From Flavobacterium urocaniciphilum (lineage in GTDB: Bacteria; Bacteroidota; Bacteroidia; Flavobacteriales; Flavobacteriaceae): a stretch of 64,000 bases of DNA. The position numbers and the translations under genes were made by a program. Under the pieces are notes generated by a model. It was not told the origin of the DNA. It did not search any database and was given only the letters and a program-made list of their open reading frames with translations. Below, piece by piece: positions 1 to 64,000 of this stretch. Numbering within the stretch: position 1 is the stretch's first letter; the number at the start of each line of letters is the position of its first letter. Where the stretch lies: NCBI RefSeq assembly GCF_900110615.1, contig NZ_FOEI01000010.1, positions 1 through 64,000 of the forward strand, given 5' to 3'.

Positions 1-3
1 GTG

Positions 4-35
4 CAAAGATAACATCTTTATTTTTTATAATCCAA
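4..35 (-). promoter_or_regulatory. Leftward promoter P2 at window edge
   Basis: On the minus strand a TTG (33-35) is followed by 21 nt and then TATCTTTG (4-11), matching the Bacteroidetes primary sigma consensus. A T-rich tract lies directly upstream. The transcript leaves the window to the left. Confidence 0.6.
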
Positions 36-159
36 ATCTTTTTTGAAGTTTTTTTAAAGTTTTTCGCTTTCGCCTTAAACTCAAACCCTTAAAGATTTAT
101 ATCACATTAAATAAAGAACTTCGCTTGTTGTGCGCTCAACTACTTGTTGATTGCGGGTG

Positions 160-189
160 CAAAAGTACCACCTTTTTTCAATTACGCAA
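160..189 (-). promoter_or_regulatory. Leftward promoter P1
   Basis: On the minus strand TTG (187-189) is followed by exactly 19 nt and TACTTTTG (160-167). It points left, towards the second promoter at 4-35. No gene start follows inside the window, so it probably drives a long leader or an RNA gene beyond the edge. Confidence 0.6.
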
Positions 190-321
190 GCCTTTTTGCA
201 ATCTTTTTTGAAAGTTTTTTGTTAAACTCACGTTTACAGGAAGTTACCTTCGTCGATTTTATATTACATTTTATCGATAAACACGCAAAAACTAAAACAA
301 CAAGCATGCATCAAATAAAAA

Positions 322-359
322 GGGTTGTAAAAACCTTACAAATTCAGTTTTTACAACCC
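322..359 (-). terminator. Terminator of the DUF4294 gene
   Basis: A perfect 12-bp stem (322-333 with 348-359) has a 14-nt loop. On the minus strand it is followed by a T-rich run, so it ends the transcript of the gene at 410-1081. Confidence 0.75.
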
Positions 360-409
360 AAAATATTATCACCTATATATATTATATAGTATAAATTCTT
401 ATTTATTGA

Positions 410-1081
410 TTAGCTTTTTTTCTTAGCTCCATTCTTTTTTACCCAATTTTCGATTAATTCTGTTTCAGAAATTGGATTTTTAGCTTCTTGTTTTACTAAT
501 TTACCTTCTTCAAAACATCTAATAAGATATGTTTCTATATAGTAATCTTCTGGAACTTCCATTGGATTATACTTTTTTTTCAAATCAATATTAAAAACTT
601 TAGCTGTATTATTAGACCAAAAGGCTTTCCATCCACTTTTATAATTCTTAATTAGGTCGTAAGTACTTTGCCCAGTTTGTCTATCTATTAGTTTAACTAA
701 AATTTGTCCTTGCTTTTGTGAAAGCTTTTTTAGTTTAGGTTCAAATTCTTCATTAAGATATTTTTCAACTAGTTTAAAATATTTCTTTTTTTCTTTATTC
801 GTTTTAAGCTTATCCATTGTTGCGTTTATATTCACTAACTTCTCAGCAGTTAGCTTCGCATAGGGATAAACCACCCTTACTCTTTTTTGTAAAAGTAAAA
901 TTTGTTCTTTTTCTTCTTTAGTTAATTTTTCAGTATGCGCATCGGTAACCAATACTTCTTCAATAACAATTTCTTTAATGTACGATGTGTCCTGTTCAAT
1001 TGCTAAAGAATCGGTTTTTGTTTTTTCTTGCGCTTGTACTAAAGAGAACCCAAAAAGTAAAATTAAAATCAGTCTATGCAT
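410..1081 (-). CDS. DUF4294 domain-containing exported protein
   Basis: A 223-residue protein of the DUF4294 family, which is found almost only in Bacteroidetes and has no known function. I chose the ATG at 1081 because it gives a clean signal peptide (MHRLILILLFGFSLVQAQ); the longer open frame starting at 1135 would put 18 unlikely residues ahead of it and would run through the promoter at 1100-1129. After the signal come an acidic linker, a basic helical stretch (about 75-140) and a conserved core around a WKAFWSN motif. The C-terminus is lysine-rich. It is a single-gene transcript, divergent from the M42 peptidase. A periplasmic location is inferred from the signal peptide. Confidence 0.85.
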   Translation of the reverse strand: MHRLILILLFGFSLVQAQEKTKTDSLAIEQDTSYIKEIVIEEVLVTDAHTEKLTKEEKEQILLLQKRVRVVYPYAKLTAEKLVNINATMDKLKTNKEKKKYFKLVEKYLNEEFEPKLKKLSQKQGQILVKLIDRQTGQSTYDLIKNYKSGWKAFWSNNTAKVFNIDLKKKYNPMEVPEDYYIETYLIRCFEEGKLVKQEAKNPISETELIENWVKKNGAKKKS

Positions 1082-1099
1082 ACCTATATATATAAAGTG

Positions 1100-1129
1100 T
1101 AAAATTATAAATTTAATTAGCAAGTTCAA
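1100..1129 (-). promoter_or_regulatory. Promoter of the DUF4294 gene
   Basis: Minus strand TTG (1127-1129), 19 nt, then TAATTTTA (1100-1107), one base away from the TAnnTTTG consensus. The -7 box ends about 18 nt ahead of the ATG at 1081, which supports that start. Confidence 0.5.
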
Positions 1130-1167
1130 TGCCAATTTTTTATTTTAGCACAAAAAACATCAAATAA

Positions 1168-2256
1168 ATGAAAAGTATTTTAAAAGATAGTTCAATTGCT
1201 TTTTTAGAAGCCTATTTAAATAATGCCTCACCTACAGGATACGAAAGTGAAGGTCAGAAATTATGGATGGATTATATGAAACCTTATGTTGACACATTCA
1301 TAACAGATAATTATGGTACAGCAGTAGGAGTAATAAATCCAGACGCACCTTTTAAAGTAGTAATTGAAGGACACAGTGATGAAATTTCTTGGTACGTTAA
1401 CTATATAACTGATGATGGTTTAATATATGTAATAAGAAATGGAGGAAGTGATCATCAAATTGCACCCTCAAAAAGAGTAAACATTCATACCAAAAAAGGT
1501 ATTGTTCGTGGTGTTTTTGGTTGGCCAGCAATTCACACACGAGGAAGAAGCGGTAAAGCTGAAGAAACAGCCAAAGTTGAAAACATATTTATTGACTGTG
1601 GATGTAGTTCAAAAGAAGAAGTTGAAAATTTAGGTGTACATGTAGGATGTGTGATTACGTATCCTGATGGATTTGAAATTTTAAATGGAAATAAATTCGT
1701 TTGTAGAGCCATTGACAACAGAATGGGTGGTTTCATGATTGCGGAAGTGGCAAGACTGTTAAAAGAAAACAAGAAAAAGCTACCTTTTGGATTATATGTT
1801 GTAAATGCAGTTCAAGAAGAAATTGGTTTACGTGGAGCAGAAATGATTACACAAAGTATCAAGCCAAACATTGCAATTGTAACGGATGTTTGTCACGACA
1901 CCAATACACCAATGATTGATAAAAAAATTGAAGGTGATTTAAAAATGGGTAAAGGTCCGGTTATTGCCTATGCGCCAGCCGTGCAAAATAAATTAAGAGA
2001 TTTAATTACCGATACGGCAGAAGCTAAAAAAATTCCATTTCAACGTCATGCGACTTCAAGAGTTACCGGGACAGATACTGATGCTTTTGCTTATAGTAAT
2101 GGCGGTGTACCAAGTGCTTTAATTTCGTTACCGTTACGTTATATGCATACAACTGTAGAAATGGTTCACCGAGATGATGTAGAAAATGTAATTAAATTAA
2201 TATACGAATCGTTATTAAAAATTGAAAACAATCACGATTTCTCTTATTTTAAATAA
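1168..2256 (+). CDS. M42 family metallopeptidase (glutamyl aminopeptidase type)
   Basis: A 362-residue cytosolic M42 peptidase, a family of zinc or cobalt aminopeptidases that trim peptides, often as large tetrahedral complexes. The metal ligands are visible in order: His69 (EGHSDE), Asp183 (CRAIDNRMGG), the catalytic Glu pair 217-218 (VQEEIG), Asp240 (VTDVCHD) and a His near 327 (MHTTVEMVH). The length is normal for the family. The stop codon overlaps the start of the following sensor kinase gene by one base (TAATG), so the two may be translationally coupled, although a link in function is not obvious. Substrate preference cannot be read from the sequence. Confidence 0.92.
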   Translation: MKSILKDSSIAFLEAYLNNASPTGYESEGQKLWMDYMKPYVDTFITDNYGTAVGVINPDAPFKVVIEGHSDEISWYVNYITDDGLIYVIRNGGSDHQIAPSKRVNIHTKKGIVRGVFGWPAIHTRGRSGKAEETAKVENIFIDCGCSSKEEVENLGVHVGCVITYPDGFEILNGNKFVCRAIDNRMGGFMIAEVARLLKENKKKLPFGLYVVNAVQEEIGLRGAEMITQSIKPNIAIVTDVCHDTNTPMIDKKIEGDLKMGKGPVIAYAPAVQNKLRDLITDTAEAKKIPFQRHATSRVTGTDTDAFAYSNGGVPSALISLPLRYMHTTVEMVHRDDVENVIKLIYESLLKIENNHDFSYFK

Positions 2257-4184
2257 TGAATAAAATTGCCTTATCAATATTTTTTTCGCTTTTAACAGCA
2301 CTGAGTTTTTCTAACGAAATAATTAAGAAAAAATTCAACTCTAAAAATAATATTGATAAGGTTACTTTTTTTAGAAGTTTAAGCAATGAAGATAAAGTTG
2401 AAAACATCACTTTTTTCAAAAAGGAATTTTCCAGCTTATTGAATCAAAATTCTAAAAACTATACTCACAAAAAACATTTCCTTTTTGTTCTTGGGTTAAT
2501 TAATCAGATACAAAATGAAAATTTAGAAGCCATTTCTAAATTTAACGACTTAATTTCAGACAAAGCTTTCAATTTATCAGAAAGAGAAACCATGGATATT
2601 TATGTAGCCATGCAAGAATGCTACTTAAAACTTAATTTATATTCCAAGGTATTTGACATTAACAAAAAAATAAACACCTTAATTATAAATGGTGTTGATT
2701 ATCCCTTATGGAGTTATAATATACAAAGTAGACTCTATTTACAATTACAACAATATGACAAAGCGATTTCTCAATTGAAAAAGGAAATTCAATTGTTATA
2801 TAAAAATACGAAAAGAGATTCTTTAATTATTCCTTCGGCTTATAATGATTTAGGATTCTATTATCATTTAAATAAAGACTTCAAAAACGCTTTATTGTAT
2901 TACAACAAATCGATTCAAACAGCAAATAGAAGTTTGAAATCTACAAATCCATCAGCATATAAAAGCATAATACTAAGTTCACAAAGTAATATGGCGAGTT
3001 TATATTTAGAAATTAAAGAATACAATAAAACCATTTCGATTTTAAATAATGAGGTTTTAAATAAAGTTGAAAACAAAAACACTCCTATATATATACAAAG
3101 TTTATTGTTGTTAGGCGATGCTTATTTAAAAACTAATAATGTAAAGAAATCAGAAGAAATTATCAATTCGTTAAAACAAATTTGCTGTTTAGAAGACATT
3201 ACTTTAAAAATTCAGTTTTTAGAAATTCAGGCTTCCTATTTCAAGAAACTAAAAGACTATAAAACTTCCTTAGAAATCACTTCAGAAATTAAACATTTAA
3301 AAGATTCTTTGCTTACAGTTCAAAATTTGAATCTTTTGAAAAGTACCGAATTAAACTATTTTATTGAAAATAAAGAAAAGGAAGTTGCTACTAAAAATTT
3401 AATTATTGAAGAAAAGGAAAAAACAAACCTTATAATAATTATAATAGGATTGATTGCTTTATTAGTGACAGGAACAATAGCCTTACGAAATAACCGCCGC
3501 AAAAGAATTGAAATTGAAAAAATGAATGTTTCCATTTCTAATAAAAAAGAAGAATTAAAAACATCTTTACACGAAAAAGAGTTATTATTAAAGGAAATTC
3601 ATCATAGAGTAAAAAACAATCTTCAAGTTATTTCTGGGATTTTAAACATACAGAATAATACTATTACTGATGAAAAAACCAAAAAATTGTTAGTTGAAGG
3701 TCAGGATAGAATTCAAACTATTGCATTGTTACATAAAACCATGTATCAAAATGAGAATTTCAATATAGTAGATTTTAAGACGTATATTAATGAATTGATT
3801 TCATATATTAAAAAAGCAAATATCAATGATCATAAAAACATCGAAATACATATAGAAATTGAAAACATTCGATTGAATATAGATACCGCTATTCCTTTAA
3901 GTTTGATCATCAATGAAATCATTACGAATAGCTTCAAACATGCATTTATTGGTAAAAACGAAGGATTGATTTCAATTTCCATTTTAAAAACAAATAACGA
4001 ATCCTATCAATTAATTATAAAAGATAACGGAATTGGATTACCAGAAAATCTTAACATCGATAGAAATAGTAAAACGGTAGGTTTCGATTTAATTTATGGA
4101 TTAAGTCAGCAAATTGAAGGTAAAATTGAAACTTCAAATGATCACGGAACCTTAATTAAAATTCAATTTAAAGAACAAAAATGA
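2256..4184 (+). CDS. TPR sensor histidine kinase, HisKA_2 type (module 1)
   Basis: A 642-residue membrane sensor kinase. It has an N-terminal signal sequence, a helical TPR-like sensor region (about 70-350) expected in the periplasm, a coiled linker, one membrane span (391-410), and then a cytosolic kinase. The phosphoacceptor lies in a HisKA_2 dimerisation motif with His449-His450 (EIHHRVKNNLQ), followed by a HATPase domain with an N box (NEIITNSFKHAF) and a G1 box (DNGIGLP). The gene overlaps its response regulator by 4 nt (ATGA). It aligns without gaps over the first 220 residues with the kinase at 6469-8385 (both have RDSLIIPSA at 188-196), so the two are tandem paralogues. The signal sensed is unknown. 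Confidence 0.9.
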   Translation: MNKIALSIFFSLLTALSFSNEIIKKKFNSKNNIDKVTFFRSLSNEDKVENITFFKKEFSSLLNQNSKNYTHKKHFLFVLGLINQIQNENLEAISKFNDLISDKAFNLSERETMDIYVAMQECYLKLNLYSKVFDINKKINTLIINGVDYPLWSYNIQSRLYLQLQQYDKAISQLKKEIQLLYKNTKRDSLIIPSAYNDLGFYYHLNKDFKNALLYYNKSIQTANRSLKSTNPSAYKSIILSSQSNMASLYLEIKEYNKTISILNNEVLNKVENKNTPIYIQSLLLLGDAYLKTNNVKKSEEIINSLKQICCLEDITLKIQFLEIQASYFKKLKDYKTSLEITSEIKHLKDSLLTVQNLNLLKSTELNYFIENKEKEVATKNLIIEEKEKTNLIIIIIGLIALLVTGTIALRNNRRKRIEIEKMNVSISNKKEELKTSLHEKELLLKEIHHRVKNNLQVISGILNIQNNTITDEKTKKLLVEGQDRIQTIALLHKTMYQNENFNIVDFKTYINELISYIKKANINDHKNIEIHIEIENIRLNIDTAIPLSLIINEIITNSFKHAFIGKNEGLISISILKTNNESYQLIIKDNGIGLPENLNIDRNSKTVGFDLIYGLSQQIEGKIETSNDHGTLIKIQFKEQK

Positions 4185-4885
4185 CACAACATCCTATAAA
4201 AATATTAGTTGTTGAAGACGAATACATTACTCAAAAAACCATTTGTAATTATCTTACTGAAATTGGTTATGAAGTAATTGACACATCAATGAATGCAGCA
4301 GATGCGATTGAAATTATAAAAAGCAAACCTGTTGATTTTGTTATTTTGGATATTAATATAAAAGGAGAACAAAACGGTATTTGGTTAGGGAATAATATTG
4401 CTGAAAATTTCAATTTACCTCATTTATATTTAACCGCCTATTCTGATACCGAAACCATTAAAAACGCCTTACAATCAAATCCATTAGGTTATTTGGTAAA
4501 GCCTTTTCAAAAGCACGATTTATTTACTGCTATTGAAATTGCCATTTTAAATTTTAATAAAAGTCAGAATTCTAATGAAAAGCAGCTTTTAGTAAAACAT
4601 AATGAAGTGTATACTAAAATTAATTTCGATTCGATATTATATATTGAGAGTGATAAAAATTATTTGATTATAAATTGTGAAGAGGATGTTTATCGTTATC
4701 GTTCCACCATTTCAGATTTTGAAAATATCATGCCCAATTATTTCATCAAAACGCATAAAGGTTTTATTATAAACACTCAAAAGGTGAAAGAATTTTCCAA
4801 TTCTACTGTAATAATTAATGATAATAAAATACCGATTTCAAAATCTCACAAGGATTTGGTTTTAAACATTTTACATTCAATTTAA
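4181..4885 (+). CDS. LytTR family response regulator (module 1)
   Basis: A 234-residue regulator with a receiver domain (1-125) and a LytTR DNA-binding domain (about 140-234). The acidic pocket (VEDE, 11-14), phosphoacceptor Asp57 (VILDINIKG) and Lys107 (YLVKPF) are all present, so it should be phosphorylated normally by the adjacent kinase. The LytTR part shows the usual IESDKNYL and FIKTHKGFIIN motifs. LytTR proteins typically bind direct repeats spaced by two helical turns; exactly such a pair lies just downstream, at 4887-4917, ahead of the surface-protein gene, which is its likely target. Tandem paralogue of the regulator at 8378-9091. Confidence 0.93.
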   Translation: MTQHPIKILVVEDEYITQKTICNYLTEIGYEVIDTSMNAADAIEIIKSKPVDFVILDINIKGEQNGIWLGNNIAENFNLPHLYLTAYSDTETIKNALQSNPLGYLVKPFQKHDLFTAIEIAILNFNKSQNSNEKQLLVKHNEVYTKINFDSILYIESDKNYLIINCEEDVYRYRSTISDFENIMPNYFIKTHKGFIINTQKVKEFSNSTVIINDNKIPISKSHKDLVLNILHSI

Positions 4886-4886
4886 C

Positions 4887-4917
4887 CATATTTCCCTAAA
4901 TTCGATTCATATTTCCC
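4887..4917 (+). promoter_or_regulatory. Putative LytTR operator, 21-bp-period direct repeat (module 1)
   Basis: The decamer CATATTTCCC occurs at 4887-4896 and again at 4908-4917, an exact 21-bp period. A weak -7-like box (TGATTTTC, 4946-4953) follows 28 nt after the second repeat, with no TTG at the normal -33 position, as expected of an activator-dependent promoter. The same arrangement recurs at 9108-9138. Binding by the adjacent regulator is inferred. Confidence 0.6.
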
Positions 4918-4976
4918 AGTTTTTTTAAAACTTAAAAATTATATCTGATTTTCGTAGTTAAAATAACTACTAAGTC

Positions 4977-6317
4977 ATGAAAAAACTACTATTTACTTTA
5001 CTTTTCCCTTTATTTATACAGGCTCAAGTTGGTATAAACACCACAACACCCGACGCTAGTTCAATGCTAGATATTAATGCTACTGATAAAGGTTTATTAA
5101 TTCCAAGAGTTTCAATTCCAAATTTAAATGCAGCAGCACCTATAACTTCACCTGCAACAAGTTTGTTAGTTTACAACACCAATACAACAACTGGTGCTGG
5201 ATTTTATTATTGGGATGGAACAAAATGGACACCTTTTACTGGTGGCACTAGTCATTGGACTAAAGTCGGAAATGACATTTATAACAATAACACCGGAAAT
5301 GTTGGTGTAGGAACTACTACTCCAACTACAAAATTTCATGTAGAAAATGTTGGATCACCTTCTACCTTATTAAATCAGAATTTTGAAACCAACGCCATTA
5401 CTCCATTTACTACTGGTGGAAATGCAAACTGGGCAACTCAAACTACTGTAAAATATGCTGGAAGTTATGCTGCAAAATCGGGAACAATTGCCGATAATCA
5501 AAGTACACAAATGTCGCACACAATTGTAATACCTTCTGGTGGAGCCACATTAAGTTTTTTCTATAATGTAAGTAGTGAATCTAATTATGATTATTTACGT
5601 TTTTATATAGATGGGATTCAACAAAATCAGTGGTCTGGAGCAATTGGTTGGACACAACAAACCTATATATTAGCAGCAGGATCTAGAACATTAAGATGGG
5701 AATACAGTAAAGATTCTTCATCAAGTTCGGGTTCAGATGCAGCATATATTGATAATATTTCAATTGTAACTGCTGCACCACCTGCAATGAGAATTGTAGA
5801 TGGAAATCAAGCCAGTGGAAAAGTATTAACTTCAGATGCTAGTGGTAATGCTTCTTGGCAGGCAATTACCAATAGTAGTATTTCAGATATTCCTATTATG
5901 GCTTCGGTTCAAGGAATGGTTATTCCAATTTGTAATGATGTAAGTGTAGGATCTACGGGTAGTTTTAGCGTAACTATAAAAGGAGTTCCAACTACAGTAA
6001 GTTGGGAAGTTTTAGGCAGACAACAAAAAAGTGGTTCCCAATTAGTAAGCGGAAATCAATTAGCACGTGCTGAAGTATTAGCAGAAAGACTTCAAGTTAG
6101 ATATAATTTTAGTCCGCAATTACCCTTTAATCCAAATGGTTTCATTTTTAGTGCGAACAACAATAGTGGATTTCCAGATGTTTTTGTTTTAAATTATGCT
6201 AATAAATCGCAATCTTCAGTAACAATTAATATTGCTAGAGTAGAGCGTTTTGCAGAACAATCGGGTGCCAATTGTTGGACAGGACAATTTTATTTTGATG
6301 CTTTTATTACGAATTAA
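4977..6317 (+). CDS. Secreted surface protein with C-terminal conserved domain (module 1)
   Basis: A 446-residue exported protein of unknown function. A signal peptide ends near residue 16 (LFIQA/QVGIN). Next come the QVGINTTTP and LDINATDKGLLIPR motifs common at the start of Bacteroidetes surface and fibre-like proteins, a repeat of that theme (GVGTTTPTTKFHVEN), a middle beta-rich domain (about 130-265, with SFFYNVSSESNYDYLRFYID) resembling jelly-roll or MAM-like adhesion domains, and a C-terminal domain ending FYFDAFITN. It is Thr/Asn-rich and has no T9SS sorting domain. It lies downstream of the kinase/regulator pair and the 21-bp repeats. Its paralogue is at 9205-10557. An adhesin role is a guess. 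Confidence 0.75.
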   Translation: MKKLLFTLLFPLFIQAQVGINTTTPDASSMLDINATDKGLLIPRVSIPNLNAAAPITSPATSLLVYNTNTTTGAGFYYWDGTKWTPFTGGTSHWTKVGNDIYNNNTGNVGVGTTTPTTKFHVENVGSPSTLLNQNFETNAITPFTTGGNANWATQTTVKYAGSYAAKSGTIADNQSTQMSHTIVIPSGGATLSFFYNVSSESNYDYLRFYIDGIQQNQWSGAIGWTQQTYILAAGSRTLRWEYSKDSSSSSGSDAAYIDNISIVTAAPPAMRIVDGNQASGKVLTSDASGNASWQAITNSSISDIPIMASVQGMVIPICNDVSVGSTGSFSVTIKGVPTTVSWEVLGRQQKSGSQLVSGNQLARAEVLAERLQVRYNFSPQLPFNPNGFIFSANNNSGFPDVFVLNYANKSQSSVTINIARVERFAEQSGANCWTGQFYFDAFITN

Positions 6318-6375
6318 TATTAGTATTATTTCATCTTAAAACTTCATAATTATTTTTTTATTTAATATTCGAATG

Positions 6376-6400
6376 ACCAAGCTTAGGCTTGGTTTTTTTA
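6376..6400 (+). terminator. Terminator between the two modules
   Basis: Stem ACCAAGC/GCTTGGT (6376-6382 with 6387-6393), 4-nt loop, followed by a run of T. It ends the first surface-protein transcript, so the second module must have its own promoter. Confidence 0.8.
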
Positions 6401-6468
6401 TACAATTAATTTTAATATTATATATTTACCACTTGTTAAGCGACATTTAATTCTTCAAAACACAACTA

Positions 6469-8385
6469 TTGAGCTTAAAAAAAACATTACTATTATTCTT
6501 TTTTTTCACTTTTACTTTAAGTAATGGTCAGATTAATTCTGTTCAAGATTTAAAAAAAATGAATTTGGAAAAAAAATGCACTTATTATATAGAATTAAGT
6601 AATGAAGAAAAAATAAAACATATTGGTGTATTTGAAAAAGAATTTCAAAAAATAGACATTGAAAATCTCCACAAAAAAGAATTACTTAATTTAAGGCTTT
6701 CACAAGGTTTAATTGAAAAAGCAAAAGGCAATTACATACAATCTATATTAAAAATTAATGAAGTTTTAATAGATGATAGTCCAACCATACTTCCAAAACA
6801 TTTATTAATAGTATACCTTTCTTTATACGAATCGTATTTAGAACTCAATATTTTTTCAAAAGCTATTGAAATAAATTCTAAAATTGAAGAGCTTTCCAAA
6901 AAAAATGTTTCAATACCATTATGGGATTATAACTTAAAAAGTAAGTTATTTTTTAAAATGAAAAAATATAAAGAAGCGACTATTCAATTAGCTAATGAAA
7001 TTGAATTGCTTAAAAAAAATCCTTTAAGAGATTCTTTAATTATTCCATCAGCTACAAATGATTTAGGTTTATATTATTATGTAATAAGCGATTATAAAAA
7101 AAGCGAAATCAATTTTAATAAGTCGATTCAATTAGCAAAGCGATCATTAGATACATTATCTACAAACTATAAAGAATTATATTTTACAGTTCAAAATAAT
7201 TTAGCTCGATTAAAAGTACGTCAAGCTAAAAATGAGGATGCCATACAAATTATTCTCAAAAATGTATTTTCTAAAATTAAACCAGGAGCAGAATTATACA
7301 CTGAAGCTTCCTACATATTGGCAAATGCTCAATTAAACATTAAAGATTTTAAAAATTTTAATGTCACACAACTTTATAATGCAAAACATCAAGATGATCA
7401 TCCGAATTATAAATACCAATACATCAGTTTTCAAATTAATTATTTTTCTTTAATTGGTAATTATAAAAAAGCATTAGAACTACAAAAAGAGTTATACAAT
7501 TTACGTGTTTCAGAAATTCAAAATGAAAATTCAAAACAATCTAAAAGTCAAGAAATAGATTATCTTTTAATAGAAAATGAGAATACCATTCGTCAAAAAA
7601 ACAACGAATTAGAAGATCGTAATATTAAAATATTAATATTTCTAATTTCCTTTTTTGCATTAACAATTATCATTATTTCATATTTATATATCAATATTCT
7701 TAAAAGAAAACGTCAAATTGAAAAAATGAATTTGGCAATTTCTAATCAAAAAAGTGAAATTGAACAATCCCTAAAGGAAAAGGAAATATTATTAAAAGAA
7801 GTTCATCATCGAGTGAAAAACAATTTGCAAATAATTTCAAGTATCTTAGACTTACAATTATTAAGTACAAACAATACTGAACTTATAGACAAATTAAAAG
7901 AAGGACAAAATCGTATTCAAACTATTGCTTTAATACATAAAAACATGTATCAAAAAGAACTATATAGTGAAGTTAATATTAGAGAATATATTGAAGAATT
8001 GATTCAGCAAATTCAACAAGCTCAAAATAACAGAATTGAAATAGAAATTAAATACAACATTCAACCCGTTTTATTATCCTTAGATATTACTATTCCTTTA
8101 AGTTTGATTGTTACTGAAATTATAAGTAATTCTTATAAACATGCTTTTAAAGAAGTACTAAAAGGAGAACTATTAATTTATTTTGAAGAAGTTTCGCCTA
8201 AAAAATATATTTTAAAAATTTCAGATAATGGAAAAGGATTCGATATAAATGAAATTGACACTAATGATTCAATTGGTTTAGATTTAATTCATGGATTATC
8301 AGAACAAATAAACGGTGAAGTTTCTATTGATTCAAATTTAAACAAAGGCACAACTATAACTATTATTTTTTCTTCTCATGATTAG
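6469..8385 (+). CDS. TPR sensor histidine kinase, HisKA_2 type (module 2)
   Basis: A 638-residue paralogue of the kinase at 2256-4184 with the same layout: signal sequence, periplasmic TPR-like region (about 70-345), membrane span (about 388-410), HisKA_2 motif with His446-His447 (EVHHRVKNNLQ), and HATPase boxes (TEIISNSYKHAF, DNGKGF). The start is TTG: it gives an intact signal peptide (MSLKKTLLLFFFF), there is no ATG nearby, and the first internal ATG (residue 31) would remove the signal. It overlaps its regulator gene by 8 nt. The sensor halves of the two kinases have drifted much more than their kinase cores, which suggests different inputs. Confidence 0.9.
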   Translation: MSLKKTLLLFFFFTFTLSNGQINSVQDLKKMNLEKKCTYYIELSNEEKIKHIGVFEKEFQKIDIENLHKKELLNLRLSQGLIEKAKGNYIQSILKINEVLIDDSPTILPKHLLIVYLSLYESYLELNIFSKAIEINSKIEELSKKNVSIPLWDYNLKSKLFFKMKKYKEATIQLANEIELLKKNPLRDSLIIPSATNDLGLYYYVISDYKKSEINFNKSIQLAKRSLDTLSTNYKELYFTVQNNLARLKVRQAKNEDAIQIILKNVFSKIKPGAELYTEASYILANAQLNIKDFKNFNVTQLYNAKHQDDHPNYKYQYISFQINYFSLIGNYKKALELQKELYNLRVSEIQNENSKQSKSQEIDYLLIENENTIRQKNNELEDRNIKILIFLISFFALTIIIISYLYINILKRKRQIEKMNLAISNQKSEIEQSLKEKEILLKEVHHRVKNNLQIISSILDLQLLSTNNTELIDKLKEGQNRIQTIALIHKNMYQKELYSEVNIREYIEELIQQIQQAQNNRIEIEIKYNIQPVLLSLDITIPLSLIVTEIISNSYKHAFKEVLKGELLIYFEEVSPKKYILKISDNGKGFDINEIDTNDSIGLDLIHGLSEQINGEVSIDSNLNKGTTITIIFSSHD

Positions 8386-9091
8386 TAAAAAATTAAACAT
8401 ATTGATTATTGAAGATGAATACATCACTCAAAAAAGCATTGAAAAAAACTTAATCGTTTTAGGTCATAATGTAAAAGGACGCGCTATGGATTATGACAAA
8501 GCGATTTCCATCTTAAATGAAGAAAACATCGATTTTGCTATTATCGACATTAATATTAAAGGACAAAAAAAAGGAACTGATATTGGGACATATATTACCA
8601 ATCATAAAAAAATTCCTTTTGTTTATTTAACTTCTTATTCTGATACAAAAACAATTCGCTCAGCAATTGAAACCGAACCTTATGGTTATTTAGTAAAACC
8701 ATTTCAACAACACGATTTACTAACAGCAATTGAAATAGCTTTAATTAATTTTAATAAAGAAATAGGAAAATCAGAACTTCCTCAAATTCAAATTAAAATT
8801 GGAGATAAATCCATTAAACTGAATCTCGACGCCATTTTATTTGTAGAAAGTGATAAAAATTACGTTAACATTCATACCAATAAAGAAATTTACAAATACC
8901 GAAATACGCTTCATGAATTTCAAGAAAATTTACCTTCTAATTTTGTTCAAACCCATAAAAGCTTTATTGTAAATTTTAATTGTATTACTTCTGTTTCAAA
9001 AAATTTAATAGAGATAAATGAATTTAAAATTCCAATTTCAAAATCATTTAAAGAAAATATTGATATATATCTTACAAATACAAAAAAATAA
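8378..9091 (+). CDS. LytTR family response regulator (module 2)
   Basis: A 237-residue paralogue of the regulator at 4181-4885. The receiver domain keeps the acidic pocket (IEDE, 11-14), Asp57 (AIIDINIKG) and Lys107 (YLVKPF) at identical positions, and the C-terminal LytTR domain keeps VESDKNYV and FVQTHKSFIVN. It overlaps the kinase gene by 8 nt, so the pair is surely co-transcribed. The direct repeats at 9108-9138 begin only 16 nt after its stop codon and probably form its target site in front of the second surface-protein gene. Crosstalk with the first pair is possible because the kinase and receiver cores are so similar. Confidence 0.93.
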   Translation: MISKKLNILIIEDEYITQKSIEKNLIVLGHNVKGRAMDYDKAISILNEENIDFAIIDINIKGQKKGTDIGTYITNHKKIPFVYLTSYSDTKTIRSAIETEPYGYLVKPFQQHDLLTAIEIALINFNKEIGKSELPQIQIKIGDKSIKLNLDAILFVESDKNYVNIHTNKEIYKYRNTLHEFQENLPSNFVQTHKSFIVNFNCITSVSKNLIEINEFKIPISKSFKENIDIYLTNTKK

Positions 9092-9107
9092 AATAGACGT
9101 TTGATGA

Positions 9108-9138
9108 ATTCGTCCCTATAACGCATTCATTTGTCCCT
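9108..9138 (+). promoter_or_regulatory. Putative LytTR operator, 21-bp-period direct repeat (module 2)
   Basis: ATTCGTCCCT (9108-9117) and ATTTGTCCCT (9129-9138) repeat with a 21-bp period. A TAATTTTG -7 box (9167-9174) starts 29 nt after the CCC of the second repeat, against 28 nt in module 1. The extended second repeats of the two modules (ATTCATATTTCCC and ATTCATTTGTCCC) share 11 of 13 bases. Confidence 0.6.
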
Positions 9139-9204
9139 CAAAAATTAAAGTCGTAACAACTCCTAATAATTTTGATGATTAGAACAACACAAATCATCTC
9201 AATT

Positions 9205-10557
9205 ATGAAAAAAGTTTTATTTTTATTTCTACTGCCTTTACTAACACTTGGTCAAGTTGGAATAAACACAACTACTCCAAACAGCAGTTCAATACTCGAC
9301 ATAGAAGCAACTGACAAAGGTATATTAATTCCAAGAATTTCAATTCCTAACTTAAGTAGTGCGTCACCGATTACTTCTCCAGCTACTAGTTTGTTAGTTT
9401 ATAATACCAATACCACTACTGGAACTGGGTTTTATTTTTGGAATGGCACTAACTGGGCTCCTTTAGGCGGAGCGGATAATGATTGGATTTTTTCTGGCAA
9501 CAATATTTATAATGGCAATACAGGCAATGTAGGAATTGGAACTGCTACTCCAACTACAAAATTACATGTTGAAAATTCTGGACCAGCAGTAAGTATTTTA
9601 AATGAAAATTTTGAAGCGAATTCATTAGGAACACTAACAACTTCTGGAAGTCAGAATTGGTATGTACAAAATACCCAAGTTGGAGCCGGAACTTACTCAG
9701 CAGCTTCTGGTGGAATTACCCATAATCAACAAACCAATTTAACGGCAACAGTTACCTTAACTTCACCTGCAGTTTTAACTTTTAAATATAGAGTAAGTTC
9801 AGAAGGTAACTTTGACTATCTTCGATTTTTTGTAAATGGTACACAAATTACTCAATGGTCAGGAAATGTATCTTGGGCAACGTATACTTATAATTTACCA
9901 GCTGGTAATCATACTTTAAATTGGAGATATTTAAAAGATGGATCTCAAAATTCTGGAGAAGACAAAGCATATTTAGATGATATATTAATTACTGGTACAA
10001 CTTCAAGTTCTGTTATTCGTATTGTTGATGGAGCACAAGCAGCAGGTAAAGTTTTAACATCTGATGCGAATGGTAATGCTTCATGGCAATCCTTAACAAA
10101 TAGTTCAATTCCAAATCTACCACAAATAATAGCGGTGAGCGGATTTACCATTCCATCTTGTTTTAATTATAGTGTAAATTCAACTGGAACATTTACAAAA
10201 TCCATACTAGGAACGAATACAACTATAACTTGGAAAATATTACAAAAACAAACGGCAACAAACACAGTTACCGCAACTACTCCAACTGGAACTGCTCAAG
10301 TTGCTTCTGGACCGGTATTAGCGGAACGTTTACAAGTTGAATATACGTTTAATCCGCCGCTTCCGTTTTCACCAAATGCAATTATGTTTACTGTAAACAA
10401 CACCTCATCTTTACCAGATGTATTTACTTTAAACTATGCTTCAAAATCAACAAATTCAATTGTAGTGAATATAGCAAGATCAGACTCATATGGAAATTTC
10501 ACTACAGCGTCTTGTTGGGCTTCACAATTTTATTTCGATCTATTTATAACCAATTAA
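9205..10557 (+). CDS. Secreted surface protein with C-terminal conserved domain (module 2)
   Basis: A 450-residue paralogue of the protein at 4977-6317, clearly alike over its whole length: signal peptide (MKKVLFLFLLPLLTLG/QVGIN), QVGINTTTP and LLVYNTNTTTGTGFYFWNG motifs, a middle beta-rich domain (SSEGNFDYLRFFVNG), and a C-terminal domain ending FYFDLFITN. I start at the ATG at 9205 rather than 9172, because only the later start places the signal peptide at the N-terminus and the -7 box at 9167-9174 would overlap the earlier one. The function is unknown; a secreted or cell-surface location is inferred from the signal peptide and the family. Confidence 0.75.
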   Translation: MKKVLFLFLLPLLTLGQVGINTTTPNSSSILDIEATDKGILIPRISIPNLSSASPITSPATSLLVYNTNTTTGTGFYFWNGTNWAPLGGADNDWIFSGNNIYNGNTGNVGIGTATPTTKLHVENSGPAVSILNENFEANSLGTLTTSGSQNWYVQNTQVGAGTYSAASGGITHNQQTNLTATVTLTSPAVLTFKYRVSSEGNFDYLRFFVNGTQITQWSGNVSWATYTYNLPAGNHTLNWRYLKDGSQNSGEDKAYLDDILITGTTSSSVIRIVDGAQAAGKVLTSDANGNASWQSLTNSSIPNLPQIIAVSGFTIPSCFNYSVNSTGTFTKSILGTNTTITWKILQKQTATNTVTATTPTGTAQVASGPVLAERLQVEYTFNPPLPFSPNAIMFTVNNTSSLPDVFTLNYASKSTNSIVVNIARSDSYGNFTTASCWASQFYFDLFITN

Positions 10558-10575
10558 TAAACACCAACTGTTAAT

Positions 10576-10602
10576 AAAAGCCATGTTCATCATGGCTTTT
10601 TT
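10576..10602 (+). terminator. Terminator of module 2
   Basis: Stem AAAAGCCATG/CATGGCTTTT (10576-10585 with 10591-10600), 5-nt loop, then more T. It closes the second surface-protein transcript. Confidence 0.8.
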
Positions 10603-10641
10603 CTTAGAATAAAATGTAAATTGCCATCAAAAATTAGTACT

Positions 10642-11001
10642 ATGTCACAACACAACGAAACTATTGCTTTTAAATGGTTCGAAGCTTTTAACCAACATAA
10701 TTTAGAAAATTTATTAAGCTTGTACGATGATCATGCGGAGCATTTTAGTCCGAAATTAAAAATCAGAAAGCCAGAAACAGAAGGATTAATAAAAGGAAAA
10801 AACGAATTGAGAATTTGGTGGCAAGATGCTTTTGATAGATTACCGACTTTACATTATAAAGTAACTTCTTTAACGGCAAATAACGATAGAGTATTTATGG
10901 AATATATTCGTCAAGTTGAGAATGAAGAAGATATGTTAGTTGCAGAAGTATTAGAAATTAAGGATGGTAAAATTATTTTCTCGAGAGTTTATCACGGATA
11001 A
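10642..11001 (+). CDS. NTF2-like (SnoaL-type) nuclear transport factor 2 family protein
   Basis: A 119-residue protein with the NTF2-like cone fold: an N-terminal helix (FKWFEAFNQHNLENLLSLYD), a GKNELRIWWQDAF helix and a curved sheet. Such proteins act as small enzymes or ligand-binding proteins and the sequence does not say which. I use the ATG at 10642, not the TTG at 10621, since the family starts just before the first helix. The gene stands alone between two terminators and ends convergent with the chalcone isomerase-like gene. Confidence 0.85.
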   Translation: MSQHNETIAFKWFEAFNQHNLENLLSLYDDHAEHFSPKLKIRKPETEGLIKGKNELRIWWQDAFDRLPTLHYKVTSLTANNDRVFMEYIRQVENEEDMLVAEVLEIKDGKIIFSRVYHG

Positions 11002-11006
11002 TAGAT

Positions 11007-11040
11007 AAAAAAAAATCCCGACTAACGTCGGGATTTTTTT
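11007..11040. terminator. Bidirectional terminator
   Basis: Stem AAAAATCCCGAC/GTCGGGATTTTT with loop TAAC between two convergent genes. It has a T run on both strands and overlaps the stop codon of the minus-strand gene by one base. Confidence 0.9.
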
Positions 11041-11600
11041 TATTTTCCAAGCATTCCTGCTTTTAAGTCGTCATCTGCAGGTTTATTACCTAACCAAATT
11101 CCGAATAATGCTTTTTTGAAATCTAAACCATCAATTGTTCCTTTTTTAGTTCCGTTTTTGTATACTGAAACACCTTCACCTGGAACATAAACGATAATAA
11201 AAATATCTTTTTTATTAATTTTTTCTTTAAAGAAACTTTTAAACTTATCAATTTTTGCTTTTAATGGTGCTGTTTTTTTACCTGTAGAATTTTCGAATCC
11301 TTCATTAATTGCAGTAGTCATTTTTTCTGAAGTAATTAAACCTGAAACAATATTCAATTTAATTGCCATTGCTTCGTTAGCAGCAGAAATTGCATTTCCA
11401 TCAGTAGATTTTTTAGTAACATATAAAGAACCAACATACATATCCATAAACAGTTTTTCACGAACTCCTGCTCCATTTAATGTTAAGTTCTGTCCTTCAA
11501 TTGCTAGTTTGGCATCTACTTTTACATCTCCAACTGTTTTTTGAGCTGAAGCAAATATTGCTGTTAAAGCAATGAATAAAGTTAAAAATTGTTTTTTCAT
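11040..11600 (-). CDS. Chalcone isomerase-like exported protein
   Basis: A 186-residue protein with a signal peptide (MKKQFLTLFIALTAIFASAQ) and a chalcone isomerase-like domain (NLTLNGAGVREKLFMDMYVGSLYV, later FGIWLGNKPADDDLKAGMLGK). In bacteria these proteins are secreted or periplasmic and are thought to bind fatty acids or similar ligands; plant-type catalytic chemistry is not implied. It is probably a single-gene transcript ending at the shared terminator at 11007-11040. Its start is 31 nt from the end of the BrkB gene on the same strand, so read-through from nadC and brkB is possible. Confidence 0.85.
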   Translation of the reverse strand: MKKQFLTLFIALTAIFASAQKTVGDVKVDAKLAIEGQNLTLNGAGVREKLFMDMYVGSLYVTKKSTDGNAISAANEAMAIKLNIVSGLITSEKMTTAINEGFENSTGKKTAPLKAKIDKFKSFFKEKINKKDIFIIVYVPGEGVSVYKNGTKKGTIDGLDFKKALFGIWLGNKPADDDLKAGMLGK

Positions 11601-11631
11601 ATTGTTATATTTTTTAGTTATTGCTAATATA

Positions 11632-12549
11632 TTAATTTTTTTTCTTCATTTTATAAATAAATGCATTTAATTCGAAACCTATTAAAAGCAAAATGCAGTT
11701 TATCCATACATAAAACATCATTACAAGAAGTGTACCAATTGAACCATATAATTCATTATATCTTGCAAATCGCTCTACATAAATTCCAAAAACATAAGAA
11801 GATAAAGCAAAAAGTAAGGTTGTAAAAATTGATCCGTAACTAAAAAAAGCAACTTGTTTCGTTTCTTTCGTTCCTAATTTATACAACATTGAAGTAATGG
11901 TTAAAACCATCATTCCGACAAATACATATCGACAAATTTGCAATACTGAAGCATTGGTAGATAATCCGACTTGATTTTCAATTTTTTGAATAAAAATCTC
12001 AAACACAACGATTGCAGCAACGGTAAAAATCAGCAAAAAGGCAATAATTAAAGATAATCCAATTGCTATACTATATTGTCTGAAATATCCTCTTTTAATA
12101 CTAATATGTGAAGACATTTCAAATCCGTCCAATAAAGCATTTATACCATTCGACATTAAATAAATAGATAACAAGATACCGGTTGAAAGTAATCCTTTAT
12201 GACTTTTATTTAAAATATCATTAATAATATTGGCAATGGCATCGTATGTATTTGGTGGTACATTTTGTGAAACGAATTCTAAAAAGTCGGCTTGAAAATT
12301 TTCTAATGGAATATATGGTATTAAGTTAAACAGAAATAATGCAAAAGGAAACAAAGCCATGAAAAAGCTAAATGCGATGGCACTTGCTCTTTGAGTCACG
12401 GCTCCATTTGCGATTCCTTCAAAATATAATTTGATGACATCATACAAAGACATTTCGTGAAAAATTGCTGGTTTGATCGATTTTAAAAAATTGACAAACA
12501 CATTCACAAAAGGAATCTTTTTTATGTATTCTTTCAATAATATTGGCAT
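11632..12549 (-). CDS. YihY/BrkB family inner membrane protein
   Basis: A 305-residue integral membrane protein of the YihY/virulence factor BrkB family. Six or so hydrophobic segments are visible; the family motif region (GAVTQRASAIAFSFFMALFP) is near residues 48-67 and the C-terminus ends in a short basic tail. The E. coli family member is sometimes labelled ribonuclease BN by mistake; the family is better seen as a transporter-like protein of unknown substrate. Its start codon overlaps the nadC stop by one base, which points to co-transcription with nadC. Confidence 0.9.
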   Translation of the reverse strand: MPILLKEYIKKIPFVNVFVNFLKSIKPAIFHEMSLYDVIKLYFEGIANGAVTQRASAIAFSFFMALFPFALFLFNLIPYIPLENFQADFLEFVSQNVPPNTYDAIANIINDILNKSHKGLLSTGILLSIYLMSNGINALLDGFEMSSHISIKRGYFRQYSIAIGLSLIIAFLLIFTVAAIVVFEIFIQKIENQVGLSTNASVLQICRYVFVGMMVLTITSMLYKLGTKETKQVAFFSYGSIFTTLLFALSSYVFGIYVERFARYNELYGSIGTLLVMMFYVWINCILLLIGFELNAFIYKMKKKN

Positions 12550-13406
12550 TAGATAGCTTTTAAACTCAAATCCATATTATGAACCGAATGCGTTAAAGCA
12601 CCTGATGAAATATAATCTACACCACAAAGCGCATATTCTCTAATGGTTTTCTCGTTGATATTACCAGAAGATTCTGTTAAACATTTATCGCCAATAATTT
12701 CTACTGCTTTTTTAGTCGTTTCAAAATCGAAATTGTCTAATAAAATACGAAAAACTCCACCAGCAGCTAAAATTTCTTCTACTTCAGCAATGCTTCTAGC
12801 TTCTACAATAATTTTTAAATCTTTATTGTGCTCTTTTAAATAGTCTTTCGTTTTAGCAATAGAAGCTGTAATTCCACCCGCAAAATCATTATGATTGTCT
12901 TTTAACATGATCATATCATATAAAGCGAAACGATGATTTTCACCACCACCAATTTTAACCGCCCATTTTTCACAAGCTCTAAAATTTGGAGTTGTTTTTC
13001 GAGTATCTAAAATTTTCGCGCCGGTTCCTTCAATTAAACGAACATACTCTTTGGTTTTAGTAGCAATAGCACTCATTCGTTGCATACTGTTTAAAACCAA
13101 ACGTTCTGCTTTTAATATCGATTGCGAACTTCCGTGCACATGAAAAACGACATCTCCATGTTTCACATCAGTACCATCCTGAATAAAAGTTTCCACTTTC
13201 ATGTTTGGATCTACGTAATTAAAAACCATTTTGGCAAATTCTACACCAGCAATAATTCCGTTATCTTTTACCAAAAGTTTCGCGCTTCCTTGAGCTGAAG
13301 CTGGAATACAAGCTAATGAACTATGATCGCCATCACCAACATCTTCTCTAATGGCATTGGAAATTATTAAATTTAATTCGTTTTGAAATTGTTCTTCTGT
13401 AATCAT
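12549..13406 (-). CDS. nadC: Nicotinate-nucleotide pyrophosphorylase (carboxylating)
   Basis: A 285-residue NadC, which converts quinolinate and PRPP to nicotinate mononucleotide, CO2 and pyrophosphate in de novo NAD synthesis. Visible family features are the N-terminal ED(V)GDGDHSS motif, the ERLVLNSMQRMSAIAT helix, the ILDTRKTTPNFRACEKWAV active-site segment with basic residues for phosphate binding, the GGGENHR and MLKDNH motifs, and a C-terminal ESSGNI loop. The length is normal. It is the first gene of a two-gene unit with brkB (1-nt overlap). nadA and nadB are not in the window. Confidence 0.96.
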   Translation of the reverse strand: MITEEQFQNELNLIISNAIREDVGDGDHSSLACIPASAQGSAKLLVKDNGIIAGVEFAKMVFNYVDPNMKVETFIQDGTDVKHGDVVFHVHGSSQSILKAERLVLNSMQRMSAIATKTKEYVRLIEGTGAKILDTRKTTPNFRACEKWAVKIGGGENHRFALYDMIMLKDNHNDFAGGITASIAKTKDYLKEHNKDLKIIVEARSIAEVEEILAAGGVFRILLDNFDFETTKKAVEIIGDKCLTESSGNINEKTIREYALCGVDYISSGALTHSVHNMDLSLKAI

Positions 13407-13436
13407 ATTTTTTATTTAATTGCAAACTAGCAAATT

Positions 13437-13463
13437 CCTTCGAAAAGCTCAGGATGACATTGC
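13437..13463 (+). repeat. Dispersed intergenic element ending in CTCAGGATGACA
   Basis: A short element reading CTTCGAAAAGCTCAGGATGACA between ndh and nadC. A close relative is at 43037-43063 and a hairpin variant ending in TTCAGCATGACA is at 40784-40808. Such elements are common between genes in this family of bacteria. Confidence 0.5.
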
Positions 13464-13483
13464 AAAGTTCGCTAATATTTTTT

Positions 13484-13521
13484 CTTTTGACTTATTTCTT
13501 TTGACTTTTTACTTTTGACTT
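13484..13521 (+). repeat. Degenerate short tandem repeat (CTTTTGACTT words)
   Basis: Three imperfect copies of CTTTTGACTT separated by short T-rich spacers lie between nadC and the NADH dehydrogenase gene. A related string (CTTTTTACTTTTTACTAG) is at about 14948-14966. Confidence 0.6.
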
Positions 13522-13533
13522 GGCTCTTTATCC

Positions 13534-14838
13534 CTAAACCTCATCCGAAGTAAATGATTGTTGCAATTTCTTTTTATAAGGTCTGATAATTAAACGTGCT
13601 TCTCTATCAAAACGAATGTAATTATATACCCAATTTAAGAAAACAACTGCTTTATTTTTAAATCCGATTAAGGAAATTAAATGGATAAACATCCAGACAA
13701 ACCATGCAAACACACCACTAAAATGAAATTTAGGCAAATCTACCACAGCTTTGTTTCTTCCAATAGTTGCCATCGAACCTTTATCGTTATATTCAAACGC
13801 TTTTAACGGCTTATTATTTTGCAAATTGACAAAATTTTCTGCTAATAATGCGCCTTGTTGTATAGCAGGTTGTGCCATTTGCGGATGTCCTTTTGGATAC
13901 TTTTCCGTTTCCATGATACAAATATCACCCACAGCAAAAATAGTATCGTAACCTTTTACTTTATTATGGGCATCAACTTTTATCCTATCAATTCTTTCAA
14001 AAATGGCTTCTTTGTTTAATCCAGAAATTAATTTTCCTGCCACTCCAGCTGTCCAAATAACTGTTGATGAATGCAATTCTAAATCCGAATTTGTTGACAC
14101 AACAAAACCATCATAACCTGTAACACGAACATTTTTATGCACATTAACTCCCAGTTTAGTTAAGAATTTTTCGGAAGCTATAGACGATTTTTCCGTCATG
14201 CTATCTAAAATTCTATCTCCACTTTGAATTAAATGAATTTGCATTTTATTGATATTCAAATCGGGATAATCTTTTGGCAATACTGCTTTTTTCATTTCTG
14301 CTAAAGCACCAGCTAATTCCACACCCGTTGGACCACCACCTACTAAAACGAAATTCATTAAACTTTCACGTTCCGCTTCGTCATCAGTTAAAAGTGCTGC
14401 TTCAAAACTCTCTAAAATTAAACTTCTAATATTTAAAGATTGTGGAATTGTTTTCATTGACATACTATTTCGTTCAATTTCTTTATTCCCGAAATAATTT
14501 GTTTTTGTGCCTGTGGCAATTACTAAATAATCATAATGTAAATCGCCAATATCTGCAATAATCCTATTGTTCGCTGCATCTATTTCTTTTACATCTGCCA
14601 ACCGAAAATAGAAATCTTTATATTCTTTGATAACTTTTCGTATTGGATATGCGATAGAATCTGGCTCTAAACCACCTGTTGCTACTTGATATAATAAAGG
14701 TTGAAAGGTGTGATAATTATGTTTATCTAACATCACAACCTGATAGTTTTTATTTCTTAATTTTTTAGCTAAAGAAATTCCAGCAAACCCACCGCCAATA
14801 ATTACAATTCTTTTTAATTCAGCATCTGGTATGTTCAT
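13534..14838 (-). CDS. ndh: Type II NADH dehydrogenase (NDH-2), FAD/NAD-dependent
   Basis: A 434-residue single-subunit NADH:quinone oxidoreductase, which passes electrons from NADH to menaquinone without pumping protons. Two Rossmann motifs are clear: FAD-binding IIGGGFAGISLAKKL (about 12-26) and NAD-binding LVGGGPTGVELAGAL (about 164-178). The second FAD motif (TIFAVGDI) is near residue 300. The C-terminal third has hydrophobic amphipathic segments (FAWFVWMFIHLISLIGF) that would attach it to the membrane. A TAAATTTG -7 box lies at 14857-14864 on the minus strand. The family also includes other flavin reductases, but the C-terminal membrane anchor favours NDH-2. Confidence 0.9.
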   Translation of the reverse strand: MNIPDAELKRIVIIGGGFAGISLAKKLRNKNYQVVMLDKHNYHTFQPLLYQVATGGLEPDSIAYPIRKVIKEYKDFYFRLADVKEIDAANNRIIADIGDLHYDYLVIATGTKTNYFGNKEIERNSMSMKTIPQSLNIRSLILESFEAALLTDDEAERESLMNFVLVGGGPTGVELAGALAEMKKAVLPKDYPDLNINKMQIHLIQSGDRILDSMTEKSSIASEKFLTKLGVNVHKNVRVTGYDGFVVSTNSDLELHSSTVIWTAGVAGKLISGLNKEAIFERIDRIKVDAHNKVKGYDTIFAVGDICIMETEKYPKGHPQMAQPAIQQGALLAENFVNLQNNKPLKAFEYNDKGSMATIGRNKAVVDLPKFHFSGVFAWFVWMFIHLISLIGFKNKAVVFLNWVYNYIRFDREARLIIRPYKKKLQQSFTSDEV

Positions 14839-15041
14839 TTTTGAAGTGTTTATTTACAAATTTAAGTTTTTAATTTCTTCTAATCACAAAGTTTCCAAAG
14901 ATTTTTCTCAAAGTTCTCAAAGCATTTTTTAACATTTTCAACTTGATTCTTTTTACTTTTTACTAGCCTCTTTTCTAAATACATTTTACTTTTTTTTAAT
15001 CATCTTTGTAACAAATGCAAAAACATTTCTACTTATAGTGT

Positions 15042-15536
15042 ATGAAATCTGAATCGGAAGAAAGTTTCGTTAAACAATTAAAGGCAAATCAGAATATTGT
15101 CCACAAAATTTGTAGGCTATATACATCTGATCAGGATTCTCATAATGATTTGTTTCAAGAAATTACAATTCAGTTATGGAAAGCTTATCCACAATTTAGA
15201 GGCGATTCCAAATTTACTACTTGGGCCTATCGTGTTGGATTAAATACCGCAATTACTTTATATCGAAAGAAAAAAAGAAGTATTGAAACTACTCCTTTTG
15301 ATACAGAATTTCATAGAATTAAAACAGACGAATATAATTACGAAGAAGAAGAGCAGTTGAAATTAATGTATAAAGCAATATCTGAGCTGAATGACATTGA
15401 CAAAGCTTTAATCTTTTTATATTTAGAAGACAACGATTACACCGAAATTTCGGAAACTTTAGGAATTAGCGAAGTGAATGCTCGTGTGAAAATGAATAGA
15501 ATTAAAGGGAAACTTAAAAAAATATTAAATCCGTAA
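15042..15536 (+). CDS. ECF-type RNA polymerase sigma factor
   Basis: A 164-residue sigma-70 family protein of the extracytoplasmic function group. Region 2 is at about 25-90 (DLFQEITIQLWKAYPQF and TTWAYRVGLNTAI) and region 4 at about 110-160, with a helix-turn-helix (YTEISETLGISEVNARVKMNR). There is no region 1 or 3, as normal for the group. The next gene starts 3 nt after the stop and codes for a membrane protein, the usual position of an anti-sigma partner. Its own promoter is not clear to me; a CATCTTTG box is near 15003. The regulon cannot be deduced. Confidence 0.92.
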   Translation: MKSESEESFVKQLKANQNIVHKICRLYTSDQDSHNDLFQEITIQLWKAYPQFRGDSKFTTWAYRVGLNTAITLYRKKKRSIETTPFDTEFHRIKTDEYNYEEEEQLKLMYKAISELNDIDKALIFLYLEDNDYTEISETLGISEVNARVKMNRIKGKLKKILNP

Positions 15537-15539
15537 CCC

Positions 15540-16175
15540 ATGGATGAATTAGAATTATTAAAAAAAGACTGGAAGAAAAACGATATGCAATTTAAGCAAG
15601 TTTCTGAAAAAGAAATTTATTCGATGTTGCACAAAAGTTCGTCTTCTATAGTAAAATGGATCTTTATCATTAGCGTTCTAGAAATTGTTTTTTGGACAGG
15701 ATTAAGTGTACTTACAAGTAACGATACTTATTGGAAGATGCTAGAGAAATATCATTTAAAAACCATAATGCAAATTTTATCCATAATTAACTTTGGAGTA
15801 ATTGCTTATTTCATTTATAGATTTTATAGCAATTACAAAAAAATTAACGCTACAGATTCAATTAATCAATTATTAAAAACCATTATTAATTCTAGAAAAA
15901 CGGTTAAACAATACGTTACGTATAACTTAGCCATGATTGCTTTATCTTTAATTTTATTTTTTGGTTCTCAAGCGATGTACGAACCCAAAATTCAAGATAT
16001 TTTAAACAAATTTGGAACAAATTCCTCTAAAGGTTATTTAATTGTATTTGGTTCATATTTCTTAATTATTTTAGTATTTACCATTATTATTTGGCTTTTC
16101 TACAAATTGATTTACGGTTTATTATTAAGACGATTAAATAAAAACTATAAAGAATTACAAAAAATAGATTTCTAA
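15540..16175 (+). CDS. Membrane protein downstream of ECF sigma factor
   Basis: A 211-residue protein of unknown function. It has a soluble acidic/basic N-terminus (about 1-35, LELLKKDWKKNDMQFKQVSEKEI) and four hydrophobic spans (about 37-57, 75-95, 123-143 and 165-190). It lacks the zinc-binding anti-sigma motif (HX3CX2C). The 3-nt gap to the sigma factor gene and its cytosolic N-terminal tail make it a candidate anti-sigma factor or regulator of that sigma factor, but this is inferred from position only. It ends at a strong bidirectional terminator. Confidence 0.75.
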   Translation: MDELELLKKDWKKNDMQFKQVSEKEIYSMLHKSSSSIVKWIFIISVLEIVFWTGLSVLTSNDTYWKMLEKYHLKTIMQILSIINFGVIAYFIYRFYSNYKKINATDSINQLLKTIINSRKTVKQYVTYNLAMIALSLILFFGSQAMYEPKIQDILNKFGTNSSKGYLIVFGSYFLIILVFTIIIWLFYKLIYGLLLRRLNKNYKELQKIDF

Positions 16176-16178
16176 ATA

Positions 16179-16210
16179 AAAAAGCCGTTCGATAATTGAA
16201 CGGCTTTTTT
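16179..16210. terminator. Bidirectional terminator
   Basis: Stem AAAAAGCCGTTC/GAACGGCTTTTT (16179-16190 with 16198-16209), 7-nt loop, between convergent genes. It has a T run on both strands. Confidence 0.9.
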
Positions 16211-16214
16211 TATT

Positions 16215-17018
16215 TTAATATTTCCATTGACGCTCACGATTGAGTTTCAATTCTTCTTCTAAAATTTCTTGAGGAATAACTTTTAAAAATGATGAATGTT
16301 GTTCGATTGCAAATTCAATTTGTTCAACAATTTTTTCCACTGAATCATTTTCGTAATCAATTTCTAATGGTGGTTTAATTTCCATAGATTGTAGAATTCC
16401 TTTTTTCTTTACGAATAATCCTTTCCTGTCAAATGAACGACGAAATCCATCAATTACTATTGGTACAACTATTGGTTTATGTTGTTTAATAATGTGAGCT
16501 GTTCCTTTACGCACTGGTTTGAAAGAACGTGTTGTTCCTTGTGGGAATGTAATAACCCAACCATCTTCTAAAGCAATTTTAATGTTTTCGGTATCGTTTG
16601 GATTTACTTCTCTTTTAATATCTTTTCCTTCTGCACGCCAAGTTCTTTCAACTGTAATCGCACCAACATAAGCTAAAATTCTTGGTAATAATCCTTCTTG
16701 CATGGTTTCTTTAGCTGCAACATAATACATATTTAATTTAGGCTTCCATAAATACATTACGTTTTTAATATTGTCCTCTCTACCTTTTAAAGCAGCATTA
16801 AATACGTGAAACATTGCAGTAACATCAGCAAAATAGGTTTGATGATTTGAAATAAAAAGAACGTTTCTATCTGGTAAACTTCTAATAATTTCAGAACCAT
16901 CAATTTGCAAATTATTAAAGCTTCTGTAACGACTATGTGTAATTAAACCAAGAATACGGATTAACCACGTCTTGATGAATAATATATGTCCGAATGGATT
17001 TCTTTTAAATAATCCCAT
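16215..17018 (-). CDS. Lysophospholipid acyltransferase family protein (PlsC-like)
   Basis: A 267-residue glycerophospholipid acyltransferase, probably making phosphatidic acid from 1-acylglycerol 3-phosphate. Motif I is SNHQTYFADVTAM; here the catalytic His and Asp are separated by five residues, not the usual four (HX4D). Motif III appears as FPQGTTRS and motif IV as PIVVPIVIDGF. A hydrophobic N-terminal stretch (HILFIKTWLIRILGLI) should bind the inner membrane. A TAAATTTG box lies just upstream at 17044-17051 on the minus strand, so it may be transcribed apart from the NUDIX gene. Other acyltransferase roles, such as ornithine lipid synthesis, are possible. Confidence 0.85.
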   Translation of the reverse strand: MGLFKRNPFGHILFIKTWLIRILGLITHSRYRSFNNLQIDGSEIIRSLPDRNVLFISNHQTYFADVTAMFHVFNAALKGREDNIKNVMYLWKPKLNMYYVAAKETMQEGLLPRILAYVGAITVERTWRAEGKDIKREVNPNDTENIKIALEDGWVITFPQGTTRSFKPVRKGTAHIIKQHKPIVVPIVIDGFRRSFDRKGLFVKKKGILQSMEIKPPLEIDYENDSVEKIVEQIEFAIEQHSSFLKVIPQEILEEELKLNRERQWKY

Positions 17019-17062
17019 AAGTTTTAAGTTTGAAAAAGGGTTGCAAATTTAGCAATTTTAAA

Positions 17063-17704
17063 CTACTTGATCGCATTTTTAAACAACTCTTTTAATTCAC
17101 TGAGCATCATTGCAGTAGCTCCCCAAACTACATATTTTTCCACTTGAAAAGCTGGAACATCAATATTTGTAGCATAAGAAGTGGTCATTTTTGTTTGTAC
17201 AATAATTTCATCATTAAGTAACTGATGAATAGGTAATTCCAAAACCCTTTTAACCTCATCTGGATTCGGTTTGAATTCTAAATTCTCCGTTGAAAAACCT
17301 AAATAAGGTGTGACCAAAAAATTACTTGGTGGAATGTAAATTTCACTAAACTGTCTAATAATTTCTATACGATGCATTTCTATTCCGACCTCTTCTTCCG
17401 TTTCTCTTAATGCCGTATATTCTAAATTTTCATCTTCTACTTCTTCTTTCCCACCAGGAAAACTAATTTGTGAAGAATGCACTCCTGGATAAGTATTACG
17501 AACTATTAAAGCCAAATGCGCTAAGTCATTTTTAGGATAAACCAACATCAAAACTGCTGCATTTCTAGGTTGTTTTTCGGTATACGATTTATCCTTAAGA
17601 TAAGTAATTCGTTCCAAAGGTGCCATTTTTATGTGCGCATCTGTGGCCAACAACTTTTCTTTCTTTAAATTTGTAATATTATTTATAAAGTAATGGAATT
17701 GCAT
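17063..17704 (-). CDS. NUDIX hydrolase, CoA pyrophosphatase type
   Basis: A 213-residue NUDIX protein with a full Nudix box (GGKEEVEDENLEYTALRE then TEEEVGI, about residues 96-120) and the preceding HSSQISFPGGK segment typical of the CoA-pyrophosphatase (NudL/YeaB) subgroup. It would split CoA or related dinucleotides into 4'-phosphopantetheine and 3',5'-ADP. The following conserved part (EIYIPPSNFLVTPYLGF) fits the same subgroup. It lies 44 nt upstream of the acyltransferase gene on the same strand and is divergent from the DUF4268 gene, with a TATTTTTG box at 17733-17740. Confidence 0.88.
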   Translation of the reverse strand: MQFHYFINNITNLKKEKLLATDAHIKMAPLERITYLKDKSYTEKQPRNAAVLMLVYPKNDLAHLALIVRNTYPGVHSSQISFPGGKEEVEDENLEYTALRETEEEVGIEMHRIEIIRQFSEIYIPPSNFLVTPYLGFSTENLEFKPNPDEVKRVLELPIHQLLNDEIIVQTKMTTSYATNIDVPAFQVEKYVVWGATAMMLSELKELFKNAIK

Positions 17705-17749
17705 TTTTTTTAAATTCTAACACATAAAGGTACAAAAATATTTACATAA

Positions 17750-18193
17750 ATGTATAGTAAAGCAGAAGCACAATTAATAAAAAAAGAATTTTGGAGCACT
17801 TTTGGAAACGAATATCCAAGAAAGTGGTTATTGTATAATACCAAAATTAAAGATGTCACTTTTAAATTTAATGTCGACAATAAAAAGGCATACGTAATGC
17901 TAGATATTGAGCCAAAAGAAGACAACAAAAGAACCATTTACTATGAAAAAGTAGAATCTTTAAAAGATATTTTGTTGGAAGAATTTTTACCAGATGCAAT
18001 TTTCGAACGCAATTTGTATTTAGAGAATGGAAAAGTAATTAGTCGAATTTGGGTGGAACTTTCAAATGTAAGTTTAAACCGAAAAACCGACTGGGAAACC
18101 ATTTTCAATTTCTTCTATGATAAGATGGATGCTTTTGAACGTTTCTTTTATGAGCACGAAGATTATATTAAAGATTTGGAGATTAATACTTAA
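17750..18193 (+). CDS. DUF4268 domain-containing protein
   Basis: A 147-residue cytosolic protein made almost wholly of a DUF4268 domain, a fold also found attached to restriction-like or DNA-associated proteins but of no proven function alone. Characteristic parts are FWSTFGNEYPRKWLLYNTK near the start and WETIFNFFYDKMDAFERFF near the end. It is rich in aromatic and charged residues and has no signal or membrane segment. It stands alone, divergent from the NUDIX gene, and shares a terminator with the beta-oxidation operon. No defence or restriction genes are nearby. Confidence 0.82.
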   Translation: MYSKAEAQLIKKEFWSTFGNEYPRKWLLYNTKIKDVTFKFNVDNKKAYVMLDIEPKEDNKRTIYYEKVESLKDILLEEFLPDAIFERNLYLENGKVISRIWVELSNVSLNRKTDWETIFNFFYDKMDAFERFFYEHEDYIKDLEINT

Positions 18194-18203
18194 TATATAG
18201 CAT

Positions 18204-18243
18204 AAAAAAATCCCTCTAATAAATATTAGAAGGGATTTTTTTT
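18204..18243. terminator. Bidirectional terminator
   Basis: An inverted repeat (AAAAATCCCT-CTAAT and ATTAGAAGGGATTTTT, with one bulged base) lies between the DUF4268 gene and fadE. T runs on both strands serve both transcripts. Confidence 0.85.
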
Positions 18244-18264
18244 ACAAACAAATTAAACTAATTA

Positions 18265-20061
18265 TTAAAAACAATAATTATTTTCTGCGATTACCTTAGC
18301 GGCAATTTGCTCTCTCAATTTAACAACATTAGGCATGTTTACATATTTTGTATAACGGCGTAATCCCATTAACATCATACGTTGTTCGTCGCCCTCAGCA
18401 AAAGAAACAATTCCTTCTTTTCCTTTTTGAGTTACTACATCAACTGCGTTGTATAAATATAATTGAGACATTGCTAATTGTTCAGCAACTTTATCAGCAC
18501 CTAATTTCTTAGCCATTTTCTCCGTTCTTAAAATAGCACTTTCTGCCATATAAATTTCAATTAGCATATCTGAAGCCGCCATTAATAATTGTTGGTGCGA
18601 TTCTAAATCTGGTCCAAATTTTTGAACTGCTGCACCAGCAACCATTAAAAATGCTTTTTTCAGCTTACCAATCATTTCTTTTTCTTCTGCTAATAACTCA
18701 GTGTAATCTGGCACATCGAAAGATGGAATTCCCATTAATTCTTCGGCAACAGCCATAGCTGGACCTAATAAATCAACATGACCTTTCATGGCTTTTTTTA
18801 CTAACATTCCCACAGAAAGCATACGATTGATCTCGTTTGTACCTTCGTAAATACGAGCAATACGAGCATCTCTCCAAGCTGATTCCATTGGTGTATCTTC
18901 AGAGAATCCCATTCCTCCAAAAATTTGAATTCCTTCATCTGTACAATTTTGAACATCCTCAGAAACTGCAACTTTTAAGATAGAACACTCAATTGCATAT
19001 TCTTCTACACCTTTTAATTCTGCTTCTTGGTGTGAATTGCCATCTGCTTCACGAGCTTCAATTCTGTTTTGAATATCTCCAGCCGCTCTATAAACTGCAC
19101 TTTCATCAACAAAACAATTCGTAGCCATTTCCGCTAATTTTGATTGAATGGCTCCGAAACTAGAAATTGGCGTATTGAACTGCATTCTTTCATTTGCGTA
19201 TTTAACTGCTCCAGAAATAGTTCTTCTTTGTGCTTCTAAACACGCAGCCGCTAATTTAATACGACCAACATTTAAAGCATTCATCGCAATTTTAAAACCT
19301 TCACCACGACCCGCTAACATATTCTCTACTGGAACTTTCGTTTCATTGAAGAAAACCTGACGTGTTGAACTCGCACGAATACCTAATTTATGTTCTTCTT
19401 CACCTAGTGAAATTCCGTTTAAATTATCTCTATCGTATTCAACAATAAAACCTGTAATGTTTTTATCATCTTCAATACGAGCAAAAACAATCATTATATT
19501 ACAAAAACCTGCGTTAGAAATCCACATTTTTTGTCCAGAAATTAAATAGTGTGTTCCATCTGCTGATAATACCGCTTTCGTTTTTCCAGAATTCGCATCC
19601 GATCCTGCTCCTGGTTCTGTTAAACAGTACGAACCAAACCACTCACCTGAAGCCAATTTTGGAACATATTTTTGTTTTTGTTCTTCTGTACCGTATAAAG
19701 TAATTGGCATAGTTCCAATTCCAGTATGCGCTCCAAAAGCTGTTGAAAATGATCCTGTAGCACCAGAAATATAATCACATACTAAAGCTGTGTTTACGAA
19801 TCCCATTCCTAATCCGCCATATGCTTCAGGAACAGCTACTCCTAAAAATCCTAATTCTCCAGCATTACGCATACATTGTTCTGTATACGCATAATCCTTT
19901 TTCTCAAATTTATCTTTATGCGCCCAAAGTTCTTTGTCTACGAATTCTTTAACAGAATCGCGCATCATAATTTGTTCTTCGTTGAAATCTTCTGGTGTGA
20001 AAACACTCTCACACTTTGTTTCTTTTACAAGGAATTGTCCTCCTCTAGTTATATCTTCCAT
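18265..20061 (-). CDS. fadE: Acyl-CoA dehydrogenase
   Basis: A 598-residue FAD-dependent acyl-CoA dehydrogenase, the first oxidation step of the beta-oxidation cycle. Visible are the acyl-CoA dehydrogenase signatures (EPGAGSDANSGKTKA and GIQIFGGMGFSEDTPMESAWRD), the EGTNEINR motif around the usual catalytic base, and a C-terminal extension of about 150 residues typical of the long (FadE of Bacillus, VLCAD-like) form. I chose the ATG at 20061 (MEDITRGG) instead of 20142, which would overlap the thiolase gene. It is the last gene of the MarR-fadN-fadA-fadE operon and sits 32 nt after fadA. Confidence 0.93.
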   Translation of the reverse strand: MEDITRGGQFLVKETKCESVFTPEDFNEEQIMMRDSVKEFVDKELWAHKDKFEKKDYAYTEQCMRNAGELGFLGVAVPEAYGGLGMGFVNTALVCDYISGATGSFSTAFGAHTGIGTMPITLYGTEEQKQKYVPKLASGEWFGSYCLTEPGAGSDANSGKTKAVLSADGTHYLISGQKMWISNAGFCNIMIVFARIEDDKNITGFIVEYDRDNLNGISLGEEEHKLGIRASSTRQVFFNETKVPVENMLAGRGEGFKIAMNALNVGRIKLAAACLEAQRRTISGAVKYANERMQFNTPISSFGAIQSKLAEMATNCFVDESAVYRAAGDIQNRIEAREADGNSHQEAELKGVEEYAIECSILKVAVSEDVQNCTDEGIQIFGGMGFSEDTPMESAWRDARIARIYEGTNEINRMLSVGMLVKKAMKGHVDLLGPAMAVAEELMGIPSFDVPDYTELLAEEKEMIGKLKKAFLMVAGAAVQKFGPDLESHQQLLMAASDMLIEIYMAESAILRTEKMAKKLGADKVAEQLAMSQLYLYNAVDVVTQKGKEGIVSFAEGDEQRMMLMGLRRYTKYVNMPNVVKLREQIAAKVIAENNYCF

Positions 20062-20093
20062 TTCTATATTTTTTATGTTGGTTTTTAAATAGC

Positions 20094-21275
20094 TTACATC
20101 AATTCGAAAATTCCAGCAGTTCCTTGTCCGGTTCCGACACACATAGAAACAATACCGTATTTTGATTTTCTTAGTTTCATTTCTTCAAATAATTGAACAG
20201 ATAATTTAGCACCCGTACAACCAAGAGGATGTCCTAATGCAATTGCTCCACCGTTTACGTTAATGATATCCGGATTTAAACCTAATTCACGTGTAACTGC
20301 TAAAGCTTGAGATGCAAATGCTTCGTTTAATTCAATTAAATCGATATCTTTTAGAGACAAACCTGCTTGAGATAATGCTTTTGGAATAGCTTTTACTGGT
20401 CCGATTCCCATGATTCTAGGTTCTACACCTGCTGAAGCAAAGTTGACTAAACGAGCAATTGGTTCTAAGTTTAACTCTTTCACCATTTCTTCACTCATTA
20501 CTAAAACGAAAGCAGCACCATCACTCATTTGAGAAGAATTTCCTGCCGTTACGGATCCATCAGCAGCAAAAACCGGTTTTAATCCAGACAAAGCTTCAAT
20601 AGAAGTTCCCGCTCTTGGTCCTTCATCTTTAGAAACCACATATGATTTCGTTTCTTTTTTACCATTTTCATTAACAAAAGTTTGTTCCACTGAAATTGGT
20701 ACAATTTGATTATCGAATTTACCTTCCGCTTGTGCTTTCAACGCTTTCATATGAGATTCGTAAGCAAACTTATCCTGATCTTCTCTAGAAATGTTGAATT
20801 GTTTGGCAACAGCTTCTGCTGTTAATCCCATTCCCCAGTAATAATCTTCATTTCCGGCCGCAGCAACTTTATAATCTGGAGTTGGTTTGTAACCACCCAT
20901 TGGAATATAACTCATACTTTCTGCACCACCAGCAATGATACAATGTGCCATTCCTGATTGAATTTTCGCCGTTGCCATTCCGATAGTTTCTAATCCAGAT
21001 GCACAATATCTATTTACGGTCACACCAGGCACATCAGTTACTTTTAATCCCATTAAAGAAATTAAACGCCCCACGTTCAACCCTTGTTCTGCTTCTGGCA
21101 TTGCATTTCCTACCATAACATCATCAATTCGGGTTTTATCTAAATTTGGCAATTGCGCCATCATATGTTCGATAGTTTCTGCGGCTAATTCGTCTGGTCT
21201 TTTAAAACGAAATAATCCTTTTGGTGCTTTTCCTACTGCTGTACGATAAGCGGATACTATATATGCTGTTTTCAT
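20094..21275 (-). CDS. fadA: Acetyl-CoA C-acyltransferase (3-ketoacyl-CoA thiolase)
   Basis: A 393-residue thiolase that cleaves 3-ketoacyl-CoA with CoA to release acetyl-CoA. The nucleophile is Cys91 (NRYCASGLE); the second site has [16 protein letters not shown] and the C-terminal [13 protein letters not shown], with the His and Cys acid/base residues. Its place between fadN and fadE favours the degradative thiolase over the biosynthetic acetoacetyl-CoA thiolase. It starts 15 nt after the fadN stop. The gene order fadN-fadA-fadE is the same as in Bacillus subtilis. Confidence 0.95.
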
Positions 21276-21290
21276 AATTATTTTTTTGAA

Positions 21291-23681
21291 TTAATTTCTT
21301 AAAGGTTTCCCTTTAGTTAACATAAACTGTACACGTTCTAACGTTTTTCTTTCTGCACATAATGATAAGAAAGCTTCACGTTCTAAATCCAATAAATATT
21401 GTTCAGAAACTAACGTTGGTTCCGATAAATCGCCACCAGCCATTACATAAGCCAGTTTATTTGCAATTTTTTGATCGTGTTCTGAAATATATTGTCCAGC
21501 TACCATTTGATCTGTACCTACTAAAAACATACCTAACGCTTGTTTTCCTAAAACTTTAATATCGTTTCTTCTTACAGGTTGTGTATAACCTTGGTTAGCC
21601 ATTTGTAACGCTACTTGTTTAGCTGTTGCAATTTGACGATCTTTATTAACTACAACAATATCTCTTCCTTTTTGAAGCACTCCTAAATCGAAAGCTTCAT
21701 AAGCAGAAGTAGCCACTTTAGCCATACCAACCGTTAAGAAATATTCTTGTAAAACGTTTAATTCAACATCATTTTTTCTAAATAAATCGGATGCACGAAG
21801 CGCCATTTCTTTAGAACCACCACCACCTGGAATTACACCAACTCCAAATTCTACTAATCCGATATACGTTTCAGCAGCAGCAACTGCTCTATCCGCATGC
21901 ATCGTTAATTCGCAACCACCACCTAATGTCATTCCGTGAGGAGCAGCAATAACTGGAATAGCAGAATAACGGCAACGCATCATCGTATCTTGGAACATTT
22001 TTATGGCCATGTTTAACTCATCGTATTCTTGTTCTACTGCCAACATGAAAATCATAGCTAAATTGGCACCAACAGAGAAATTTGCACCTTGGTTACCGAT
22101 AACTAATCCTTCGTAACCTTTTTCAGCCATATCTATAGCCTTATTAATTCCTTGTAACACTCCAGCTCCGATAGAATTCATTTTAGAAGTAAATTCTAAA
22201 TTTAAAATTCCGTCACCTAAATCGGTAATAATACTTTCGCTATTATTCCAAACTTTTTTGCTTTCGCGAATATTGTTTAAAATAATAAAAGCATCTTGAC
22301 CAGGAATTTTTTCTGTAGTTTTAGTATCTTTATTGTAGAAATAGGTTGCACCATCTTTTACAGAGTAGAATGACGTATTACCAGAAGCTAACATATCATT
22401 TACCCAACTTGCAGGTTGATATCCTTCAGCTTGCATTAATTCGATTCCTTTTTGCACTCCGATGGCATCCCAAATTTCGAAAGGTCCATTTTCCCATCCG
22501 AAACCAGCTTTCATAGCATCGTCAATTTTATAGAATGCATCTGTAATTTCTGGAATTCTATTTGAACAATATGCGAACATCGCAGTAAAGTTTTTACGGT
22601 AAAAATCACCTGCTTTATCTTTTCCTGTAACTAAAACTTTAAATCTATCAATTGGTTTATCAATTGTTTTAGTTAATTCTAATGTTGCAAAAGAAGCTTT
22701 TTTCGCTGAACGATATTCTAAAGTATCTAAATCTAAAGAAAGAATTTCTTTTCCTTCTTTTTTGTAGAAACCTTGATTCGTTTTGCTTCCAAGCCATTTA
22801 TTTTCCATCATTTTATTGATGAATTCTGGCAATTTGAATAATTCTAAAACTTCATCCGTTTTACAATTTTCGTAAATTCCGTTGGCTACGTGAACTAAAG
22901 TATCTAAACCTACTACATCAACCGTACGGAAAGTTGCCGATTTTGGTCTTCCGATAACTGGTCCGGTTAATTTATCAACTTCTTCAATAGTTAAACCCAT
23001 TTCTTTTACTTGGTGGAACAAGCTCATGATTCCGAAGATTCCGATTCTGTTTCCAATAAAAGCTGGTGTATCTTTAGCTACAACTGAAGTTTTTCCTAAG
23101 AATTTTTCTCCATAACCATTTAAGAAATCTAAAACTTCAGAAGAAGTTTGTGGTCCTGGAATAATTTCAAATAATTTTAAGTAACGAGCTGGATTGAAGA
23201 AGTGTGTTCCGCAGAAATGTTTTTGAAAATCTTCACTTCTACCTTCACTCATAAAGTGAATTGGAATTCCGGATGTATTAGAAGTAATCAATGTTCCTGG
23301 TTTACGGAATTTTTCAATTTGTTCGAAAACGCTTTTTTTGATATCTAAACGTTCTACAACTACTTCAATAATCCAATCACAAGTAGCAATTTTTGCCATA
23401 TCATCCGTTGTGTTACCTGTAGTAATTCTACTTGCAAAACTTTGATGATAAATTGGAGATGGTTTTGATTTTAACGCATTTGCTAAATGATCGTTTACCA
23501 ATCTGTTTCGAACCACTTTACTTTCTAAAGTCAATCCTTTTTTTGTTTCAGCTTCTGTTAATTCTTTAGGAGCAATATCTAGAAGTAAAACTTCTACACC
23601 GATATTTGCAAAATGGCAAGCAATTCCGCTTCCCATAATTCCTGAACCAATAACAGCAACTTTTTTAATATTACGTTTCAT
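21291..23681 (-). CDS. fadN: 3-hydroxyacyl-CoA dehydrogenase / enoyl-CoA hydratase
   Basis: A 796-residue bifunctional beta-oxidation enzyme. The NAD-binding hydroxyacyl-CoA dehydrogenase part comes first (AVIGSGIMGSGIACHFANIG at about 9-28, HFFNPARYLKLFEIIP near 160) and the enoyl-CoA hydratase part last (GANFSVGANLAMI, and GMTLGGGCELTMHADRAVA with VIPGGGG). This order is the reverse of E. coli FadB and equals Bacillus FadN. It therefore hydrates enoyl-CoA and oxidises the product to 3-ketoacyl-CoA for the thiolase encoded next. It follows the MarR regulator gene by 23 nt and is probably controlled by it. Confidence 0.94.
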   Translation of the reverse strand: MKRNIKKVAVIGSGIMGSGIACHFANIGVEVLLLDIAPKELTEAETKKGLTLESKVVRNRLVNDHLANALKSKPSPIYHQSFASRITTGNTTDDMAKIATCDWIIEVVVERLDIKKSVFEQIEKFRKPGTLITSNTSGIPIHFMSEGRSEDFQKHFCGTHFFNPARYLKLFEIIPGPQTSSEVLDFLNGYGEKFLGKTSVVAKDTPAFIGNRIGIFGIMSLFHQVKEMGLTIEEVDKLTGPVIGRPKSATFRTVDVVGLDTLVHVANGIYENCKTDEVLELFKLPEFINKMMENKWLGSKTNQGFYKKEGKEILSLDLDTLEYRSAKKASFATLELTKTIDKPIDRFKVLVTGKDKAGDFYRKNFTAMFAYCSNRIPEITDAFYKIDDAMKAGFGWENGPFEIWDAIGVQKGIELMQAEGYQPASWVNDMLASGNTSFYSVKDGATYFYNKDTKTTEKIPGQDAFIILNNIRESKKVWNNSESIITDLGDGILNLEFTSKMNSIGAGVLQGINKAIDMAEKGYEGLVIGNQGANFSVGANLAMIFMLAVEQEYDELNMAIKMFQDTMMRCRYSAIPVIAAPHGMTLGGGCELTMHADRAVAAAETYIGLVEFGVGVIPGGGGSKEMALRASDLFRKNDVELNVLQEYFLTVGMAKVATSAYEAFDLGVLQKGRDIVVVNKDRQIATAKQVALQMANQGYTQPVRRNDIKVLGKQALGMFLVGTDQMVAGQYISEHDQKIANKLAYVMAGGDLSEPTLVSEQYLLDLEREAFLSLCAERKTLERVQFMLTKGKPLRN

Positions 23682-23704
23682 ACAGATATGTATTTATATT
23701 GTGT

Positions 23705-24151
23705 TTATTTTATGTTTTTATCGAAAATTTCTTTTTCTAAAATTTGTTCGTTGATAATTTCAGCAACTTCCATAAAGTTTTGAAGTTGTTCTGGTGTTAC
23801 TTTCGATTTAATAACTTCATTAAACTGAAGTACAGTTTGCTTTGACAATTCTCTTTTTTGCTTTCCTTCTTCAGTAAGATAAATTAGAACACCTCTTCCG
23901 TCAGCTGGATTTTTTTTACGAATGATTAATCCGCGTTCTTCCATTGACTTTAATGTTCTTGTTAAACTAGTAGCTTCCATTCCCATTCTCGGACCTAAAG
24001 CTGTTGAGGGAATTCCTTTATCTTTATCAATACTTAACAAAGCAAAACCAGTAGCCATTGTTGCGCCATACTTGGCCGCTTCTTCGTTATACATTCTTGC
24101 AACCGATTGCCATGTATATCTTAAAACATAGTCTATTGTTTTATCTTGCAT
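23705..24151 (-). CDS. MarR family transcriptional regulator of the fad operon
   Basis: A 148-residue winged-helix regulator. The recognition region is at about 50-95 (GPRMGMEATSLTRTLKSMEERGLI then RKKNPADGRGVLIYLTEEG, the wing). The start at 24151 (MQDKTIDY) is preferred to 24169, because the -7 box TATATTTG lies at 24167-24174. It is the first gene of the fad operon and is followed by a 28-nt perfect palindrome just upstream of its own promoter, so autoregulation is likely. By analogy with other fatty acid regulators, an acyl-CoA may be the ligand; this is inference. Confidence 0.9.
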   Translation of the reverse strand: MQDKTIDYVLRYTWQSVARMYNEEAAKYGATMATGFALLSIDKDKGIPSTALGPRMGMEATSLTRTLKSMEERGLIIRKKNPADGRGVLIYLTEEGKQKRELSKQTVLQFNEVIKSKVTPEQLQNFMEVAEIINEQILEKEIFDKNIK

Positions 24152-24166
24152 ATAAAATGGTTTTAG

Positions 24167-24205
24167 CAAATATAAAAAAAAATACTATGCATGCATAGTA
24201 TTTTT
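24167..24205 (-). promoter_or_regulatory. fad operon promoter with palindromic MarR operator
   Basis: A perfect palindrome spans 24178-24205 with half-site AAAAATACTATGCA. The -7 box TATATTTG (24167-24174) follows it on the minus strand, so the palindrome covers the place of the -33 box, where no clear TTG is found. A dimeric regulator bound here would block RNA polymerase. Confidence 0.75.
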
Positions 24206-24340
24206 AAATATTTTTTTAGGCTTTTTTTTAAAATTCTTTGAAGAGTATAGTAAAATTAAGGAAAAAATCTAAACAATTAATAAGGAATACAAACAAATGC
24301 TTGAGAAAGTGTAGAAGTAAAATCTGAAATTTGTAGAAAT

Positions 24341-24372
24341 AAAAAAAGGAAAGCTTTCACTTTCCTTTTTTT
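24341..24372 (-). terminator. Terminator of tRNA-Thr
   Basis: Stem AAAAAAAGGAAAG/CTTTCCTTTTTTT (24341-24353 with 24360-24372), directly behind the tRNA 3' end on the minus strand. Confidence 0.8.
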
Positions 24373-24373
24373 G

Positions 24374-24447
24374 AGCCGATGGAGGGACTCGAACCCACGA
24401 CCTGCTGATTACAAATCAGCTGCTCTAGCCAGCTGAGCTACACCGGC
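24374..24447 (-). tRNA. tRNA-Thr (anticodon TGT)
   Basis: A 74-nt cloverleaf on the minus strand. The acceptor stem is GCCGGTG/CATCGGC with one G-T pair; the anticodon stem-loop is GCTGA-TTTGTAA-TCAGC with anticodon TGT; the T arm contains GGTTCGAGTCC. CCA is not encoded (the discriminator T is followed by CAA), unlike the tRNA-Val in this window. It has its own promoter and terminator. Confidence 0.96.
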
Positions 24448-24470
24448 GACTCTATTGCTTTATTGCGGTG

Positions 24471-24500
24471 CAAATATAGTCTTGATTTTTTAATTTGCAA
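24471..24500 (-). promoter_or_regulatory. Promoter of tRNA-Thr
   Basis: Minus strand TTG (24498-24500), 19 nt, TATATTTG (24471-24478), followed by GCACCGC. It lies 24 nt ahead of the mature tRNA 5' end. Confidence 0.8.
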
Positions 24501-24529
24501 AAAAAAATTAAATTTTTTTTGACTTTTTT

Positions 24530-24799
24530 TTACTTTAATTCGTTTACTTGCGCAACAAATTGATTTGCAGCAGCTTCGAAATCTTTTCTTATTTGTTTAA
24601 AATGAGCTTTTTTGTTTTCAACACCTTTTTCACTCACTCTAGCCATTAATCCATCAAAAGAATCATAGATACCATCTACTAAAGCATCAGATGCTGGAGT
24701 TGGTTTTCCTGTTGTAGTCATTTCCCAAACATAAACTATGTTGATGATATCACCTAATACATAGTTAATTTCTTTTTTCAAGTTTTTAACGCTTGCCAT
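24530..24799 (-). CDS. Small conserved protein of unknown function
   Basis: An 89-residue soluble protein that I do not assign to a named family. It is predicted largely helical (KNLKKEINYVLGDIINIVYVW, then KKAHFKQIRKDFEAAANQFVAQVNELK), with a short Gly/Pro linker in the middle (GKPTPASDALVDG). It has no signal peptide, no cysteine and no membrane span. It sits alone between the tRNA-Thr and the idi-queD-manA operon, with a TACTTTTG box at 24825-24832 on the minus strand. Even codon usage and clean gene borders support a real gene. Confidence 0.75.
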   Translation of the reverse strand: MASVKNLKKEINYVLGDIINIVYVWEMTTTGKPTPASDALVDGIYDSFDGLMARVSEKGVENKKAHFKQIRKDFEAAANQFVAQVNELK

Positions 24800-24856
24800 T
24801 TTGTAATTTTTAAAATTTATGATGCAAAAGTAAACAATATATTGATATACTACTAA

Positions 24857-25816
24857 TTAAATTGTGATTTCAAGTATCGTAGCATTTCCAATTAGCTCAA
24901 ATTCTTCAATTATGGCCGGAATTAAAATCGTATCACCTTTTTCAAATTCATAACCTTCATTATCGAAAAACAAAGAAAATTCACCATGTGTACACATTAG
25001 AACCGTAAAAGTATCGTTTTGCTTTTTCCAAAAATATTCACCAGAAACTGGTAAAATATTTGTTTTAAAGAAAGGACAATTTACTAATTCTGTACTTTGA
25101 TTAATAATTTTTGCATATTTAACTTGCGCGTTAGAAACCTCAAAATTAATAGCATCAAGCGCTAATTCGGTATGCAATTCTCTTTCATTTCCATTAGCAT
25201 CTACTCTATCCCAATCGTATAAACGATACGTAATATCACTAGTTTGTTGAATTTCGGCAATTAATACCCCAGCTCCAATTGCATGAACCGTACCCGTTTC
25301 CAAAAAGAACGTATCTCCTTTTTTTACTGGAATTTCATTTAAAGCACTAACTAATTTTTTCTCTTTTATTAAAGTAAGATATTCTTCTTTTTCAATTTTA
25401 TTTTCAAAACCGACTACTAATTTCGAATCTTCATCTGCTTGCAACACATACCACATTTCCGTTTTTCCGAAGGAATTGTGACGTAATTTAGCTAATTCAT
25501 CATTTGGATGCACTTGAATAGATAAATCTTGTTGTGCATCTAAAAACTTAAAAAGCAAAGGAAATTCTAATCCGTATTTTTCAATCGATTTAGAACCTAA
25601 TATTTCAGTTGGAAATTTTTCAATTAATTCATTTAAGTTCAATCCAGCAAATTCACCATCTTCTACCACACTGATATTATTTTCAACGGTAGATAATTCC
25701 CAACTTTCGCCAATTTGGTTGCCATCAAAAGATTTATTTAAATAATCTCTTAATTTATGGCCGCCCCAAATGCGTTCTTTAAAAATAGGTGTAAATTTTA
25801 AAGGATAAAAATTCAT
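24857..25816 (-). CDS. manA: Mannose-6-phosphate isomerase, type I (cupin)
   Basis: A 319-residue class I phosphomannose isomerase, interconverting fructose 6-phosphate and mannose 6-phosphate for sugar nucleotide synthesis. The zinc-site motifs are QVHPND (about 102-107) and a downstream segment with ETGTVHAIGAGVLIAEIQ (about 172-189), followed by the conserved TYRLYDWDR. A C-terminal cupin part is short, as in the Bacillus/Bacteroidetes form. It is the last gene of a tight three-gene unit: its start directly abuts the stop of the queD-like gene. Confidence 0.94.
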   Translation of the reverse strand: MNFYPLKFTPIFKERIWGGHKLRDYLNKSFDGNQIGESWELSTVENNISVVEDGEFAGLNLNELIEKFPTEILGSKSIEKYGLEFPLLFKFLDAQQDLSIQVHPNDELAKLRHNSFGKTEMWYVLQADEDSKLVVGFENKIEKEEYLTLIKEKKLVSALNEIPVKKGDTFFLETGTVHAIGAGVLIAEIQQTSDITYRLYDWDRVDANGNERELHTELALDAINFEVSNAQVKYAKIINQSTELVNCPFFKTNILPVSGEYFWKKQNDTFTVLMCTHGEFSLFFDNEGYEFEKGDTILIPAIIEEFELIGNATILEITI

Positions 25817-26227
25817 TTAATTTCCACTATAGGTTACGTAATTTCTAGGTGTTTCATACAAAACAACCTCTAAATCATATTTAATTTCGATTTGATTTCT
25901 TAATTTTCGCCATATAACTACAGCAATATTTTCAGCAGTTGGATTTAAATCTTTAAATTCAGGAACATCTAAATTTAAATTTTTATGATCAAATTCATCT
26001 TCAATATGCAATTTAATCAAATCTGCTAGTATTTTCACATCCATTACAAAACCTGTTTCTGGACTAATTTCACCTGTAATATTTACAATTAATTCGTAAT
26101 TATGACCGTGGAAATTTGGATTATTACATTTTCCAAAAACCAAATCGTTTTGTTCATCAGACCAATCTTTTCGATACAACCTATGTGCGGCATTAAAATG
26201 CGCTTTTCTACTTATAGTCGCTCTCAT
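25817..26227 (-). CDS. queD: 6-pyruvoyl-tetrahydropterin / 6-carboxytetrahydropterin synthase
   Basis: A 136-residue T-fold enzyme. Zinc ligands are His in FNAAHRLYR and the HGH of NPNFHGHNYEL; the catalytic Cys is in FGKCNNPNF, 7 residues ahead of HGH; DHKNLN and the Glu of TAENIAV are also typical. QueD makes 6-carboxytetrahydropterin for queuosine; the same family includes tetrahydrobiopterin enzymes, and the sequence alone does not fully separate them. The middle position in the idi-queD-manA unit, with 0-1 nt gaps, does not help with the pathway. Confidence 0.88.
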   Translation of the reverse strand: MRATISRKAHFNAAHRLYRKDWSDEQNDLVFGKCNNPNFHGHNYELIVNITGEISPETGFVMDVKILADLIKLHIEDEFDHKNLNLDVPEFKDLNPTAENIAVVIWRKLRNQIEIKYDLEVVLYETPRNYVTYSGN

Positions 26228-26228
26228 T

Positions 26229-26768
26229 TTATGATCTGTTAGAAATTAATTTTTCTTCAAAATGATGGTAAAATTCTTCAAAAATAATTTTAAACCAAAT
26301 AGTATATTCATCTGGATTTTGAACCATATCGTTTTTTACATCTTCAATAGCCATCCACTTCCAACTTTCTACTTCGTCTTTATTAATAATAGGTTCTTCA
26401 TTAAAATAACCAATCATTACATGATCCAATTCATGTTCTGTTAAACCATTATCAAAAGGAGCTTTATAAATAAAATGAAACATTTCTTTAAGTTCTGTTT
26501 CAAATCCCATTTCTTCACGAAGTCTTCTTGTTCCTGCTTGAATATTTGATTCATTTTCTCTTTGATGACTACAACACGTGTTTGTCCAAAGTAGCGGAGA
26601 ATGATATTTATGATGCGCACGTTGTTGAAGCATCAATTCGTTTTTATCATTCAAAATAAAAACTGAAAAAGCTCTGTGTAACAATGCTTTTTCATGTGCT
26701 TCTAACTTGTTCATTAACCCAATTGGATTATCATATTTATCAACTAAAATTACTTTTTCTTCTCTCAC
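26229..26768 (-). CDS. idi: Isopentenyl-diphosphate delta-isomerase, type I
   Basis: A 179-residue type I isomerase that interconverts isopentenyl and dimethylallyl diphosphate, using a Nudix-like fold. The catalytic Cys is in TNTCCSHQ and the catalytic Glu in NGLTEHELDHVM; the Nudix-like helix reads AGTRRLREEMGF. A TTG at 26789 would lengthen the frame by seven residues, but it lies inside the -7 box TAAATTTG (26787-26794), so I use the GTG at 26768 (then REEKVILVD). It is the first gene of the idi-queD-manA unit. Confidence 0.9.
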   Translation of the reverse strand: MREEKVILVDKYDNPIGLMNKLEAHEKALLHRAFSVFILNDKNELMLQQRAHHKYHSPLLWTNTCCSHQRENESNIQAGTRRLREEMGFETELKEMFHFIYKAPFDNGLTEHELDHVMIGYFNEEPIINKDEVESWKWMAIEDVKNDMVQNPDEYTIWFKIIFEEFYHHFEEKLISNRS

Positions 26769-26786
26769 TATTGAAAATTTAGATGT

Positions 26787-26818
26787 CAAATTTACAAAAA
26801 AATAAATTTTAAAGACAA
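26787..26818 (-). promoter_or_regulatory. Promoter of the idi-queD-manA operon
   Basis: Minus strand TTG (26816-26818), 21 nt, TAAATTTG (26787-26794). Transcription would start near 26780, about 12 nt before the GTG start. Confidence 0.65.
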
Positions 26819-26864
26819 AGATATACTGAAATAAAGACTTTAACGCAATGTTAATAAATTTGAG

Positions 26865-26894
26865 TTGATAATACCATAAATAATTGTATTTTTA
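26865..26894 (+). promoter_or_regulatory. Promoter of parA
   Basis: TTG (26865-26867), 19 nt, TATTTTTA (26887-26894), one base off the consensus at the last position. It supports the ATG at 26920, since the longer frame from 26884 would begin in the promoter. Confidence 0.6.
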
Positions 26895-26919
26895 CGCTTC
26901 GAAAATTTTAAGAGAAAAA

Positions 26920-27690
26920 ATGGGTAAAATCATTGCAATTGCCAACCAAAAAGGCGGTGTAGGAAAAACAACAACATCAGTAAATCTTGCAGCTGCTTTA
27001 GGTGTTTTAGAGAAGAAAGTATTATTAATCGATGCCGATCCTCAAGCGAACGCAAGTTCAGGCTTAGGAATTGATGTAGAATGTGTAGAAATTGGAACCT
27101 ATCAAATATTAGAACATAGTAATAAACCAGAAGAAGCGGTTATGTCTTGTACAGCGCCAAACGTTTCAATAATTCCAGCTCATATCGACTTGGTTGCTAT
27201 TGAAATCGAATTGGTAGACAAGGAAAACCGTGAATACATGCTTAAACAAGCTTTACAAGAAATTAAAGAACAGTATGATTATATTATTATTGACTGCGCT
27301 CCTTCTTTAGGTTTGTTAACATTAAATGCATTAACTGCTGCTGATAGTGTAGTTATTCCAATTCAATGTGAATATTTTGCATTGGAAGGTTTAGGTAAAT
27401 TATTAAACACTATAAAAAGTGTTCAAAAAATTCACAATCCAAATTTAGATATTGAAGGTTTATTATTAACCATGTACGATTCGCGTTTACGTTTATCGAA
27501 TCAGGTTGTGGAAGAAGTTCAAAAACATTTCAACAACATGGTTTTTGAAACCGTTATTCAAAGAAACATTAAATTAAGTGAAGCGCCTAGTTTTGGTGAA
27601 AGTATCATTAATTATGATGCAACGAGCAAAGGAGCAGCAAATTATATTAATTTAGCAGAAGAGATTATCAAGAAAAACGACCATATATAA
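26920..27690 (+). CDS. parA: ParA family chromosome-partitioning ATPase
   Basis: A 256-residue ParA/Soj ATPase that drives movement of the ParB-bound origin region. The deviant Walker A motif is KGGVGKTT (11-18), Walker A' is LLIDADPQANASSGLG, and the Walker B region is YDYIIIDCAPSLG. The length matches chromosomal ParA without an extra DNA-binding domain. The stop overlaps the start of parB by one base. Chromosomal parAB are often, not always, within some tens of kb of the replication origin, which is relevant to the gene-free stretch at 53126-53725. No parS palindrome was spotted nearby. Confidence 0.96.
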   Translation: MGKIIAIANQKGGVGKTTTSVNLAAALGVLEKKVLLIDADPQANASSGLGIDVECVEIGTYQILEHSNKPEEAVMSCTAPNVSIIPAHIDLVAIEIELVDKENREYMLKQALQEIKEQYDYIIIDCAPSLGLLTLNALTAADSVVIPIQCEYFALEGLGKLLNTIKSVQKIHNPNLDIEGLLLTMYDSRLRLSNQVVEEVQKHFNNMVFETVIQRNIKLSEAPSFGESIINYDATSKGAANYINLAEEIIKKNDHI

Positions 27691-28589
27691 TGACAAAAGC
27701 AGTAAAAAAGCCTGTATTAGGAAGAGGATTATCAGCACTTTTAAGTGATCCAACTAACGATATTAAATCGGTAGAAGATAAAGGTGCCGATAAAGTCGTA
27801 GGAAGCATCATTGAACTTGATATAAATTTTATTGAAATTAATCCGTTTCAACCAAGAACGAATTTCAATGAAGAAACGTTACAAGAATTAGCCAAATCTA
27901 TTAAAGAAGTTGGTGTAATTCAACCTATTACAGTTAGAAAACTTGAATTTAACAAATACCAATTAATTTCTGGAGAAAGAAGATTACGTGCTTCAAAATT
28001 ATTAGGACTTGCGACAATTCCGGCATATATTCGTTTAGCAAACGACAACGAATCTTTAGTTATGGCTTTAGTTGAAAATATTCAACGTCATGATTTAGAT
28101 CCAATTGAAGTTGCTATATCTTACCAAAGATTAATTGAAGAAATTAGCTTAACTCAAGAAGAATTAAGTGAAAGAGTTGGTAAAAAACGTTCTACAATTA
28201 CAAACTATTTACGTTTGTTAAAATTAGATCCAATCATTCAAACCGGAATGAGAGATGGATTTATTTCTATGGGTCATGGTAGAGCCTTGATTAATATTGA
28301 CGATCAAGATGTTCAAAGTGATATTTACCATAAAGTAGTGACTCAAAATTTATCTGTTAGAGATACAGAAGCTTTGGTAAAAAAATACCATGAAAGTTTA
28401 AAACCAAAAGCAGAAAAAGGAACTACTTCAAAATCATTTGAAATTGCTTCAGAACAAAAGAAAACATTTACAGATTTCTTTGGTGCTAAAGTAGATGTTA
28501 ATGTAGCGGCTAATGGTAAAGGAAAAATCACAATTCCGTTTCATTCTGAAGAAGATTTTAATCGAATCATCAAATTAATCAACAGCTAG
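27690..28589 (+). CDS. parB: ParB/Spo0J family partition protein
   Basis: A 299-residue CTP-dependent DNA clamp that loads at parS sites. The N-terminal tail has the GRGLSALLSD motif, which stimulates ParA. The nuclease-like CTP-binding domain follows (INPFQPRTNF, then ISGERRLRASKLLG and ALVENIQRHDLDPIE), then a helix-turn-helix (LTQEELSERVGKKRSTITNYLRL) and a C-terminal dimerisation domain. It overlaps parA by one base and the next gene by one base, so three genes form a coupled unit. Confidence 0.96.
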   Translation: MTKAVKKPVLGRGLSALLSDPTNDIKSVEDKGADKVVGSIIELDINFIEINPFQPRTNFNEETLQELAKSIKEVGVIQPITVRKLEFNKYQLISGERRLRASKLLGLATIPAYIRLANDNESLVMALVENIQRHDLDPIEVAISYQRLIEEISLTQEELSERVGKKRSTITNYLRLLKLDPIIQTGMRDGFISMGHGRALINIDDQDVQSDIYHKVVTQNLSVRDTEALVKKYHESLKPKAEKGTTSKSFEIASEQKKTFTDFFGAKVDVNVAANGKGKITIPFHSEEDFNRIIKLINS

Positions 28590-29152
28590 TGAAGCAATTA
28601 TTTTACATAGTTGGATTGTTTATTTTGAGTATTCACTTTTCGTTTGCTCAAGATAAAGAAATGCAAATTGAAACGAATAAAGAAATAAAAAACGACTCTA
28701 TAAATCCTTTAGCTCCGGCAAAAGCTGCATTTTATTCTGCAATTTTACCTGGATTAGGCCAAGCGTATAACAAAAAATATTGGAAAATTCCGATTGTGTA
28801 TGCTGCTTTAGGAACAGGTGTGTATTTTATTATTGATAATAGTCAAAAATACAACGATTTCAGAAACGAATACAAAGCAAGATTATTAGGAACTAACGAT
28901 CCTAACGATCCAACTTTTGGTAGACTTTCAGATGACAGTGTAATTCGTGGACAAAAATTTTACCAAAGAAACCGAGATTTATCTGTTTTAATTACCGCTG
29001 GTTTATATATTTTAAACATTGTTGATGCCAATGTTGATGCACATTTATTGCAATTTAATGTAAACGATGATTTAACTTTAAAACCAGACTTACATACAAA
29101 TCCTTATAACTTTAAGCAAAATGTAGGTTTTTGCATAACCTACCAATTTTAA
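28589..29152 (+). CDS. DUF5683 domain-containing membrane protein
   Basis: A 187-residue protein of the DUF5683 family, of unknown function and common directly downstream of parAB in Flavobacteria. It starts with GTG, overlapping the parB stop by one base; that start gives a signal peptide (MKQLFYIVGLFILSIHFSFAQ). The conserved core (AAFYSAILPGLGQAYNKKYWKIPIVYA) includes a hydrophobic hairpin; a second hydrophobic stretch is near 130-145 (DLSVLITAGLYILNIVDANVDAH). An envelope location is likely. Co-transcription with parAB is well supported by the overlap, but no functional link to segregation is shown. Confidence 0.87.
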   Translation: MKQLFYIVGLFILSIHFSFAQDKEMQIETNKEIKNDSINPLAPAKAAFYSAILPGLGQAYNKKYWKIPIVYAALGTGVYFIIDNSQKYNDFRNEYKARLLGTNDPNDPTFGRLSDDSVIRGQKFYQRNRDLSVLITAGLYILNIVDANVDAHLLQFNVNDDLTLKPDLHTNPYNFKQNVGFCITYQF

Positions 29153-29270
29153 CATTGCTTTAAGTAACAAGAACAACAAAAATCTAACTAATTCAACATG
29201 AAATCGTCAAACATACATTTTTATAAATAAAAAAATATTAATTGCGATTTTAACAAATAAACAAACACAC

Positions 29271-29969
29271 ATGAAAATAGCACTTTTAGGATACGGGAAA
29301 ATGGGGAAAGTAATTGAAAGAATTGCTTTAGAAAGAGGTCATGAAATTGTACTTAAAAAAGGAAGTCAAGATGGTTTTGATGGCTTATTAAATGCAGATG
29401 TTGCTATTGATTTTAGTGTTCCAGATTGCGCTGTTAGTCATATTTCAGAATGTTTAAATAACAATATTCCAGTAATTTCTGGAACTACGGGTTGGCTTGC
29501 TAATTATTCGGATATGGTTAATTTATGTGAAAAACAAAACGGAAGTTTTATTTATGGTTCAAACTTTAGTTTAGGTGTAAATATTTTTTTCGAATTAAAT
29601 GCATATTTAGCTAAAATGATGAAAAACCTTTCAGACTATAAAGTTTCAATGGAAGAAATACATCACACACAAAAATTAGATGCACCAAGTGGTACAGCCA
29701 TTAGCTTAGCACAAGGAATTATTGAAAATACAGAATATACAGATTGGACATTAGAAAATCCATTAGCCAATGAGATTTATATTGATGCCAAAAGAATTGA
29801 AAATATACCTGGAACACATTCTGTTTTTTATGACAGTAAAGTAGACCAAATTGAAATTAAACACACCGCTCATAGTCGCGAAGGATTTGCTCTTGGTTCT
29901 GTGATAGCAGCTGAGTGGATTATTGGTAAAAAAGGAGTGTTTACTATGAAAGACGTTTTAGGAATTTAA
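29271..29969 (+). CDS. dapB: 4-hydroxy-tetrahydrodipicolinate reductase
   Basis: A 232-residue DapB, NAD(P)H-dependent, in the lysine and meso-diaminopimelate pathway. The Rossmann motif is LLGYGKMGKVIE (about 4-15); VAIDFSVP and ISGTTGW form the cofactor side; EEIHHTQKLDAPSGTAISLA carries the catalytic His pair and the substrate-binding Lys-x-x-x-PSGTA. It is slightly shorter than the E. coli enzyme, as usual in Bacteroidetes. It follows the DUF5683 gene by 118 nt and precedes lepB by 44 nt on the same strand. Confidence 0.96.
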   Translation: MKIALLGYGKMGKVIERIALERGHEIVLKKGSQDGFDGLLNADVAIDFSVPDCAVSHISECLNNNIPVISGTTGWLANYSDMVNLCEKQNGSFIYGSNFSLGVNIFFELNAYLAKMMKNLSDYKVSMEEIHHTQKLDAPSGTAISLAQGIIENTEYTDWTLENPLANEIYIDAKRIENIPGTHSVFYDSKVDQIEIKHTAHSREGFALGSVIAAEWIIGKKGVFTMKDVLGI

Positions 29970-30013
29970 GTAAAAAATTTACGATTTACGATATATAAAA
30001 TACAATTAATAAT

Positions 30014-31615
30014 ATGGAAATATCATCTTGGATTATCACGATTTTAATCATTAGTACGATTCATGGAATTTGTACTTGGAAATTATATTTAAAAGCAAAT
30101 AGACAAGCTTGGGAAGCATTTATTCCTGTATATAATGGCATTGTAATGATGCAAATTGTAAATAGACCAAAATGGTGGATTTTATTATTATTCATTCCAA
30201 TTATTAATTTATTGATTTTACCTGTAATTTGGATTGAAACACTTAGAACTTTCGGAAAGAAAACCACTGCCGATATGTGGCTTGGAATAGTTTCTTTAGG
30301 TTTATATATTGGTTATGTAAATTACACTCAAGAAGTAACTTATATTGAAAAAAGAGATACTAAACCTGCAACAAAAGCATTAGACACATTAGGTTCATTA
30401 AGTTTTGCTTTAATTGTAGCTACTTTTGTTCACACCTATTTTATTCAACCGTTTGTAATTCCAACATCATCATTAGAAAAAACATTATTGGTTGGCGATT
30501 TCTTATTTGTAAGTAAGTTTCATTATGGAGCAAGAACTCCTATCACTACAGTTGCTGCACCAATGGTTCACGATACTATTCCTGTTATTAAAACAAAATC
30601 GTATTTAGAGCGTCCGCAATTACCCTATTTCAGATTTCCTGGTTTTCAAAAAATCGAAAGAAATGACATTGTTGTATTCAACTGGCCAACAGATACATTA
30701 TACCATATGTATAAAAATGCCGATAAAAAATACTACAAACCTATCGACAAAAAAACCAATTATGTAAAAAGATGTACTGCAATTCCGGGTGATAAATTGG
30801 AAATTAAGAATGGTATATTGTTCATCAATGGCAAAGAATCAATTTTACCAGAAAGAAGCAAAGTTCAATACTCATACAAAATAGCTTTTGATAACACCGT
30901 TGAAAATATTGGTAGTTATTTAGAGCAAGCATTAGTAGAAACGGAGTCAACAGATGGTTTTAGAACAAATGAAACGAAGGATACTTTAATTGTAGCAGCA
31001 TTAACTAAAGCTGGCGCAGAAAAATTTAAAAGTATTACAGGAGTTAAGTCTGTAGAAAAAATAATAGCTACTACATCAGAAGATGGTATTTTCCCAGACT
31101 TTAGAGACGGAAATGCACCAAAAAACAGAAATTGGAATTTAGACAATATGGGACCAATCTATATTCCAGAAGCAGGTAAAACAGTTGCTTTAAACAAAGA
31201 AACATTACCGTTTTATAAAATGATAATTACAGAATATGAGCACCATAAATTAGAAGTGAATGGTAATGAAATTAAGATTGATGGCAAACCAGCAACTTCT
31301 TATACTTTTGCACAAAATTACTATTGGATGATGGGAGATAACCGTCATAATTCATTAGATGCTCGTTATTTCGGATTTACTCCAGAAGATCATATTGTTG
31401 GAAAGCCAATTTTCATATGGATGAGTTTTGATATAGACAACAGACTTGGAAAACCATTCTTAGACCGATTTAGAACAGATCGATTTTTCACTACAGTTAG
31501 TGGTGATGGTGAGCCTCAGTCGTATTTCAAGTATTTCTTAATCGCATTAGCAGGTTATTTTGCTTGGGATTGGTATAGAGGTAAGAAAAAGAAAAAAGAA
31601 GCAGAAACTTTATAA
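30014..31615 (+). CDS. lepB: Signal peptidase I, large form with extra N-terminal membrane domain
   Basis: A 533-residue type I signal peptidase, which removes signal peptides at the outer face of the inner membrane. The catalytic Ser is in IPTSSLEKTLLVGD (about 152-165) and the catalytic Lys in NYVKRCTAIPGD (about 249-260); GDNRHNSLDARYFG is the C-terminal signature. It is much longer than usual. There is an extra N-terminal domain with three or four membrane spans (1-110), a large insertion (about 275-430) between the Lys motif and the signature, and a C-terminal membrane span. This enlarged form is seen in Flavobacteria. It lies downstream of dapB and ends at a terminator. Confidence 0.94.
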   Translation: MEISSWIITILIISTIHGICTWKLYLKANRQAWEAFIPVYNGIVMMQIVNRPKWWILLLFIPIINLLILPVIWIETLRTFGKKTTADMWLGIVSLGLYIGYVNYTQEVTYIEKRDTKPATKALDTLGSLSFALIVATFVHTYFIQPFVIPTSSLEKTLLVGDFLFVSKFHYGARTPITTVAAPMVHDTIPVIKTKSYLERPQLPYFRFPGFQKIERNDIVVFNWPTDTLYHMYKNADKKYYKPIDKKTNYVKRCTAIPGDKLEIKNGILFINGKESILPERSKVQYSYKIAFDNTVENIGSYLEQALVETESTDGFRTNETKDTLIVAALTKAGAEKFKSITGVKSVEKIIATTSEDGIFPDFRDGNAPKNRNWNLDNMGPIYIPEAGKTVALNKETLPFYKMIITEYEHHKLEVNGNEIKIDGKPATSYTFAQNYYWMMGDNRHNSLDARYFGFTPEDHIVGKPIFIWMSFDIDNRLGKPFLDRFRTDRFFTTVSGDGEPQSYFKYFLIALAGYFAWDWYRGKKKKKEAETL

Positions 31616-31622
31616 AATAAAC

Positions 31623-31655
31623 AAAGAGTTGTAATTTAGTTTGCAACTCTTTTTT
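31623..31655 (+). terminator. Terminator of lepB
   Basis: Stem AAAGAGTTG/CAACTCTTT (31623-31631 with 31644-31652), 12-nt loop, followed by T. Confidence 0.75.
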
Positions 31656-31676
31656 AATTAGAATACGATTACGAAT

Positions 31677-32288
31677 ATGAAAGATATAATTTTATACCCA
31701 ACTTACTTTCCTTCAATAAGTCATTATATTGCTTTAGTAAATGCTGAGAAAGTAACTTTTGAAGTAGAAGACACTTTTCAAAAACAAACCAACAGAAACA
31801 GAATGTACATTTATAGTCCGAATGGCATTCAAATGTTAAACATTCCTTTGAAACATGATATTGGTGTAACGAAGTTTAAAGATATTAAAATTGAAAATGA
31901 TTTTAATTGGCAAAAGAATCATTTCAAATCACTAGAAGCAGCTTATCGTGCTTCACCCTTTTTCGAGTATTTTGAAGATGATTTCCGACCTATTTTCGAA
32001 AAAAAGCACACATATATGCAAGACTTAAATTTTGAGGTTTTCGACTTAATAAATGATGCTTTAGGAATAAACATTCCATTTGAAAAAACAACCGAATATT
32101 TTCATGACATTTCTGAAAAATTAGATTTTAGATATTTAGTTAACGGAAAGAAAGATTCTACTGTTATTGAACCTTATACACAAGTTTTTGAAACCAAACA
32201 CGGTTTTATAAATAACTTATCTATATTAGATTTATTATTTAATGAAGGAAGACATGCCGTAGATTATTTGAAACAACACAGTTTATAA
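31677..32288 (+). CDS. WbqC family protein
   Basis: A 203-residue cytosolic protein of the WbqC family, named after a gene in O-antigen clusters and related by fold to carbamoyl- or acyl-transfer proteins, but without a firm activity. Typical motifs are the N-terminal YPTYFPSISHYIALVNAEKVTFE, the FQKQTNRNRMYI segment, NWQKNHFKSLEAAYRASPFFEYF in the middle, and LLFNEGRHAVDYL at the end. It begins 61 nt after lepB, beyond a terminator, so it probably has its own promoter. There are no polysaccharide genes around it. Confidence 0.88.
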   Translation: MKDIILYPTYFPSISHYIALVNAEKVTFEVEDTFQKQTNRNRMYIYSPNGIQMLNIPLKHDIGVTKFKDIKIENDFNWQKNHFKSLEAAYRASPFFEYFEDDFRPIFEKKHTYMQDLNFEVFDLINDALGINIPFEKTTEYFHDISEKLDFRYLVNGKKDSTVIEPYTQVFETKHGFINNLSILDLLFNEGRHAVDYLKQHSL

Positions 32289-32319
32289 TTACTAAAAAGC
32301 TATTTAAAAACTTAATATA

Positions 32320-32352
32320 AAAAAAGTCCCGATTTACATCGGGACTTTTTTA
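32320..32352. terminator. Bidirectional terminator
   Basis: Stem AAAAAGTCCCGAT/ATCGGGACTTTTT (32321-32333 with 32338-32350), loop TTAC, between the WbqC gene and secDF. Confidence 0.9.
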
Positions 32353-32370
32353 TTTGAAAGATATTAAAGA

Positions 32371-35340
32371 TTAAGCGTTATGCTCTTCTTCAATTTGTCT
32401 TTTATCAGCATTTGGCATCGTATCTACTAATACTGGAGTAGCAATAAATAACGATGAATATGTACCTACAATAATACCAATTAACATTGCGAAAATAAAT
32501 CCACGAATAGAATCTCCACCAAAGAAGAACATAATTGATAATACTAAAATCATTGTTAATGATGTATTTAATGTACGTGATAACGTTGTATTAATTGAGT
32601 CATTTACAATTTGATCAAAACTTCCATGGTGAGATTTACCACCTAAGAATTCACGAATTCTATCGAATACAATTACCGTATCATTCATAGAATAACCAAT
32701 AACTGTTAAGATAGCAGCAATAAAGTGCTGATCGATTTCCATATGGAAAGGCATGAATTTGTATAATGCAGAATAAATACCTAATACGAAAATAACGTCG
32801 TGAGCTACTGCAGCAATTGCACCTAAAGAATATTGGTATTTTCTAAATGAAACTACTAAGTATAAACAAACAATTAACATTGCTCCGATAACTGCCCAAT
32901 AAGCGTTTGTTTTAATATCTTCAGCTACCGTTGGACCAACTTTCATAGATTGAACAACTCCAAAAGATTTACCTTCTTGAGTATTATTGAATTCATCATA
33001 AGTAAGTTGTTTTGCAAAGAAAGGTTTTAAAGCATTGTATAATTTTTCTTTGATTTCTTTATCAACTGCAACACCTTCTTCTTTAATTTTATATTTCGTT
33101 GTAATTTTTAATTGATTATCTGTACCGATAACTTTAGCTTCAGCACTTTTAAATACATCTTCAGCAGATAAAACTTTAGTAACATCTTCAGCAGAAACTG
33201 GTTTGTCAAATTTAACTTGATATGTTCTACCTCCTACGAAGTCAATACCTTGATCAAATCCATTTGTAAAGAAAGAAGCAAAACTTAAAATACATACTAA
33301 TAAAGAGAAAGCATAAGTAAATTTCTTAATTTTTAAGTAATCAAATTTAAATCCTGTAAACCAATTTTTAGTAATATTAGTACAGAACGCTAAAGATCTT
33401 CCTTTTGCAATATCGTTATCAATAAAGAAACGAGCAATAAAAATAGATGTAAATAACGATGTAAAAATACCAATTAATAATGTAGTTGCGAAACCTCTAA
33501 TTGGACCTTCACCAAAGATAAATAAGATAGCACCTGTTAAAATGTGAGTTACGTTTGCATCAATAATAGAACGCATAGCACCTTTCCATCCGAAAGCTGT
33601 TTTTACAGCATCTTCTAATGATAAACCTGCTCTTAATTCTTCTTTTGCTCTTTCGTAAATAATAATGTTTGCATCTACTGCCGTACCCATTGTTAATACG
33701 ATACCTGCAATACCTGGTAATGTTAATACGAAACCTAAGCTCGCCATTAAACCAAATAATATGATTAAGTTAACAATTAATGCAGCATTTGCATACCATC
33801 CAGCTCTACCGTAATAGAATACCATCCATAACGAAACTAATAATAATCCAATAATAGAAGATAAAATTCCATTATCAATAGCTTCTTGACCTAAAGATGG
33901 TCCAACAACAGCACTTTGAACAATTTCAGCAGCAGCAGGTAATTTACCAGCTCTTAATACGTTTTCTAAATCGGCAGTTTCTTCTAAAGTAAAGTTTCCT
34001 GAAATTTCAGTTTGACCACCAGAAATAGCTTGTTTAGCAGAAGCAGCAGAATAAACTACATTATCTAAAACAATAGCAACCATATTACCTTGTTTTGCGA
34101 TATCTCCTGTTAATTGCTCCCATTTTCTTGAACCTGTTGGGTTCATTTGCATACTAACAGCTGGTTTACCAAAACGGTCGAAAGATTTCGACGCATCTGT
34201 AACTGCTCCTCCTGTTAAAGGTGCAATACCATCAGCAGTACCTTTTAAGAAATATAATTCTGTAATGTCTTTATTTTTATCATTTGTTTTACCCCAAGCA
34301 AATTTTGCATTAGATGCAGCAGCTGGTAATAAAGCTCTGATATCTGCTCTTTTTAAATAAGAGTTAATTAAAGCAGTATCTTTAACATTGAATGAAGGAT
34401 TCATTGATTGAGCCTTCATATCAATTTTACTAAAGATTGGGCCTAAATCTTTTGGAGATTTATCAGCCGTTTTGTTATCTGTAATTAAATCGTTGATTTT
34501 AGATTTAGTATCAGTTGCAGCAGCTTTAGTAGTATCTACAGCAGCAGTTGTAGCTTTCGTTTCCGTTTTCTTTAACGCATCGTTAGCTAAAACTAAAAAG
34601 TTTCCAACTTCGTCTGGTTTTAAAGTTTCCCAAAACTCTAATTGAGCTGTACTAGATAATAATTTTTCAACTCTATCAATATCTTTAGCACCAGGTAATT
34701 CAACTAAAATTCTTCCTGATTCTCCTAATTTTTGAATATTTGGCTGAACAACACCGAATTTATCGATACGCTCTCTTAATACTCCGTAAGCACTTTCAAT
34801 TGATTCAGAAACTTTCTTTTTAAGAACCACTTTAACTTGATCATCAGTCATGTTAAGTTGAATCTCATCTGATAAATTTCTATTATAAAAAGCCTCTGGA
34901 GAAGCTAATTTTACTGTACCATTTGATTCAGCAGCAAAAGCATCAAAAAATGCATCTAAATAATCTTGATTTCCTTTTCTTTCTTTAGTAGCTCTAGATA
35001 AAGCTCTGTTGAAAGTAGGGTTTTTAGAGTTATTAGATAATCCTTTTAAAATGTCTTTTACAGAAACTTCTAAGATTACGTTAATACCTCCTTCAAGGTC
35101 AAGACCTTTGTTGATTTGTTTTTCTACCACATCATTATAAGTAAATGAAGTAAATCCTAAGTTCATTACTTCTTTTTCACCCATAGATTTTAAATACTCA
35201 TTCTCTTTAGATGTGTCACCTTTGGCAAATTCTTTCGCATCATTAGCAATACCATTTGCAACGAATGTAAATGATAACTGATAAATACTTACAAGTGTAA
35301 ATACGATTGCAAAGAATTTAATTAGTCCCTTGTTCTGCAT
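32371..35340 (-). CDS. secDF: Protein translocase subunit SecDF (fused)
   Basis: A 989-residue fusion of SecD and SecF, which uses the proton gradient to help pull exported proteins across the inner membrane. SecD takes about residues 1-640: one N-terminal span, a long periplasmic part, then five spans. SecF takes about 665-989, starting with another span and FVGGRTYQVKF. The SecD periplasmic part contains an Ala/Thr/Lys-rich stretch (about 255-300) that looks like a disordered insertion and is common in Bacteroidetes. A promoter is clear upstream. Together with lepB it serves the general secretion that also feeds the type IX system. Confidence 0.96.
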   Translation of the reverse strand: MQNKGLIKFFAIVFTLVSIYQLSFTFVANGIANDAKEFAKGDTSKENEYLKSMGEKEVMNLGFTSFTYNDVVEKQINKGLDLEGGINVILEVSVKDILKGLSNNSKNPTFNRALSRATKERKGNQDYLDAFFDAFAAESNGTVKLASPEAFYNRNLSDEIQLNMTDDQVKVVLKKKVSESIESAYGVLRERIDKFGVVQPNIQKLGESGRILVELPGAKDIDRVEKLLSSTAQLEFWETLKPDEVGNFLVLANDALKKTETKATTAAVDTTKAAATDTKSKINDLITDNKTADKSPKDLGPIFSKIDMKAQSMNPSFNVKDTALINSYLKRADIRALLPAAASNAKFAWGKTNDKNKDITELYFLKGTADGIAPLTGGAVTDASKSFDRFGKPAVSMQMNPTGSRKWEQLTGDIAKQGNMVAIVLDNVVYSAASAKQAISGGQTEISGNFTLEETADLENVLRAGKLPAAAEIVQSAVVGPSLGQEAIDNGILSSIIGLLLVSLWMVFYYGRAGWYANAALIVNLIILFGLMASLGFVLTLPGIAGIVLTMGTAVDANIIIYERAKEELRAGLSLEDAVKTAFGWKGAMRSIIDANVTHILTGAILFIFGEGPIRGFATTLLIGIFTSLFTSIFIARFFIDNDIAKGRSLAFCTNITKNWFTGFKFDYLKIKKFTYAFSLLVCILSFASFFTNGFDQGIDFVGGRTYQVKFDKPVSAEDVTKVLSAEDVFKSAEAKVIGTDNQLKITTKYKIKEEGVAVDKEIKEKLYNALKPFFAKQLTYDEFNNTQEGKSFGVVQSMKVGPTVAEDIKTNAYWAVIGAMLIVCLYLVVSFRKYQYSLGAIAAVAHDVIFVLGIYSALYKFMPFHMEIDQHFIAAILTVIGYSMNDTVIVFDRIREFLGGKSHHGSFDQIVNDSINTTLSRTLNTSLTMILVLSIMFFFGGDSIRGFIFAMLIGIIVGTYSSLFIATPVLVDTMPNADKRQIEEEHNA

Positions 35341-35375
35341 TATTAATTATTTTAGTTATTTTTTTTAAAAACGGA

Positions 35376-35406
35376 CAAATATATCATTTCAAACACGATA
35401 AAACAA
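35376..35406 (-). promoter_or_regulatory. Promoter of secDF
   Basis: Minus strand TTG (35404-35406), 20 nt, TATATTTG (35376-35383), about 35 nt ahead of the secDF start. Confidence 0.75.
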
Positions 35407-35489
35407 TTTTATTTTCAGTTATCCTCTGTTTTTTTTAAACATTTCTCTATTTACAACTTTTCTTACTATTCAAACGATTGAATTTCAGA

Positions 35490-35522
35490 CAAATAAAAAA
35501 TGCGTCTATCAAGACGCATTTT
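35490..35522 (-). terminator. Terminator of the alpha-oxoamine synthase gene
   Basis: Stem AAAATGCGTCT/AGACGCATTTT (35497-35507 with 35512-35522) with loop ATCA. On the minus strand a T run follows. Confidence 0.85.
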
Positions 35523-35544
35523 AAATTCTAACTTATTTTTTCAA

Positions 35545-36804
35545 CTAAGAAACATTTTCAACATTAGCATCTGCTAAGGCTTTGTACGTTCCATTTGTTA
35601 ATTTTTCTCTAATTGCTTCAAATGCAGATAACGTTTCATCAATATCAGCAATTGTATGTGAAGCTGTAGGAATCATTCTTAATAAAATAATACCTTTTGG
35701 AATTACTGGATACACAACAATTGACAAGAAAATATTATAATTCTCTCTTAAATCGTTAACCATAACCATTGCTTCAGGAATAGAACCTTCAAGATATACT
35801 GGAGTTACACAAGTATTTGTATCACCAATATTAAATCCTTTAGTTTTTAATCCGTTTTGTAAATAATTTACATTTTCCCAAAGTTTGTCTTTTAACTCTG
35901 GCATTGTACGTAACATCTCTAAACGTTTTAACGCACCAACAGTCATAATCATTGGTAACGATTTTGCAAACATTTGAGAACGTAAATTATATTTTAAGTA
36001 ATCAATTACATCTTGATCTGCCGCTACGAAAGCACCAATACTCGCCATAGATTTAGCGAAAGTAGAGAAATACACATCAATTCCGTCTTGACAACCTTGC
36101 TCTTCTCCTGCTCCAGCACCTGTTTTACCTAATGTACCAAAACCATGAGCATCATCAACTAATAAACGGAAGTTGTATTTTTCTTTTAAAGCAACGATTT
36201 CTTTTAATTTACCTTGTTGTCCTCTCATTCCGAAAACTCCTTCAGTAATAACTAAAATACCACCACCTAATTCTTCAGCCATTTTAGTAGCACGTTGTAA
36301 GTTTTTCTCTAAACTTTCAACATCATTATGCTTATATGTAAAACGTTTACCCATGTGCAAACGAACTCCATCAATAATACATCCATGACCATCAACATCA
36401 TAAACAATAACATCATTTTTAGTCACTAAAGCATCAATAATAGACACCATTCCTTGGTAACCAAAATTTAATAAATAAGCTGCTTCTTTTTGAACAAAAC
36501 TAGCTAATTCATTTTGTAATTGTTCGTGTAATATAGTGTGTCCACTCATCATACGAGCACCCATTGGATATGCAGCACCATATTGCGCAGCTGCTTCAGC
36601 ATCAACTTTTCTAACTTCAGGATGATTTGCTAAACCTAAATAATCGTTTATACTCCAGTTTAAAATTTCTTTTCCATGAAATTTCATTCTTGGACCTAAT
36701 TCTCCTTCTAATTTAGGGAACACATAATATCCTTCAGCTTGTGAAGCCCATTTTCCTAAAGGCCCTTTATTTTGTTGTATTCTTTCAAATAAATCTTTAA
36801 CCAT
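35545..36804 (-). CDS. PLP-dependent alpha-oxoamine synthase (serine palmitoyltransferase-like)
   Basis: A 419-residue enzyme of the aminotransferase class I/II, alpha-oxoamine synthase branch, which joins an amino acid to an acyl-CoA or acyl-ACP with loss of CO2. Seen: NDYLGLANHPEV near the start, the substrate loop YPMGARMMSGHT, DDAHGFGTLG (the PLP-binding Asp and His) and FSTFAKSMAS (the PLP Lys). In Bacteroidetes this sequence type is annotated as serine palmitoyltransferase for sphingolipids; close relatives use cysteate to make capnine and sulfonolipids. 2-amino-3-ketobutyrate CoA ligase is a less likely option, because no threonine dehydrogenase gene is nearby. The amino acid substrate cannot be settled from sequence. 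Confidence 0.82.
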   Translation of the reverse strand: MVKDLFERIQQNKGPLGKWASQAEGYYVFPKLEGELGPRMKFHGKEILNWSINDYLGLANHPEVRKVDAEAAAQYGAAYPMGARMMSGHTILHEQLQNELASFVQKEAAYLLNFGYQGMVSIIDALVTKNDVIVYDVDGHGCIIDGVRLHMGKRFTYKHNDVESLEKNLQRATKMAEELGGGILVITEGVFGMRGQQGKLKEIVALKEKYNFRLLVDDAHGFGTLGKTGAGAGEEQGCQDGIDVYFSTFAKSMASIGAFVAADQDVIDYLKYNLRSQMFAKSLPMIMTVGALKRLEMLRTMPELKDKLWENVNYLQNGLKTKGFNIGDTNTCVTPVYLEGSIPEAMVMVNDLRENYNIFLSIVVYPVIPKGIILLRMIPTASHTIADIDETLSAFEAIREKLTNGTYKALADANVENVS

Positions 36805-36915
36805 AATACGATTCTTAAATGTGAGGCAAAAGTATAAATAAAAATGAGTTTTTAATAATTTTTTTTACAGAGTTACCTCAACTTCATTTTATTACACTTT
36901 CATCAACTACTTTTC

Positions 36916-36945
36916 TTGCAAAAAATAAAGTTTTACTTATCTTTG
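36916..36945 (+). promoter_or_regulatory. Promoter of the HMG-CoA lyase gene
   Basis: TTG (36916-36918), 19 nt, TATCTTTG (36938-36945). It shows that the frame starting at the TTG 36916 is too long and that the ATG at 36955 is the start; the leader is very short. Confidence 0.8.
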
Positions 36946-36954
36946 ACATTCGTT

Positions 36955-37818
36955 ATGAAAGAAATTAAAATTATAGAATGCCCACGTGATGCTATGCAAG
37001 GCATCAAAGCTTTTATTCCAACTGAAAAGAAAGTGCAATACATCCAATCTTTATTAAGAGTTGGATTTGATACTATCGATTTCGGAAGTTTTGTTTCCCC
37101 TAAAGCCATTCCTCAAATGCAGGATACGGCTGAAGTTTTAGCGCAATTAGATTTATCACAAACAAAAAGCAAATTACTGGCTATTATAGCCAATACACAA
37201 GGTGCTGAAATTGCTAGTCAACATAAAGAAATTCAATATTTAGGCTTTCCTTTTTCAATTTCTGAAAACTTTCAGATGCGAAACACACACAAAACCATTG
37301 CTGAATCTTTAATTACTTTACAAGAAATTTTAGAAATCGCTACAAAATCGAATAAAGAAGTAGTAACCTATATTTCTATGGGATTCGGAAATCCTTATGG
37401 CGATCCTTATAATGTTGAAATTGTTGGAGAATGGACTGAAAAATTAGCCAATATGGGTGTGAAAATCTTATCACTTTCAGATACGATTGGGTCTTCAACT
37501 CCAGAAATTATCGATTATTTATTTAGCAATTTAATTCCAAAATATCCAAATATCGAATTTGGCGCCCATTTACATACCACTCCTGATACTTGGTTTGAGA
37601 AAGTCGATGCAGCATACAAAGCAGGTTGTGTACGATTTGACGGCGCTATAAAAGGTTATGGCGGCTGCCCTATGGCAAAAGACGATTTAACAGGAAATAT
37701 GCCAACAGAAAAATTACTTTCTTATTTTACATCTGAAAAAGCAAATACTAATTGTCACCCGATGAGTTTTGAAAGTGCTTATAATGAAGCTTTAAAAATT
37801 TTTAACGTTTATCATTAG
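36955..37818 (+). CDS. Hydroxymethylglutaryl-CoA lyase
   Basis: A 287-residue TIM-barrel HMG-CoA lyase that splits HMG-CoA to acetyl-CoA and acetoacetate, the last step of leucine breakdown. Motifs: ECPRDAMQG at the N-terminus (metal-binding Asp, catalytic Arg), DFGSFVSP, GFGNPYGDPYN, the HxH metal site GAHLHTTP, and the GYGGCPMAKDDLTGNMPTE loop with the catalytic Cys. The last 17 nt overlap the end of the convergent membrane protein gene at 37802. With fadNAE it adds to acetyl-CoA supply. Isopropylmalate synthase-like relatives are excluded by the Cys loop. Confidence 0.93.
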   Translation: MKEIKIIECPRDAMQGIKAFIPTEKKVQYIQSLLRVGFDTIDFGSFVSPKAIPQMQDTAEVLAQLDLSQTKSKLLAIIANTQGAEIASQHKEIQYLGFPFSISENFQMRNTHKTIAESLITLQEILEIATKSNKEVVTYISMGFGNPYGDPYNVEIVGEWTEKLANMGVKILSLSDTIGSSTPEIIDYLFSNLIPKYPNIEFGAHLHTTPDTWFEKVDAAYKAGCVRFDGAIKGYGGCPMAKDDLTGNMPTEKLLSYFTSEKANTNCHPMSFESAYNEALKIFNVYH

Positions 37819-38548
37819 TAAAATTAAATATCACAAAAATATCCTTTAAATCTTTCTTCTTATTTTCTTTACCAGGATTAACCATAAAATAAAAAGAAAA
37901 TAATGCAGACAATATAATAGAAACCAAAACTTTACCTACTATATTTCCAGTCATCATTTCAAAATAATTAGGCTCAAAATATAAATTAAGAGAGTAAAAT
38001 AGGAATGAATCTAACACCGAAATCACTACACTAGGAATCAAAAAGTGAAAAAATATCAATTTTGGAAATTTCGATTCAAAATATTTATACAAATATATTA
38101 TAAGCAACATATCCATATACAGCAAGAACAAACCTGTAATAAATAGGTTAAAATCAAAATTAAACACTTCTGCTAAAAAAGTAGTATTCCTAGAAAAGTT
38201 ATCAGACAAAATTTGCTCTAAAGAAATATAAGACAAGAACACGAGAATAATATTACTGAGAATAATTCCATACACCGCACTTCTTACTTTTAATACATTT
38301 TCATTTTTAAAAATCAATAAAACTGCAAATAACGTAGACGTAAAAATCAAGGTTGATCCTGGCGAAAATAGAAAAGTATCAAAATATAAATTATATACAT
38401 TACCCGATAAAATTGTTTGAAAGAATTGCATCGTTCCTAAAAACACATATAGCAAACCTAATCCAAAATGCTTTTTAGATGTATACAAACCAAAAATTAT
38501 CAAACCGACAATTAAAGTTTCTAAAAAAAAATATATAAATGTCTCCAT
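37802..38548 (-). CDS. Stand-alone seven-span membrane protein of unknown function
   Basis: A 248-residue integral membrane protein with about seven hydrophobic spans and a short basic cytosolic tail (NPGKENKKKDLKD). I do not recognise a named family. Its pattern, including LDSFLFYSLNLYF followed by a span with a buried Lys (VGKVLVSIIL), recalls the membrane domain shared by queuosine-precursor (VUT-type) transporters and by some sensor kinases, but no kinase, PAS or GGDEF part follows: the gene stops right after the last span. It may be a transporter, or the remaining sensor half of a lost signalling protein. Its 3' end overlaps the HMG-CoA lyase gene by 17 nt. Confidence 0.65.
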   Translation of the reverse strand: METFIYFFLETLIVGLIIFGLYTSKKHFGLGLLYVFLGTMQFFQTILSGNVYNLYFDTFLFSPGSTLIFTSTLFAVLLIFKNENVLKVRSAVYGIILSNIILVFLSYISLEQILSDNFSRNTTFLAEVFNFDFNLFITGLFLLYMDMLLIIYLYKYFESKFPKLIFFHFLIPSVVISVLDSFLFYSLNLYFEPNYFEMMTGNIVGKVLVSIILSALFSFYFMVNPGKENKKKDLKDIFVIFNFTNDKR

Positions 38549-38592
38549 TTCACAAATATAACTAATTCTTTATAAATCAATTATATCAAAAG

Positions 38593-38623
38593 TTGTCATT
38601 TACTTAAATTTGTCTTATATTTG
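38593..38623 (+). promoter_or_regulatory. Promoter of guaB
   Basis: TTG (38593-38595), 20 nt, TATATTTG (38616-38623), followed by GCACGC and the ATG 26 nt after the box. Confidence 0.8.
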
Positions 38624-38649
38624 CACGCAATTTAATTACAAATTGCACC

Positions 38650-40122
38650 ATGATAGCACACAACACAAAAATAATTGGTGAAGGACTAACCTACGACGAT
38701 GTTTTATTAGTTCCCAATTATTCTGAAATCCTTCCAAGAGAAGTTTCTATTCAATCAAAATTTAGCAAAAACATTACTTTAAACACGCCTATTGTTTCCG
38801 CTGCTATGGACACAGTAACAGAAAGCGCTATGGCTATTGCTATGGCCCAAGAAGGTGGAATTGGAGTACTACATAAAAACATGTCTATCAAAAAGCAAGC
38901 TGCAGAAGTACGTAAAGTAAAACGTGCAGAAAGCGGTATGATTATAGACCCAGTAACTTTACCATTAACTGCTAATGTTGGCGATGCAAAACACGCTATG
39001 CATAAATATGGTATTGGTGGAATTCCTGTTGTGGATGAAAACGAAGTTTTAAAAGGAATTGTTACCAATAGAGATTTACGTTTCGAAAAAAATAACGAAA
39101 GAGCTATTACTGAGGTAATGACTTCAGAAAATTTAATTACTGCTCCTGAAGGAACAACTCTTTTACAAGCTGAAGAAATTTTACAAGGCAATAAAATTGA
39201 AAAATTACCAGTAATTAATACCGAAAACAAATTAATTGGCTTGATTACTTTTAGAGATATCACTAAATTAACTCAAAAACCAAACGCTAATAAAGATAAA
39301 TTCGGACGTTTACGTGTTGCAGCTGCCTTAGGTGTAACTGGTGACGTTTTAGAACGTGCAGAAGCTTTAGTTAACGCTGGAGTTGACGCTGTAATTATCG
39401 ATACGGCTCACGGACATACAAAAGGTGTTGTAGATGTATTAAAACAAGTTAAGACTAAATTTCCAGATATTGATGTAGTTGTAGGAAACATTGCAACTCC
39501 AGAAGCGGCAAAATATTTAGTTGAAAACGGTGCCGATGCTGTAAAAGTTGGAATTGGCCCAGGATCTATTTGTACCACTCGTGTAGTTGCAGGTGTTGGT
39601 TTCCCTCAATTTTCAGCCGTTTTAGAAGTTGCTGCCGCTTTACAAGGAACTGGAATTCCTGTAATTGCTGATGGTGGTGTTCGTTATACTGGAGATATTC
39701 CTAAAGCATTAGCAGCTGGTGCCTCTAGTGTAATGTTAGGATCAATGTTAGCAGGAACTAAAGAATCGCCAGGTGAAACTATTATTTTTGAAGGAAGAAA
39801 ATTCAAATCATATAGAGGAATGGGTTCTGTAGAAGCTATGAAAGAAGGTTCTAAAGACAGATATTTCCAAGATGTTGAAGACGATGTAAAAAAATTAGTT
39901 CCAGAAGGTATTGTTGGTCGAGTTCCTTACAAAGGTGAATTAAATGAAAGCATGCAACAATTCATTGGTGGTTTAAGAGCCGGAATGGGTTATTGTGGTG
40001 CTAAAAACATTGAAACCTTACAAGCGACTAGCCGATTTGTACGTTTAACATCAAGTGGAATTAGTGAAAGTCACCCACATAATGTAACCATTACGAAAGA
40101 AGCTCCGAATTACTCGAGATAG
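38650..40122 (+). CDS. guaB: IMP dehydrogenase
   Basis: A 490-residue IMP dehydrogenase, the NAD-dependent, rate-limiting step from IMP to XMP in guanine nucleotide synthesis. The barrel starts with [13 protein letters not shown]; two CBS domains are inserted (about 95-210), which sense ATP or GTP; the catalytic Cys is in [15 protein letters not shown] (near 307), and the mobile flap carries the Arg-Tyr pair (VPYKG region near 430). The length is typical of the full CBS-containing form. It is a single-gene transcript with a strong promoter and a shared terminator. Confidence 0.97.
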
Positions 40123-40154
40123 TATTCAGTGCTCAGTTTTGAGTAGTCAGTATA
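40123..40154 (+). repeat. Degenerate short repeat (CAGT/GAGTAGTCAGT words)
   Basis: Directly after the guaB stop comes a string of imperfect AGT-CAGT words (TATTCAGTGCTCAG, then GAGTAGTCAGTA). Similar low-complexity tracts lie at 42190-42220, 47820-47850 and 48443-48510. Confidence 0.5.
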
Positions 40155-40187
40155 AAAAAATCCATTCCTTTCGGAATGGATTTTTTA
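40154..40187. terminator. Bidirectional terminator
   Basis: Stem AAAAAATCCATTCC/GGAATGGATTTTTT with loop TTTC, between guaB and the convergent CAP protein gene. Confidence 0.9.
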
Positions 40188-40670
40188 TTTTTTACCAAAT
40201 ACTTGAACCACATAGATTTTGGTTTTCGACTTATTTAAAGCGAAACCAAAACCGGTATAATTATACTCGCTATTTTTTATATTTTTCAAATGACTTGGTG
40301 AATTTTCCCAAAGTGATTTCATCTTTTCTGTTAATACAGCATAATCAATTGGATTTTTTGGAACCGAAGTAAATAATAAATTTTCAGCCACTAATACGTA
40401 TTTATTACTTCCAAAAACTTTAACTCTATCAACCAATTCTTTTGTTCTAGAATTCTCTTTCTGAACGTGATCTAACACTTCTTTATTCGCAATATATTTC
40501 GCTTGATTTTCGGCAGCTTGATCCAAATTTTTATCGCGTATTAACACTGCACATTTATTCTCTATTCGAATAGCATTAATCTTATCAAATAAATTCGAAT
40601 CTAATTTTGTTACTTCAACTTCTTGTTGAAAACCTAACAAAAACAACACTATAATCGCTACACTTTTCAT
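40185..40670 (-). CDS. CAP domain (SCP/PR1-like) secreted protein
   Basis: A 161-residue protein with a short signal sequence (MKSVAIIVLFLLGFQQ) and one CAP domain. The CAP helix (FDKINAIRIENKCAVLIRDKNLDQAAENQAKYIA), an ENLL segment in the position of the conserved Glu, and a final strand GFGFALNKSKTKIYVVQVFG are visible. The His residues of the CAP cleft are partly kept (VLDHVQ, SPSHLKN). Bacterial CAP proteins are secreted and of mostly unknown role. It is a single gene, ending at the terminator it shares with guaB. Confidence 0.85.
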   Translation of the reverse strand: MKSVAIIVLFLLGFQQEVEVTKLDSNLFDKINAIRIENKCAVLIRDKNLDQAAENQAKYIANKEVLDHVQKENSRTKELVDRVKVFGSNKYVLVAENLLFTSVPKNPIDYAVLTEKMKSLWENSPSHLKNIKNSEYNYTGFGFALNKSKTKIYVVQVFGKK

Positions 40671-40737
40671 TCTTCTTCTTTTTATTAAAACGTAATAAAA
40701 GGATATTTATTTTAATAGAAAATCATAAAAAAGTCAT

Positions 40738-40768
40738 AAAAAAAACCCACTAAAATAATAGCGGGTTT
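40738..40768 (-). terminator. Terminator of purB
   Basis: AAAACCCACT and AGCGGGTTTT pair on the minus strand with one G-U pair (40741-40750 with 40759-40768). A seven-base T run follows on that strand. Confidence 0.7.
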
Positions 40769-40783
40769 TAAACTGTAAATTAG

Positions 40784-40808
40784 ATGCTGAAATAAATTCA
40801 GCATGACA
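40784..40808. repeat. Hairpin variant of the dispersed CTCAGnATGAC element
   Basis: TGCTGAA-ATAAA-TTCAGCA forms a 7-bp hairpin followed by TGACAAA, just after the purB stop on its coding strand. It ends like the elements at 13437-13463 and 43037-43063. Confidence 0.4.
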
Positions 40809-40813
40809 AAGTG

Positions 40814-42157
40814 CTATATTCCTAAATAATTACTTGGTGTAATCACTTTCAATTCTGCTTTAATTTCATCAGAAACATTCAACGTTTCAATAAATGCATG
40901 AATTGATTCTTTATTGATAACTGTGTTTGTTCTTGTTAAATCTTTTAACGCTTCATACGGATTTGGATATCCTTCTCTACGTAAAATAGTTTGAATTGCT
41001 TCAGCAACAACCGCCCAATTTTTCTCTAAATCTTCTTCAAACTTTACTTGGTTTAATAATAATTTATTCAACCCTTTTAAAGTCGCTTCAAAAGCAATAA
41101 TTGTATGTCCGATTGGCACACCAATATTTCGTAAAACTGTACTATCTGTTAAGTCACGTTGTAAACGAGAAATTGGTAATTTAGCCGATAAATGTTCGAA
41201 AATAGCATTCGCAATTCCTAAATTTCCTTCCGAATTTTCAAAATCAATCGGGTTTACTTTATGTGGCATTGCTGAAGAACCAATTTCACCTGCTTTGATT
41301 TTTTGTTTGAAATAATCCATCGAAACGTATGTCCAAATATCTCTATCTAAATCAATTAAAATCGTATTGATACGTTTCAATGCATCGAAAAAGGCTGCAA
41401 AATGATCGTAATGCTCAATTTGAGTAGTTGGAAACGAATGACGTAAACCTAAAGTTTCTTCTACGAATTGTGTTCCGAACGCTTTCCAATCGCTATTTGG
41501 ATAGGCTACCTTATGCGCATTATAATTTCCTGTTGCTCCACCAAATTTTGCTGCAAAAGGCACGTTGAATAACAAACGCATTTGCTCTTCAATACGCTCC
41601 ACGAAAACTAAAATTTCTTTTCCTAAACGCGTTGGCGAAGCCGGCTGACCGTGAGTTCTTGCTAATAAAGGAACATCAGCCCACTCGATTGACAATTCTT
41701 TTAATTTCTGAACAATAGAAACTAAACTTGGTAAATACACATTTTCAAACGCTTCTTTCGTTGAAAGTGGAATTGCAGTATTATTAATATCTTGAGAAGT
41801 TAATCCGAAGTGGATAAACTCTTTAAATTCTTGTAATCCGAATTCGTCAAATTTCTTTTTGATAAAATATTCAACGGCTTTTACATCGTGATTAGTAGTT
41901 TTCTCTGTTTCCTTAATCCAAAGTGCATCTTCAGTAGAAAAATTCTCGTAAATCTCTCTTAATTTCCCAAACAGGTTTTTATCTACACCTTGTAATTGAG
42001 GAACATTGAATTCGCACATAGCGATAAAATATTCTACCTCAACTAAAACTCTATATTTAATTAAAGCTTCTTCAGAAAAATAAGCGGATAACGATTTTGT
42101 TTTACTTCTGTAACGTCCGTCAATTGGCGATACTGCATTTAATTCGGTAAGTTGCAT
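40814..42157 (-). CDS. purB: Adenylosuccinate lyase
   Basis: A 447-residue member of the fumarase/aspartase superfamily that acts twice in purine synthesis, releasing fumarate from SAICAR and from adenylosuccinate. Motifs: LNAVSPIDGRYRSKT at the start, KTTNHDVKAVEYF, LARTHGQPASPTRLGKE (catalytic His), and the signature GSSAMPHKVNPIDFEN with the mobile catalytic Ser. Its form is the E. coli-like long one. A TAAATTTG box lies at 42183-42190 on the minus strand. It lies near guaB, but on the opposite strand. Confidence 0.97.
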   Translation of the reverse strand: MQLTELNAVSPIDGRYRSKTKSLSAYFSEEALIKYRVLVEVEYFIAMCEFNVPQLQGVDKNLFGKLREIYENFSTEDALWIKETEKTTNHDVKAVEYFIKKKFDEFGLQEFKEFIHFGLTSQDINNTAIPLSTKEAFENVYLPSLVSIVQKLKELSIEWADVPLLARTHGQPASPTRLGKEILVFVERIEEQMRLLFNVPFAAKFGGATGNYNAHKVAYPNSDWKAFGTQFVEETLGLRHSFPTTQIEHYDHFAAFFDALKRINTILIDLDRDIWTYVSMDYFKQKIKAGEIGSSAMPHKVNPIDFENSEGNLGIANAIFEHLSAKLPISRLQRDLTDSTVLRNIGVPIGHTIIAFEATLKGLNKLLLNQVKFEEDLEKNWAVVAEAIQTILRREGYPNPYEALKDLTRTNTVINKESIHAFIETLNVSDEIKAELKVITPSNYLGI

Positions 42158-42189
42158 ATTGTTGTGTTGTTTTTTAAAGGTGCAAATTT

Positions 42190-42220
42190 AGTGATTAGTG
42201 ATTAGTTATCAGTAATAAGT
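42190..42220 (+). repeat. Degenerate heptamer repeat (GTGATTA words)
   Basis: GTGATTA-GTGATTA-GTTATCA-GTAATAA, four imperfect 7-nt units in the purB upstream region. Confidence 0.6.
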
Positions 42221-42230
42221 TTGGAGTTTT

Positions 42231-42923
42231 TTAAACTTTTTTAACTAATTTTTCTTTCAAAATTTTCATTCCTTCGCTCGCACTCAATGGTAAAACTTCT
42301 AACGGATTGGCTAAATCGTAAATGATTGCCGGTTTCGGATCGACATAATAAACCGGAACATGAGATTTTGCATAATGCATCAAACCTGCAGCAGGATAAA
42401 CTTGCAACGATGTTCCAATTATAATTACAACATCCGCCGTTTCCATATGAGGAATCGCATCATCAATCGCCGGAACTTGTTCTCCAAACCAAACGATGTC
42501 TGGACGCAATTGTTCTCCTTTTTCATTTACATCACCAATATAAATATCCGTTTCCCAAAAAATACTTTCGTTTTCTGAATATTCACCACGCACTTTTACC
42601 AATTCTCCATGTAAATGCAAAATATTGGAACTTCCAGCACGTTCGTGTAAATTATCTACATTTTGAGTAATAATTTGAATATTAAAATTCTGTTCTAATT
42701 CAGCTAAAATCAGATGCCCATCATTAGGTTTTACTTCCTTTAGCTGTGCTCTGCGTTTATTATAAAAATCTAAAACCAATTTTGGATTATTCTTCCAACC
42801 TTCTGGTGATGCGACTTCCATAATATCGTGATTTTCCCAAAGTCCGTTTGAATCTCTAAATGTTGAAATTCCACTTTCGGCGCTCATTCCTGCTCCTGTT
42901 AAAACTACTATTTTTTTCATCAT
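42231..42923 (-). CDS. cobB: Sir2-family NAD-dependent protein deacylase, cysteine-free
   Basis: A 230-residue sirtuin that removes acyl groups from lysine using NAD. NAD-binding motifs are LTGAGMSAESGISTFRD and TQNVDNLH; the catalytic His is in LHLHGEL; IIGTSLQVYPAA completes the site. The FYNKRR motif keeps the Tyr and Arg (YxxR) that in SIRT5 and CobB favour succinyl or malonyl groups. The protein has no cysteine at all, so the usual four-Cys zinc module is absent and replaced by a short charged segment (VRGEYSENESIFWET). The start is at one of two adjacent ATG codons (42923 or 42920). It is a single gene. Confidence 0.92.
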   Translation of the reverse strand: MMKKIVVLTGAGMSAESGISTFRDSNGLWENHDIMEVASPEGWKNNPKLVLDFYNKRRAQLKEVKPNDGHLILAELEQNFNIQIITQNVDNLHERAGSSNILHLHGELVKVRGEYSENESIFWETDIYIGDVNEKGEQLRPDIVWFGEQVPAIDDAIPHMETADVVIIIGTSLQVYPAAGLMHYAKSHVPVYYVDPKPAIIYDLANPLEVLPLSASEGMKILKEKLVKKV

Positions 42924-43036
42924 AATATGTTCATTTCCTTATTTGTCTCCCTGTCTCGTTTATTTTTGGAACGTGATCAGTTTTTGAAGCTAATTCCTGC
43001 TTTTCGCTGTATCTTTTTATTTTGAGCTAACAAATT

Positions 43037-43063
43037 GCTTCGACAAGCTCAGAATCACAATTC
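43037..43063 (+). repeat. Dispersed intergenic element ending in CTCAGAATCACA
   Basis: Reads GCTTCGACAAGCTCAGAATC and on; it shares most positions with 13437-13463. It can form a short GCTT-CGAC-AAGC hairpin. It lies in the divergent gap between the sirtuin and trmH-like genes. Confidence 0.5.
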
Positions 43064-43132
43064 AAAATAAAATAAAAAGGATGCCGCTACAATCAGGGCT
43101 AATTTTCATTACTTTGCAGTAAATTTAATGAA

Positions 43133-43789
43133 ATGTCGAAAAACAAACTTGCCTTATTAGAATATTTAGAAGGATTTATTTCTGAAAACAGGAAAAAACG
43201 ATTTATGGATGTTCTAAAAAACAGAACCAATCATTTTACCATAGCGATTGAAGATGTGTATCAATTGCACAACACCAGTGCAGTAATGAGAAGTTGCGAA
43301 GTTTTCGGTATTCAAAATTTACATGTAATTGAACAGCGTTACGGCAAAGAAATAGACAAAAAAATTGCCATGGGCGCTGAAAAATGGGTAGATATTACCA
43401 CTTACGATACTAGAAAAGCTTGCGTAAAAAAACTAAAAGAAGCTGGGTATCAAATTATAGCTACTACTCCACATAACGAATCTTGTATGTTGGATAAATT
43501 TGACATTACTAAAAAATCGGCCATATTTTTTGGAACAGAAATTGACGGATTATCAGACGAAGTGATGCAACAAGCAGATGGTTTCATTAAAATTCCAATG
43601 GTTGGATTTACTGAAAGTTTAAATGTTTCCGTTTCCGCAGCTTTAGTTATACAGGATATTACCAACAGATTGCGTCAATCGGAAATAAATTGGCAGTTGA
43701 CTGAAGATGAAATTTTAGAAAAGCGTATTGATTGGGCTAGAAAATCAATTAAGAATTTAGAATCTGTAGAAAGCAGGTTTAATTCTTAA
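43133..43789 (+). CDS. TrmH family tRNA/rRNA 2'-O-methyltransferase
   Basis: A 218-residue SPOUT methyltransferase with a deep C-terminal knot. Motif 1 holds RNRTNHFTIAIEDVYQLHNTSAVMRSCEVFG, motif 2 is FFGTEIDGLSDEV, and motif 3 is IPMVGFTESLNVSVSAAL, which binds S-adenosylmethionine. The N-terminal part and length fit TrmH, which methylates guanosine 18 of tRNAs, better than the larger RlmB type with an L30e-like domain. The C-terminus overlaps the end of the convergent WG-repeat gene by 11 nt. Confidence 0.9.
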   Translation: MSKNKLALLEYLEGFISENRKKRFMDVLKNRTNHFTIAIEDVYQLHNTSAVMRSCEVFGIQNLHVIEQRYGKEIDKKIAMGAEKWVDITTYDTRKACVKKLKEAGYQIIATTPHNESCMLDKFDITKKSAIFFGTEIDGLSDEVMQQADGFIKIPMVGFTESLNVSVSAALVIQDITNRLRQSEINWQLTEDEILEKRIDWARKSIKNLESVESRFNS

Positions 43790-44930
43790 AATACTCTACA
43801 CCATTTTCACCAACATATCCTATACCGTTTATCGTTTTAACTAAGAAAATATTAAAACTCCAACTATTATTAATTTGTATCGATTCTTTATCTAAAACAT
43901 CTAAATATTTAGCAGCAATGGTTGGATAAATAGTATTAAAAACCTTTATTCCTACTTTTTTATTTTGAAAAAGCAATGTTAAATATAGGTCTCCATTTTT
44001 TTCAATTTTATCATATTCAAAAGGTAAAACAATTTCATTATTTTCATTTAGCATTCCGTATTTACCCTCTTTTAATACTTTAAAAACTTTCTTTTCTTTA
44101 TGGGTATCTAGAAAACTAATTTCATCATATTTAGGTTCAATTAATATCTTTTCAGTTTTTAAATCAAAAACACCTAGCTTATTGTTCTTAGTTACATAAA
44201 CCACATTTTGATTGGCATCATAATCTACATCATCATACAATTTCAATAATTCATTTTTATTTTTAAAATCCTCTCCACTAGAATCGTATTCTTTCATTAC
44301 TAGCATTGGAAGTGCATCACCATCAAGAGGTTTCTGAATAATTTTGGTGTCATAGTATTTTTTTTCTCCTGTTGAATTAGATGCCAACCAAACATATTTT
44401 GGATTCTTTTCATCTATTTCCTTCCAAGAGGCATAAACATCATCATATTGTATAGGAATAATTAATTCGTTTTTAGAATTTATTAAACCACATTTTAATC
44501 CAACATACACTCTGAAACTATTATTTCCTGCTGTTTCAACAAGATCATATTTACAAGGAATAATTTCTTTTAAATTAGAATAAAATCCCATTTTACCTTT
44601 TTTAAAAACTTGAATAAATTCAGTATCATATTTATTCAATTTTATAGAATCGTAAGAATGATTTAATGGCAAAAGCATTTGATTTTTCTCATCAACAACA
44701 AATCGCTTATTGTTCTTAGACAACAAAAAAGTTGCTTTTCTATGATTAAATAAATCGAACTTAATATCTTCTACTTTATCAAAATAAGGTTTTACTACAA
44801 CTTTCCCAAGCGTATCACAAAAACCCCATAATTTACCATCACGATACGGAATCAAAGGGTAATTTGTAGTTTGAGAAAATGAAATTGAAGTAATAAGTAT
44901 AATAAAAGGTAAAAAGAATATTTTTTTCAT
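43779..44930 (-). CDS. WG repeat-containing exported protein
   Basis: A 383-residue protein with a signal peptide (MKKIFFLPFIILITSISFSQ) and several WG-type repeats (DGKLWGFCDTLGKVVVKPYFD, KGKMGFYSNLKEIIPCKYD, GLKCGLINSKNELIIPIQYDD, EGKYGMLNENNEIVLPFEYDK). The repeats form beta hairpins of unknown binding partner. It starts 2 nt after the upstream gene of the same strand (45696-44932), so the two are co-transcribed and probably both act in the periplasm or at the surface. Confidence 0.88.
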   Translation of the reverse strand: MKKIFFLPFIILITSISFSQTTNYPLIPYRDGKLWGFCDTLGKVVVKPYFDKVEDIKFDLFNHRKATFLLSKNNKRFVVDEKNQMLLPLNHSYDSIKLNKYDTEFIQVFKKGKMGFYSNLKEIIPCKYDLVETAGNNSFRVYVGLKCGLINSKNELIIPIQYDDVYASWKEIDEKNPKYVWLASNSTGEKKYYDTKIIQKPLDGDALPMLVMKEYDSSGEDFKNKNELLKLYDDVDYDANQNVVYVTKNNKLGVFDLKTEKILIEPKYDEISFLDTHKEKKVFKVLKEGKYGMLNENNEIVLPFEYDKIEKNGDLYLTLLFQNKKVGIKVFNTIYPTIAAKYLDVLDKESIQINNSWSFNIFLVKTINGIGYVGENGVEYFKN

Positions 44931-44931
44931 A

Positions 44932-45696
44932 TTATTTCTTTTTCAAAACTTTATAATCATTATAAGAAATTGCCAAAGCATCTAATACTTGCAAATCGCT
45001 TGCTGTAGCAATAAATACTTTAGAATAATTACATTTTTCTAACACTCTTTCGATTTCCAATTTATTCATTTGAAGTAATAACATTAACGATTCTCTATCT
45101 GAAGTATTACTTAGAACTTCTTTAAAATTAGCATCGTTTTTCAAATCAAGAATTTTTTTCAATTCTTTTTCTTTTGCATTGAATAAATTATAAACTAAAT
45201 CGACAGGATTGGTAAGTGATTTTAAAAGATTTTCTGTAGCATTTTTGGCTTTCATTCCCGGTTCATACCCTAAATTTACACCTTGAATATTATATCGGTA
45301 ATTTTCATTTTCTGGAAGTAATTTCGTGTCTATTTCTAAGTAACCTGTTAGTGGATAACGCAGAACCAAAACCGTTTCGATTTCCTTAATTTTCTCACTT
45401 AATACAATGGTTTTATTTCCTGTTAGCCATTTTGAACTAACCTCAACCTCTGCATAATTATATCCAATATGCGAAAATAATAATTTATCATTCGCTTTAG
45501 CTTCTATAACAAATTGACCGTTTTCTGATGCTAAAACTGAAGTGGAAGTATTTTTGTTTACTACTGTTACACGAGCAATTGGTTCATTAGTTTTAATGTC
45601 AACAATTTTACCTGTAACTTTAATATTCAACGTATCTGTTTGAGCAAATCCCAAAACAGATAATAAAAGAATAAATATGTGTAGTACCTTTTTCAT
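44932..45696 (-). CDS. Carboxypeptidase-like regulatory domain protein
   Basis: A 254-residue exported protein. After a signal peptide (MKKVLHIFILLLSVLGFAQ) comes a CarboxypepD_reg-like beta domain (about 25-100; VTGKIVDIKTNEPIARVTVVNKN, then FSHIGYNYAEVEV), as at the N-terminus of TonB-dependent receptors, but no barrel follows. The remaining 150 residues are helical and charged, with a cysteine near the end. Such short proteins are widespread in Flavobacteria and without assigned function. It is co-transcribed with the WG-repeat gene (1 nt between them). Confidence 0.85.
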   Translation of the reverse strand: MKKVLHIFILLLSVLGFAQTDTLNIKVTGKIVDIKTNEPIARVTVVNKNTSTSVLASENGQFVIEAKANDKLLFSHIGYNYAEVEVSSKWLTGNKTIVLSEKIKEIETVLVLRYPLTGYLEIDTKLLPENENYRYNIQGVNLGYEPGMKAKNATENLLKSLTNPVDLVYNLFNAKEKELKKILDLKNDANFKEVLSNTSDRESLMLLLQMNKLEIERVLEKCNYSKVFIATASDLQVLDALAISYNDYKVLKKK

Positions 45697-45761
45697 TTCA
45701 AATATTTGAACAAAAATAAGATTAAATTTTAAATAGTTTAAATTGTTAACATAAGATTATA

Positions 45762-45803
45762 AAACAAAAATCCCGAAACGAATTGATTTCGAATCGGGAT
45801 TTG
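45762..45803 (-). terminator. Terminator of the DEAD-box helicase gene
   Basis: Stem AAATCCCGA/TCGGGATTT (45768-45776 with 45794-45802) with a further CGAA/TTCG inner stem. A T run follows on the minus strand. Confidence 0.75.
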
Positions 45804-45822
45804 TATAAATATTGACTACAAA

Positions 45823-47727
45823 TTAGTCTTTACTTCTTCTTGGTGTTCTTTTAGCGCTTTCAAAACTTGAACCTGAACTTCTTCTTTCTGAAGTACGTCC
45901 TTCGCCTCTTCTTCCGCTATCACGAGAATCAGATCTTCTTTCACCATCACGTTTTGGTCTATCACTTCTGAATCCTCCTTCTCTGCTTCCGCCTTCACGT
46001 CTGAATCCACCTTCTCTATTTCCACCATCACGTCTGAAACTTCCATCACGACTTCCACCTTCTCTTTTTCCAGAGAAACCACCATCGCGTTTTCTGTCTC
46101 TACCGTTATGATCTCTTCTTCCAGAATTTTTAGCACCGTCGTTTTTAGAAATTTCAACGTTGATTCTTCTTCCATTATGCTCTAATCCGTTAAGAACTGT
46201 CATAACTTTATCTGCTAATTCTGCATCTGTATTAAAGAAAGAGAAACCTTCTTTTACATCTACTTTGAAAACATCATCACGACCAACTTCTAACGTATCT
46301 CTTAAGAAATCTTTTAACTCCATCCATTCGAAACCGTCACGCGCACCTAAGTTTACAAAGTATCTTACTGCACCTGAAGTAGGAACTTCCCCAGCTTTTC
46401 CAGGAATTTGAGTTAAATCTTTCGATTTTTTATAATAGTTTAAGAAACGGTTAAATTCAACAGAAACTACTTTTTTGATTAATTCTTCTTTATCTAAATC
46501 ACCTAAAATATCAAAAATTGCAGGTAAATAATTATCGATAGCGTGATCTGTTTCCGTATCTTTAATTTTATTCGCTAAGTGTAATAACTGAATTTCGCAG
46601 ATTTCCATTCCAGAAGGAATTGTTTTTTCTTCGAATTTCGTTTTGATGATTCTTTCGATTGCATGAATTTTTCTAACTTCACTTTTCGTAATAATTACAA
46701 ATGAAGTACCTGATTTACCTGCACGACCTGTACGACCTGAACGGTGCGTATACGTTTCGATTTCATCTGGTAATTGATAATTAATTACGTGCGTAACATT
46801 ATCAACATCAATTCCACGAGCAGCAACGTCAGTAGCTACTAACATCTGAATTTGTCTTCCACGGAAAGCTTTCATTACACCATCACGTTGTGCTTGAGAT
46901 AAATCTCCGTGTAATGCAGCTGCATTGTATCCATCTTCAATTAATTTTTCTGCTACTGCTTGAGTATCTCTTTTAGTTCTACAGAAAACTACTGAGAAAA
47001 TGTCTGGATTAGCATCTGCCAATCTTTTTAAAGCCTCGTATCTATCACGCGCATTAACTAAATAATACTCATGAGAAATATTTGCTGAACTTGAATTTTT
47101 ATGACCAACCGTAATTTCTTGCGGATCTCTCATAAATTCTTTTGCTATTCTAGCTACCTCTTGTGGCATTGTTGCCGAGAATAACCATGTGTTTTTGTCA
47201 CGTGGTGTTTCAGATAAGATACTTGTAATATCTTCATAGAACCCCATGTTTAACATTTCGTCTGCCTCATCAAGAACACAGATGCTGATGTTTTTAATAT
47301 TCACCATGCCTCTGTTAATCATATCTTGCATTCTACCCGGTGTAGCAACAATTACTTGTGCTCCTCGCTTAATATCACGCGCTTGATCATTAATACTCGC
47401 GCCACCATATACCGCAACCGTGTATAAACCGTCGATGTATTTTGAGTATAATTTAATCTCGTTTGTAATTTGCAAACACAATTCTCTAGTTGGAGAAAGT
47501 ATTAAAACTTGCGTTTGCTTGTTGAATGGATCAATCTTTTGGATTAGCGGAAAGCCGAAAGCGGCTGTTTTTCCTGTTCCTGTTTGGGCAAGAGCGACGA
47601 TATCTGTGTCATCTTGCAATAATAGTGGAATAGCTTTCTCCTGTACTTCTGACGGGGTTTCGAATCCTAAATCACCTATTGCTTTTAACAACGACTCGTT
47701 TAACCCTAATTGCTCAAATTTATTCAT
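45823..47727 (-). CDS. deaD: DEAD-box RNA helicase with RGG-like tail
   Basis: A 634-residue ATP-dependent RNA helicase of the DeaD/CsdA group (ribosome assembly, mRNA unwinding, cold growth). Motifs in order: Q motif (FEQLGLNESLLKAIGDLGFETPSEVQ, in part), AQTGTGKT, PTRELCLQI, DEADEM, SATMP and HRSGRTGRAGKSG. An RNA-binding DbpA-like domain follows (about 480-555). The last 80 residues are Arg/Gly/Asp/Ser-rich repeats (GGFRREGG, GGSREGGF), probably disordered and RNA-binding. The minus strand carries a TACCTTTG -7 box at 47749-47756. The repetitive tail creates a false 119-codon frame in another phase. Confidence 0.95.
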   Translation of the reverse strand: MNKFEQLGLNESLLKAIGDLGFETPSEVQEKAIPLLLQDDTDIVALAQTGTGKTAAFGFPLIQKIDPFNKQTQVLILSPTRELCLQITNEIKLYSKYIDGLYTVAVYGGASINDQARDIKRGAQVIVATPGRMQDMINRGMVNIKNISICVLDEADEMLNMGFYEDITSILSETPRDKNTWLFSATMPQEVARIAKEFMRDPQEITVGHKNSSSANISHEYYLVNARDRYEALKRLADANPDIFSVVFCRTKRDTQAVAEKLIEDGYNAAALHGDLSQAQRDGVMKAFRGRQIQMLVATDVAARGIDVDNVTHVINYQLPDEIETYTHRSGRTGRAGKSGTSFVIITKSEVRKIHAIERIIKTKFEEKTIPSGMEICEIQLLHLANKIKDTETDHAIDNYLPAIFDILGDLDKEELIKKVVSVEFNRFLNYYKKSKDLTQIPGKAGEVPTSGAVRYFVNLGARDGFEWMELKDFLRDTLEVGRDDVFKVDVKEGFSFFNTDAELADKVMTVLNGLEHNGRRINVEISKNDGAKNSGRRDHNGRDRKRDGGFSGKREGGSRDGSFRRDGGNREGGFRREGGSREGGFRSDRPKRDGERRSDSRDSGRRGEGRTSERRSSGSSFESAKRTPRRSKD

Positions 47728-47819
47728 TATATATTTTTAAATTGGGTGCAAAGGTAGAACTAATAATCGGATAAAACTAATTTGTTTTTAATTGATTTTC
47801 AGAAAGTTACGTTTTATTA

Positions 47820-47850
47820 GCCGGAAGTTGGAAGCTAGAAGCTGGAAGTT
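47820..47850 (+). repeat. Degenerate heptamer repeat (GGAAGTT/GAAGCTG words)
   Basis: CCGGAAGTTGGAAGCTAGAA and on: four imperfect GGAAGYT-type units directly beside the rdgB stop codon. Confidence 0.6.
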
Positions 47851-48428
47851 TAATCTAAATTAGATAAGAAATTTATCAATTTTTGGACTGCAATTCCTCT
47901 ATGACTGATAACCGATTTTTCTTCCATACTCATCTCAGCAAATGTAGTTGAAAATCCTTCTGGTTGAAATATCGGATCGTACCCAAAACCTTGACTACCA
48001 CTCTTTTTAGTAGTCATTTCTCCTTTTACAATGCCTTCAAACAAATGTTGTTCGTTATTAATATTTAAAGCTATAATGGTTTTAAATTGTGCTTTTCTAT
48101 TGGTTTTAGAGGCTAATTTCTGTAAAACCAAATTCATATTATCATCGGCATTTTTTTGCTCTCCTGCATAACGAGCCGAATATACACCAGGTTCGTTATT
48201 TAAGGCTTCAATTTCTAAACCTGTATCATCCGCAAAACAAGGCAAGCCATAATTTTCGGTAACATAATTGGCTTTCAAAATGGCATTTCCTTCAATAGTT
48301 TCTGCTGTTTCCGGAATATCCACCAAACAACCAATATCTTCTAAAGAAACAATTTGAAATTGTGAACCGACTTGCTGTTGAATTTCAGCAATTTTATTTT
48401 TATTGTTGGATGCGAAGACTAGTTTCAT
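47850..48428 (-). CDS. rdgB: Non-canonical purine NTP pyrophosphatase (XTP/dITP)
   Basis: A 192-residue Ham1/RdgB enzyme that hydrolyses dITP, ITP and XTP to monophosphates and so keeps deaminated purines out of DNA and RNA. Motifs: FASNNKNKIAEIQ at the N-terminus, FADDTGLEIEALNNEPGVYSARYAG (metal and nucleotide binding), GFGYDPIF and SHRGIAVQKL. The length is standard. It is followed upstream on the same strand by pyrD, 79 nt away, across a low-complexity tract. It may be co-transcribed with pyrD, but no terminator or promoter between them is clear. Confidence 0.96.
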   Translation of the reverse strand: MKLVFASNNKNKIAEIQQQVGSQFQIVSLEDIGCLVDIPETAETIEGNAILKANYVTENYGLPCFADDTGLEIEALNNEPGVYSARYAGEQKNADDNMNLVLQKLASKTNRKAQFKTIIALNINNEQHLFEGIVKGEMTTKKSGSQGFGYDPIFQPEGFSTTFAEMSMEEKSVISHRGIAVQKLINFLSNLD

Positions 48429-48442
48429 GTTTTTAATTTTAA

Positions 48443-48510
48443 TGAGTCAATTTTCAATGTGCCGATTGTTTATAATTGTCCTATTGACTAATTGTCGAAT
48501 TGACACATTA
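48443..48510 (+). repeat. Degenerate short repeat (AATTGTC/ATTGAC words)
   Basis: Words such as GAGTCAATTTTCAATGTG, TATAATTGTCCTATTGAC and AATTGTCGAATTGACAC fill the gap between rdgB and pyrD. They look like decayed tandem copies of a 7-8 nt unit. Confidence 0.5.
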
Positions 48511-49521
48511 AACTAACAACTTCTTATTAATATCCTTAATCAATTGCGGACCTTCATAAATAAAACCCGTATACAATTGCACTAAACTCGCCCCAGCATT
48601 TAATTTTTCAATCGCATCTTCAGCTGAATGAATTCCGCCCACTCCAATAATCGGGAACGATTTATTACTTTTTTCTGATAAAAATCGAATCACTTCAGTC
48701 GAACGCTTCGTTAATGGTTTTCCAGACAATCCACCTACCTCAACTTTATTTTCAGAAGTTAATCCGTCACGAGAAATGGTTGTATTCGTTGCAATAACTC
48801 CTGCAATTTTAGTATCATTTACAATTCCAATAATATCTAACAATTGATCATCCGTTAAATCGGGTGCAATTTTCAATAAAATTGGCTTTTGCTTTTGTTT
48901 AGTTGCATTTAAATCTTGTAAGGTTTGCAATAATTTTGTTAACGGTTCTCTGTCTTGTAATTCACGTAAACCTGGTGTATTAGGCGAACTTACATTCACC
49001 ACAAAATAATCTACATAATCATACAAAGCATTAAAACAGATTACATAATCGTTAGTAGCTTCTTCATTTGGCGTGACTTTATTTTTACCAATATTTCCAC
49101 CAATTAATACACCTTTGTTTTGTTTTAATCTTAAAATTGCCGCTTCTACTCCACCATTATTGAAACCCATTCGGTTGATAATAGCCGAATCCGATTTTAA
49201 TCGAAACAATCTTTTCTTAGGATTTCCGTCTTGAGGTTTTGGAGTAAGTGTTCCGATTTCAATAAATCCGAATCCGAAATCTGACAATTCATTGAATAGT
49301 TTTGCGTCTTTATCAAATCCTGCAGCTAAACCAACAGGGTTTTTAAATTTTAATCCGAAAACTTCACGCTCTAAACGTTTATCTTCAACTACATAAATTG
49401 CTTTGATAATTGTAGTTACAAATGGAATTTTAGAAATAAATTTCACCAATGAAAAGGTAAAATAATGTACTTTTTCTGGATCAAAACAGAATAAAATTGG
49501 ACGTAATAATAATTTATACAT
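48508..49521 (-). CDS. pyrD: Dihydroorotate dehydrogenase (quinone), class 2
   Basis: A 337-residue FMN enzyme oxidising dihydroorotate to orotate with menaquinone in pyrimidine synthesis. Class 2 is shown by the N-terminal membrane-associated helix part ([28 protein letters not shown]) and by a Ser base in [16 protein letters not shown]. Other motifs are [45 protein letters not shown] and [11 protein letters not shown]. The ATG at 49521 is used; the longer frame from 49602 would add 27 residues outside the family and cross the divergent promoter region of the DOPA dioxygenase-like gene. Confidence 0.96.
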
Positions 49522-49585
49522 AGTGTAAGTTGAGTTGTTGCGCAAAAATAGGAAAATTTTAACAAACAACTTTAATTTATTTTTA

Positions 49586-49604
49586 TACATTTGTATATAC
49601 AAAT
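49586..49604 (+). promoter_or_regulatory. Promoter and palindrome of the DOPA dioxygenase-like gene
   Basis: The -7 box TACATTTG (49586-49593) overlaps a perfect 16-nt palindrome ATTTGTAT-ATACAAAT (49589-49604) placed at the expected transcription start. This is a position where a dimeric repressor would block initiation. Confidence 0.5.
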
Positions 49605-49618
49605 ATCAATCTTAAATT

Positions 49619-50503
49619 ATGAATCGAAAACGATTTTTAGGACTTTTGAGTTTGACTCCAATATTATTTGCTATGCGAAATTTAAACGAATTATATAATT
49701 ATAAAGACGCTTTACCGAATACAGCAAAAATGCCTGTGCTTTTTTTAGGTCACGGTAGTCCGATGAATGCCATTGAAGAAAATGAATTTGTAACTGGCTT
49801 TAGAACTATCGCCAAAACTATACCTACTCCAACAGCAATTTTATGTATTTCTGCCCATTGGTTTACCAAAGGAACGAAAGTCACCGCTATGGAAATGCCA
49901 CAAACGATTCATGATTTTGGTGGTTTCCCAAAAGAATTGTTTGAAGTACAATATCCAGCGAAAGGTTCACCAGAATTGGCTCAACTTACTAAAGAGTTAA
50001 TTCTTCCTACAGAAGTTGAATTGAACCACGATTGGGGATTAGATCATGGCGCTTGGAGTGTGATTAAACATTTGTATCCAGAGGCGAATATTCCTGTAAT
50101 TCAAATGAGTATTGATTATAGTTTAACAGGAGAAAAGCATTTTGAAATCGCACAAAAATTACAAGAATTAAGAAATAAAGGCATATTAATCATTGGAAGC
50201 GGAAACATCATTCACAATTTAAGATTAATCGATTGGGCAAATTTCAACAAAGACAATCATGGCTACGATTGGGCAAAAGAAGCACATGCCGATTTTAATA
50301 AATACATGTTAGATGGCGATTTTAAATCGTTAATCAATTATCAAAATCATAGTGAAGCTTGGAAATTAGCCATTCCAACACCAGATCATTATTTACCTTT
50401 ATTATATACGTTAGGATTGAAAAACAACAATGAAGAATTGCAATTGTTTAACGACAAATTTGTGGCAGGTTCGTTAAGTATGACTTCAGTGAAGATTGGA
50501 TAA
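49619..50503 (+). CDS. ygiD: 4,5-DOPA dioxygenase extradiol-like protein (LigB superfamily)
   Basis: A 294-residue class III extradiol dioxygenase of the DODA/YgiD type. Metal-site His residues are in FLGHGSPMNAI, CISAHWFTKG and the later GSGNIIHNL segment; the substrate-side His is in LDHGAWSVIKHLYP. YgiD-type enzymes open the ring of catecholic compounds in the test tube; the natural substrate in bacteria is unclear. An N-terminal extension (MNRKRFLGLLSLTPILFA) looks like an export signal with a basic head, suggesting the protein may act outside the cytosol. It is a single gene with a palindrome at its promoter. Confidence 0.88.
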   Translation: MNRKRFLGLLSLTPILFAMRNLNELYNYKDALPNTAKMPVLFLGHGSPMNAIEENEFVTGFRTIAKTIPTPTAILCISAHWFTKGTKVTAMEMPQTIHDFGGFPKELFEVQYPAKGSPELAQLTKELILPTEVELNHDWGLDHGAWSVIKHLYPEANIPVIQMSIDYSLTGEKHFEIAQKLQELRNKGILIIGSGNIIHNLRLIDWANFNKDNHGYDWAKEAHADFNKYMLDGDFKSLINYQNHSEAWKLAIPTPDHYLPLLYTLGLKNNNEELQLFNDKFVAGSLSMTSVKIG

Positions 50504-50504
50504 T

Positions 50505-50533
50505 AAAAAAGAGTGCATAAGCACTCTTTTTTA
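50505..50533. terminator. Bidirectional terminator
   Basis: Stem AAAAAAGAGTGC/GCACTCTTTTTT (50505-50516 with 50521-50532), loop ATAA, between the DOPA dioxygenase-like gene and exbD. Confidence 0.9.
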
Positions 50534-50926
50534 TTTAGGATTCGTTGCAATCACAAACTTTAAATTATTCTTGACTCCTATTTGAAGTACATCGACTAAA
50601 TCTTGTACTTGCAAATTAAACGGAATACGAACAACAACTGTTTGTTCTTTATCGTTACCTACTTTTGCTAATAATTCTTTTTCTAAATCATCATAATTAA
50701 CAGGTTGCTTATCGATAAAGAATTCTTTATTTTCATTTACAGATATACTGATAAATTGTTTATTTGTTTTTTCATTAGTTTTCGATTTTGGCAATGTCAT
50801 TTTAATAACATTCGGATTAGCCAAGGTTGAAATGATAAGAAAAAACAACAGCAAGAAGAACATGATATCACTCATAGAGGAAGCATGTACTTCTGCATGA
50901 AATCGTCTATTTCTTTTAATTGCCAT
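50531..50926 (-). CDS. exbD: ExbD/TolR family biopolymer transport protein
   Basis: A 131-residue inner membrane protein with a short cytosolic N-terminus, one span (MSDIMFFLLLFFLIISTLA, about 18-36, with the proton-carrying Asp) and a periplasmic domain (about 50-131). With ExbB it forms a proton channel that powers a TonB or Tol partner, which is not encoded next to it. Its start overlaps the end of exbB by 11 nt, so the two are co-translated. TolR is the alternative name; the absence of tol genes nearby leaves this open. Confidence 0.92.
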   Translation of the reverse strand: MAIKRNRRFHAEVHASSMSDIMFFLLLFFLIISTLANPNVIKMTLPKSKTNEKTNKQFISISVNENKEFFIDKQPVNYDDLEKELLAKVGNDKEQTVVVRIPFNLQVQDLVDVLQIGVKNNLKFVIATNPK

Positions 50927-51626
50927 TTGGTCTCTGAATTATGTTTACAAATTCCAATACTTGTTTTTGAACATTTAACATAAAATGATCAATTTTTCCA
51001 TTTAATAAATGATATCCTGCATACGCGAACAATCCAACAATAAGTCCTGCTCCAGAAGAAATCATTTTTTCATATAAACCTCCAGAAATATTACCAATAC
51101 TGATATCTTCAGTAATCGAAATACTATAGAAAATTTTAATTACACCACCAATCGTACCAACGAAACCTAAAGTTGGAGCCATACCGGCAATTAAACCTAA
51201 ATGTCCCATTTTTCGTTCCATTTCACCTAATTCGATTTGAGCCATTCGCTCCATATTCGATTCAATTTCAGCAATAGGGCGACCAATTGTTAAAATTCCT
51301 TCCTTAACTACTCTAGCTGTTGCATTATCAAGTCTTTCTGATGCACCAATTGCTAAATTAATATTCCCATTATTTAAATGAGTACGAACTTCTTTTAATA
51401 AAAAAGTATCATTTTTAGTCGCTTTTGCGATATACATATATCTTTCAAAAATTAGATAAATGGTATAAAACAATAATATTGCAATTGGTATTAAAAATAT
51501 ACCACCTTTAAAAATAAATTCTAAAACTGAAATTTCAGTATCAACTGGCGCAGTTGTAGTTGCTGTTGTGTCTGTTACTGCTTTTGCAACTGTATCAACT
51601 GTAGCTTGTAAAAAAAATCCAATCAT
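50916..51626 (-). CDS. exbB: MotA/TolQ/ExbB proton channel family protein
   Basis: A 236-residue inner membrane channel subunit with three spans (about 33-55, 140-162 and 182-205). The conserved central part is GLIAGMAPTLGFVGTIGGVIKIF, and the last span has the small-residue face (SSGAGLIVGLFAYAGYHLL). An Ala/Thr-rich N-terminus (VDTVAKAVTDTTATTTAPVD) precedes the first span. It pairs with ExbD from the overlapping gene. It is the first gene of the two-gene unit and is divergent from folC. Confidence 0.93.
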   Translation of the reverse strand: MIGFFLQATVDTVAKAVTDTTATTTAPVDTEISVLEFIFKGGIFLIPIAILLFYTIYLIFERYMYIAKATKNDTFLLKEVRTHLNNGNINLAIGASERLDNATARVVKEGILTIGRPIAEIESNMERMAQIELGEMERKMGHLGLIAGMAPTLGFVGTIGGVIKIFYSISITEDISIGNISGGLYEKMISSGAGLIVGLFAYAGYHLLNGKIDHFMLNVQKQVLEFVNIIQRPNGN

Positions 51627-51752
51627 ATGTAATAGTATTCGTAATTAATTTTTGAAATTTGCACTAAAGATACATTTTTCTATAAAGTATAAAACTAAAA
51701 AAAATCTAAATTATTTTGTGCTGATGCAAAATAAATGAAAATAAATATAAAA

Positions 51753-52967
51753 ATGACATATAAAGAAACAATAAATTGGTTATTCAATCAGCTTCCTATG
51801 TTCCAAAACGTAGGTGCTAGCGCGTATAAAAAAGATTTAACCAATACGTTATTATTAGTCAACCATTTAGAAAATCCACAACATAATTTCAAAAGTATCC
51901 ATGTTGCTGGCACCAATGGAAAAGGTTCTACAAGCAGTATGATTGCTTCCGTATTAATGGAAGCAGGATATAAAGTTGGATTATACACTTCTCCCCATTT
52001 AAAAGATTTTAGAGAACGCATTACTATAAATGGAAAACAGATTTCTAGAGAATATGTCAAGAAATTTGTATCCAACAACAAAACTTTTTTTGAAAGCACT
52101 CAATTAAGCTTTTTCGAAATGACTGTTGGTTTGGCTTTTCAATATTTTTCAGACAAAAAAGTAGATATTGCAATTATTGAGGTTGGCATGGGCGGACGAT
52201 TGGATTCTACCAATGTTATTTCACCTTTACTCTCTATTATAACTAATATTGGAAAAGACCACACTCAGTTTCTAGGCGATACTTTAGAAAAAATTGCTTT
52301 TGAAAAAGCCGGTATTATCAAACCAAATATTCCAGTAGTTATTGGTGAATATACATCCGAAACAAAACCAGTGTTTTTAGAAATTGCACAAAAGAATAAT
52401 TCAGAAATTCATTTTGCTCAAGACAAAAAGCATCCTGATTACCCTTGCGGACTTCTAGGTGATTACCAAATAAAAAATAAAAAAACAGTAATTGAAGCTT
52501 TTCGAAATTTAAAATCTGATTTGATAGTTACAGAAGAAAATATAAAAAACGGTATTTTAAATGTAGTTAGCAATACCAATTTGCAAGGTCGCTGGCAAAT
52601 ACTAAATGAAAAACCAAAAGTAATTTGTGATACGGCTCACAATGCACATGGACTAGAAATTGTAATGAATCAATTAAAAAAGGAAAAATTTAATCAATTA
52701 CACATCGTTTTAGGGGTTGTAAACGATAAAGATTTAGATTCTGTACTGCCATTATTCCCGAAAAACGCAAAATATTATTTTTGTAAACCAAAAATTCAAA
52801 GAGGTTTAGATGCTAAAATTTTAAAAGCAAATGCAAGCGAATTCGAACTAAAAGGAAACATATTTAAATCAGTTTCAATAGCTTACAAATCTGCTTTGAA
52901 AAATTGCACTGAAAAAGACCTTATATATATAGGTGGAAGCACTTTTGTTGTTGCAGAAATAATTTAA
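51753..52967 (+). CDS. folC: Folylpolyglutamate synthase / dihydrofolate synthase
   Basis: A 404-residue Mur-ligase-like enzyme that adds glutamate to dihydropteroate and to folates. Motifs: the P-loop VAGTNGKGSTSSMIASVL, SPHLKDFRERITING (omega-type folate loop), EVGMGGRLDSTNV (metal Glu), NIGKDHTQFLGDTLEKIAFEKAGIIK and CDTAHNAHG. I start at the ATG at 51753 (MTYKETINWLF), where relatives begin; the in-frame ATG at 51735 would add only six residues and cannot be excluded. It is a single gene upstream of tRNA-Val. Confidence 0.94.
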   Translation: MTYKETINWLFNQLPMFQNVGASAYKKDLTNTLLLVNHLENPQHNFKSIHVAGTNGKGSTSSMIASVLMEAGYKVGLYTSPHLKDFRERITINGKQISREYVKKFVSNNKTFFESTQLSFFEMTVGLAFQYFSDKKVDIAIIEVGMGGRLDSTNVISPLLSIITNIGKDHTQFLGDTLEKIAFEKAGIIKPNIPVVIGEYTSETKPVFLEIAQKNNSEIHFAQDKKHPDYPCGLLGDYQIKNKKTVIEAFRNLKSDLIVTEENIKNGILNVVSNTNLQGRWQILNEKPKVICDTAHNAHGLEIVMNQLKKEKFNQLHIVLGVVNDKDLDSVLPLFPKNAKYYFCKPKIQRGLDAKILKANASEFELKGNIFKSVSIAYKSALKNCTEKDLIYIGGSTFVVAEII

Positions 52968-52985
52968 TTTTTTTTGATTTTTTAT

Positions 52986-53015
52986 TTGCAGATATAAAAA
53001 ACAACTGTATATTTG
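52986..53015 (+). promoter_or_regulatory. Promoter of tRNA-Val
   Basis: TTG (52986-52988), 19 nt, TATATTTG (53008-53015), then GCACTCGC. It lies 33 nt ahead of the tRNA and has the same design as the tRNA-Thr promoter. Confidence 0.85.
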
Positions 53016-53047
53016 CACTCGCAATACAGAAGTAGAGCACTTTATTG

Positions 53048-53125
53048 GGGCAATTAGCTCAGTTGGTTCAGAGCACCTCGTTTACACCGAGGGGGTCAGG
53101 GGTTCGAATCCCTTATTGCCCACCA
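53048..53125 (+). tRNA. tRNA-Val (anticodon TAC), CCA encoded
   Basis: A cloverleaf with acceptor GGGCAAT/ATTGCCC, D arm AGCTCAGTTGGTTCAGAGC, anticodon arm CCTCG-TTTACAC-CGAGG with anticodon TAC, and T arm GGGGTTCGAATCCC. The discriminator A at 53122 is followed by encoded CCA (53123-53125). It has its own promoter and a terminator. Confidence 0.97.
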
Positions 53126-53130
53126 CTTTT

Positions 53131-53160
53131 AACTCCTTAAGAAATTAAGGAGTTTTTTTA
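53131..53160 (+). terminator. Terminator of tRNA-Val
   Basis: Perfect stem AACTCCTTAA/TTAAGGAGTT (53131-53140 with 53145-53154), loop GAAA, then a T run. Confidence 0.9.
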
Positions 53161-53666
53161 TGCCAAAATTTAATTTATAGACCTTTTATTGTTTACATAC
53201 TTTATAGTCTTATTAAAGACAAACACTAGAATAGATACAGTCTAAAATAAAAGACAGAATTAATAAACAAAAACACTATAATTAAAAAAGTAAAATATAA
53301 TTATCTTTTTACAGTAAAACTATTTGAAGTTTAAGCTTAGCCTTATCAAGCTAATTTCAAACTTTACACATTATTCAAAGTAATAAAAACACTTTTATAA
53401 TAATGTGAAAAACTTCAAAATTTCATTTCAAAATTCACTTGCATACAATATATAAATTTTGTAGCATTGTATCACTATATCAAAAATCCGCTCATCCATT
53501 ATAAACAGAAGTACAAAAGGAGTTTTCAACAAATTGTTAATAACTACAACCTACAAAAGTGTTAAAAAATTAAAAAGCCAGCATTTTCAATATATACGTA
53601 ACTTTTTGAAAATCAAATTATTCGGAAATTTTTGTTGAAAATTTTGTTAATAACCAATTATTTTTC
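53161..53666. other. Gene-free AT-rich stretch with DnaA-box-like clusters
   Basis: About 500 bases without any credible coding frame and very AT-rich. It contains two clusters of identical design, 110 bp apart: TTTTCAACA then TGTTAATAA (53523-53531 and 53535-53543), and TGTTGAAAA then TGTTAATAA (53633-53641 and 53645-53653), each pair with a 3-nt spacer. Each box, read on the proper strand, differs from the DnaA box TTATCCACA at two positions. An origin-like or regulatory role is possible but unproven; no other RNA or repeat was recognised. Confidence 0.5.
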
Positions 53667-53698
53667 TTGATTATTTAAAAAAAAACAACATATATTTG
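53667..53698 (+). promoter_or_regulatory. Promoter of the outer membrane barrel gene
   Basis: TTG (53667-53669), 21 nt, TATATTTG (53691-53698), 27 nt ahead of the ATG at 53726. It shows that the frame from the TTG at 53696 is too long. Confidence 0.8.
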
Positions 53699-53725
53699 TC
53701 CCATAACTTTAAAATAAAAACAATT

Positions 53726-54319
53726 ATGAAAAAAGTATTATTATCTGCTATAGCAGTATTTTCATTGACTTTTGCTAATGCACAAGAAGAAGAAAAAGGA
53801 ACTGGAATGGGATTTGGAAAAGGTGACTTATTCATGTCTGGAGCTCTTTCAATTGGATCTCAAAAAACTGGTGATGTAAAAGCTAATGGTTTTGAAATCG
53901 AGCCTAAAATTGGTTACTTTGTTTCTGAGAACATCGCAATTGGTGGTAAAATTGGATATGCATCTATGAAAGCTGAAAATGCTGGTGTAGACACAAATGA
54001 CATGTCAGCTTTATCTTTAGGAGCTTTTGGAAGATACTATTTCACTCCAGCTTCTCAATTTTCTTTATTTGGAGAATTAGGTGTTGACTATTCTACAATT
54101 GATGACAACTTAGCTGATGTTCAACAAAAAGAATTAGGTTTAGGTTTAGGTTTAGGTTTAAACTATTTCGTGTCTGACAACTGGTCTATCGAAGCTACTT
54201 GGGCTGGATTAGGTTATACATCTAATGACAACGGTGGAAACGGTGCAGAAAAAACTAATTCTTTTGGATTAGGTGGTGACTTAAGAGCTATCTCTTTTGG
54301 TGTTAACTACAAATTCTAA
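53726..54319 (+). CDS. Outer membrane beta-barrel protein
   Basis: A 197-residue protein with a signal peptide (MKKVLLSAIAVFSLTFANAQ) and a small barrel of about eight strands of the porin-like OmpX/OmpA-barrel type. Alternating strands are easy to see (FEIEPKIGYFVSENIAIGGKIGY, ALSLGAFGRYYFT, FSLFGELGVDYS, LGLGLGLGLNYFVSDNWSIEATWAGLGY), and the C-terminus ends in Phe (ISFGVNYKF), the usual barrel-insertion signal. GGLLN-type Gly-Leu repeats near 145 are notable. The very good promoter and the GC-rich terminator suggest an abundant protein. Specific function unknown. Confidence 0.88.
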   Translation: MKKVLLSAIAVFSLTFANAQEEEKGTGMGFGKGDLFMSGALSIGSQKTGDVKANGFEIEPKIGYFVSENIAIGGKIGYASMKAENAGVDTNDMSALSLGAFGRYYFTPASQFSLFGELGVDYSTIDDNLADVQQKELGLGLGLGLNYFVSDNWSIEATWAGLGYTSNDNGGNGAEKTNSFGLGGDLRAISFGVNYKF

Positions 54320-54340
54320 TTAGTAGATACTTATAAAAAC

Positions 54341-54367
54341 AAAACCCCGCAATGCGGGGTTTTTTTA
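54341..54367 (+). terminator. Terminator of the barrel protein gene
   Basis: GC-rich stem AAAACCCCGC/GCGGGGTTTT (54341-54350 with 54354-54363), 3-nt loop, then T. One of the strongest in the window. Confidence 0.92.
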
Positions 54368-54444
54368 TAAGATTTTTTTTATAAATTATAAATTTTCTGT
54401 AAATATTTTCTTATTTTTGTAGGATATTTTATAAATTATAATTC

Positions 54445-56925
54445 ATGAAAAAAATCTTGCTAATTATTCTTCTTTGCAACACAGCTTATTCTCAAAGTGT
54501 TTGCAATCCAATTGGAACTACAACAAATCCTAACTTTCCTACAAACCCTCAAAATCAAAGTTTTTTAAACAATTTTGATTGGACCACAACTAGTAGCTCT
54601 TTAAACATCAATACTGTTTGCACACCAAACAGTTATACAACTAATCCTTTCGAATCGAATCAAACAGAATTATTACCTCTTTCCCTTGTTAAAGACAATA
54701 AACCAGAAGATGGATGGGAAATAGTAGCTTACAATTTAGGCTATAATAATAACAACACTCCATTAAACGTAAGACCTGAGCATACCTATTATATGCTATA
54801 CAATAAATATACGGGTATAGTAAGAGTTTTAGTAAAATGGTGCCGAAATGTAAATTACAATGGCGCAATGTTAACAATAAAATTTGCTCCTGGCTTCCAA
54901 TCTAACCTACTCGACATGGCATACGATGAAAAAACAACTGACATGCCTCATATAGCAAACCCTTCATTTAGTACAGTTTTAAAATTTTATAACGACAACA
55001 ATTTTTGGGGGTATGCAGATTTTAAATTAAACTATGACCCTTGTACTTGTTCTTTTACAGAAAGTTCAAGATTATTATTATATTCTGAATTAATAACTAA
55101 TTCATCAGTTGAGTTAACAGGTAAAATCTCTGGAACAATATCATCAATTACTAATGGAGCAGGTAGTGTTAATTCGAATGGTAGTTTCTGGAAAACAGCA
55201 AATGTTATAAGCGACAAAATGATGCAAATACATGGAGGCATTACAAGTTTTCAAGAAAAATACCAAAAAATATATGAAAATCTTGCAGATGGAGGTATAA
55301 CTATAAATGCAATAAATCAATTAGGAAATTTCTTTAATAACAATGCATTTATGAAAGCTGGCCTAAAAGCTGTTCCTTATGCAAGTTCAGCTGTAAAATT
55401 TTTATCAGGTTTATTAGGTGGAGGAGCAAGTGGCAACCAACCAATTCAGTTATCACCATTAAGTGTAAATTTAGATGTAAAAATCTCCGGAACAATAAGT
55501 ACACAAGACCCAATGCATAATGTAACTATAGGCTTACCAGGATCTCAAAGCCAAAACATCTTACAAGGTGTAGAAAACGGACAACCCTTATACAATGAAA
55601 CATTAGGTGTATTTTCACTAGTAAACCAACCAATAATGTATTACACAGAAACTCCAACTTCTAAAGGCTTTGTAAACAGAGAAAGGAAACAAATGTTCGA
55701 TAATGTTAATTATGAGTATTGGGAACTATATAACGAATATAATTTTATTTCTAGAAATTATAAACTATCGGGAGAAACATTAAAATACGCCATAAACCCA
55801 GCCAGTAATTTAATATTGCAAGATGCAGAGATAATGTTAATAACTGAATACGAACACCCAAGCTTTGTATATAAAAATAAATATGGTAGTTTATATAATG
55901 TTTCGAATACAGACGAAGCAAATGGATTACCTATAACAGGAACCAATACAGGACCAATGATTGATAATATAAACTTCATTTTCCAAAATTCATTTAATCC
56001 AATTGGTGCAAATAATTTTAAAAATGATTATTCGTTTTCATATCTGTACGATATTCAAAATAAATCTGGCTCAAATTATAATAAAAAACGTAGAATTATC
56101 TATAGCCAAGGTACATCTAATTATTACCCATATAATACAATTTATTACTGGAAAGGATATAATGACAACACACCATGTATTGCACCTCCAAACTGGCCAT
56201 CTTCAGAATTTTATGGCTCTCAACCATTTAGATATGTTCAAACTAAATCAGATGATTTCAACTATTCAACTTTAAACCCGACAACTAATTTTAGAAATGT
56301 TAGTATTATTGGAATGTCTGGTACAGGCCAAACAATTAGACCTGAATTTCTTGCCCCTAAAGTAAAACAGTTTAAATTAAAATTTGTTTTAAATTTAAAA
56401 AGAACGGATAATCCTAATGCTCAAAACGTATTATATGTAGTAACTTATCCAGTAAAACTATTACCTGCACCAGTTGGATACAACATGACAGGATCTGATT
56501 ATATTCTAGACGCTCAAACATATGCTAACCAAATAGGATATAATCCTGCGACACCTACAAATAAATTTGTACCAGCAACTCAAGCAGAATTAGCTACTTT
56601 ATGCTCAAGCACTACTTACAGAAATGGAAGAACAAATCTACAGGGTAGAATAAGCAATCAAAATTTAACTGATGAAGACAAAAAAATTTCAAATAGTCCA
56701 GTTTTATATCCTGTTCCAATTGAAAATACTCTAAATATTAAAACCAATTCATGCAATTTAGTTTCGATTATTGATATTAACGGAAGTATTATTATGGATA
56801 TTAGCAACACAAAATTGAATGATGATATTGCTATAATTGATGTTTCGAATTTAAAAAAGGGAATTTACATGATTTCGTATTACGATTCTAAAGGCGAAAT
56901 TCACTTTATGAAAATGATTAAATAA
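54445..56925 (+). CDS. Type IX secretion system cargo protein with type A sorting domain
   Basis: An 826-residue secreted protein. A signal peptide (MKKILLIILLCNTAYSQ) leads to an Asn/Thr-rich body with no domain I recognise, including a Gly/Ser-rich hydrophobic part (about 300-335, LLGGGASGN) and a Tyr/Asn-rich middle. The last 80 residues are a type A sorting domain (SPVLYPVPIENTLNIKT, then IIDINGSIIMD, then LKKGIYMISYYDSKG and FMKMIK), which directs export through the type IX system and is removed at the surface. A TATTTTTG -7 box is at 54412-54419. No T9SS core gene is in the window. Enzymatic activity is not apparent. Confidence 0.85.
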   Translation: MKKILLIILLCNTAYSQSVCNPIGTTTNPNFPTNPQNQSFLNNFDWTTTSSSLNINTVCTPNSYTTNPFESNQTELLPLSLVKDNKPEDGWEIVAYNLGYNNNNTPLNVRPEHTYYMLYNKYTGIVRVLVKWCRNVNYNGAMLTIKFAPGFQSNLLDMAYDEKTTDMPHIANPSFSTVLKFYNDNNFWGYADFKLNYDPCTCSFTESSRLLLYSELITNSSVELTGKISGTISSITNGAGSVNSNGSFWKTANVISDKMMQIHGGITSFQEKYQKIYENLADGGITINAINQLGNFFNNNAFMKAGLKAVPYASSAVKFLSGLLGGGASGNQPIQLSPLSVNLDVKISGTISTQDPMHNVTIGLPGSQSQNILQGVENGQPLYNETLGVFSLVNQPIMYYTETPTSKGFVNRERKQMFDNVNYEYWELYNEYNFISRNYKLSGETLKYAINPASNLILQDAEIMLITEYEHPSFVYKNKYGSLYNVSNTDEANGLPITGTNTGPMIDNINFIFQNSFNPIGANNFKNDYSFSYLYDIQNKSGSNYNKKRRIIYSQGTSNYYPYNTIYYWKGYNDNTPCIAPPNWPSSEFYGSQPFRYVQTKSDDFNYSTLNPTTNFRNVSIIGMSGTGQTIRPEFLAPKVKQFKLKFVLNLKRTDNPNAQNVLYVVTYPVKLLPAPVGYNMTGSDYILDAQTYANQIGYNPATPTNKFVPATQAELATLCSSTTYRNGRTNLQGRISNQNLTDEDKKISNSPVLYPVPIENTLNIKTNSCNLVSIIDINGSIIMDISNTKLNDDIAIIDVSNLKKGIYMISYYDSKGEIHFMKMIK

Positions 56926-56945
56926 TCGAAAAAAATAGTTGATTT

Positions 56946-56980
56946 CAAAAAAAATCCCGATTTGTATCGGGATTTTTTTA
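56946..56980. terminator. Bidirectional terminator
   Basis: Stem AAAATCCCGAT/ATCGGGATTTT with loop TTGT, between the T9SS cargo gene and rocD, with T runs on both strands. Confidence 0.9.
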
Positions 56981-56998
56981 TAATATTTATTCAATCTT

Positions 56999-58243
56999 TT
57001 ATCTTTCAAATTCTTTTAATGTATTGATGATAATGTTCACACAATCCATTAATTGTTCTTCATTCATCACTAAAGGCGGTGCAAAACGGATTATATTTCC
57101 ATGTGTTGGTTTAGCTAACAATCCGTTTTCAGCTAATTTCATACAAATATTCCAAGCCGTATCACTTTCTTCCGTATCATTTATTACAACGGCATTCAAC
57201 AATCCTTTTCCTCTTACTAAAGTTGCTATATTAGATGTTTCAATATACTTACCTAATTCGGCACGGAAAATCTGACCTAAACGTTCTGCATTATCTGCTA
57301 ATTTCTCATCTGTAACAACCTCTAAAGCAGCAATTGCAACTGCAGCCGCAACTGGATTTCCACCAAATGTAGAACCATGTTGACCAGGTTTAATTACATT
57401 CATAATAGCATCATTCGCTAAAACTGCAGAAACTGGATAAACTCCACCAGAAATTGCTTTACCTAAAACTAAAATATCTGGTTGTACATTTTCATGATGA
57501 ACCGCTAATAATTTACCTGTTCTAGCAATACCTGTTTGAACTTCATCTGCAATGAACAAAACATTATGTTTTTCACACAATGCTTTTGCTTTTGCTAAAT
57601 ATCCTTCAGAAGGAACATAAACTCCCGCTTCACCTTGAATTGGCTCAACTAAAAATCCAGCAACATTTGGAGAAGAAGTAATTGCTTTTTCCAACGCCTC
57701 TAAATCGTCATAGGCTATTTTAATAAATCCTTCAGTAAATGGTCCGAAATTTTTACGTGCATTTTCATCATTAGAAAAAGAAATAATTGTAGTTGTTCTA
57801 CCGTGGAAGTTGTTTTCACAAACGATAATTTGTGCTTGCTTTTCCGCTACTCCTTTTTTCTCATATGCCCATTTTCTACAAATTTTTAAAGCAGTTTCAA
57901 CCGCTTCAGCACCTGTATTCATTGGCAACACCTTATCAAAACCAAAATAGTTAGTGATAAACTGCTCATAAACTCCTAATTTATCATTATAAAAAGCACG
58001 AGAAGTTAACGTTAATGTTTGTGCCTGATTTACCATTGCTCCAACAATTTTTGGGTGACAATGACCTTGATTTACCGCAGAATATGCAGATAAAAAATCG
58101 TAGTACTTTTTACCTTCAACATCCCAAACATACACTCCCTCTCCTTTGTTCAAAACAACAGGAAGTGGATGATAATTGTGCGCTCCATACTTATCTTCTA
58201 GAGCAATTGCTTCAGCCGAACTAATTTTTTCTAAAACTGACAT
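56999..58243 (-). CDS. rocD: Ornithine--oxo-acid transaminase
   Basis: A 414-residue class III PLP aminotransferase that turns ornithine and 2-oxoglutarate into glutamate 5-semialdehyde and glutamate in arginine and ornithine breakdown. Motifs: [30 protein letters not shown] at the start in parts, [28 protein letters not shown], and [15 protein letters not shown] with the PLP Lys. High similarity in the first 50 residues to ornithine aminotransferases ([15 protein letters not shown]) separates it from acetylornithine and GABA enzymes. A 9-bp inverted repeat lies 60 nt upstream and may bind a regulator. Confidence 0.95.
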
Positions 58244-58303
58244 GATTTATTTTTTATTGATTGTTAAATCGCAATTCCTTCTTTTGGAGAGAAATCATCC
58301 ATA

Positions 58304-58323
58304 ATTTTGTAAAATTACAAAAT
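58304..58323. promoter_or_regulatory. Inverted repeat upstream of rocD
   Basis: ATTTTGTAA-aa-TTACAAAAT, perfect 9-bp arms with a 2-nt spacer, about 60 nt ahead of the rocD start. It is a candidate regulator site; a role is only inferred. Confidence 0.4.
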
Positions 58324-58325
58324 AT

Positions 58326-58367
58326 AAATTCCAAATTCCAAAAAGAAAACGTTGGAATTTGGAATTT
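58326..58367. terminator. Long hairpin between rocD and the DUF1697 gene
   Basis: Perfect 15-bp arms (58326-58340 with 58353-58367, AAATTCCAAATTCCA type), 12-nt loop. It lies downstream of the DUF1697 gene on the minus strand, but its T run is poor. A very similar arm pair is at 61598-61642. Confidence 0.5.
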
Positions 58368-58385
58368 TAAAAAATTTGAAATTCA

Positions 58386-58928
58386 TTACAAATTGTACAT
58401 TTCCAACAATTTAGTCACCGTATTCCAATTTCGAATTGTAGCTACTACATTCAATTTCTTTTCAATGTATTTTTGATCTAAACGTGTTTTTCCTGCTCCA
58501 ACTGCATATTTAATATAAATCCTACTCAAATCTACAGCAGCTTCATCTGGCTTAAACTGACTAATTTTTAAATCATTAATCGCAGAGGAATTCAATTCTT
58601 TAGAAATAAATGCCACATATAACTTCTTCGTATCACAATCTTTTTCTTTTAGAAACGGATTATTTTTAAAACACGATTCTAAATCTTCTTTCGAAATCAC
58701 TACAATTGGAACATCTAACCCTAATTGTTTAAAAATTTCCTGTTTAATCGCAAAACCAACTGAAGCACCATGCTCTTCTTCCGAATCTATAAAAACATTA
58801 CCCGATTGAATATACGTTCTTACATTTTGATAGCCCATATTTTCTAATAACGTTTTCAAAACATCCATTTTAATCATGTTATGTCCGGAAACATTAATCC
58901 CACGCAGTAAAGCCAAATGTGTTTTCAT
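58386..58928 (-). CDS. DUF1697 domain-containing protein
   Basis: A 180-residue cytosolic protein of the DUF1697 family, of unknown function. Conserved parts are the start THLALLRGINVSGHNMIKMDVLK, MGYQNVRTYIQSGNVFIDS and the final TRNWNTVTKLLEM. I use the ATG at 58928; the longer frame (to 59078) would run 80 nt into the divergent rlmD gene and has an unlikely Phe-rich leader. It is divergent from rlmD with a 68-nt gap. Confidence 0.88.
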   Translation of the reverse strand: MKTHLALLRGINVSGHNMIKMDVLKTLLENMGYQNVRTYIQSGNVFIDSEEEHGASVGFAIKQEIFKQLGLDVPIVVISKEDLESCFKNNPFLKEKDCDTKKLYVAFISKELNSSAINDLKISQFKPDEAAVDLSRIYIKYAVGAGKTRLDQKYIEKKLNVVATIRNWNTVTKLLEMYNL

Positions 58929-58984
58929 CAATCTTTTTTTTTTGATAAAAGTAAAATAATTTATCGTATCCCCATAACAATTCT

Positions 58985-58992
58985 TACTTTTG
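58985..58992 (+). promoter_or_regulatory. -7 box of rlmD, almost at the start codon
   Basis: TACTTTTG (58985-58992) ends only 4 nt before the ATG at 58997. Transcription should begin at or within a few bases of the ATG, giving a leaderless or nearly leaderless mRNA. There is no exact TTG at -33. Confidence 0.5.
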
Positions 58993-58996
58993 CAAC

Positions 58997-60409
58997 ATGG
59001 GAAAAAGAAGAACAGAAAAAATCGTATTCGAAAACGTACAAATCCTTGATGCAGGTGCAAAAGGTGTATCGGTAGCAAAAGCTCCTGATGGTAAAGTAAT
59101 TTTTATTCCGAATGTTGTTCCAGGCGATGTAGCCGACATTCAAACAATGAAAAAAAGAAAAGCTTTTTATGAAGGAAAAGCGATTAAAATTCATCAGTTT
59201 TCGGAACACAGAGTTGAACCAATTTGCGAGCATTTTGGTGTTTGCGGTGGTTGTAAATGGCAAAATATGAAATACAGTCAGCAATTGCATTACAAACACA
59301 ACGAGGTTTACAACAATTTAAAACGAATTGGAAAAATTGACTTACCAGAATTTGAACCTATTTTAGGATCAGAAAAACAATTTTTCTATAGAAATAAAAT
59401 GGAATTTGGTTTTTCATCATCAAGATGGATGACACAAGAAGAAGTAGATTCTGGAGTTGAATTAGATAATAAAAACGCAGTTGGATTCCATATTCCAAGA
59501 ATGTGGGATAAGATTTTAGACATTAACAAATGTCATTTACAAGAAGATCCTTCAAACGATATTCGTAATGAAATTCGTCGATTTGCTAACGAAAACAATT
59601 TATCTTTTTACAATCCAAGAACTAATGAAGGATTATTAAGAACCTTAATGATTCGTACAGCTTCTACTGGAGAATTGATGATTTTAATTCAGTTTTTCGA
59701 TAGAAATAAATCGGAAATCGAATTAATTATGAATTTCTTAGCTGAACGTTTTCCTAACGTAACATCTTTACAATATGTTGTCAATCAAAAGTTAAATGAT
59801 ACTATTTATGATCAAGATATCATTACTTTTAAAGGCAGAAATTATATTTTAGAAGAAATGGAAGGTTTACAATTTAGTATTAATGCTAAATCGTTTTACC
59901 AAACCAATTCCGATCAAGCATATGAATTGTATTCAATTACTAGAGAATTTGCTGGCTTAACGGGTGAAGAATTAGTGTACGATTTATATACTGGAACAGG
60001 AACCATTGCGCAATTTGTTTCGAAAAAAGCAAAAAAAGTTATTGGTGTAGAAGCCGTTCCAGAAGCTATTGCGGATGCCAAAGAAAATGCGAAAAGAAAT
60101 AATATTTCTAATTGTGATTTCTTTGTGGGTGATATGAAAAATGTTTTCAACGATGATTTCATTAAAACACACGGACATCCAGATGTAATTATTACCGATC
60201 CACCAAGAGACGGAATGCATAAAGACGTTGTGGAACAAATTTTAAAAATTGCTCCAGAAAAAGTAGTTTATGTAAGTTGTAATTCAGCAACACAAGCGCG
60301 TGATTTAGCGTTAATGGATGAAATGTATAAAGTGACACGTGTTCGACCAGTTGATATGTTTCCACAAACACATCACGTAGAAAATGTTGTGCTTTTAGAA
60401 AAAAGATAA
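58997..60409 (+). CDS. rlmD: 23S rRNA (uracil-1939-C5)-methyltransferase
   Basis: A 470-residue RNA methyltransferase of the RlmD/RumA family. An N-terminal TRAM domain (about 5-65, LDAGAKGVSVAKAPDGKVIFIPNVVPGD) binds RNA. A [4Fe-4S] site follows (CEHFGVCGGC, CX5CX2C, with a fourth Cys in NKCHLQED near 173). The methyltransferase domain has DLYTGTGTIAQF, ITDPPRDGMH, and the catalytic Cys in YVSCNSATQARDL. In this phylum the same family also includes uracil-747 and tRNA enzymes, so the exact site is inferred. The family start coincides with the ATG at 58997. Confidence 0.92.
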   Translation: MGKRRTEKIVFENVQILDAGAKGVSVAKAPDGKVIFIPNVVPGDVADIQTMKKRKAFYEGKAIKIHQFSEHRVEPICEHFGVCGGCKWQNMKYSQQLHYKHNEVYNNLKRIGKIDLPEFEPILGSEKQFFYRNKMEFGFSSSRWMTQEEVDSGVELDNKNAVGFHIPRMWDKILDINKCHLQEDPSNDIRNEIRRFANENNLSFYNPRTNEGLLRTLMIRTASTGELMILIQFFDRNKSEIELIMNFLAERFPNVTSLQYVVNQKLNDTIYDQDIITFKGRNYILEEMEGLQFSINAKSFYQTNSDQAYELYSITREFAGLTGEELVYDLYTGTGTIAQFVSKKAKKVIGVEAVPEAIADAKENAKRNNISNCDFFVGDMKNVFNDDFIKTHGHPDVIITDPPRDGMHKDVVEQILKIAPEKVVYVSCNSATQARDLALMDEMYKVTRVRPVDMFPQTHHVENVVLLEKR

Positions 60410-60412
60410 GAA

Positions 60413-60907
60413 ATGGGAAAAGTTTTTCAAGTATTATTATTAAGTTTTGTCTTTTCAAGCTGTGAAAAAGATGACATTTGTGATAGAAACACACCAACCA
60501 CTCCGAAAGTTGTGATTGAATTTTATGACAATGCATCTCCAACTACTTTAAAAAACATAACTAAATTAAAGGTTGACGCAGCAGGATTCACTACACAGTT
60601 AAATTTTGACGCAGTTAGTAAAATAACGCTTCCGTTAAAAACGTTCGCTGATGTTTCTGCTTTAAATTTAACTTTAAACGGAACGGATACGGATAATACA
60701 AATGATAATTTAGACGAAATCACTTTTAATTATACAAGAAGAACGGAATATGTATCTAGAGCTTGTGGATATAAAACCTTATTTACTTTAGATGCAACAA
60801 ATCCAGTTGTATTAACTAATGACGCAAGTAATTGGATACAAAATATTACTGTAACTCAACCAAATATTGAAAACGAAAATGAAACACATGTTAAAATATA
60901 TTTTTAG
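60413..60907 (+). CDS. DUF6452 family lipoprotein
   Basis: A 164-residue lipoprotein of the DUF6452 family of Flavobacteria. The signal peptide ends in a lipobox-like FSSC (MGKVFQVLLLSFVFSSCEKDD), so a lipid-anchored Cys17 is likely. The rest is a beta-rich domain with a DICDRNTPTTPKVVIEFYD motif; two further Cys (DIC and RACGYKT) may pair. It begins 3 nt after rlmD and overlaps the next gene, so rlmD and the DUF6452 and DUF6048 genes form one unit. Function unknown. Confidence 0.87.
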   Translation: MGKVFQVLLLSFVFSSCEKDDICDRNTPTTPKVVIEFYDNASPTTLKNITKLKVDAAGFTTQLNFDAVSKITLPLKTFADVSALNLTLNGTDTDNTNDNLDEITFNYTRRTEYVSRACGYKTLFTLDATNPVVLTNDASNWIQNITVTQPNIENENETHVKIYF

Positions 60908-61598
60908 TATCGTATTTATTTTGTGTTTTTCAATAGTGATTAACGCACAAGAGCAAACAAAAGATACTGTAAGAATTCCGCAACGTTACGGTTTACGACT
61001 TGGAGTTGATATTCATCGTTTAACAAAGTCGTTATATGATGACAATTATAAAGGATTGGAATTAGTTGGAGATTATAGAATTACAAAGAAATTTTACATA
61101 GCTGGAGAATTAGGTAATGAAGAAAAAACAACTGATGATGATAATTTAAATTATACTACCAAAGGAACGTATTTTAAAGTAGGATTTGATTACAATGCTT
61201 ATGAAAACTGGTTAGACATGGAAAACCAAATTTATGTTGGAATGCGAGCTGGTGTAGGGAGTTTTAGTCAGCAATTGAATTCGTATAACATTTATCAACC
61301 TGGAAGTTTTTACGGAGTTAATACTGTAACAAATGGTCAAGAATTCAACGGACTTTCAGCTAGTTGGTTAGAAGTCGTAACCGGATTAAAAGCAGAAGTT
61401 TTTAATAATGTTTATGTTGGATTTTCATTACGTTTAAATTACTTAATTAATAATAAAGAACCCGATGGATTTGCTAATTTATACATTCCAGGTTTTAACA
61501 AAACTTATGAAAACAGTAAATTCGGCGCTGGTTTTAATTACACAATAAGTTACTTTATACCTTTATACAAAGGTAAAACGAAAGCTAAAAAACAATAA
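60879..61598 (+). CDS. DUF6048 family outer membrane protein
   Basis: A 239-residue protein of the DUF6048 family with a signal peptide (MKHMLKYIFSIVFILCFSIVINAQ) and a beta-barrel-like body (RYGLRLGVDIHRL, YKGLELVGDYRITKKFYIAGELG, YFKVGFDYNAYEN, WLEVVTGLKAEVFNNVYVGFSLRLNYL). The ATG at 60879 or 60888 is the start; both overlap the end of the DUF6452 gene by 20-29 nt. The pairing of DUF6452 and DUF6048 proteins is common in Flavobacteria and suggests they work together at the outer membrane. Confidence 0.85.
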   Translation: MKHMLKYIFSIVFILCFSIVINAQEQTKDTVRIPQRYGLRLGVDIHRLTKSLYDDNYKGLELVGDYRITKKFYIAGELGNEEKTTDDDNLNYTTKGTYFKVGFDYNAYENWLDMENQIYVGMRAGVGSFSQQLNSYNIYQPGSFYGVNTVTNGQEFNGLSASWLEVVTGLKAEVFNNVYVGFSLRLNYLINNKEPDGFANLYIPGFNKTYENSKFGAGFNYTISYFIPLYKGKTKAKKQ

Positions 61599-61642
61599 AA
61601 AAATCCCAAATTCTAATATTTAAATTGGAATTTGGGATTTTT
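61597..61642. terminator. Bidirectional terminator/hairpin
   Basis: AAATCCCAAATTC-type arms (601-613 and 628-640 in the 61 kb region) with weak inner pairing. T runs on both sides serve the DUF6048 gene and the small membrane gene on the other strand. Confidence 0.75.
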
Positions 61643-61658
61643 AAATTTTGGAATTTCA

Positions 61659-61892
61659 CTATTTAATTTCTTTTACTCCTTTAAAAAAAAGCCATTTCAT
61701 AAATAACTTTTCACCTTCATGCGTTTTCACTGCTTGAAATTTTGGAGATAAAATTAGAGTACTTAAAAATGCCGCAATTAAACATTGTATAGTACTGAAT
61801 CCTGAATACGCTTCAAAAAGATACTTAAATGGAAAGTAAATGATTACGAATCCTAAAAAATTAAATAATATTGATTTGGTTTGTTTAGACAT
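61659..61892 (-). CDS. Small membrane protein of unknown function
   Basis: A 77-residue protein with two hydrophobic segments (about 9-28, LFNFLGFVIIYFPFKYLF, and 33-49, STIQCLIAAFLSTLILS), a Lys-rich start and a basic end. I do not recognise a family. The hairpin layout with a short polar loop suggests an inner membrane protein with both ends in the cytosol. It starts 28 nt after the rlmL-like gene on the same strand and is probably its downstream operon partner. The coding potential is moderate. Confidence 0.7.
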   Translation of the reverse strand: MSKQTKSILFNFLGFVIIYFPFKYLFEAYSGFSTIQCLIAAFLSTLILSPKFQAVKTHEGEKLFMKWLFFKGVKEIK

Positions 61893-61920
61893 AATGATAT
61901 TTTCTTAAATCTTTAAATTT

Positions 61921-63087
61921 CTATTCTTCTACTCTATTATTAAATTTAGTACGCTTACTTCCAGCATACATTTCAAATTTTACAAAACGAGCTTCTAATT
62001 TTCCGTTGAATAATTTTATTTTTCTACTCGGACGTAATCCAACAAATTTTAAAGCTTCTAAATTTGAAGTAATAAACCAAGCATTTGTTCCTGGATAATT
62101 TTGCTTCAATGTATCGCCAATTTCTCTATAAAATCGTTCCATTTCAATATTCAATCGTTCACCGTATGGTGGATTAAAAACAATATGCAACGGACCTTCC
62201 ACTTCTTTTTCCGATTCAAAAAAATCACCTTGTTTAATCGTTACATAATCCGATAAATTGGCATTTTCAATATTATCTTTAGCTTTAGAAACTGCACTTG
62301 GAGCTTTATCAAATCCTGTAATCGTATAATGAAATTCTTTAGTTTTTTTCAATAATGAATCTAAGATTTTATCAAACAATTCGGAATCCCAATCCATCCA
62401 ACGTTCAAAAGCAAATTCTTTTCTATTGATATTAGCAGGAATATTACAAGCAATCATTGCTGCTTCTGCTACAATCGTTCCACTTCCACACATAGGATCT
62501 AAAAAATGTCCGTTTCCATCCCAACCTGAAAGCAATAACATACCTGCGGCTAAAACTTCATTAATTGGAGCAATATTCGTAGCAGTTTTATAACCACGTT
62601 GGTGTAATGAAACACCAGAAGTATCTAATGAAACCGTACAAAAATCTCTATCAATATGAATATGAATACGTAAATCTGGAAAATCTTTATCGATACTTGG
62701 TCGCTCACCAGTAGCTGCTTTAAATTGATCTACAATAGCATCTTTTACTTTTTGAGCTACAAATTGACTGTGTGTAAATTGTTCCGAATATAAAGTCGTT
62801 TCAATAACAAAAGATTGCTGAACTTTTAAGTAATCAGACCAATCTATTTTCTGAATACCGTTGTATAAAGTTTGCTCATTAAAAGCTTTAAAAGTATGAA
62901 TTGGTTTTACAATTTTTAAGGCTGTACGTAAAGCTAAATTTGCTTTATACATAAAACCTTTATCACCCTGAAAACTCACACTTCTTGTACCTTTAACTAC
63001 ATTTTGTGCGCCAAGTTGCATTAATTCTTTTTCTAATATTTCTTCAAAACCAAAAAAAGTTTTGGCAACCATTTTAAAATTTTCCAT
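61921..63087 (-). CDS. rlmL: THUMP domain class I RNA methyltransferase (RlmL N-terminal type)
   Basis: A 388-residue methyltransferase. The N-terminal part holds a ferredoxin-like and THUMP RNA-binding domain (about 1-160, FFGFEEILEKELMQLG at the start), and the C-terminal part the Rossmann methyltransferase with FLDPMCGSGTIVAEAAMIA (SAM motif) and FNPPYGERL (NPPY catalytic motif, N2-guanine type). It matches the first half of E. coli RlmL, which methylates 23S rRNA G2445; the second (RlmK) half is absent, as in most bacteria. A TATTTTTG box lies at 63129-63136 on the minus strand. Confidence 0.9.
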   Translation of the reverse strand: MENFKMVAKTFFGFEEILEKELMQLGAQNVVKGTRSVSFQGDKGFMYKANLALRTALKIVKPIHTFKAFNEQTLYNGIQKIDWSDYLKVQQSFVIETTLYSEQFTHSQFVAQKVKDAIVDQFKAATGERPSIDKDFPDLRIHIHIDRDFCTVSLDTSGVSLHQRGYKTATNIAPINEVLAAGMLLLSGWDGNGHFLDPMCGSGTIVAEAAMIACNIPANINRKEFAFERWMDWDSELFDKILDSLLKKTKEFHYTITGFDKAPSAVSKAKDNIENANLSDYVTIKQGDFFESEKEVEGPLHIVFNPPYGERLNIEMERFYREIGDTLKQNYPGTNAWFITSNLEALKFVGLRPSRKIKLFNGKLEARFVKFEMYAGSKRTKFNNRVEE

Positions 63088-63173
63088 AGACCTCTTTCCC
63101 TCAGAGAGAATTTATTAATTATTATTTGCAAAAATACATTAAATTTGTTGTTTAATAATTTCCAAACAGATAA

Positions 63174-63917
63174 ATGTCAGATTCATTAGCAAAAAATTCA
63201 GAAAATTGGTTCAGTACTTGGTTCGATACACCTTATTATCACATATTGTATAAAAATAGAAATGATGAGGAAGCACAAGGTTTTATGGATAATATTACTC
63301 ATTATTTAAACCTTCCAGAAAACGGAACTATATTGGATTTAGCATGTGGAAAAGGAAGACATTCAATTTATTTAAACAAATTAGGTTATACAGTTACTGG
63401 TGTCGATTTATCTGAAAACAGCATTAACATTGCCAAAGAATTTGAAAACGAAAATTTACATTTCAAAACGCACGACATGCGCGTACCTATGCATGAAACG
63501 TATGATGCCGTTTTTAATTTATTTACAAGTTTTGGTTATTTTGAAACTCACGAAGACAACATCAATACTTTAAAAGCTATAAAAGAAAGTCTGAACGAAT
63601 ATGGTTTTGGTGTAATTGACTTTTTCAATGCTGATTTTATACTTGAAAATTTAATACCAGAAGAAACAAAAGAAATTGACGGTATCGTTTTTAACATTAA
63701 AAAACGTGTTGAAAACAAAAAGATAATTAAAGAAATTCGTTTTGAAGACAAAGGAGAATCATACTTTTTTACAGAAAAAGTATCTGCTTTTACATTAGAA
63801 GATTTTGAACAAATGATGGAAGAAGCAGGAATATATTTATTAGAAGTTTTTGGCGATTATAAGTTGAGAAAATTTTACAAAACGCAATCAGAACGTTTAA
63901 TCATGATATTTAAATAA
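63174..63917 (+). CDS. Class I SAM-dependent methyltransferase
   Basis: A 247-residue Rossmann methyltransferase of broad type. Motif I is ILDLACGKGRHSIYL (about 54-68), followed by VTGVDLSENSINIAKEF and THDMRVPMHETYDAVFNLFTSFGYF. The N-terminal WFSTWFDTPYYHILYKNRN segment is typical of a Flavobacterial family annotated only as class I methyltransferase. The substrate is unknown. Its stop codon overlaps the start of the next gene by one base, so the two are coupled. Confidence 0.85.
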   Translation: MSDSLAKNSENWFSTWFDTPYYHILYKNRNDEEAQGFMDNITHYLNLPENGTILDLACGKGRHSIYLNKLGYTVTGVDLSENSINIAKEFENENLHFKTHDMRVPMHETYDAVFNLFTSFGYFETHEDNINTLKAIKESLNEYGFGVIDFFNADFILENLIPEETKEIDGIVFNIKKRVENKKIIKEIRFEDKGESYFFTEKVSAFTLEDFEQMMEEAGIYLLEVFGDYKLRKFYKTQSERLIMIFK

Positions 63918-64000
63918 TGAATTACAACATATACATTTTTCCTTTATTATCAGTAATTATTGGTTATATATTCGCCACATTTTTCGCTCCAAAAAGCAAA
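63917..64000 (+). CDS. ZIP family metal transporter (N-terminal fragment, cut by window edge)
   Basis: Only the first 28 residues are present (MNYNIYIFPLLSVIIGYIFA, then TFFAPKSK). They form a first membrane span, with no signal cleavage site. The start overlaps the methyltransferase stop by one base. In Flavobacterium relatives I know, a ZIP-type divalent metal transporter with a very similar beginning follows this methyltransferase; that identification rests on the neighbourhood and a short match, so it is tentative. Confidence 0.5.
   Translation, partial: MNYNIYIFPLLSVIIGYIFATFFAPKSK

What the first reader, a model, noticed from the sequence alone, without database searches (positions are those of the whole stretch)
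4887..4917. Direct repeat with 21-bp period upstream of the first surface-protein gene
CATATTTCCC occurs twice with an exact 21-bp period, directly behind the LytTR regulator gene and 60 bp ahead of the surface-protein start. LytTR regulators such as AgrA bind pairs of short direct repeats spaced by two helical turns. The -7-like box follows 28 bp later and there is no TTG at -33, so the promoter should depend on an activator.
Basis: partly seen in the sequence, partly recalled or inferred. Interest (0 to 1): 0.75.

Follow-up and report, generated by a model that had tools for sequence, protein, structure and literature searches.

The report
LytTR operator before surface-protein gene
Two copies of a ten-base DNA word, exactly two helix turns apart, sit where a neighbouring regulator protein most likely grips the DNA to switch on a surface-protein gene, and related bacteria keep the same layout, so it is probably a real switch of a known general kind.

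Summary
The repeat is real: CATATTTCCC at 4887-4896 and 4908-4917, period 21, its exact pair found once in the 2.85-Mb genome, which by its relatives is a Flavobacterium. A 10-bp exact repeat at 21 bp arises in 0.055% of shuffles of this gap. Comparative evidence supports the LytTR reading. Promoters of nine orthologous cassettes and of the paralogous cassette next door (9107-9137) have two CCC-ending sites, 21 bp apart in 8 of these 10 and 20 bp in 2. Over 144 regions downstream of response-regulator genes, 21 bp is the best self-match offset in 33, against a mean of 3.4 for other offsets. A shared two-site motif fits best at 21 bp, consensus TTC[AG]T[CA]CCAA. Exact -7 boxes (TAnnTTTG) near such sites start 37-38 nt after the proximal site in 24 of 25 cases; in the window the weak box GATTTTCG lies at +37. 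I read it as a two-site LytTR operator by which the adjacent kinase-regulator pair activates one secreted, CBM-like protein from a promoter without -33 element. Such operators are known; this is a new member. The signal is weak in more distant Bacteroidota (6 of 70). Binding is untested.

The parts
4887..4896 (+). Distal half-site CATATTTCCC (core TATTTCCC 4889-4896, about -70 to -63)
4908..4917 (+). Proximal half-site CATATTTCCC (core TATTTCCC 4910-4917, about -49 to -42), 21 bp from the distal one; ortholog L139 has the same proximal core
4947..4954 (+). Weak -7 box GATTTTCG, +37 from the proximal core; no TTG at -33
   Evidence: (position rule); -7 box at -12 to -5 from a passage of PMC9723704
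4181..4885 (+). LytTR response regulator (RR1), presumed binder
   Evidence: Pfam Response_reg 1e-19, LytTR 1.4e-15
2256..4184 (+). Sensor histidine kinase: TPR repeats, one hydrophobic stretch near residue 392, HisKA_2 + HATPase_c; overlaps RR1 by 4 nt
4977..6317 (+). Presumed regulated gene: 446-aa protein with a signal-peptide-like start; no Pfam or NCBIfam match; middle domain of a modest-confidence model resembles CBM61/CBM22 and gingipain cleaved-adhesin domains
9107..9116 (+). Module 2 distal half-site AATTCGTCCC
9128..9137 (+). Module 2 proximal half-site CATTTGTCCC, 21 bp later
9167..9174 (+). Module 2 -7 box TAATTTTG (6 of 6), +37 from the proximal core
8378..9091 (+). Module 2 LytTR response regulator (RR2), 44% identical to RR1
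6469..8385 (+). Module 2 HisKA_2/TPR histidine kinase
9205..10557 (+). Module 2 secreted-like protein, 56% identical to the module 1 target (start taken at the ATG, not the upstream TTG of the ORF list)

Best explanation
The pair is a two-site LytTR operator. Inferred mechanism: the kinase encoded just upstream senses an unknown signal and phosphorylates RR1; two RR1 LytTR domains bind the two 21-bp-spaced half-sites on one DNA face at about -70 and -49; they recruit RNA polymerase to a promoter that has only a weak -7 box and no -33 element, and so switch on the adjacent secreted CBM/adhesin-like protein. Shown here: genes, repeat, conservation, spacing, fixed distance to the -7 box in related loci. 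Inferred: binding, phosphorylation dependence, activation, signal.
For: Offset test: 21 bp best in 33 of 144 regions (other offsets mean 3.4, max 7; 40 rounds of shuffles mean 4.1, max 9) and in 16 of 54 clusters at 50% identity, next best 4. Two-site motif fit: total 1299 at 21 bp, 1136 at 20, 901-1058 at the other spacings from 13 to 35. -7 box: exact TAnnTTTG starts at +37 or +38 in 24 of 25 occurrences over 60 loci. Nine orthologous promoters and module 2 all have two CCC-ending sites, 8 of 10 at 21 bp, although RR identity to RR1 falls to 50% among the orthologs. Module 2 has its own pair and a full-match -7 box at +37. RR1 orthologs in G009 and G284 are followed by no target and no pair, and no full-length target is found in those genomes. 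A pair of this kind at 21 bp precedes homologous targets in Flavobacterium supellecticarium (L289) and a Kordia MAG (L232).
Against: Spacing is 20 bp in two of the nine orthologs (L135, L158) and in L223. Module 1's core differs from the pooled consensus at 3 of 8 letters, and module 1 is not among the 75 listed best fits. Its -7 box matches only 4 of 6 letters. Hold-out: offset 21 best in 6 of 70, tied with 19, 34 and 45; fixed-motif pairs at 21 in 5 of 70, tied with 32 and 45. In the main set the offset-21 rate is no higher where a secreted-like gene follows (11 of 49) than in the convergent/none class (18 of 72). Coding sequence also favours 21 through codon periodicity (16 of 144). No binding data.
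Confidence: 0.88

Rival explanations
1. The pair is a LytTR operator but works as a repressor site, or RR2 or another LytTR protein rather than RR1 is the main binder.
For: RR1 and RR2 are 44% identical and both cassettes have CCC-ending cores; CoxC, a LytTR protein, represses from three repeats over -35 (passages of PMC11347149).
Against: The sites end upstream of -40 with no -33 element, the geometry expected of activators; three own cassettes have different pairs, each without a second close copy in the genome.
Confidence: 0.15
2. A chance repeat in AT-rich DNA.
For: Short repeats are common; any exact repeat of 10 bp or more at 10-40 bp has P about 0.014 in shuffles of this gap.
Against: Orthologs and the paralog keep the layout while the bases between change; offset and -7 statistics.
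Confidence: 0.02
3. An operator for an unrelated regulator family that happens to sit behind LytTR genes.
For: No protein-DNA evidence exists here.
Against: The pairs follow LytTR genes of several clades; word and spacing resemble published LytTR sites (YpdB GGCATTTCAT, AlgR CCGTTCGTC, RcoM TTCNNGCA; passages).
Confidence: 0.05

Closest known systems
YpdB operator (E. coli, PyhjX)
   Same: Two direct repeats of a 10-nt word; LytTR sites in general are 9-11 nt repeats with 11-13 nt spacers (passages of PMC4847170). Own cassette L024 has GCATTTCA twice at 21 bp, close to GGCATTTCAT.
   Different: Different kinase class (HisKA_2/TPR here), Bacteroidota-type -7 box, target is an adjacent surface protein; the module 1 word is TATTTCCC.
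AlgR site CCGTTCGTC (Pseudomonas aeruginosa)
   Same: Word close to the pooled TTCGTCC motif (passages of PMC4064291; L119 has GTCGTTCGTCCC).
   Different: The algD sites in the passages read are single words far apart (-470, -394, -45), one in opposite orientation.
LytTR Regulatory Systems, including Bacteroides 'LRS-like' operons
   Same: Direct repeats mostly separated by 12 bp; in Bacteroides 11-bp repeats with an 11-bp gap upstream of a TATCTTTG box (passages of PMC6193735).
   Different: Those are autoregulatory operons with a membrane protein as partner; here an HK-RR pair and a downstream target.
RcoM/CoxC triple-repeat operators
   Same: Three direct repeats about two helical turns apart (passages of PMC11347149), like three-site arrays in some Flavobacterium loci (L132, L148, L155, L164).
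   Different: The window has two sites; CoxC represses.
AgrA (S. aureus)
   Same: LytTR domains on two direct repeats upstream of promoters with poor elements (passages of PMC4227749).
   Different: AgrA's FFRCHNS motif reads FIKTHKG in RR1.

Membership tests
LytTR two-site operators | A LytTR-domain regulator is encoded nearby | tested here: met
   Pfam LytTR 1.4e-15 in RR1
LytTR two-site operators | Two direct repeats of 9-11 nt, about two helical turns apart | tested here: met
   10-nt repeats, period 21
LytTR two-site operators | Located upstream of a target promoter | tested here: inconclusive
   A -7-like box lies at +37 of the proximal core as in related loci, but it matches 4 of 6 letters and no start site is mapped
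LytTR two-site operators | Conserved in orthologs as a functional site would be | tested here: met
   Two CCC-ending sites in 11 of 11 promoters compared (window modules included); 21 bp in 9, 20 bp in 2
LytTR two-site operators | Match to a LytTR consensus word | tested here: inconclusive
   3 of 8 core letters differ from the pooled Flavobacterium motif; published LytTR words share no common consensus (passage)
LytTR two-site operators | Protein binds the DNA and regulates the gene | not testable with these tools
   Needs gel shift, footprint or reporter

The most novel reading that the evidence does not exclude
Flavobacterium carries many self-contained signalling cassettes (kinase, LytTR regulator, one adjacent secreted or membrane target) that share one promoter grammar: two or three TTC[AG]T[CA]CCA-like sites every 21 bp, the last one 37-38 nt before the -7 box, with the word diverging between paralogs so that circuits stay separate. 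This would let targets of LytTR regulators be assigned from sequence alone, including in-trans targets such as a GH92 mannosidase gene.
Probability: 0.55. Interest if true: 0.6.

Novelty: new member of a known kind. Interest (0 to 1): 0.45.

Why it matters
My paper searches (open-licence PubMed Central only; most listed papers seen as listings, not opened) showed no described DNA-binding word for flavobacterial LytTR response regulators; the nearest seen was the Bacteroides LRS-like repeats (PMC6193735, passages). A fixed operator-to-promoter geometry makes target prediction for this regulator family testable, and here it links a kinase-regulator pair to one surface protein.

Tried and rejected
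Tried and weak: the relaxed pattern TCCC-N17-TCCC gave 16 own-genome hits against 3 for the reversed control; by the coarse check, 11 of the 16 lie in open frames, and of the other 5 (L002, L003, L006, L014, L016) three stand upstream of a secreted-like gene: both modules and the GH92 gene. GH92 as a second target: of the 9 GH92 promoters of relatives read, the pair is found in 1 (G224, L203) and not in 8, so it is left as a candidate. A claim for all Bacteroidota is rejected: the hold-out is weak. Relatedness and codon periodicity were checked. A first -7 count used a tie-break towards +36, hand-set anchors for L023 and L139 and hand removal of L026, L032, L088, L096 and L167; it was redone without these, and the count of 24 of 25 is from the second. 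Module 1 itself is not in that count (its pair score fell below the cut). The target's structure model has low mean confidence (pLDDT 67.9, pTM 0.47); only its middle domain is interpreted.

Selection. The 145 loci behind the 144 regions are: own LytTR hits, automatic loci, and 40 further listed places from each of these two calls, picked by hand from the listings, mostly for near-full-length matches, before their downstream DNA was read. Five duplicates were left out (L028, L098, L108, L110, L111); L112 was dropped for N. Some may not be LytTR proteins (e.g. L047). The hold-out of 70 is 42 of the 80 loci (dropped: 9 that looked like genomes already used, and partial or non-Bacteroidota matches) and 28 of the 30 (dropped: the own locus L312, and L329, close to a contig end).

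Full report
Observation. CATATTTCCC stands at 4887-4896 and 4908-4917, period 21, between the LytTR gene (4181-4885) and the secreted-like gene 4977-6317. Shuffling the 91-bp gap gives an exact 10-bp repeat at 21 bp in 0.055% of 20,000 trials. The exact pair occurs once in the 2,848,114-base genome; allowing 3 mismatches adds one hit.

Surroundings. Upstream are a HisKA_2 kinase with TPR repeats, a start that looks by eye like a signal peptide and one hydrophobic stretch, then RR1 overlapping it by 4 nt. The target has no Pfam or NCBIfam match; a modest-confidence model (pLDDT 67.9) has a middle domain like CBM61 (TM-score 0.70 by target length) and gingipain cleaved-adhesin domains. A second cassette follows with the same gene order (RR2 44%, target 56% identical). 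Its gap holds AATTCGTCCC and CATTTGTCCC, again 21 bp apart, with no second copy within 3 mismatches.

Orthologs. Nine more cassettes have RR1 orthologs at 50-79% identity and targets at 60-91%. Each of these nine promoters, and both window modules, has two sites ending in CCC; the distance is 21 bp in 9 of these 11 and 20 bp in 2 (L135, L158). In the alignment the second TCCC is invariant and the first is invariant in two C columns, since the 20-bp rows lie one column off; the bases between vary. In G009 and G284 the RR1 ortholog is followed by no such gene and no pair, and the target is not found full length in those genomes (best matches E 9e-4, and parts of a 794-aa frame at E 3e-17). The named search places close relatives in Flavobacterium terrigena, F. 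bernardetii, F. profundi, F. saliperosum, F. cauense and others, so the genome is taken as Flavobacterium. Pairs of this kind with homologous targets also occur in F. supellecticarium (L289, 21 bp), a Kordia MAG (L232, 21 bp) and Flavobacterium sp. LMO8 (L223, 20 bp).

Statistics. In 144 regions of 110-130 bp downstream of regulator genes, the best self-match offset is 21 in 33; other offsets average 3.4, maximum 7; 40 rounds of shuffles average 4.1, maximum 9. By clusters at 50% identity it is 16 of 54, next best 4; at 60% 22 of 72; at 70% 20 of 93. A coding control gives 16 of 144 at 21 and 12 at 42, from codon periodicity, so offset counts in coding DNA are not evidence; some of the regions tested are themselves coding. 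A two-site motif fitted at each spacing from 13 to 35 scores 1299 at 21, 1136 at 20 and 901-1058 elsewhere; consensus TTC[AG]T[CA]CCAA. Without hand edits, 60 loci with pair score 12 or more hold 25 exact TAnnTTTG boxes starting between +10 and +69 of the proximal site; 21 start at +37 and 3 at +38. With one mismatch allowed, 49 of 88 start at +36 to +38.

Hold-out. In 70 further loci, offset 21 is best in 6, tied with 19, 34 and 45 (mean-score z 3.9), and the fixed motif pairs best at 21 in 5, tied with 32 and 45. Of 17 with pair score 10 or more, exact boxes are at +38 twice and +48 once; with one mismatch, 7 of 19 are at +36 to +38. Split by a coarse gene-order rule, offset 21 is best in 5 of 20 loci with a codirectional gene and 1 of 50 others (Fisher p 0.006); in the main set the split shows no difference (14 of 60 against 19 of 84). 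The grammar is thus strong in Flavobacterium and patchy beyond.

Mechanism. With the -7 box at -12 to -5 (passage of PMC9723704), the proximal core begins at about -49 and the distal at -70; no TTG is near -33. Inferred: RR1 binds both sites on one face and activates. Three-site arrays occur in other clades: L132, L148, L149, L155, L164.

Comparison. Paired direct repeats with 11-13 nt spacers are the known LytTR pattern (PMC4847170, passages), and Bacteroides LRS-like repeats before a TATCTTTG box are in print (PMC6193735, passages). So this is a new member of a known kind; the flavobacterial word and the +37/+38 rule were not met in my searches (listings and some passages).

Candidate second target. 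A GH92 mannosidase gene on contig C15 has TCCC words 21 bp apart, 56 nt before its ATG; the pair is found in G224 (86% identical protein) and not in the other 8 GH92 promoters of relatives read.

Noticed in passing
4954-4970: GTAGTTAAAATAACTAC, a 7-bp inverted repeat overlapping the last base of the -7 box; TAACTAC occurs in 7 of the 11 promoters compared.
   Followed up: no
L016 (own contig C15:306167-306191, minus): TCCC pair at 21 bp, 56 nt upstream of a secreted-like GH92 mannosidase gene; possible in-trans target; also in L203, not in 8 other relatives.
   Followed up: partly
L024 (own contig C15:261937-261970): CATTTCAAATACA twice at 21 bp behind another LytTR gene, before a secreted-like gene; one copy in the genome within 3 mismatches.
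   Followed up: partly
L132, L148, L149, L155, L164: Three half-sites in a row at 21 bp behind LytTR genes.
   Followed up: partly
L046, L051, L052, L057, L070: TTCATGACA-like pairs at 21 bp between a LytTR gene and an 81-83 aa ORF that looks like a membrane protein.
   Followed up: no
1168-2253: M42 peptidase gene directly ahead of the kinase; also near the RR1 orthologs of G009 and G284, with a small extra gene between.
   Followed up: no
L202 (own contig C4:2147-3359): Two small secreted-like proteins sharing the C-terminal domain of the module 1 target, without an obvious 21-bp pair upstream by eye.
   Followed up: no
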